DNA from: a virus
Length of the DNA stretch: 23,781 bases
Direction: 5' to 3' (one strand)
IMG/VR virus record: IMGVR_UViG_3300027719_000211
Span: 1-23,781 of that record
A program made the position numbers and the translations under genes. Positions 1 through 23,781 of this stretch are shown here, one piece after another (position 1 is the first letter of the stretch; every line of letters starts with the position of its first letter). The notes under the pieces were generated by a model. That model did no database searches, was not told the DNA's origin, and saw only the letters and a list, made by a program, of their open reading frames with translations.

Positions 1-2719
1 CCAACACCTCGGCCTCGAACATCTCCGGCATCGGAGCCGTGCGACTTGTTAAAGCGCGTGGTGGTGGCGGGCCAAGTTTGGTGGGCGTGACCAAAGGGGG
101 CTGGACAAGATAATCGCCTCTGTCGAAGTCAAAGAACTTCTCGCGGACTCTCCCATATTTGCGCAATTTGTTGGCGTAGCGCACCCAATCCCCCGAAGAC
201 CAGCCACTTACGGCACCGCTTCGGATTTCTCCAAATAACTCACGGCTGGTTGCTAGATTGGCGCGGTGCTCTTCCAACAGTTCCGTCAATACCTCATGAC
301 TGTTAGCCAGAGCGGACTCCATCTTCCCGTTTCCGGTAACGAGTTCATGCTGCCGCTCGACGGTTTCGTTTATATACTCCTTGGTGGCATCGTGAGCTTC
401 CATGACGGGATCAAGTTGATCCCTGACCATCTTCATGGCCGCACCGCGCATGTCCGTGTAGTCCTTCCAGCAAACAAACTTCTCGCGTACCAGTTTGTAT
501 CGCTGCCATGAGGCGGCGGCTATGCCCGTCAACATCAACGCGCCAAACGTGATTCCGGCAGCCATAATTGAACCGCCGACATAGCAAGTCGTAGCGACTC
601 CGGCTGCGGTCGCGGCCTTGACGTATGGACTGCGGAAGAAACTGTTAAAGAAGCCGGGCTTTTCATTGAACTTGTCCAGCCGATACCGCGCTCCGAGATA
701 CCTTTCGCAGGTCTCTTTAACGCCTTGCCCCCATTCGGAAAGCTTCGCGGGAGCCGTCCACGCGACAGGATTCTTAGGCACCCAATTCAGCTTGCTTTCG
801 TCCAAATTGAACCCCTCCAGATCAACGGGCGGCATCGGCTTCAGCCGTACAACCGTCTTCTTGGGCGGATCGGGGAAAGCAGGAGCTTCAGGTATAGGCG
901 GGCCTTCCGCACGCTCCCTCAAAAACGGTATTTCATAGTATCGCGCCTGCTGGTCCAAAGTGCAATGGCTCTGCTTCCTGCCGCTGATAAAAAGGATCTG
1001 TTTTTCACCGGAAAAACAATCTTCTATCTGACGGGCATCCATTCCATCTATGACAATGGGCTGATAAGACAGGTTATAATTCGTGCTCCAACTCTCGTTG
1101 TTGTTGCGCCCCTTTTGCGTGGTTTCGCTTTCAGCGGTGCCTCCCCCCTTGGAATCGGTCTTGCCGGACTGGGTTGACTCACCTTGCGTGTCAGCCGTGC
1201 CGTGGGAGGTCGATGTCGAGCCACCCGATCCGGAACTTGATCCACCGGGACCGGACATGCTGCTCCAAAAGTTAGAAAGCGTTGTTACGATGGAGTTCGT
1301 TTTTTGGGCCGTCCTTCCGACAGAGTTTGAGACCGCGACTTGCCAAGTATTTTGGTCAACCGTTCCCTTGGCGACAGACTCTTGCTCCCCAACGCCGAGT
1401 TGGATTCCCTGTCCTTCGCTCACGGTCGGCACATAGACCATGTAGCGGCCAAGACGCTTGCTGATATATTCAATCGATTTGGGTTCGTGACTGCGAAGAA
1501 ACTGGACGACTTCCGAAGACCCAAGAAAAGCGGCGGCTCGTTCTTCGCCGTAAACATCCCTCAGACTTGCGTAGTCCTGAAACAAGCTCCAAAAGATGAT
1601 GCCTTTTTGGCGTACCGTTTGAGCGCCCGTCGCAATGGCCTGAAGATGCCCCAGTTGCGTTAACTCATCGATCATGAACAGGATGCGGTCTTCCTTCTTA
1701 AAGTCTTTTCCTCCATTGCCCGGATTAGGCGTGCCATCAATTGCGCTTTGCAAAATAAGACGAAGCCACGGCTGATAATTGATATACTCGTCAACGTTCG
1801 GCATGACGATGTAGATCGTCGTTTTTTTGCCACGCAGGTCCATCATGGAGAAGTCCGAGGAAACCATGTGCTGACCAAGACAATCATCAGCCATCCATTT
1901 GTCTAACCATTGGGAAGTCGCCGTGACGACGGAGCGCACGTTCTGGTCTCCGGGTTGGGCCGTGCTAAGATAATTTCCGAACTTATTCAGCAATCTTTGA
2001 TGCGGGCCGCGCCACCCTGTTAGCTCTGCAATGTGTTTGTCCCACGCTTCCGACGGAAACTCGCTGAAGATTTTTGCCATATAAACAAAATTCTTGTGCT
2101 CATAGGGTATTGTGTCTGCCAGCTTCAGATAGACGATCATCGCCGCAATAAGACCGCTCGGATTTTCCCTAAAATAGGGATTTTGCTCCTTATGTCCCTG
2201 CGAATCTGATATGAGAGCAGATGACATTGTTAGAATGCGGCTATAAAAATCAGGCTCCTTTGGATCTAGATCGTCCATAGGATTGTAGTTGCTTGATCCC
2301 AATCCGATGATGTTCTGGGGATCAAAAATATAAATATCCTGCCCAAGAGTCCATTTGCGATGATTGTAAGTCCTCTTGAACGTAGCCCCGCCGATCTCAA
2401 GGGAAACAACGGAGCCTGCATAGGATAAAAGGTTAGACGTTGCCGAAGCGGCGGTCTTTCCCGATCCTGTATTGCCTATGACGTTCCCGTGCGTTTCAAC
2501 ATCCTGATAAATAGGCACGCCATTATACGCGCCGACAATGAGACCATGGGGATCAGCAAGACAATCCGATCCATTGTCCATGACGTTCTGGACGGAAATG
2601 AGTGCCTTGTTGTCGGCATGGTATTGAACGGGGGCTATATTGAAAGGCCGTTCAATTGCCCTGTCCAACTTCGTGAGGACTTGGAGTTCCTCTTTTTTCT
2701 TTTCCAAAACTGGGAGCAT
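1..2719 (-). CDS. VirD4/TraG-type conjugative coupling ATPase (3' end beyond window)
   Basis: About 906 codons are open from the ATG at 2719 to the left edge with no stop, so the C-terminus is missing. The ATG is preceded by an AGGAGG ribosome site, and the stop of the upstream gene is 15 bases away. Residues about 82-89 (GNTGSGKT) are a Walker A loop and about 346-352 (ILFMIDE) a Walker B strand, followed by a QLGHL...LFQDYASL stretch typical of VirD4/TraG. These hexameric ATPases bring the relaxase-DNA complex or protein substrates to a type IV secretion channel at the inner membrane. Oddities: no transmembrane segments precede the ATPase domain, a Ser/Gly/Thr-rich linker lies at about 485-545, and a hydrophobic hairpin (about 700-740) followed by a likely coiled coil lies in the C-terminal part. 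Family assignment is firm; the transported substrate is unknown. Confidence 0.88.
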   Translation of the reverse strand, partial: MLPVLEKKKEELQVLTKLDRAIERPFNIAPVQYHADNKALISVQNVMDNGSDCLADPHGLIVGAYNGVPIYQDVETHGNVIGNTGSGKTAASATSNLLSYAGSVVSLEIGGATFKRTYNHRKWTLGQDIYIFDPQNIIGLGSSNYNPMDDLDPKEPDFYSRILTMSSALISDSQGHKEQNPYFRENPSGLIAAMIVYLKLADTIPYEHKNFVYMAKIFSEFPSEAWDKHIAELTGWRGPHQRLLNKFGNYLSTAQPGDQNVRSVVTATSQWLDKWMADDCLGQHMVSSDFSMMDLRGKKTTIYIVMPNVDEYINYQPWLRLILQSAIDGTPNPGNGGKDFKKEDRILFMIDELTQLGHLQAIATGAQTVRQKGIIFWSLFQDYASLRDVYGEERAAAFLGSSEVVQFLRSHEPKSIEYISKRLGRYMVYVPTVSEGQGIQLGVGEQESVAKGTVDQNTWQVAVSNSVGRTAQKTNSIVTTLSNFWSSMSGPGGSSSGSGGSTSTSHGTADTQGESTQSGKTDSKGGGTAESETTQKGRNNNESWSTNYNLSYQPIVIDGMDARQIEDCFSGEKQILFISGRKQSHCTLDQQARYYEIPFLRERAEGPPIPEAPAFPDPPKKTVVRLKPMPPVDLEGFNLDESKLNWVPKNPVAWTAPAKLSEWGQGVKETCERYLGARYRLDKFNEKPGFFNSFFRSPYVKAATAAGVATTCYVGGSIMAAGITFGALMLTGIAAASWQRYKLVREKFVCWKDYTDMRGAAMKMVRDQLDPVMEAHDATKEYINETVERQHELVTGNGKMESALANSHEVLTELLEEHRANLATSRELFGEIRSGAVSGWSSGDWVRYANKLRKYGRVREKFFDFDRGDYLVQPPLVTPTKLGPPPPRALTSRTAPMPEMFEAEVL

Positions 2720-2734
2720 CGCTTTTTCCTCCTT

Positions 2735-4153
2735 TTACGGTGCAGGCGTGTTGTTAGGCTTGTTGCCAGAGGCAGCGTCTTTTCGTCTTTGAGCCAAGCT
2801 CACAACCGTCCCCATTAGGCCTGATTGATTTTTGTCATCCTCCTCAAATCTTTCACGGCGAGGATGAACGGCGTCTTTCACCATTTGTGCTCCCGTTTGT
2901 ATGGCCGTCCCCATATTTTCTCCGGAGAAAAGAGTATCGATTTCGCACAAACGAGTTTTGACTTCCTGCGCGACGGGATTCTTTTTGCAGGCATTCGTCA
3001 TGGCATCACGATAGCGGTGAACCATGTCGCCGACCGCGACTCTGGCGGCAGCTTCGCCACGCGAGGATTCCAGATCATGAACGAACAGTTCTTTAACCCG
3101 ACGCTGCGCCGTTTCTTTCCGCCCTTTTCGGAAAGTCGAAGCTGCGTGCGCAATGACCGTCGCAACAACCAACTGAGAGGCAATGAGCCAAGCCCCCAGA
3201 TAACCCGCTCCAAGTATCTGCCCCCACCATGTGGCGGGGCTTTCCGCATCTGTCTTCTTCTTGTTTGATGTCAGACTCGCTGCTGTTGCTTTGGCTTCGC
3301 CAAGAAGTTTTTCATCTTCGGGAATGGTCACGTTTATCAATTGTCGACCCTGTTCGTCGTTGCCTGTGTAGCCGTCGCCCAAGATGGGTTTTCCACCGAT
3401 GCCGCCGTGATCAAGCGTGTCCCTGTCTCTTGCGAGTTTCTCGGTGAAGTGAATGGCTTGCGCCTCTGCCTTGGCCAAGCTCTCGTCAGCCGTATAGGAT
3501 TGTGAGCGCAAACTCTGCGGTAACATGTTTGCAAAATGACCTTTGAAGTTCGGATTGTCCGCCGCGAGCATTGAAGCGCCGATACTTGCAGTAACCAGCA
3601 ATCCTCCGAGAAACACTCGAAATCCTTTATGCTCGGACAAGCCAATGCCCGCCGCGAAAACGAGAGAGCCTCCCGCAAGAGCCGTAAACCACGGGTTGTT
3701 TTGCATAAGGCCATTTGCGGCACCACCGAAGATCGCGACGTCAATAGCGCCGCCAGCGATCAGGGCCACGACAGGAACCGTGCAGGTCAACAGACGGCTT
3801 CCCATCATATGCGCGCCGAGCTGCCACCAGCGTGCGCCGACTTCCGCCTTCGCCGCCCGGTATTGCGCCAAAACGGCTGAACCAGCCATATGTCCCAAAC
3901 CTTCTGGAGATAATTTTCCTCCCTCGCGTTCGATGCGATATGCTTGGTCAATGGTCTCGGCAGGCTTGGATGGGCCATCGAAATCCGGCTTTTCGACTGT
4001 ATTGAGCGTGCGTTCAGCAAAAGTGTGCTCCGCCTCCGGCGGCATCACCCCCGTTTCGTTTTCAGAGGCGGCTTTGCTTTCCGCTTTTTCCTGCTTTTTC
4101 CCCTGATCTTGTTCTTTATCTTTTTCCTGAACTATTGCTTCGCCTTCGCTCAT
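2735..4153 (-). CDS. multi-pass membrane protein, partner of the coupling ATPase
   Basis: 472 aa, with ATG at 4153 preceded by TAGGAGC. The first ~60 residues are highly charged (Lys/Glu/Gln rich) and probably cytoplasmic. Hydrophobic stretches follow at roughly 119-145, 154-171, 178-198 and 309-337, so about four membrane passes with a hydrophilic loop of about 110 residues between the third and fourth. The C-terminal third is charged and helical. I recognise no named family. It ends 15 bases before the coupling ATPase start and is almost certainly co-transcribed with it. Since that ATPase lacks the usual N-terminal membrane anchor, this protein may provide the membrane platform; that is inference from position and topology. 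Confidence 0.8.
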   Translation of the reverse strand: MSEGEAIVQEKDKEQDQGKKQEKAESKAASENETGVMPPEAEHTFAERTLNTVEKPDFDGPSKPAETIDQAYRIEREGGKLSPEGLGHMAGSAVLAQYRAAKAEVGARWWQLGAHMMGSRLLTCTVPVVALIAGGAIDVAIFGGAANGLMQNNPWFTALAGGSLVFAAGIGLSEHKGFRVFLGGLLVTASIGASMLAADNPNFKGHFANMLPQSLRSQSYTADESLAKAEAQAIHFTEKLARDRDTLDHGGIGGKPILGDGYTGNDEQGRQLINVTIPEDEKLLGEAKATAASLTSNKKKTDAESPATWWGQILGAGYLGAWLIASQLVVATVIAHAASTFRKGRKETAQRRVKELFVHDLESSRGEAAARVAVGDMVHRYRDAMTNACKKNPVAQEVKTRLCEIDTLFSGENMGTAIQTGAQMVKDAVHPRRERFEEDDKNQSGLMGTVVSLAQRRKDAASGNKPNNTPAP

Positions 4154-4224
4154 TTTTAGCTCCTATTTGAATGTGTTTTGTCAGTATCTCTCGTTACGGA
4201 AATGCCTGTTTTTGCAGGACTTTT

Positions 4225-4473
4225 TTAGGCACCACTTTCTCGTCCGGAAGTTGCATAACTACCATAAAAGGGCAACCCAAACAACACAGAGATATGGTTA
4301 ACACATTGATATAATGTGCATTTCTCTATTTTTGGGTAGGCCGTCTTTATCGAAAAACGCCATCCATTATACTCAAAACCGTTCTTTTCCATGAAGTTGC
4401 TCCTTTTCAATACTTCCCATATCGTTTTTTGCGCCTTCCTAAATTGGGAAGTCAGTTTTTCGCGTCCCGTCAA
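4225..4473 (-). CDS. small hypothetical protein, last gene of the overlapping run
   Basis: 82 aa. It begins with a TTG (4473-4471) that overlaps the TGA stop of the upstream Nudix-like gene as TTGA, so translation would rely on re-initiation. It contains a basic N-terminal part (KLTSQFRKAQKTIWEVLKR) and a short segment FEYNGWRFSIKTAYPK. No family recognised. The 71 bases between its stop and the next gene hold only a weak hairpin (CCTG-TTTTTG-CAGG near 4206). Support is the overlap and a sensible amino acid mix; the non-ATG start keeps confidence moderate. Confidence 0.5.
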   Translation of the reverse strand: MTGREKLTSQFRKAQKTIWEVLKRSNFMEKNGFEYNGWRFSIKTAYPKIEKCTLYQCVNHISVLFGLPFYGSYATSGRESGA

Positions 4474-4964
4474 AAGAGAGAGCGAAGATTGTACTTTTCG
4501 CGCCCGAATTGGGCCGTTTCGGCCTGTTCATCCTTGATTTCCTCCGAAACCAGAACGCGATGAGCGGCCTCGACCAGCGAACGGACAAGATCGCCTTGGC
4601 CGCTGGGCGTATTGAGAAACGTTTCCTTATTCATGAAGCGGCGGTCGTCGCCGGATGCCTGACCCTCGCCGCACAAACGTCCGACAAAGACGATGGTTTG
4701 AGCGTTTTGGTTCTTGCGGCTCTTGGTCTTGATAACCGTCACGGGCTTCACGAGGCCGAGGGCCACGTTTGCCGCTTCAAACACTTCACGCCGCGATGCG
4801 GCTTCGGCATCGTCGTCGTCCCACTCCACGCAGCCACCGGGCAAGACGAAACGGTTCTTGCTTTTAATCAGCAACACGCGGTTCAAAGCGTCAAAGACGA
4901 CGATTTTAACGTATCTGGGGTCGCTCTCGGCTTGCGCTTCAACCTGCATCTTGGCTTCAGGCAT
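4470..4964 (-). CDS. Nudix-fold protein with degenerate Nudix box
   Basis: 164 aa from the ATG at 4964, chosen because GGGAGGTG lies six bases upstream and the start overlaps the preceding gene by 8 bases (ATGCCTGA). The open frame extends further to 5042 but without a better start. Residues about 18-35 (YVKIVVFDALNRVLLIKS) form the first Nudix strands, then VLPGGCVEWDDDD and RREVFEAANV give a recognisable but altered Nudix box: the spacing between the Gly and the REV core is two residues longer, the second Glu of the REUxEE core is Ala and the final Gly is Asn. Nudix enzymes hydrolyse nucleoside diphosphate derivatives. With these changes it may instead act as a ligand sensor, which would fit its regulator neighbours. 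Confidence 0.72.
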   Translation of the reverse strand: MPEAKMQVEAQAESDPRYVKIVVFDALNRVLLIKSKNRFVLPGGCVEWDDDDAEAASRREVFEAANVALGLVKPVTVIKTKSRKNQNAQTIVFVGRLCGEGQASGDDRRFMNKETFLNTPSGQGDLVRSLVEAAHRVLVSEEIKDEQAETAQFGREKYNLRSLF

Positions 4965-5229
4965 AACGCACCTCCCGTTCATAAGAGGAACAGATGCCAT
5001 TCGCGCGACACTTAAGCTCGATGGCGGCCAGCGCGTTGGCAAAGTGCCAAAGGACGGTTATGTCCTGACGCGCAAAGCCCATCGTATGAAGATCCTGCTG
5101 TGTGCAATCGCCAGTTTCCAATGTCGCTCTGACGATGGCGTCAGCCATGCGCGCGACTGGCTCGAACCTCTTGTCTGTCGTGGTTGTAATTTGATCCACG
5201 ATGCGACGTGGGGGGCTGGCTTTAGTCAT
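4957..5229 (-). CDS. small hypothetical protein
   Basis: 90 aa. The ATG at 5229 is preceded by GGGAGGAAGG, and it overlaps the stop of the upstream HTH gene as ATGACTAA. An open frame continues upstream to 5256 but lacks an equally good ribosome site. The protein looks mostly helical (about residues 20-75) with two Cys near the C-terminus; no motif or family recognised. Its stop overlaps the following Nudix-like gene by 8 bases, so expression is probably translationally coupled on both sides. Function unknown. Confidence 0.68.
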   Translation of the reverse strand: MTKASPPRRIVDQITTTTDKRFEPVARMADAIVRATLETGDCTQQDLHTMGFARQDITVLWHFANALAAIELKCRANGICSSYEREVRYA

Positions 5230-5578
5230 GACCTTCCTCCCCGATTTCTGGGACAAAGGCCGTTACGCGAACTGCTCCAGCGTAAGAAAGGGCCTGCAAT
5301 TTGCCAACCGCGTCCTTTCCATCAGGAACGGTGACAAGCGTTTCATAGTGGACGAACTGAATGCCATGGCGCAGAAGGATTTCGACAATTGCCGCAATTG
5401 TTTCCTTCTTCGGTACATAAATCCCGTGCTCAATGTTCTTGATCGTCTCCGCAGACGTTCCCGCCTTTTGAGCAAGCTCATTGCGCGACCAGTCCAATAA
5501 TCCTCTGGCCGCCCGCAACTGTTCAGGAACGATTGAGTAGTCCTTAAATTGCGGCTGCAATGGTTCGTACTTGGTCAT
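5222..5578 (-). CDS. XRE-type helix-turn-helix regulator (118 aa)
   Basis: The HTH is at residues about 17-60: PEQLRAARGLLDWSRNELAQ followed by KAGTSAETIKNIEHG, the pattern of Cro/CI-like DNA-binding domains. A C-terminal part of about 50 residues (YETLVTVPDGKDAVGKL...) is unassigned. The first helices closely resemble those of the regulators at 6967-7695 and 8748-9395, all sharing RAARxLLxW, so the three are probably paralogues. The start ATG overlaps the stop of the next HTH gene (ATGA). It likely binds DNA as a dimer and may control its own operon; the operator was not identified. Confidence 0.85.
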   Translation of the reverse strand: MTKYEPLQPQFKDYSIVPEQLRAARGLLDWSRNELAQKAGTSAETIKNIEHGIYVPKKETIAAIVEILLRHGIQFVHYETLVTVPDGKDAVGKLQALSYAGAVRVTAFVPEIGEEGHD

Positions 5579-5988
5579 TGCTGCCTCCCAGTCGCCCGAT
5601 CCGCCAATAGCTTCGTGATAAGCCTTAAAAACCTGCGCTCATCCTTGTCGGCTATATTGACGTAGGCGCGCAAAAGCTCTTGATTCTCGCGCCCGTTAAA
5701 AAGTGTCAGATCCATTTTGAATGTCTGTTTCCCGACACCTTTCTCTTCGGTGAGTTTCTCGATAAAGCGCGAGGCCGATACGCCCAAACATTCCGCCATG
5801 TGCATCAGTCGGCTGACGCTAACGCGGTTGTCACCACGCTCGTACTTTTGGATTTGTTGGAAGGTGAGCCCATTCATCGTTCCAAGTTTCTCTTGACTTA
5901 TTCCGCAGGCAGTACGAGCTAACCGCAGAAGTTCGCCGAGCCGCAGATCAATTGGGTCGATGGATTTCTTTTCGAGAGAGGGTGTCAT
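5575..5988 (-). CDS. XRE-type helix-turn-helix regulator (137 aa)
   Basis: The HTH is at residues about 16-70: LGELLRLARTACGISQEKLG, then GLTFQQIQKYERGDNRVS and a third helix. This is the classic alphaproteobacterial XRE pattern with the QKYERG recognition region. The C-terminal 60 residues include ELLRAYVNIADKDERRFLRLI, an amphipathic helix likely used for dimerisation and also common in this family. It starts by ATGA overlap with the upstream Nudix-like gene and ends by ATGA overlap with the second HTH gene. Probably a transcriptional repressor; target not seen. Confidence 0.87.
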   Translation of the reverse strand: MTPSLEKKSIDPIDLRLGELLRLARTACGISQEKLGTMNGLTFQQIQKYERGDNRVSVSRLMHMAECLGVSASRFIEKLTEEKGVGKQTFKMDLTLFNGRENQELLRAYVNIADKDERRFLRLITKLLADRATGRQQ

Positions 5989-6497
5989 TGCCGGCCTCTC
6001 TTTGAAAAAGAAAGCGCGGCACCTATGCTTTCAAGGCAGTCCTGTTGAAACTCTGGGATGCTTTCCATGGCCGCTTTGACCGTGTTTTGAACCGTCCCGA
6101 TTTCGGTGCGATAGTGAACAAGAAACTCTTCAGGCTCTAAAAAGAGCCGCGCAAATCTAGTGCGCATGGGGTCTTGACGCGCTATCCGAGCGGCGACGAC
6201 TAACGTGCGGTGTTTGCGCCCCGTCGCATCTATCACGTCGATGGTGTTAAGAAGAATGAGGGTTCCCAACGTAACACAGGCAACTTCCCACGCCACGCGG
6301 TGCGCCGTGTCCAAGGCATCGCGATCATCCAAATCGAAAAAATCGGATGGAAGGCTGATGCCGTCTGCCGTTACCAAGGTCAAGATGCGGCCCTTTTCGT
6401 CAAAGGCGATGACCTTCGTGCAATCAACGTCCTTTGTGTTGATGGCTTCCCTAAAATCGACAGGGACGCTTGTTATGCCGAAAGAAGTGTTTTCCAT
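5985..6497 (-). CDS. Nudix-like protein lacking catalytic residues
   Basis: 170 aa, ATG at 6497 with AGGAAAA upstream. The core resembles the Nudix-like protein at 4470-4964: CTKVIAFDEKGRILTLV, then SLPSDFFDLDDRDALDTAHRVAWEVACVTLG where the Nudix box would be, then a matching strand-rich middle (RKHRTLVVAARIARQD) and a helical end. Here the box has lost the Gly pair and the REUxEE core is replaced by HRVAWEVA, so hydrolase activity is unlikely. I call it a Nudix-fold pseudoenzyme by comparison with its neighbour; fold-level confirmation is needed. It overlaps the upstream 78-aa gene by 25 bases. Confidence 0.65.
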   Translation of the reverse strand: MENTSFGITSVPVDFREAINTKDVDCTKVIAFDEKGRILTLVTADGISLPSDFFDLDDRDALDTAHRVAWEVACVTLGTLILLNTIDVIDATGRKHRTLVVAARIARQDPMRTRFARLFLEPEEFLVHYRTEIGTVQNTVKAAMESIPEFQQDCLESIGAALSFSKRGRQ

Positions 6498-6709
6498 TTG
6501 AAATTTTCCTGTAAATCAAATTGCGTGAAAAAGTTGGCCGCGTCCCAAAAGCGATCAATCTCTTCCGGCGAAAAAGCGTGAGACAAAAGATCTCCCTGCT
6601 CACAAGTCCCCTTCGTTTTGCGGATCGAAAGGACGGCCTCGACCATCTTCTGGCAGGAAGAAAAGTTTGAAGTTGCATCTTCTGAAAGAACGTCAATAAT
6701 CATCATCAC
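6473..6709 (-). CDS. small hypothetical protein, first gene of the overlapping run
   Basis: 78 aa, starting ATGATGATG at 6709 with a purine-rich AGAGAGAG upstream. No family recognised. It is acidic and probably helical, with a FSPEEIDRFWDAANFF stretch in the second half. The long overlap with the next gene (25 bases) suggests the two are made together. Its position at the head of the seven-gene run, behind about 210 bases of non-coding sequence, makes this the likely transcription entry point. Confidence 0.6.
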   Translation of the reverse strand: MMMIIDVLSEDATSNFSSCQKMVEAVLSIRKTKGTCEQGDLLSHAFSPEEIDRFWDAANFFTQFDLQENFKWKTLLSA

Positions 6710-6921
6710 TCTCTCTTTTCGCTTTCTCTCCGGCGTCGGTTATCGACCTCGCATAAGTCCATAAACGCCAGTTCTCCTGTCACAAACAACGTGTTTTTCC
6801 GTCGGTTTTCGGCGGTGTTTCTGTAGGTTTTCGTTAGTTTGAAGGAGGAAACGCAAACCCATCGAAAAGCGACGGTCTAGCCGTTGGTTTTGTGCGCGGA
6901 GCCTGAAGCGTGAAGGCATAA
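6710..6921. promoter_or_regulatory. non-coding control region upstream of the seven-gene minus operon
   Basis: No convincing gene on either strand. It must hold the promoter for the minus-strand operon starting at 6709, but no clear -35/-10 pair stands out. On the plus strand the motif GGTTTTCG occurs twice (near 6805 and 6826), and ACGG-TCTAG-CCGT near 6873 is a short inverted repeat that could be an HTH half-site pair. These are direct observations with weak functional support. Confidence 0.35.
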
Positions 6922-6947
6922 AAAATGCGGCCCGAAGGCCGCATTTT
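6922..6947 (-). terminator. UUCG-loop rho-independent terminator
   Basis: A perfect 11-bp stem (AAAATGCGGCC / GGCCGCATTTT) closes a four-base loop that reads TTCG on the minus strand and is followed there by a T run (TTTTTTA). It lies 20 bases beyond the stop of the minus-strand gene 6967-7695, so it ends the operon 8495 to 6967. It may also work weakly on the plus strand. Confidence 0.9.
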
Positions 6948-6966
6948 AGGGGGAAGAAAATTGGAA

Positions 6967-7695
6967 TTAAACGGAGGCGTGGCCCAATGCTTTCATCAAA
7001 TCTTCTGCGGCAGGTTGTCCGTCATGAGCTGCCTGTTTTAGTTTCTGGATAAAGTCCTTCAGCTTCTTCCCGCTCCAAATGTCCTGGAACTCTTCGCGAA
7101 GCTGTTGGGTGTTGCTGGGCATGTTGAAAATGACGAATTGGTAATCGCGCCCGTCTCGCGGGAGAATCAGCGCGTGTTTTCCTCCATACACATAGTATTG
7201 CGCCTTTCCCATGATGGCCGCAAAATCATATCGGATGTTCACAAGCGGGTCTGCTTTTTTCGGCAACCCGCCTTCATGCACGAGGCATTTAATGTTGACG
7301 TAGTTGCGTAGCGTTTTCACGCGAGCGCGGCCTTCTTCTTCGCTAAGGCCGAGCGTTTCAGCGATGATGTGGTAAGAGGGAGCAAAGGCCAGAATCTCAT
7401 CAACGCCCGCATGGGCGGCTTGCAAAAGCTCATCATAAAGCCTCTGGCAACTATCTGCTCCTTCCAGCAATCTAAACTGGTCAGTGCGGCGGCGAACGCC
7501 TTCATTCGCTATGAATTCAAGCCCAGCGTTTTCAAAAGTTCCGCAAAGGCTGATCGTCGTGTTTCTGCGGGAGGCATAACCGCTTTCGATCTGGCGAATG
7601 GTCGTAATGCCGATTCCCGAACGGTCTGCAAGCTCTTCCTGAGACCAATTCAATATCGCCCTTGCGGCTCTAACCTGTGTTGCTTGAAGTTGCAT
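6967..7695 (-). CDS. XRE-type HTH regulator with C-terminal sensor-like domain
   Basis: 242 aa. The ATG at 7695 has GGGGAAAG just upstream; a TTG at 7707 would sit inside that ribosome site, so I reject it. Residues 1-62 are an XRE HTH (QVRAARAILNWSQEELADRSG, GITTIRQIESG). Residues about 70-210 form a second domain with QYYVYGGKHALILPRD and an IWSGKK segment; the regulator at 8748-9395 has the same order (YIYGDKMAIIV, MWAAAKE). The layout recalls TrmB-like or phospholipase-D-like ligand-sensing modules, a tentative comparison. The last 30 residues are Ala/Lys-rich helix. It lies 33 bases after the preceding gene and is the last gene before the terminator. Confidence 0.82.
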   Translation of the reverse strand: MQLQATQVRAARAILNWSQEELADRSGIGITTIRQIESGYASRRNTTISLCGTFENAGLEFIANEGVRRRTDQFRLLEGADSCQRLYDELLQAAHAGVDEILAFAPSYHIIAETLGLSEEEGRARVKTLRNYVNIKCLVHEGGLPKKADPLVNIRYDFAAIMGKAQYYVYGGKHALILPRDGRDYQFVIFNMPSNTQQLREEFQDIWSGKKLKDFIQKLKQAAHDGQPAAEDLMKALGHASV

Positions 7696-7728
7696 TGCTT
7701 TCCCCAAAAATAACTTTTTTCTCTATCT

Positions 7729-8112
7729 TCAGTTCATTATTCTTCTTGGGTCAAAATCGACCAGATAGTTAATCACTTCCATGTACCTTTGCTTGGGGAG
7801 CATTCTAATTTCCTCAAGTCCGAATTGTTGTTCTACGATAGCGCAGGCTACCGCTTCGCTAAGTTTGTGCTCGTGCGCGACGTAGGCGACTAATGCACGA
7901 ATTGACATAGCTTCGTTCTTGTTCACGTAATCATCGCCAACAAGGGCATCGAATTCTTCCATAAGCGCGTCTAAATGCTTTTGATAGACATTTGCCGAGC
8001 CATCCCTCTGGCAGCTAGTGTGTTCAGCAAAATATTCCTCGGCGGGCTTGGCATTCTCGATAAGGTCGCGGATATTGTCTAATTTCTCTTTCATGGGAGA
8101 AGAATCCATCAT
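7729..8112 (-). CDS. hypothetical protein, paralogue of the upstream gene
   Basis: 127 aa, start ATGATG at 8112 with AAGGATAACACA upstream. It is acidic and helical. The C-terminal half (EAMSIRALVAYVAHEHKLSE through RYMEVINYLVDFDP) aligns by eye with the end of the 8124-8495 protein (MVKYRAKRLGQEL through FVRAVEYLVTIEP), with the same spacing of a V-x-Y-L-V-x-x-x-P ending. The two genes are 11 bases apart and look like a tandem duplication followed by divergence. Function unknown. Confidence 0.72.
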   Translation of the reverse strand: MMDSSPMKEKLDNIRDLIENAKPAEEYFAEHTSCQRDGSANVYQKHLDALMEEFDALVGDDYVNKNEAMSIRALVAYVAHEHKLSEAVACAIVEQQFGLEEIRMLPKQRYMEVINYLVDFDPRRIMN

Positions 8113-8123
8113 TGTGTTATCCT

Positions 8124-8495
8124 TTACGCCTGTGCAGTAGGCTCAATTGTTACGAGATACTCAACGGCGCGGACAAAATCACATCGGCGCAGGTCTTCCA
8201 TTTCCTCAACTTTCATTGTCGCTAAGAAATTGCATGCAGTAACCCAAAGCTCCTGACCCAAACGTTTAGCGCGGTATTTAACCATATCCATAATGGCAGT
8301 CATTTCATCGGCGCAAAGAGGGGCACTCAGGCGGTGCATGATGATGTCGTCTACAGTTGTCTCAGAAACAGTTTCTGTGGTTGTTTGCGGAAAGCTGCAA
8401 GGAAAAGACAAAATGATGGCCTTCTGGCCGGAGCAAGCATGATAGCTAGAGTTCTGCTCGCTCTGATTCTTATAAGCTGTATTAAAATCAATCAT
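8124..8495 (-). CDS. hypothetical protein, first gene of the HTH-sensor operon
   Basis: 123 aa, ATG at 8495 with GGGGAG eight bases upstream. The first ~45 residues are polar (Ser/Thr/Gln rich, TTTETVSETTVDD); the rest is helical and resembles the C-terminal domain of the next gene product. No enzyme motif. It is read from a control region shared with the divergent regulator at 8748. Its role is unknown, but co-transcription with an HTH-sensor regulator suggests a small accessory or modulator protein. Confidence 0.7.
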   Translation of the reverse strand: MIDFNTAYKNQSEQNSSYHACSGQKAIILSFPCSFPQTTTETVSETTVDDIIMHRLSAPLCADEMTAIMDMVKYRAKRLGQELWVTACNFLATMKVEEMEDLRRCDFVRAVEYLVTIEPTAQA

Positions 8496-8527
8496 TTAGT
8501 TATCTCCCCGAACAATGGATTGGTTCA

Positions 8528-8555
8528 AATATGTCCTGAATTGTATAAACCGCAA
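8528..8555 (-). promoter_or_regulatory. candidate promoter for the 8495-6967 operon
   Basis: On the minus strand TTGCGG (8555-8550), a 16-base spacer and CATATT (8533-8528) form a plausible sigma-70 type promoter about 30 bases before the start codon at 8495. The -35 box lies inside one copy of a 12-bp direct repeat. Confidence 0.45.
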
Positions 8556-8579
8556 CTCGCTTCTCATTAAACCGCAACT
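8546..8579. repeat. 12-bp direct repeat, 22-bp period, operator candidate
   Basis: TAAACCGCAACT occurs exactly at 8546-8557 and 8568-8579. The 22-bp spacing is close to two helical turns, which puts both copies on the same DNA face. One copy covers the -35 box of the minus-strand promoter candidate and the other lies just upstream, so a regulator bound here would affect the left operon. Confidence 0.6.
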
Positions 8580-8598
8580 ATCTTACGATTTGTTATAT

Positions 8599-8623
8599 CA
8601 TTGACACAAAGCGAAAGTCAATG
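8599..8623. promoter_or_regulatory. inverted repeat CATTGAC-N11-GTCAATG
   Basis: Perfect 7-bp arms (8599-8605 and 8617-8623) surround an 11-base spacer. The left arm contains a TTGACA that could act as a -35 box, with TAGTTT 17 bases on. The symmetry suits a dimeric HTH repressor, plausibly the product of the gene at 8748 or of the divergent operon. Confidence 0.5.
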
Positions 8624-8654
8624 TAGTTTTTGCCGCAAATTACTTTCGTTTCTG

Positions 8655-8683
8655 TTGACTTTGGGGCTGAAATCGGGTAAAAA
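8655..8683 (+). promoter_or_regulatory. candidate promoter for the regulator/methyltransferase pair
   Basis: TTGACT at 8655-8660, a 17-base spacer and TAAAAA at 8678-8683 give a reasonable sigma-70 promoter 64 bases before the ATG at 8748. Confidence 0.45.
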
Positions 8684-8747
8684 GGGTCGTGCCTACCCAT
8701 TTTCGGTACATAACTACCTAAAAATGGCAATCAAAGGGGAGGTCGTA

Positions 8748-9395
8748 ATGATTAGTGCTGCACAAGTTCGAGCTGCCCGCGCCTTATTGAAATGGGAGAA
8801 TACCGATCTTGCCGAAAAGACAGGGTTCGGAAGCAATACCATTAGCCTTATTGAAAATGAGAAAACTCAGCCCCGCAGTTCAACTATGGAAAAGCTGCAA
8901 TCCGTCTTTGAAGAGGCTGGGGTCGAATTTACGGGTAATGGCGGCGTCCAATGGGCTGGACATCAAGTCAGAACCCTAACGGGGGTAAGCGGTCTTAAAG
9001 CCTTCTTCGATGATGTTAGGTATGTAGCGCAACATTCAACAGAAGAAATCGTTATCTGCGGCATTGCTGAAGAATATCTTGAAAAAAAGCTCGGAGATTT
9101 TGTTGATTACCAGCGAAAAGAGATGGCTTCATACGACAAACTAAGAATGAGATGTCTTATTGAAGAAAGCGATCTCGATCTTGGCGCATCAGACTATTGT
9201 AAATATCGTTGGCAAGCTAAAGAAAATTTTTCAAATGTTCCTTTTTATATATATGGGGACAAAATGGCAATCATCGTAACAACCGCACCGGAAGATCCTC
9301 TTATTCTTTTAATACAAAACAAAACCATTACGAGTGCCTATCGCCGTCAATTTGAAGCTATGTGGGCGGCGGCAAAAGAACCAAAAGTAAAATAA
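8748..9395 (+). CDS. XRE-type HTH regulator with C-terminal sensor-like domain
   Basis: 215 aa. The ATG at 8748 is chosen because GGGGAGG precedes it and the HTH starts at once (MISAAQVRAARALLKW); the frame is open back to 8601 but that part crosses the promoter candidate. Residues 1-62 are the HTH (DLAEKTGFGSNTISLIENEK). Residues about 75-205 match the order of the second domain of the regulator at 6967-7695: EEIVICGIAEEYLEKKLGDF, a conserved YIYGDKMAIIV and a final MWAAAKE helix. The gene is visibly AT-richer than most of the window. It lies 12 bases before the methyltransferase and probably controls it in response to a ligand; that is inference. Confidence 0.82.
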   Translation: MISAAQVRAARALLKWENTDLAEKTGFGSNTISLIENEKTQPRSSTMEKLQSVFEEAGVEFTGNGGVQWAGHQVRTLTGVSGLKAFFDDVRYVAQHSTEEIVICGIAEEYLEKKLGDFVDYQRKEMASYDKLRMRCLIEESDLDLGASDYCKYRWQAKENFSNVPFYIYGDKMAIIVTTAPEDPLILLIQNKTITSAYRRQFEAMWAAAKEPKVK

Positions 9396-9407
9396 GGATC
9401 ATTTATT

Positions 9408-10343
9408 ATGAACGCACAAATCCAAAAACAAATTGAGGCTTCTGCTTTTAATCAAGCCATACACGAATGGCTTTCCGGTCAAACTACAGGACATCTTGGC
9501 GCTTACATGTACACAGAGGATCGAGATGATCATCGCTGGAAAGATGGGCATAGCGCAGAATCCTATTATCTTGGCCGCGATGACAAAGCAACTTTTGATC
9601 TTGCCGTAAAAGAGCTCAACCTTAATGTGAAACATTTTTTTGATCTTGGCCCTGGCGGAGAAGCCTCTGTCCGAGCCAAAAGCCTTCCTTTCATGAAGGC
9701 GTTGGGTGCAACAGAATATTTCCCCGTTGATTTGTCCCCGACACTAGCGAATGAAGCGCTGTCAACTATGAAGATGAACATTCCTGCTGTGAGTGGGAAA
9801 CCGTTAATCGCTGATTTTTTTGATAGTATCCCTGAGCACAGAAACAACTCCCTTCTTGCTATCGTGGGGGGAACCATTGGCAATTTTGAAACACATACAA
9901 GCAAAGCAGATTTGCTAACCCGATTGTCAGAAATCTTCTCCATCTACAGAAGTGCTGTTGGCGAAAACAGTTATTTTCTTGTTAGCTTTGATGCAAACAC
10001 GAATGAAAAGGAAATTGTGGGCGCTTATGATTGTCCTCAATTCGATTATCTAATTCGGGGCTGCGTTGAGCGCGCGATTGATACCAACGGTTTTGATTAT
10101 CATGTCAATTGGACGCCTGATAACTATCAGCTTGCCTTGGGATTTAAGTCCAATAGAGATCAAATAGTCTTTTTTGATGGTGCTCAATATGCAATCGAGG
10201 AAGGCGAATATCTGCCTGTCCTTAATTCCTATCGCTTCCCTGTTTCTTTTGTTGCCGAGGCTGCAAAAAAAGCAGGATGGGGTTATAAGAACACATGGTC
10301 GGCCACGGGGCGCACTCATTATATGTTATTTGCTGCTGTTTAG
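9408..10343 (+). CDS. EgtD-like SAM-dependent methyltransferase
   Basis: 311 aa, ATG at 9408 with AAGGATC upstream. Motifs run in the order of the EgtD (histidine N-alpha-methyltransferase) family: FDLGPGGEAS at about 78-87 (SAM loop), FPVDLSPT at about 105-112, GGTIGNF at 154-160, then FLVSFDANTN and the C-terminal VLNSYRFPVSFVAEAAKKAGW. In EgtD the region before the SYKF-like motif carries a Glu that holds the substrate amino group; here that position reads Leu (VLNS), so histidine may not be the substrate. Length is typical. It is co-transcribed with the HTH-sensor regulator and is equally AT-rich, suggesting a separately acquired cargo pair. Product and substrate unknown. Confidence 0.75.
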   Translation: MNAQIQKQIEASAFNQAIHEWLSGQTTGHLGAYMYTEDRDDHRWKDGHSAESYYLGRDDKATFDLAVKELNLNVKHFFDLGPGGEASVRAKSLPFMKALGATEYFPVDLSPTLANEALSTMKMNIPAVSGKPLIADFFDSIPEHRNNSLLAIVGGTIGNFETHTSKADLLTRLSEIFSIYRSAVGENSYFLVSFDANTNEKEIVGAYDCPQFDYLIRGCVERAIDTNGFDYHVNWTPDNYQLALGFKSNRDQIVFFDGAQYAIEEGEYLPVLNSYRFPVSFVAEAAKKAGWGYKNTWSATGRTHYMLFAAV

Positions 10344-10392
10344 TTTTAAGCCGTTTCTTGCAATAAACAGGTAACGACATTTACGTTTTTTG

Positions 10393-10421
10393 CTGGTTTT
10401 TCAACGCGATAAAAACCAGCC
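10393..10421. terminator. inverted repeat after the methyltransferase, possible terminator
   Basis: A perfect 10-bp stem (GCTGGTTTTT / AAAAACCAGC) with a nine-base loop begins 50 bases after the methyltransferase stop. The following bases (CCTTTAATC) are not a real T run, so termination strength is doubtful. Further on, TCAGG-ATATCC-CCTGA (10456-10471) is another short inverted repeat, and ATTTTT(C)ATTGCTTT occurs twice (10441 and 10482). Confidence 0.4.
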
Positions 10422-10488
10422 CTTTAATCAGCACGGCATCATTTTTCATTGCTTTTCAGGATATCCCCTGAAGCCAGTGCGATTTTTA

Positions 10489-10524
10489 TTGCTTTCGCCG
10501 CAATGTGTTGGCATATTACCAACA
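10489..10524 (+). promoter_or_regulatory. promoter with 19-bp operator over the -10 box
   Basis: TTGCTT (10489-10494), a 17-base spacer and CATATT (10512-10517) form a promoter for the small gene at 10585. The palindrome TGTTGGCATATTACCAACA (10506-10524; 6-bp arms, 7-base centre) covers the -10 box. The identical 19-mer, inverted, lies at 11458-11476 before the HTH gene. A repressor bound here would block polymerase directly. Confidence 0.75.
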
Positions 10525-10584
10525 TTGTTGCCCGCTGGGCAGTGGCCTAATTGAGGAGGAGCCTCTTCGCTGGAGAGGTCTGGT

Positions 10585-10866
10585 TTGTTTATGAGTTTTA
10601 AGAACGACTTGCTTCAGAATGGCGTAACAGAACAAAAAGCGGCTTATGTAACGCAAGGCTTCCTCGAATTACTTAGCGGACAAATGACTCTTGCCTCGGA
10701 AGACGCAGACCTTGCCGTCAGTCTTTTCAAAGCTGGCCGAGCGGATGAGTTGAACGCCGCGCTTCAAGCGATGGGGCGGAGACTTGCCGAAGCTGTCTTT
10801 TCGTATAGGACAGCCTCTTTGTTGATAGAAAAAGACGGTGATGACAGCCAGATCAGGCTGCTTTGA
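10585..10866 (+). CDS. small hypothetical protein in the operator-controlled switch
   Basis: 93 aa from a TTG at 10585, or 91 aa from the ATG at 10591; the ribosome site GGAGAGG (10572-10578) is 6 bases before the TTG and 12 before the ATG, so the start is uncertain. The protein is helical with many Ala and acidic residues (EQKAAYVTQGFLELLSG, DELNAALQAMGRRLAEAVF). No family recognised. A short hairpin (CCTCT 10562-10566 with AGAGG 10574-10578) could mask the ribosome site. It is convergent with the HTH gene and its stop directly abuts that gene's stop (10866/10867). Sharing the operator with the HTH gene suggests it belongs to the same switch, for example as an antirepressor or effector. Confidence 0.68.
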   Translation: MFMSFKNDLLQNGVTEQKAAYVTQGFLELLSGQMTLASEDADLAVSLFKAGRADELNAALQAMGRRLAEAVFSYRTASLLIEKDGDDSQIRLL

Positions 10867-11280
10867 TTAAGCGGCCCCTTTTTGTTTTTGGGTCGTCCTC
10901 ACGATAGAAAAAGCCAGTTCTCTTGTCTGCTCAACGCTTAAGTTATGGCGGATGGTATCGTTATAGATAAACGAAATCCACGAAGCGAGTTCTTTGGGGC
11001 CGAGTATCGCGCCCACCTCTTCGCAAGCCTCAAAGATAAAACCTATCACAGAGCCTAAGAGCGCCTGATCGCAAGTCGAAGGCAACCCAAGATCAATATC
11101 AACGATTTCATTCGGTGAGAGATTCAGCACCCTGCTGAACTTAAGAAGCCACTCGATGGTGAGCTTTCTTTGTCCGTTTACAACGCGGCTGACCTCCGAA
11201 TAATCCTCTCCCATCTGCTTTGCCAATGGGCGGATTCCGAGATCCCGTGTCGTCACAATTTCTTTAAGTCGATGTTTCAT
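10867..11280 (-). CDS. Cro/CI-like HTH repressor, likely autoregulated
   Basis: 137 aa from the ATG at 11280, chosen because the HTH begins straight after it (MKHRLKEIVTTRDLGIRPLAKQMG, then DYSEVSRVVNGQRKLTIEWLLKFSRVLNL). The frame is open to 11376 with alternatives at ATG 11337 and TTG 11376; none has a strong ribosome site. The C-terminal half (GSVIGFIFEACEEVGAILG..., SVEQTRELAFSIVRTTQ) is helical and probably dimerises. The operator-covered promoter at 11458-11493 points at this gene, and the same 19-mer controls the convergent gene at 10585, so this protein is the natural candidate to bind both. Confidence 0.83.
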   Translation of the reverse strand: MKHRLKEIVTTRDLGIRPLAKQMGEDYSEVSRVVNGQRKLTIEWLLKFSRVLNLSPNEIVDIDLGLPSTCDQALLGSVIGFIFEACEEVGAILGPKELASWISFIYNDTIRHNLSVEQTRELAFSIVRTTQKQKGAA

Positions 11281-11457
11281 ACCCTGATCATTCCCGAAGA
11301 TTCCTGAGAGAACATTATAGACAGTTCTCGGCCTCATTTCAACGGAGACGATGCCATAACGCCAACGATATAGCAAGGCGGAAGCTGGCTGTTTTACTTT
11401 CGTTCACCATGAACCACGCTGTTTTTTAAACTTTTAGAAGATTCCTGCTTGCCTAGC

Positions 11458-11493
11458 TGTTGGTAATATGCCAACACTTAGGAACGGGAACAA
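11458..11493 (-). promoter_or_regulatory. promoter of the HTH gene with the second 19-bp operator
   Basis: On the minus strand TTGTTC (11493-11488), a 17-base spacer and CATATT (11470-11465) form a promoter; the 19-mer at 11458-11476 is the exact reverse complement of the one at 10506-10524. Spacing and position over the -10 box are the same as at the first copy. The site also lies 100 bases before the primase gene start at 11576, so that gene may be affected too. Confidence 0.75.
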
Positions 11494-11575
11494 GCAAAGA
11501 CAGAAATGATTCTGCCAGAAGGCCATACAGTTTTTGCTGATCGTTCTGATTTCTCTCACTTTTTCGGGTATTGCC

Positions 11576-12637
11576 ATGAACGAACGTAGGACAGATACGG
11601 ACGCAATTGCGTCTGCTTTCAGAGAAAAAGCATCAGTAAAACGGGTCGAAGCCAATCGCTCGATCCGGCTTCAGGATATAGATCAAGCTAACGCGGCGCA
11701 TGACCTTGTCGCACTGGTAAGCGAGAAAGTCCGCCTTGCCCGAAGTGGTGACACATGGCGCGGCTTTTGCCCCTTTCACGGCGATCAACGCCTTTCAACA
11801 TTTACCGTTAACCCCAAGGCGAACCATTACGCCTGCTCTGTTTGTGGCGCGGAAGGTGACGCTCTTTCTTGGATTATGGAAACTCAAGGATTGAGTTTTG
11901 CCCAAGTGGTAGCTCTGTCGCTTAAAAAGCCTCTCATCGAACCCCGTACCCAGCAAGAAACTATTGGCGCGGCGTTGCACTACGCGGACTTGCCCCCGTC
12001 TGACGAGGCCATCAGGCAGCATAAGCGTGAAATGGCAGAAAAAATCTGGAAAGAAAGTCGGTCGCCTGCACACAGCCTTGTCGAACGCTATCTTTTTACG
12101 CGCGGGCTTATCTTCAACGACTCTTTTCCAGAGAGCATTCGTTTTCATTCAAATCTTTATCATGACCCCACCAGAATGCAATTTCCTGCAATGGTCGCTA
12201 TGGCGCAAACCATAGACGGCGGGTTTGCCGGAATTCATCGCACCTATCTTGCTCCAAGCGGCATTGATACGGCGCATGTCGCGCAAGGCACCATTCGCCG
12301 CATGTTTGGTGAATGCTTCGGTGCTTATGTCCATGTTCAAGAGAGCAATCCAGAAAAAATCGTCATTACCGAGACGATTGAATCGGCGCTGACTATTGCG
12401 CGCGCCTGTCCAGACCTAACGGTCTATGCGTCAATGACCTTGAATAATCTGAAAGCACCTGTGCCAAAAGGGGCCAAGGAACTGATTTTGTGCCCAGAGG
12501 GGAACAACAGCAATCCGCATATGGCCGAGCGCATTTTGGTAGAAGCCTCGCTGGAGCATAGCCAGCGAGGACACCGCGTGTTTGTTGCTCGCGCTCCGCA
12601 AGGGTTGGAGTTTTCCGACCTGCTTTTGGTAGAATAG
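11576..12637 (+). CDS. primase-like protein: CHC2 zinc finger plus Toprim-like domain
   Basis: 353 aa from the ATG at 11576 (the frame is open to 11534, but residues 1-14 there are a hydrophobic extension without support). The zinc finger is at residues about 61-100: CPFH (C65, H68) and CSVC (C87, C90) in the DnaG-type context WRGFCPFHGD...HYACSVCGAEGDALSWI. The second half is Toprim-like: VITETIESALTIARACPDL and a closing VARAPQGLEFSDLLL. The usual Asp-x-Asp pair of Toprim is replaced by LILCPEGNNSN, so metal binding may be altered. Such proteins prime replication of phages and plasmids. It opens the plus-strand phage-like block and sits 4 bases before the cytosine methyltransferase. Confidence 0.82.
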   Translation: MNERRTDTDAIASAFREKASVKRVEANRSIRLQDIDQANAAHDLVALVSEKVRLARSGDTWRGFCPFHGDQRLSTFTVNPKANHYACSVCGAEGDALSWIMETQGLSFAQVVALSLKKPLIEPRTQQETIGAALHYADLPPSDEAIRQHKREMAEKIWKESRSPAHSLVERYLFTRGLIFNDSFPESIRFHSNLYHDPTRMQFPAMVAMAQTIDGGFAGIHRTYLAPSGIDTAHVAQGTIRRMFGECFGAYVHVQESNPEKIVITETIESALTIARACPDLTVYASMTLNNLKAPVPKGAKELILCPEGNNSNPHMAERILVEASLEHSQRGHRVFVARAPQGLEFSDLLLVE

Positions 12638-12641
12638 GGGA

Positions 12642-13637
12642 TTGAATGTTCTCGATCTCTTCTCAGGCATCGGCGGATTCTCTCTCGGTCTCGAAGCCGC
12701 AGGAATGCGAACCGCCGCTTTTTGCGAGGTTGAACCTTATTGCCGCGCCGTCTTGCGAAAGCACTGGCCGGACGTGCCGATCCACAAGGACGTGCGCGCG
12801 CTCGACGGCGGGCAATACAGGGGCGCAGTCGAGCTTGTTTGCGGGGGATACCCTTGCCAGCCCTTCAGCATGGCAGGACGAAGGCGTGGCGAGGAAGATG
12901 AAAGACATCTCTGGCCGGAGATGTATCGCCTTGTTCGAGAGATCAGGCCGCGATGGGTCGTTGCCGAAAATGTTGCTGGACATATTAGCCTCGGCTTCGA
13001 CGAAGTTGCCTCATCGTTGGAAGCTGAAGGCTTCACCGTCTGGCCGTTTATTGTTCCAGCTTGCGCCGTTGGCGCGCCGCACAGACGAGACCGCGTGTGG
13101 ATTGTGGGCCATGCCCAACACAATGGACCATCTTCCGCAGCGGTCGCCGGAAGCACTCTTGCATCAAGCCCAGACAACGCGGAAAGGACGCACGAGGCCG
13201 GCCAATCTATGGGAGCAAGTCAATCCAACGACGATGGCCTTATGGCCAACGCCGGATGTTCGGGGATTCACGAACGATGGGGCGCTCCTCATGCTGAAGG
13301 AGAAATGCCACAGCCGCGAAGAATGGGCGGCGATGGCTTATCGGTCAGGATCGGCGCAGAAGCAGAAGCTTTGGCCGACGCCAAACGCCAGCGATTGTCG
13401 AGACAGGGGGAATCTGAGCCATCCTGTTGTGCAGCGCCGCGCTGCCAAGGGGAAGCAGCTTGGCTTGAGCATGGTCGTGTCGGAGAGCAGTGGTCAATTG
13501 AACCCAACGTGGGTCGAGTGGCTCATGGGATTCCCAACCGAGTGGAGCGTTTGCGCGCCCTCGGCAATGCCGTCGTACCGCAAATCCCGTTCCTCATCGG
13601 GCAAGCCATTTTGCGATACGAGCAGGAGATGAGCTGA
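12642..13637 (+). CDS. C5 cytosine DNA methyltransferase
   Basis: 331 aa from a TTG at 12642. All core motifs are present: motif I NVLDLFSGIGGFSLGLEAAG; E29 and D44-V45 in the next strands; motif IV with catalytic Cys in GGYPCQPFSMAG (about residues 68-79); ENVAG (motif VI); APHRRDRVWIVG (motif VIII); and ALGNAVVPQIP (motif X) near the end. It transfers a methyl group from SAM to cytosine C5 in a short DNA target, probably protecting element DNA from host nucleases; no partner restriction enzyme is next to it. The TTG start is forced by the family N-terminus. The gene contains a full-length second frame (12646-13632). It ends in TGATG overlap with the next gene. Confidence 0.93.
   Translation: MNVLDLFSGIGGFSLGLEAAGMRTAAFCEVEPYCRAVLRKHWPDVPIHKDVRALDGGQYRGAVELVCGGYPCQPFSMAGRRRGEEDERHLWPEMYRLVREIRPRWVVAENVAGHISLGFDEVASSLEAEGFTVWPFIVPACAVGAPHRRDRVWIVGHAQHNGPSSAAVAGSTLASSPDNAERTHEAGQSMGASQSNDDGLMANAGCSGIHERWGAPHAEGEMPQPRRMGGDGLSVRIGAEAEALADAKRQRLSRQGESEPSCCAAPRCQGEAAWLEHGRVGEQWSIEPNVGRVAHGIPNRVERLRALGNAVVPQIPFLIGQAILRYEQEMS
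12646..13632 (+). CDS. full-length second frame nested in the cytosine methyltransferase
   Basis: 328 aa in the same-strand +1 frame, starting at an ATG four bases after the methyltransferase TTG and ending five bases before its stop. The ATG has the better-spaced ribosome site (AGGGG, five bases away). The C-terminal half reads like a protein type I remember from phage and virome data: LWAMPNTMDHLPQRS, then RKGRTRPANLWEQVN, LWPTPNASDCRDRG and LNPTWVEWLMGFPTEW. The middle (LFAGDTLASPSAWQD, GRLLFQLAPLARRTDET) also matches that type. No catalytic motif known to me. It may be a genuine overprinted gene or a by-product of coding constraint; the recalled similarity is unverified. Confidence 0.45.
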   Translation: MFSISSQASADSLSVSKPQECEPPLFARLNLIAAPSCESTGRTCRSTRTCARSTAGNTGAQSSLFAGDTLASPSAWQDEGVARKMKDISGRRCIALFERSGRDGSLPKMLLDILASASTKLPHRWKLKASPSGRLLFQLAPLARRTDETACGLWAMPNTMDHLPQRSPEALLHQAQTTRKGRTRPANLWEQVNPTTMALWPTPDVRGFTNDGALLMLKEKCHSREEWAAMAYRSGSAQKQKLWPTPNASDCRDRGNLSHPVVQRRAAKGKQLGLSMVVSESSGQLNPTWVEWLMGFPTEWSVCAPSAMPSYRKSRSSSGKPFCDTSRR

Positions 13638-13891
13638 TGCACTATCAGCGTTTCTTCGCACTGTGTACTCATCTTGATGGCAATCGTATCGTTCCTTCCA
13701 ATATAGACCCCATAGCAAGTTTACCGCTTGGGGAAGCCAGTGACTTATGCTGTCGCGACTCTTCAGGAAAGGGTCGCGTTAGCGAAGAGTCCTTTCAGAA
13801 GATTCGTTCCTTCCGCAAGAAAATGGCGGAATGGGATCGCGATTACGGCTGGGTTGGCTCCAAGGATTATCAGGGGAGCCGCCCCAAATGA
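13637..13891 (+). CDS. small hypothetical protein between methyltransferase and initiator
   Basis: 84 aa, ATG at 13637 overlapping the methyltransferase stop as TGATG, and ending in ATGA overlap with the next gene. It contains two adjacent Cys (SDLCCRD) and a basic helical end (SFRKKMAEWDRDYGWVG). No family recognised. The overlaps on both sides argue for a real, translationally coupled gene. Confidence 0.62.
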   Translation: MHYQRFFALCTHLDGNRIVPSNIDPIASLPLGEASDLCCRDSSGKGRVSEESFQKIRSFRKKMAEWDRDYGWVGSKDYQGSRPK

Positions 13892-14937
13892 AATTATCCT
13901 ACCCATGGAGCAAATTCTATTGGAGCGACTGGGAAAACGACCCAGCGCTTCGCGTGTGTTCGCTTAACGCACAAGGCCTTTGGATGCGGCTTCTGTGCAT
14001 CGCGGCAAGATCCATCCCGACCGGGTTCATAGTCATAGCTGGACGACCTTGCTCCTCTACGGACATCGCTCTTTTGACCGGTGTTGCCGAACAGGAGGTT
14101 GAAAGGCTGCTTGATGAGCTTTCCCGAAACGGTGTTTTTTCCCGCGATGTTAAAGGTCGCATTTTTTGCAGGCGCATGGTGCGCGACACACACATACGAG
14201 CCAGATTGCGCAAGAATGGCGCGAAAGGAGGGCAGAGCAGCTATTTGAATCAGAAAGGCATTTTTGCGCCGGACGAGCAAACGTCCGAGCAAGGCTCCGA
14301 GCAGGAGTCCGAGCCTAAGAAACAAGAGTCAGAAATTCAGAAAAGAATAACCCCCGAAAGCCCCCCTGTGGTTTTTGACGGCAACGCTGGAGGTGCGTCT
14401 TCCGTCGAAAAACGAGGCAGGCCGAAAGCCGTTGTCAGCAACCTTCCGCAGGATTGGTCTTTGCCTGACGAATGGCGCGAGACAGCGCTTGAGCGAAATT
14501 GGGCAAGCGGGGCAATCAGCAAGCAGGCCGTGAAGTTCAAACAGTATTTTGGATTTGGCAAAGGCAGCGACATTCGTCGCAGCGAAAAAGGCTGGCGACA
14601 AACGTGGCTCAATTGGCTAGATCGAGCGTTGAAGATTGATCCTAACGCGGCAACCTTTGGTCAAGCGGATAGCCCAGCAGTGCCTACAAGCTATCCGCCC
14701 TTGCCGGAACCCGTGCGCCAAAAATTGCAAGGGCATTTTGTCTTCAACGAAAGTTTCGTTCAGCGATGGTTGTCGCCTTGTCTCATTGACCTTGAGGCAG
14801 GCCGCATCATCGCGCCCTCACGTTTTCACGCCGACTATCTGGAAGGTCGTCATGGAGCGGCGCTGGAACACGCGCTGGGCCGCCTCCTTACTTTCACCGT
14901 CTCCCAAGACATACATACACAGGAAGGCAAGAAATGA
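13888..14937 (+). CDS. phage-type replication initiator-like protein with DnaA-N-like C-terminus
   Basis: 349 aa from the ATG at 13888 (GGGAGCC upstream, ATGA overlap with the previous gene). Residues 1-110 (YPWSKFYWSDWENDPALRVC..., GLWMRLLCIA, VAEQEVERLLDELSRNGVFSR) resemble the winged-helix N-terminal region of DUF1376-like phage replication proteins. A low-complexity Glu/Ser/Gln linker follows (TSEQGSEQESEPKKQESE, about 132-150). The last ~70 residues (FNESFVQRWLSPCLIDLEAG, IIAPSRFHADYLEGRHG) look like a DnaA N-terminal domain, which recruits helicase. The order primase, methyltransferase, initiator is that of a phage early replication block. A role in origin recognition or helicase loading is inferred. 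Confidence 0.75.
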   Translation: MKLSYPWSKFYWSDWENDPALRVCSLNAQGLWMRLLCIAARSIPTGFIVIAGRPCSSTDIALLTGVAEQEVERLLDELSRNGVFSRDVKGRIFCRRMVRDTHIRARLRKNGAKGGQSSYLNQKGIFAPDEQTSEQGSEQESEPKKQESEIQKRITPESPPVVFDGNAGGASSVEKRGRPKAVVSNLPQDWSLPDEWRETALERNWASGAISKQAVKFKQYFGFGKGSDIRRSEKGWRQTWLNWLDRALKIDPNAATFGQADSPAVPTSYPPLPEPVRQKLQGHFVFNESFVQRWLSPCLIDLEAGRIIAPSRFHADYLEGRHGAALEHALGRLLTFTVSQDIHTQEGKK

Positions 14938-15062
14938 TGGAAAAACAGCCATTCTTGGCAAAATATCTTTCCATAATCAACGAAACGGAAAGGTTGATTT
15001 GTCATAATAATCACGACACCGAAAAAGTGTCCTGTGGGTCACGGGCGGTGGCTCATGGCTAA
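14934..15062 (+). CDS. 42-aa small protein bridging initiator and Q-like gene
   Basis: It starts ATGATG at 14934 in ATGA overlap with the initiator stop, with AGGAAGG upstream, and ends as ATGGCTAA overlapping the start of the next gene. The residues (EKQPFLAKYLSIINETERLI) suggest one amphipathic helix. No family; support is the ribosome site and the two overlaps. It may serve mainly to couple translation. Confidence 0.45.
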   Translation: MMEKQPFLAKYLSIINETERLICHNNHDTEKVSCGSRAVAHG

Positions 15063-15540
15063 AAGGCGCAAGGCAAAAAGAGGGTTGCCCGTGCGCTTGG
15101 GAGAGCGAGCAACAATGGAGCTTCGGACACATTGCGGGGGCGTGATAACGGAAGTCATAGATCGGGATTTGCGCGGCAACCCGTATATGATTTGTGACCG
15201 CGTGCGCATTGAGTGTGCGTTGGATTATTATTTTTGGGATGGGCGTCTGACACCTAGCGAATATGAGGCGGGGCTAAAGTTTCGTCGCGCTTATCAACGC
15301 GCCGTGCTGAGGATCAAGGTTGAAGATCCCGCATCGGGCGGCGCGTATGATCCTGAAATGGCCATGTTGATCGTGCCCATTAGCGAAGAGGTTTTGCGCG
15401 CAGCTTATGGAGAGCTGTCGGACGCGCAAAAGAAAATCGTGATCGACGTGTGCGGTCATAACAAGTATGCGGGCACAACAGACCGCGTCCAAACACTACA
15501 TCGCGGCCTTGAAAAACTGGCGACGTTGTGGCGGCTTTAA
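15055..15540 (+). CDS. small phage regulatory-type protein, possibly Q/DUF6456-like
   Basis: 161 aa from the ATG at 15055; the frame is open to 15034 but the 8-base overlap with the preceding small gene favours 15055. The N-terminus is very basic (AKRRKAKRGLPVRLGER). The middle and end read YFWDGRLTPSEYEAGLKFRRAY and, later, IVIDVCGHNKYAG, LHRGLEKLATLW. This pattern of a tyrosine/arginine helix, a VC-G turn and a final LxxGLxxLAxxW helix resembles DUF6456-type proteins of alphaproteobacterial phages, as I recall them. It lies directly before a promoter-terminator pair and the late-type operon, where lambdoid phages carry the antiterminator Q. Function is inference. Confidence 0.6.
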   Translation: MAKRRKAKRGLPVRLGERATMELRTHCGGVITEVIDRDLRGNPYMICDRVRIECALDYYFWDGRLTPSEYEAGLKFRRAYQRAVLRIKVEDPASGGAYDPEMAMLIVPISEEVLRAAYGELSDAQKKIVIDVCGHNKYAGTTDRVQTLHRGLEKLATLWRL

Positions 15541-15569
15541 TTTTCTTCACATTCCGACAAAAAAAGTTC

Positions 15570-15598
15570 TTGACGATCCCACGTTGGAGGGGTAGCAA
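15570..15598 (+). promoter_or_regulatory. candidate late promoter (pR'-like)
   Basis: TTGACG (15570-15575), a 17-base spacer and TAGCAA (15593-15598) lie 30 bases after the Q-like gene. The -35 is good, the -10 is poor (three of six consensus bases), which would suit a promoter that needs help. Transcription would start near 15605 and meet a strong terminator about 25 bases later, yielding a short RNA unless read-through occurs. Confidence 0.45.
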
Positions 15599-15628
15599 TT
15601 GTGTATCGTTGCGAGACGTGGATCAAAG

Positions 15629-15659
15629 GCCGCCGAAAGATTTTTCAGGCGGCTTTTTT
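15629..15659 (+). terminator. strong rho-independent terminator
   Basis: GCCGCC-GAAA pairs with TTTC-A-GGCGGC (one bulged A, loop GATT), followed by six T. It ends the early operon or a short RNA from the promoter at 15570, and lies upstream of the late-type operon, which starts at 15871. Confidence 0.9.
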
Positions 15660-15872
15660 GTTGGACTTTTTACCTGTCCCCGCACTCGTCCACAAAGCTG
15701 CAACGTCCTGATCTTCAAGGTACTTCCAGCCCGAAAACCTATGCGGGCGGGCGTAGCGCGGGACATCTCTAGCGTTGGCATAGAAAAAGGGTGGACACTT
15801 TTCCAAGCGTGGACAGGTGGACAGCGTCCTTTCGTCCACCCGTAGTGGACAGCCAGAAAGTTGGGACTCCAT
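15645..15872 (-). CDS. possible small minus-strand gene opposite the late operon leader
   Basis: 75 aa from an ATG at 15872 with GGGAG about ten bases upstream; it overlaps the ParB-like start by two bases and runs into the terminator stem. The residues look protein-like rather than random (TCPRLEKCPPFFYANARDVP, then RPHRFSGWKYLEDQDVAALW, Lys-rich end) and codon choice is ordinary. The 5' half contains the GTGGACA repeats read as Cys-Pro codons. I do not recognise the family. It could equally be a chance frame in a regulatory region. Confidence 0.35.
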   Translation of the reverse strand: MESQLSGCPLRVDERTLSTCPRLEKCPPFFYANARDVPRYARPHRFSGWKYLEDQDVAALWTSAGTGKKSNKKAA

Positions 15873-15877
15873 GGACA
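15791..15877 (+). repeat. cluster of GTGGACA repeats before the ParB-like gene
   Basis: GTGGACA occurs exactly at 15791, 15809, 15817 and 15845, with ATGGACA at 15871 (the ParB-like start codon) and an inverted GTCCAC at 15834. Five related 7-mers in 87 bases is unusual and could be binding sites for a regulator or for one of the ParB-like proteins encoded next. The same bases are partly accounted for by the minus-strand frame. Confidence 0.5.
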
Positions 15878-16497
15878 CGAAACTCCCACGCATGGCGGAG
15901 CGGATTGAGTTTTGGCCCACAACAAAACTTCTGCCTTACGAAAAGAATCCGCGCCTTCACAGCGACGAGCAAATCAGCCAGATCGCCGCGAGCTTTATCC
16001 GCTTTGGCATGGTGATGCCAATTCTTGTCGATAGCACGGCGGGCGTGATTGCTGGGCACGGGCGGCTTGAAGCAGCCAAGCTCGTGGGTCTCAAGAAAGT
16101 TCCCGTTGTCATTCTCGATGGGTTGAGCGAGGAAGAAAAAAGCGCCTACGTCATCGCCGACAACAAGCTGGCCGAGAATGCGACATGGGATAAGGAACTT
16201 TTGGGCGAGCATGTCGAAGTCCTTATGGCCAAGGATTTTGATATGGGCGTTATCGGTTTTTCTAAAGACGAAATTGAGCGGCTTTTAAACGAAGCTCAAG
16301 ACGATTTAAGCGACGGGTTCGACGGTGGAGAAGCCAACGAACATCAAGAAGAGTCCGACACGCAATGTGTGGTTGGCTCCTACCGTCTCCCCATCTCCCG
16401 CGATGATTATCTGCGCTGGCACGATTCCATTCGCGACGCCGTTGGTTTTGAGAAAGATGCCATCAAAAAAGAAATTCGGAGGCGGTTGAAGCTATGA
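15871..16497 (+). CDS. ParB/Srx-fold protein (208 aa)
   Basis: The ATG at 15871 gives MDTKLPRMAERIEFWP, a start I associate with phage ParB-like proteins; the frame is open upstream to a GTG at 15817 within the repeats. The ParB domain is at residues about 10-100: KLLPYEKNPRLHSDEQISQI, then VDSTAGVIAGHGRLEAAKLVGL (GHGR at 62-65) and YVIADNKLAEN. The C-terminal part is acidic, then ends in a basic helix (DAIKKEIRRRLKL). In other phages this domain is often fused to a DNA methyltransferase; here the methyltransferase lies in the next gene. ParB-fold domains bind nucleotides and DNA and may act as nuclease or kinase. First gene of the late-type operon. Confidence 0.83.
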   Translation: MDTKLPRMAERIEFWPTTKLLPYEKNPRLHSDEQISQIAASFIRFGMVMPILVDSTAGVIAGHGRLEAAKLVGLKKVPVVILDGLSEEEKSAYVIADNKLAENATWDKELLGEHVEVLMAKDFDMGVIGFSKDEIERLLNEAQDDLSDGFDGGEANEHQEESDTQCVVGSYRLPISRDDYLRWHDSIRDAVGFEKDAIKKEIRRRLKL

Positions 16498-17996
16498 TCG
16501 AACTCGTTCCGATTACCGACGTGCGCCCCAGCACCTACAATCCCCGCAAGTCTGATCCCATTCGCCTCAAGATTATCGAACTATCCCTTCGCAAACTGGG
16601 CTGGCTTCTCCCCATTTATGCCGACAAAGACGGCGAAATCCTTTCCGGCCATCAACGGCACCTTGTCGCGACGCGCATGGGCATGAAGGAAGTGCCTGTC
16701 TGTTACATCCCGCGCATGACACTGGAAGAGCGTAAAGCCATTAACGTTGCGTTCAATCGCGGTACCAACGACATGCAAAACTCGGATGCGCCTGACACGC
16801 TGAAGCAGGCGCTTGAGCAGTGCAACGTTTTTGACATCGCCGCCGAGCTGCCCGATCAAACGGATGGCTGCCCTTGTTTGAATGTCGAGAAAGTTCCCCT
16901 CGCGCCGCTCTTAAAAGCCAACAAGGGCCGTTGGGTTCCGTATGCCCGTAACCTCGCGCAAATGCTTCGCAAGCGAGGCATTCAAATGCCGATCATTGCG
17001 ACCCGCGATCACAAAATCATCAACGGCATCGGGCGGCTGGAACTGGCGGCGGATCGCGGTGAAAGCCACGTCTCGGTGGTTTGGATTACGGACACGCAGG
17101 CCGAACTAGCACAAGCCATGTTGAACTTTCTCAGCATGGATTTCGACATCCACACCCGTTATGCCGACTTGCTCCGTTACAATTCTTTCCGGCGCGTCCG
17201 ACGTGTGCGCTCCGAATTAGGCTGGGGTTTCATCTTTGCCCATTACAAGAAAACCGCTGTCAAAGAATATGACGTGACCGAGCCGAAGAACGCCGAACAC
17301 TGGAAGCGGCTTTATGGGACTTCGGTGGTGGATTTTGGTGCAGGGCATTTGACTGAAACAAAAATCCTGCGGTCCATCGGTGTGCGCGTATCAGCCTTTG
17401 AGCCTTTTCGTATCGGTGACACGGATGAAATCGACAAGGCAGAGAGCCTGCGCGTCGCGCGCGCCTTTCTGGCGGACGTTGCGGCGGGCGTGAAATACGA
17501 CTCTGTTTTTATCTCCTCGGTTCTCAATAGCGTCCCCTTCCGCGAAGACCGCGAACATATCGCCTGCCTGTGCGCCGCGCTTTGCTGCCCTAGGACGCGG
17601 CTTTATGCAGCAGCTTCCTCGCGGGCGCATTCCAACTGGCGCAACGTCGCTGGCGGCAATCAAATCTCCGAACGTCGCCTCAAAGAATGTATATTTCGGC
17701 TGGAATATGAAGGCGGGATCACGTTGGGTGACTTTCAAGCCAAGCCGAAGGTTCAGAAGTATCATTCGCAGAAAGAGTTTTACGAACTCTTCAGTCCGTT
17801 CTTTGAGCGTGTGCAAGTCGAAGACAAAGCCAACAACGTCACAGCAATTTGCGGTAATCCGTTGCCCGTTGACGCGAAGAAACTAAAAGCAGCTATCGCT
17901 TTTGAGTTTGATTTACCGTATCCTGATGGCAGCCGCATGGGGTTGGTTGACGAAGCCGTCGCTGCCTATGAAAAGCGGTTAGGCATGACGTTATGA
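16494..17996 (+). CDS. double ParB-like domain fused to a SAM methyltransferase
   Basis: 500 aa, ATGA overlap with the previous gene. ParB-like domain 1 is at residues about 1-95 (ITDVRPSTYNPRKSD, GEILSGHQRHLVATRMG). A second, more divergent one is at about 133-200 (VPLAPLLKANKGRWVPYARN, HKIINGIGRLELAADRG). The region 210-260 is conserved-looking and aromatic/basic (NFLSMDFDIHTRYADLLRYN). A class I methyltransferase domain follows at about 270-440: SVVDFGAGHLTETKILRSIG (SAM loop), VSAFEPF (acidic residue after strand 2) and FISSVLNSVPF (strand 4). No N6A-type DPPY motif is present, so the target is not obviously adenine. A role in modifying DNA or a nucleotide is inferred from the ParB domains and neighbours. 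Confidence 0.82.
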   Translation: MIELVPITDVRPSTYNPRKSDPIRLKIIELSLRKLGWLLPIYADKDGEILSGHQRHLVATRMGMKEVPVCYIPRMTLEERKAINVAFNRGTNDMQNSDAPDTLKQALEQCNVFDIAAELPDQTDGCPCLNVEKVPLAPLLKANKGRWVPYARNLAQMLRKRGIQMPIIATRDHKIINGIGRLELAADRGESHVSVVWITDTQAELAQAMLNFLSMDFDIHTRYADLLRYNSFRRVRRVRSELGWGFIFAHYKKTAVKEYDVTEPKNAEHWKRLYGTSVVDFGAGHLTETKILRSIGVRVSAFEPFRIGDTDEIDKAESLRVARAFLADVAAGVKYDSVFISSVLNSVPFREDREHIACLCAALCCPRTRLYAAASSRAHSNWRNVAGGNQISERRLKECIFRLEYEGGITLGDFQAKPKVQKYHSQKEFYELFSPFFERVQVEDKANNVTAICGNPLPVDAKKLKAAIAFEFDLPYPDGSRMGLVDEAVAAYEKRLGMTL

Positions 17997-18412
17997 TTAT
18001 TTTGCTCGATCTGAATTTTACGCTGGTTTCAAACAGCCATGAAAAACTGAAACCCTTCGCTCGTCAGATTGAAAACGAAACTTACTCCCTCGATCTCCTT
18101 AGCCGGATTAAACACGCCACGGTCATTTTGATCACGGCGCGCCCCGCCATGCACAAGGCCGCGACACTCAAAAGCATCAAAGAAAAGACGGGTTGGAAGC
18201 CAGATGCGGCTTACTTCAACGAATGGTTCCTGTACCCACCCGCCTGCAAAAAGAAGATCCTCGAAACCTACGTTTTCCCGAAATATGGCGCGAACCCTGA
18301 AACCTATGTTGCCATCGAAAGCAACCCTTCAACCCGCGCCATGTACGAAGCCTTCGGCATCGTCGCCCTGACCAGAGACACGGTTCTCGAAACCTTCAGC
18401 CCTAAAAACTGA
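17993..18412 (+). CDS. HAD-like hydrolase-fold protein
   Basis: 139 aa, ATGA overlap with the double-ParB methyltransferase. It starts MIILLDLNFTLVSNS, a HAD motif I in which the second catalytic Asp (usually DxD) is Asn. VILITARP at about 43-50 fits motif II (Thr). Lysines follow, and YVAIESNPSTRAMYEAFG at about 103-120 takes the place of the acidic motif IV. HAD enzymes are mostly phosphatases using the first Asp as nucleophile; the second Asp is the acid/base, so its replacement may slow or change the reaction. Tight coupling suggests it works with the methyltransferases next to it. Confidence 0.72.
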   Translation: MIILLDLNFTLVSNSHEKLKPFARQIENETYSLDLLSRIKHATVILITARPAMHKAATLKSIKEKTGWKPDAAYFNEWFLYPPACKKKILETYVFPKYGANPETYVAIESNPSTRAMYEAFGIVALTRDTVLETFSPKN

Positions 18413-18450
18413 TTCCCCAAAACATTTAGAAAGTGAAAGGAGGCTCTGCC

Positions 18451-19116
18451 ATGCAGATCCCGAAAGAATGGACGTTTGCCAATAAGGACGTGGCCGAAGG
18501 ATTTGAGCATCATGTTCGTGAACAATTGCCGTGGTACGATCTTCTAACTTCTGCCGTTTCCTATATTGGACGGCATTACATTCCCCAAGGCGGCCTTGTC
18601 TATGACATCGGAGCCTCGACGGGCAACATTGGCCGCGCTTTGCAATCAACATTAGACACTCGCGGGGCCGAGCTTATAGCTATCGAAGAAAGCGCAGAGA
18701 TGGCTGCGCTCTATGACGGCCCCGGATCACTGGCGATCACCAATGCCTTGTCTTTCCCCTACCAGTCCTTTGATCTAGCCATTTGCTTTCTGGTGCTGAT
18801 GTTCTTCCCACCAAGCGAACGCGAAAGGTTCCTTGATCGGCTCAAAGAAAATCTACGCCCCGGTGGCGCAATCCTTGTGGTCGATAAATGCGAGGCTGTG
18901 CAGGGCTACCCCGCCACCATCCTTTCCCGTATTGCGCTGGCCCATAAAATTGCGGCAGGCGTGAAGCCGGAGGAGATTATCGCCAAGGAACTAAGCCTGA
19001 GCGGCGTTCAAAGACCCATCGATCCCACCATCTTGGGCGACGAAGCCATTCCGTTTTTCCGCTTTGGCGAGTTCGCAGGATGGATCATCGACTACAACAG
19101 CCTGCACAGAACCTGA
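18451..19116 (+). CDS. class I SAM-dependent methyltransferase (221 aa)
   Basis: The ATG at 18451 follows AAAGGAGG with good spacing; an upstream in-frame start at 18433 would place that ribosome site inside the gene. Motifs: LVYDIGASTGNIGRAL (SAM loop, about residues 49-64), LIAIEESAEMA (acidic end of strand 2), FDLAICFLVLMFFPPSERERFLDRLKENLRPGGAILVVDK (strands 4 and 5 of the fold). The arrangement resembles CmoA-like or small-molecule/nucleoside methyltransferases, not the DNA C5 type. It lies between the HAD-like gene and the terminase genes. Substrate unknown; it may complete a modification pathway with the upstream genes. Confidence 0.82.
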   Translation: MQIPKEWTFANKDVAEGFEHHVREQLPWYDLLTSAVSYIGRHYIPQGGLVYDIGASTGNIGRALQSTLDTRGAELIAIEESAEMAALYDGPGSLAITNALSFPYQSFDLAICFLVLMFFPPSERERFLDRLKENLRPGGAILVVDKCEAVQGYPATILSRIALAHKIAAGVKPEEIIAKELSLSGVQRPIDPTILGDEAIPFFRFGEFAGWIIDYNSLHRT

Positions 19117-19124
19117 AATGAACG

Positions 19125-19655
19125 ATGGGACTTTCAATCCGAGCCTATGCCGCGCATCGGGGATGCTCGAAGAGTGCCGTGATGAAAGCCGTCTCGCGGG
19201 GGCGTATCTCACGCGACCCCGACGGCAAGATTGACCCTGTTCAAGCTGACCGCGAATGGGAGCAAAACAGTGATCCGGGGCAAGTGGAGGCGCAAGGTGC
19301 GGAAAAACCCGCCCTACAGACGAAACTTAAAGCGAAAGCGGAAAGCGTTGCCGAAGCTTCGTCCAATGAAGGCCCGACCTATATCCAAAGCCGCGCAATC
19401 CGTGAACTGTACGTCGCACGGCTGCGGAAGATGGAATATGAGGAAAAGGCCAGCCGCCTCGTACCCCTCGACAAGGTAACGGTTCGCTGGTTCAACCTTG
19501 CGCGGCAATTACGCGACCAGCTTATCGCCATTCCCAATCGCATTGACGCCATTCTTGCCGCCGAGGCCGACCGCTTCAAGGTCAATCAGCTTTTGACCGA
19601 GGAGATTACGCGTGTGCTCGAAGAATTCGCCAAGTCCGATCCGGCCAATCTCTGA
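19125..19655 (+). CDS. phage terminase small subunit (Nu1-like)
   Basis: 176 aa, ATG at 19125. The N-terminal HTH is of the excisionase/Nu1 type: SIRAYAAHRGCSKSAVMKAV, then RGRISRDPDGKIDPVQADREW. After a charged linker the C-terminal half is helical (IRELYVARLRKMEYEEKASRLVPLD, ARQLRDQLIAIPNRI), typical of GpA-partner small terminases. It recognises the packaging site and hands DNA to the large subunit. It ends with TGATG overlap onto the large-subunit gene. Confidence 0.85.
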   Translation: MGLSIRAYAAHRGCSKSAVMKAVSRGRISRDPDGKIDPVQADREWEQNSDPGQVEAQGAEKPALQTKLKAKAESVAEASSNEGPTYIQSRAIRELYVARLRKMEYEEKASRLVPLDKVTVRWFNLARQLRDQLIAIPNRIDAILAAEADRFKVNQLLTEEITRVLEEFAKSDPANL

Positions 19656-21571
19656 TGAACAATCCGCAAGAAATTGCTTACATCCTTTCCTATCTGGAAG
19701 GGCTGAAGCCTGACCCTGTGCAAGTGGTGTCGGATTGGTCGGATCAACACCGCCTTCTTTCCGGCAAGGCCTCGTCCGAGCCGGGGCCGTGGCGCACAAG
19801 CCGAACGCCCTATTTGCGCGAACCGATGGATTGTTTGTCCGCAAACTCTCCCATAGAGCGCGTCGTTTTTATGAAGGGCGCGCAGATTGGCGGGACGGAA
19901 TGCGGCAACAACTGGCTGGGCTATATCATTCATCAAACACCGGGGCCGACGCTTAGTGTCAACCCGACTGTGGAGATGGCCAAGCGCAATTCCAAACAGC
20001 GCATCGAGCCGCTTATTGAAGAAAGCCCTGTTCTTCGCCAATTGATCAAGCCCGCCCGATCCAAGGATTCGGGCAACACGATTTTGGTCAAAGAGTTTCC
20101 GGGCGGCATTCTGGTGATGACGGGCGCAAACAGCGCGGCGGGGCTTCGCTCCATGCCCGTGCGGTTCCTGTTTTTGGATGAAGTTGACGCATTCCCCGGC
20201 GACGTGGAGGATGAAGGTGATCCCGTAGCTCTGGCCGAGGCGCGTACCCGCACTTTTGCGCGGCGCAAGATTTATATTGTTTCAACGCCGACGGTCAAAG
20301 GCCTGTCGCGTATCGAGCGTGAATATGAGGCCAGCGATCAACGCCGCTACATGGTGCCGTGTCCGCTATGCGGCACGTTTCAGTGGCTCAAATTCTCGCA
20401 GCTCAAATGGCCGCACAATGAACCCGACAAGGCAGCGTATGAGTGCGAACATTGCAGCCAGCTGTTTGCCGAGCATCACAAAACGGAGATGCTGGCGAAC
20501 GGTTATTGGCAGGCTCACGCGCAGGGCGATGGGCGCACGGCAGGCTTCCATATTTCCAGTTTGTATTCGCCGCTGGGTTGGCGAAGCTGGGCAGAAATTG
20601 CGCGGGCATGGCTCGACGCGCAAGGTTCGGATGCTTCGATCAAATCGTTCAAAAACACCGAGCTTGGGGAAACCTATGTCGAAAGCGGCGAAGCCCCAGA
20701 ATGGCATCGCCTCTATGATCGGCGTGAAGATTACCGCATAGCTACCGTGCCAATGGGCGGCTTGTTCCTTACAGCTGGCGTGGATGTGCAGAAAGACCGC
20801 CTTGAACTGGAAATCGTGGCATGGGGCCGCGACCGCGAATGCTGGTCAGTGGATTATCGTGTCTTGCAAGGAGATCCTGCCAAGGCGGATGTGTGGATCG
20901 CGCTCGACGCAGTGTTGGCCGAAAGCTTCACGCATGAAAACGGGGTCAATCTCGCGATCCTCAAACTCGCCATCGACACGGGCTATGCAACGCAGGAGGT
21001 TTACGACTGGGTACGCCGTCAGCAAGGCGATAGGGTTTTAGCCGTCAAGGGCGTTGACCGCCTTGGTGCGCCGCTTGGCGCGCCCAGCCATATGGATGTG
21101 ACGGTTGAAGGGAAACGCAAGCGGCGAGGCCTTCTGGTTTGGCCCGTGGGATCATCTTTCGCCAAGTCCGAGCTTTATGGGTGCCTTCGCAAAGACGCGC
21201 CGACGGACGAGCAAAAGGCGCAAGGCATTCGTTATCCGGCAGGATATTGCCACTTCCCCAAATACGGCGAGGATTATTTCAAGCAGCTGACGGCGGAACG
21301 CCTCGTCACAAGCAAGAACAAACGGGGCTTCCCCTTCCGCGAGTGGCGCAAAGAGCGTGAACGTAACGAAGCGTTGGACTGCCGCGTGTACGCGCGCGCC
21401 GCCGCCGCCAGCGTCGGCATCGACCGCTTCAACGAAACTATCTGGCTCCGCCTTGAAACCGCCCTCGGCCTCGTCACGGAAGTCAACAGCCCCGCGCCGG
21501 AAGTCGCTACCGCACCGCCTCAGTCGCCACCCGCTCCACAACGCCGAACGATCAGGAGTAGTTATCTATGA
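19655..21571 (+). CDS. phage terminase large subunit, GpA family
   Basis: 638 aa, full length for the GpA family. The ATPase domain has the variant Walker A MKGAQIGGTECGNN (about 73-86) and Walker B FLFLDEVDAFPGD (about 171-183), followed by motif III VSTPT. A zinc ribbon lies at about 236-267 (CPLC...CEHC). The nuclease domain starts near LTAGVDVQKDRLELEIVAWG, whose Asp would bind metal, and continues through LAIDTGYAT. The protein cuts concatemeric DNA and drives it into a procapsid. The C-terminal ~30 residues are Pro/Ala rich. No portal, protease or capsid gene follows, so it is a remnant, serves a helper phage, or the virion genes are elsewhere in the element. Confidence 0.93.
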   Translation: MNNPQEIAYILSYLEGLKPDPVQVVSDWSDQHRLLSGKASSEPGPWRTSRTPYLREPMDCLSANSPIERVVFMKGAQIGGTECGNNWLGYIIHQTPGPTLSVNPTVEMAKRNSKQRIEPLIEESPVLRQLIKPARSKDSGNTILVKEFPGGILVMTGANSAAGLRSMPVRFLFLDEVDAFPGDVEDEGDPVALAEARTRTFARRKIYIVSTPTVKGLSRIEREYEASDQRRYMVPCPLCGTFQWLKFSQLKWPHNEPDKAAYECEHCSQLFAEHHKTEMLANGYWQAHAQGDGRTAGFHISSLYSPLGWRSWAEIARAWLDAQGSDASIKSFKNTELGETYVESGEAPEWHRLYDRREDYRIATVPMGGLFLTAGVDVQKDRLELEIVAWGRDRECWSVDYRVLQGDPAKADVWIALDAVLAESFTHENGVNLAILKLAIDTGYATQEVYDWVRRQQGDRVLAVKGVDRLGAPLGAPSHMDVTVEGKRKRRGLLVWPVGSSFAKSELYGCLRKDAPTDEQKAQGIRYPAGYCHFPKYGEDYFKQLTAERLVTSKNKRGFPFREWRKERERNEALDCRVYARAAAASVGIDRFNETIWLRLETALGLVTEVNSPAPEVATAPPQSPPAPQRRTIRSSYL

Positions 21572-21753
21572 CTCTACCTGATCTTCAGAAATATCGGCAA
21601 ATGGTGGAGAGTTTTGACTTGTCTGATGAGCAAAAAGACGAACTTATCATGGCTGTGTGGAATATTATGGGGCATTTTGTGGACCAAGCCTTTGGTGTCC
21701 ATCCAGTGCAATTGTGTCAAAAGAACCGTGAAAGCAAGCACTTGACCCAATGA
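21568..21753 (+). CDS. 61-aa protein between terminase and recombinases
   Basis: ATG at 21568 overlaps the terminase stop (ATGA). The sequence KYRQMVESFDLSDEQKDELI followed by AVWNIMGHFVDQAFGVHPVQ is strongly patterned: an acidic helix, then a hydrophobic helix. I remember similar short proteins next to recombinase genes in alphaproteobacterial prophages, but cannot verify. The C-terminal tail (KNRESKHLTQ) is polar. It may be a recombination accessory factor; that is inference from position. Confidence 0.68.
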   Translation: MTLPDLQKYRQMVESFDLSDEQKDELIMAVWNIMGHFVDQAFGVHPVQLCQKNRESKHLTQ

Positions 21754-21768
21754 TTTTGTGGATGTTTG

Positions 21769-21777
21769 TGTTATAAT
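21769..21777 (+). promoter_or_regulatory. extended -10 promoter for the recombinase genes
   Basis: TG-T-TATAAT is a perfect -10 hexamer with the TG extension. No good -35 lies at the right distance, as expected for extended -10 promoters. Transcription would begin near 21785, which places the ATG at 21812 in the message and excludes the earlier in-frame starts at 21758 and 21776. Confidence 0.65.
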
Positions 21778-21811
21778 GGTGCGGGCAACGAAACGGATTA
21801 AAGTGAGAAAA

Positions 21812-22162
21812 ATGCCTATTCAAAGCGTGATTTATTGCCACACGGCCTGCGGCCCACAAGAAGGCCTAGACGTAGAGGCACAAAAACAGGAACGATTTTG
21901 CCGCGACTATGCGGTGGCGCACGGATGCGGGGTTATCGAAGTTTTTTCCGACTCTGGCGTGTCAGGTCTTTCAGAAAACAGATCGGGCTTTAATGCATTA
22001 CTGGATTTTCTGCACCAACAACGAAAACCGTTTGCTGTCTTGGTTGCTTCGCGGGATAGGCTCGCGCGTGATCTTGATTTGCTTCTGATATTGGAGAGAA
22101 AGCTCTCTGATTTATGTGCGCCCCTTGTTTTCGTAAATGAGGTGTATCAAAAGGTCGCATGA
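21812..22162 (+). CDS. catalytically dead serine-recombinase domain (116 aa)
   Basis: The whole protein is one resolvase-type catalytic domain: SVIYCHTACGPQEGLDVEAQ, VIEVFSDSGVSGLSENRSGF, AVLVASRDRLARDLDLLL. Aligned with the active recombinase that follows (TYCRVSSAKQVKEGHGLSSQ) the nucleophile Ser12 is Ala and the neighbouring Arg10 is His, while the later SRDRLAR arginines remain. It cannot cleave DNA by the known mechanism. It lacks the DNA-binding domains of large recombinases. The stop overlaps the active gene start (ATGA), so the two are probably made in a fixed ratio and may form mixed oligomers. A regulatory subunit is the likeliest role, by inference. Confidence 0.82.
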   Translation: MPIQSVIYCHTACGPQEGLDVEAQKQERFCRDYAVAHGCGVIEVFSDSGVSGLSENRSGFNALLDFLHQQRKPFAVLVASRDRLARDLDLLLILERKLSDLCAPLVFVNEVYQKVA

Positions 22163-23727
22163 TTAAATTTGCTGTCACTTATTGCCGTGTTTCCAGTGCC
22201 AAACAGGTCAAAGAAGGCCACGGCCTAAGTTCGCAAGAAACGCGCTGCCGCGAATATGCAAAGCATAAAGGATATGAAGTCATCGAAACATTTTTCGATG
22301 AAGGCATTTCAGGCAGCCTTATCGAACGCCCCGGCATGCAGTCCATGTTGAGGTTTCTGCGTAAAAGAAAAGGCGAAATTATCGCCGTCATCATCGATGA
22401 CATCAGCCGTCTTGCACGTGGACTTGAAGCGCATCTGGATTTACGAACTTCAATCGGTGCCGCTGGCGGTAAACTGGAATCCCCTTCTATTGAGTTTGGC
22501 GAAGATTCCGACAGCATCCTTGTTGAGAATCTTCTGGCCAGCGTCTCGCAACACCAACGGCAAAAGAACGCCGAGCAGGTCAAGAATCGTATGCGGGCGC
22601 GCGTAATGAACGGTTACTGGACAGGAAAAGCTCCATATGGTTATCGCTACAAGTCCATGCCTAACCACGGCAAACTATTGGTTCGTGATGAGCCGCTGGC
22701 TTCAATCGTGCAGGAAGCTTTGGAAGGCTATGCTTGTGGGCGATTTGAAACACGACCGGAGATAAAATACTTTCTGGAAAGCCATGCCGTCTTTCCCAGA
22801 GGACATAATGGGCGAGTACATTATCAGCGCGTTGACGACATGCTCAACAATGCTCTGTACGCAGGATATGTTCATTTTCCACGATGGGATGTTCACTTCC
22901 AACCGGGAAAACACGAAGCCATAATCAGCCTTGAAACGTGGCAAAAGATCCAAGACCGCTTGAAGGGTCAGGCCAAGGCACCAGCCCGCGTGGATGTACA
23001 TGATGACTTTCCTCTGCGCGGATTTGTGATCTGCGCTTGCTGCGGCCAGCCTATGACCGCTTGCTGGTCGCGAGGCAGGAAGAAGGCTTATCCCTATTAC
23101 CTTTGCCAAACGAAGGGGTGTTCCGAATACAAAAAATCTGTCCGCAAGGAGAAAATGGAAACCGAGTTTGAAATCCTTTTGAAAAGCCTGTGTCCATCTG
23201 AAGACATGTTCAAAATAGCTGTTGAAGCACTCAAGGATCATTGGCGGGAGGGGGAGAAGAACTTGGGACAGGAATCCATGCTCGCGAAAAAGGAACTGGC
23301 AGAAGTTGAAAAGAAGGTCGGGCAACTCATGGATCGGATTATCGCGACGGACTCGCCCAGCGTGATCAAGGCCTATGAAGAGCACATCAAAAATCTTGAG
23401 ATTAGGAAGGCGGGATTAGCCGAGATTACGAAGAATTGCGGCAGGCCGTTAAAGCCGTTCGACCAAACTTATCGAACCGCCCTTGAATTCCTCCGAAACC
23501 CGCAGAAACTCTGGGTTTCTGAGCGTATCGAGGACAAGAGAATTGTGCTGAAACTGGTTTTTGCGAAGCCTTTGGAATATTGCCAAAATGGCGGTTATCG
23601 AACCGCTCTAACTTCTTGTCCCTTCACACTTTTTCAGGGTTTTAGTAGCCCTAAGAAAGTTTTGGTGGAGCCAAGGGGGATCGAACCCCTGACCTCAACA
23701 ATGCCATTGTTGCGCTCTCCCAGCTGA
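22159..23727 (+). CDS. large serine recombinase (integrase)
   Basis: 522 aa. The catalytic domain is at about 1-150: YCRVSSAKQ with nucleophile Ser12, then FFDEGISGSLIERPGM and IIDDISRLARG. The recombinase domain is at about 155-270 (GKAPYGYRYKSMPNHGKLLV). A zinc ribbon is at about 290-325 (CACCGQPM...YYLCQTKGC), followed by a coiled coil at about 365-420. It integrates or excises the element between attP and attB. The last 20 residues (VEPRGIEPLTST...) are the antisense translation of the tRNA-Ala gene, and the stop lies within the tRNA D-arm region, so the C-terminal tail is supplied by the target site. It follows the dead paralogue by ATGA overlap. Confidence 0.93.
   Translation: MIKFAVTYCRVSSAKQVKEGHGLSSQETRCREYAKHKGYEVIETFFDEGISGSLIERPGMQSMLRFLRKRKGEIIAVIIDDISRLARGLEAHLDLRTSIGAAGGKLESPSIEFGEDSDSILVENLLASVSQHQRQKNAEQVKNRMRARVMNGYWTGKAPYGYRYKSMPNHGKLLVRDEPLASIVQEALEGYACGRFETRPEIKYFLESHAVFPRGHNGRVHYQRVDDMLNNALYAGYVHFPRWDVHFQPGKHEAIISLETWQKIQDRLKGQAKAPARVDVHDDFPLRGFVICACCGQPMTACWSRGRKKAYPYYLCQTKGCSEYKKSVRKEKMETEFEILLKSLCPSEDMFKIAVEALKDHWREGEKNLGQESMLAKKELAEVEKKVGQLMDRIIATDSPSVIKAYEEHIKNLEIRKAGLAEITKNCGRPLKPFDQTYRTALEFLRNPQKLWVSERIEDKRIVLKLVFAKPLEYCQNGGYRTALTSCPFTLFQGFSSPKKVLVEPRGIEPLTSTMPLLRSPS
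23663..23727. other. probable attachment site at the tRNA 3' end
   Basis: The element's integrase gene runs directly into the 3' part of an intact tRNA gene, the usual layout when an element uses a tRNA as attB and restores its 3' end on integration. The exact core cannot be fixed without the other end; it should be a direct repeat of part of this tRNA 3' segment to the left of this window. Confidence 0.7.
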
Positions 23728-23738
23728 GCTATGGCCCC
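23663..23738 (-). tRNA. tRNA-Ala (anticodon GGC)
   Basis: The cloverleaf reads on the minus strand from 23738: acceptor GGGGCCA pairs with TGGCTCC (one G-U), the D-arm holds AGCTCAGCTGGGAGAGC, the anticodon stem CAACA/TGTTG encloses ATGGCAT with anticodon GGC, and the T-arm is AGGGGTTCGATCCCC-like. The discriminator A and an encoded CCA (23665-23663) complete it. The gene is intact and is overlapped at its 3' half by the recombinase reading frame on the other strand. Confidence 0.96.
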
Positions 23739-23781
23739 ACACGTTGAAGGCGGCGTAAAATCGCCTATGTCGCAGAGAAAT

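Follow-up and report, generated by a model that had tools for sequence, protein, structure and literature searches.

The window analysed here comprises positions 1 to 23,781 of virus record IMGVR_UViG_3300027719_000211 (23,781 nucleotides), within which two long reading frames, offset by +1 on the same strand, lie open over almost the same nucleotides: one runs from a TTG at 12642 to 13637 (331 aa) and the other from an ATG at 12646 to 13632 (328 aa). This pairing had been pointed out in an earlier, sequence-only reading and is present as described, and the DNA of the locus is identical in a longer virus contig of 51,650 bases (L168). In this study, we refer to the methyltransferase frame (frame 1) as alpha and to the +1-frame open reading frame (ORF; frame 2) as beta. 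The features of the locus are as follows.

12642–13637, + strand: alpha, the C5 cytosine methyltransferase frame (frame 1), starting at TTG, with motifs I–VIII and X and without IX (PF00145, PHROG_363, hhalign)
12646–12825, + strand: upstream extension of frame 2 from ATG 12646, open, with no frame-2 selection seen (0.3 stops expected; frame-2 mean z 0.59)
12654–12683, + strand: alpha motif I (DLFSGIGGFS)
12826–13632, + strand: beta, nested +1-frame ORF, approximate conserved extent; putative target-recognition and motif IX subunit (PHROG_1008, aligned homologues, selection tests)
12835–12837, + strand: candidate beta start TTG, with AGGGG about 11 nt upstream
12843–12869, + strand: alpha motif IV with the catalytic PCQ (GGYPCQPFS)
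12898–12900, + strand: candidate beta start ATG, with GAGGAAG just upstream
13071–13094, + strand: alpha motif VIII region (GAPHRRDR), overlapping the end of FQLAPLARRTDET in beta
13102–13128, + strand: repeat-like block LWAMPNTMD in beta
13240–13266, + strand: LWPTP block in beta (LWPTPDVRG)
13369–13395, + strand: LWPTP block in beta (LWPTPNASD)
13498–13536, + strand: beta motif IX (LNPTWVEWLMGFP), where alpha reads EPNVGRVAHGIPN; its counterpart is in frame in single-chain methyltransferases (canonical form LTPRECARLMGFDDDF)
13560–13583, + strand: alpha motif X (LGNAVVPQ), at which the doubly constrained stretch ends

Around the locus lie a gpA-type terminase, ParB-like genes and recombinases. 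Elsewhere on the + strand of the window, we observed a histidine-specific SAM-dependent methyltransferase at 9408–10343 (PF10017, 5e-28), an unusual cargo for a phage-like record, two adjoining ParB_N-like genes at 15817–17996, the second of them below the Pfam cut-off, and two overlapping tandem resolvase-like ORFs at 21758–23727, one short and the other a full-length large serine recombinase.

Alpha carries the features of a C5 methyltransferase, with motif I, the PCQ of motif IV, the ENV of motif VI and motif VIII standing as invariant columns. It matches PF00145 (4.2e-41), with the match limited to profile positions 1–169 of 324, as well as PHROG_363, while hhalign against canonical methyltransferases (5e-34) covers motifs I–VIII only (columns 1–166). 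Between the recognition region and motif X, where a single-chain enzyme holds motif IX, alpha reads EPNVGRVAHGIPN. Canonical C5 methyltransferases of the same genomes match PF00145 from 1 to approximately 323 and have motif IX in frame (for example, RRLTPRECARLMGFDDDF) ahead of the motif X GNSV. The methyltransferase frame had been credited with all family motifs; this holds for I–VIII and for X, but motif IX is found in frame 2 instead.

The openness of frame 2 in the window sequence taken alone is weak evidence for a gene. Between PCQ and GNA there are 0 frame-2 stops where 1.5 are expected (p ~0.13), and over the first 70 frame-2 codons only 0.3 stops would be expected by chance. Frame 2 might then be no gene, lying open and looking conserved through a conserved methyltransferase and a codon usage that yields few +1 stops; the unremarkable openness of the window would fit such an account, as would the conserved alpha residues that dictate some of the frame-2 residues. 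Among homologues the counts are of a different order. The 149 loci found via frame 2 hold 104 frame-2 stops against 535 expected from synonymous-codon shuffles of alpha that keep its protein and codon usage, while their third frame holds 1,768 against 1,789. As a guard against selection bias, 80 loci were fetched by alpha alignment alone, and in the 76 that could be scored there is not one frame-2 stop between PCQ (motif IV) and motif IX, against 240 expected from the alpha-preserving shuffles; the third frame of these loci has 1,072 stops against 1,054 expected. Motif IX is recognizable in frame 2 of 71 of the 76, and alpha is open throughout in 175 of 179 loci with a frame-2 match, with a median of 13 stops in the third frame.

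Substitutions in 43 independent homologue pairs, counted by frame-1 codon position 1/2/3, indicate where along the gene each frame is held. The N-terminal part (198/94/827) and the stretch after motif X (133/98/350) display the ordinary single-frame pattern of frame 1. The counts are 328/149/562 from PCQ to VIII and 1839/1060/1271 from VIII to X, and single-change codons in the latter interval are synonymous or nonsynonymous at 373/1040 in frame 1 and 900/490 in frame 2. Since changes after VIII fall mostly at the silent position of frame 2, it is frame 2 that is the main selected frame from VIII to X. The same is visible between the window and one homologous locus (L012), which from VIII to GNA differ at 0.30/0.06/0.06 per codon, with an identity of 0.68 in frame 1 and 0.89 in frame 2, and which before codon 54 follow an ordinary frame-1 pattern (identity 0.83 in frame 1, 0.57 in frame 2).

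Between diverged homologues, frame-2 similarity exceeds that of synonymous shuffles only within the beta interval, with mean z values of 0.59 before PCQ, 3.5 from PCQ to VIII, 3.8 from VIII to IX, 4.25 from IX to GNA and −0.10 after GNA. The third frame rises there too (z ~2–3), as expected where shared bases are held. In the reciprocal test, alpha too is retained more than frame 2 would require, with the smallest excess after VIII (z 7.2, 9.0, 3.3 and 3.2). The codon-level tests that had been proposed, in which constraint on the methyltransferase frame alone would have counted against a second gene, thus gave the reverse, with frame 2 the more constrained after VIII. Dual coding across the full 330 codons is not supported: frame-2 constraint starts approximately 60–85 codons in and ends near motif X, and neither the first 60 or so codons nor the stretch past motif X shows any. 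The selection signal separates the two genes cleanly along the sequence, and frame 2 is a real, selected gene. Chance openness of frame 2 is refuted by the substitution pattern together with the shuffle tests. For frame 2 to be no gene is extremely improbable, given the 240 shuffled stops of which none is seen, a similarity above shuffles that is confined to the beta interval and absent from both ends of the gene, post-VIII substitutions mostly at frame 2's third position, and the survival of frame 2 in loci where alpha is closed.

As to what beta is, it matches PHROG_1008 (1.1e-25), is conserved across 31 and 114 aligned homologues and ends in LNPTWVEWLMGFPxxW. Against six canonical methyltransferases it aligns in register at motif IX, though not significantly (E 0.31); an alignment that includes two motif-X-carrying members reaches E 1.1e-3. 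The stronger connection runs through single-frame relatives, mostly actinobacterial, which hold motifs I–VIII, LPTP blocks, L[NS]PxFxEWMMGLPxGW and GNGVVPQ all in one frame. hhalign of beta (with its LNPTWVEWLMGFP) against these relatives gives 97.6% probability and E 4.1e-12 over two LPTP blocks and motif IX, and with the relatives as intermediates beta is tied to motif IX of the C5 methyltransferases. Their profile matches M.HhaI over motifs I–VIII (5e-29), and a second stretch falls in register at M.HhaI 274–308 without reaching significance. AlphaFold models one of them confidently for motifs I–VIII and with a predicted local distance score (pLDDT) of approximately 90 for IX–X, leaving the LPTP blocks disordered (pLDDT 25–36), and a Foldseek search with this model retrieves M.HhaI along the entire chain. 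For beta, the small polypeptide, motif IX is identified by homology to the single-frame relatives and by its position before motif X in two loci where beta itself extends that far (L054 and L139).

Beta modelled alone is of low confidence (pLDDT 67, pTM 0.30); an obligate subunit might not fold alone. The beta profile found no match in the PDB, and beta searched against NCBIfam and Pfam returned nothing relevant. Beta could be a real protein with a separate function, for instance in regulation or anti-restriction, its overlap with the methyltransferase being incidental. Large overprinted genes are often functionally unrelated to their hosts, and no counterpart was found for the N-terminal domain of beta; yet its C-terminal half is homologous to the recognition and motif IX segment of single-chain methyltransferases, and what alpha lacks in the aligned members is exactly motif IX. 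We regard a separate function as very unlikely.

Where beta begins in the window is less sharply indicated. Across the family, 102 of 216 loci (44.9 expected) have in frame 2 an ATG that follows a Shine–Dalgarno-like run and is situated between 3 and 26 codons ahead of PCQ, mostly 13–19 (for example, GTAAAGGAGTTAGCAAATG). The window has no ATG with such a run in that interval, and none of its internal codons stands out as a start backed by a good ribosome site; the candidates are ATG 12646, TTG 12835 and ATG 12898. The first of these, if used in the window and its closest relatives, would extend the overlap over nearly the whole gene, a sub-question compatible with a two-polypeptide enzyme. 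Its ribosome site is better placed than that of TTG 12642, and in seven other loci (L012, L217, L009, L011, L087, L114 and L121) an ATG also lies four bases past the alpha start with frame 2 open. The early openness in those loci is at chance level (0.2–0.8 stops expected), however, and the window and L012 differ before codon 54 in the ordinary frame-1 manner noted above, which leaves a start at ATG 12646 doubtful. The earlier remark on the ribosome site stands as a description of the sequence (TAGGGGATTGAATG, a purine run approximately 1 nt from the TTG and 5 nt from the ATG).

The motifs are distributed between the frames in several ways. Our census, whose counts reflect how the loci were fetched and are not frequencies, comprises 201 loci in which frame 2 carries IX and frame 1 carries X (plus approximately 9 minor variants), 31 in which frame 1 carries both and 5 in which both lie in frame 2, alpha having closed ahead of them (L054, L139, L302, L349 and L375). 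A motif IX was not recognized in 38 loci, and 25 lacked a nearby motif X. The matched stretch contains 9 alpha stops in L054 and 19 in L139, and in both loci beta continues to motif X. In all five, alpha ends soon after VIII, overlapping beta, a split resembling that of M.AquI. Where IX and X are both in frame 1, the LPTP blocks are in frame 1 for some members and in frame 2 for others; six loci (L309:1501–3009, L312:1501–2727, L330, L336, L369 and L385) have IX and X in the methyltransferase frame with the LPTP blocks in +1, as if only the recognition blocks had moved to, or stayed in, the second frame. Past frame switching, raised in the sequence-only reading as a possible origin of the second-frame family, is borne out by this census and by the single-frame relatives, in that parts have been exchanged between frames in the history of the family. 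As a separate observation, a related insertion in L014 (alpha and beta) and in L139 falls between alpha's motifs VI and VIII; it is read in both frames and hence was kept open in both.

These layouts also bear on whether beta is a separate product, or whether a programmed +1 frameshift joins the N-terminal part of alpha to the frame-2 segment as an alternative recognition domain. The single-frame relatives show exactly that order of parts, and one shift in L054, L139 or L302 would give a complete enzyme. Frame-2 constraint, however, begins at PCQ, well ahead of any join that would be needed; internal ATGs with a Shine–Dalgarno-like run are enriched; and in the common layout motif X lies in frame 1, so a single shift would lose it. 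We consider such a frameshift quite unlikely.

A protein search with frame 2 had been suggested as a check and recovers a conserved overprinted gene at loci that also have an intact methyltransferase frame. Among phage records, a translated search found 142 matches; the eight inspected all show both frames open across the conserved part, with the same +1 offset. One Paenibacillus phage record names the frame-2 gene ‘g50 internal gene’, another phage record labels each of the two frames a methyltransferase and in others the locus appears as a single gene; most annotations give only one of the two proteins. Frame 2 occurs in at least 585 IMG/VR candidates and in 230 candidates among bacterial genomes, including Alphaproteobacteria, Bacillota, Bacteroidota, Treponema, Acidobacteria, Synergistaceae, Elusimicrobia, Chlorobiota, Opitutae, Actinoplanes and Myxococcales. 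One Roseovarius chromosome (a metagenome-assembled genome, OX638333.1) carries five copies of the locus with equal match scores (L025, L026, L028, L029 and L030), which suggests several related prophages or an assembly repeat. Four phage protein families match beta (PHROG_1008, PHROG_31772, PHROG_26627 and PHROG_27243), the first two labelled ‘DNA methyltransferase’ and the others ‘unknown function’; that label was probably borrowed from the overlapping frame, beta being without catalytic motifs. The four entries describe neither the mechanism nor the overlap, and a search of mostly open-access literature found no description of the nested gene in phages.

We propose that the locus encodes a C5 methyltransferase made of two polypeptides and arranged as in M.EcoHK31I, the beta gene lying inside that of alpha, a reading based on sequence comparison to which we assign a probability of about 0.87. 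Alpha (12642–13637) would supply the AdoMet-binding and catalytic large domain (motifs I–VIII) and the closing motif X, and beta (approximately 12826–13632) the segment that lies between VIII and X in single-chain enzymes, namely the variable LWPTP-block region and motif IX, which would amount to the target-recognition small domain or its core. By analogy with the alpha and beta subunits of M.EcoHK31I, the two may associate into an active enzyme, with beta translated from its own internal start and setting the sequence recognized; the enzyme would probably shield phage DNA from host restriction. Direct support comes from both frames being intact and selected, the motif split, the homology of beta and its persistence where alpha is closed.

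For the family as a whole, the balance tips modestly towards a broader statement: a very large C5 family keeps its DNA-recognition part in the second frame of its own catalytic gene, with frame 2 the mainly selected frame there, and has moved recognition blocks, IX and X between frames. The arrangements meant are I–VIII and X with IX apart; I–VIII with IX and X apart; everything in one frame; and frame 2 holding the recognition blocks while IX is in frame 1. If this is true, what is annotated in these enzymes as ‘target recognition regions’ would for the most part be a by-product reading, and swapping beta could exchange recognition. When the specificity of these phage methyltransferases is predicted from the annotated frame, the letters used past motif VIII are probably the wrong ones, and recoded or codon-optimized cloning of the annotated gene would destroy beta, probably giving a dead enzyme. 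A split, nested methyltransferase was previously known from few enzymes, and the layout is conserved here in hundreds of virus contigs and in the genomes of a dozen or more bacterial groups; this breadth, with the clean selection signal, makes the family a strong natural example of dual coding that is both long and ancient.

The small-subunit gene of M.EcoHK31I is said to be nested in the large one in another frame (reportedly described by Lee, Kam and Shaw in 1995), and the small gene of the window is likewise nested in its large one in another frame. M.EcoHK31I is a two-polypeptide enzyme acting on YGGCCR, whose larger subunit has motifs I–VIII and X and whose smaller subunit has IX, with the predicted target-recognition domain placed in the large subunit (PMC3404938). 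Alpha of the window likewise has I–VIII and X and beta has IX, a likeness of motif layout; unlike in M.EcoHK31I, selection after VIII in this family falls mainly on beta. In M.AquI, motifs I–VIII are in one polypeptide and IX–X in the other (PMC3404938), a split also seen in L054, L139 and L302, where IX and X are in the second polypeptide; alpha of the window differs in keeping motif X, and for most of their length the window's two genes overlap. Single-chain C5 methyltransferases with LPTP blocks (L303, L308, L316 and L345; mostly actinobacterial) have the same parts in the same order as alpha and beta, all in one frame, unlike the window. A hidden other-frame gene in a phage methylase is also known from phage ShiLan, whose methylase gene conceals an out-of-frame HNH endonuclease (PMC11855218); that gene is a mobile insertion for a homing nuclease and, unlike beta, not a part of the enzyme. 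Three features go further than the M.EcoHK31I case: the arrangement is widespread, frame 2 dominates after motif VIII, and parts have moved between frames.
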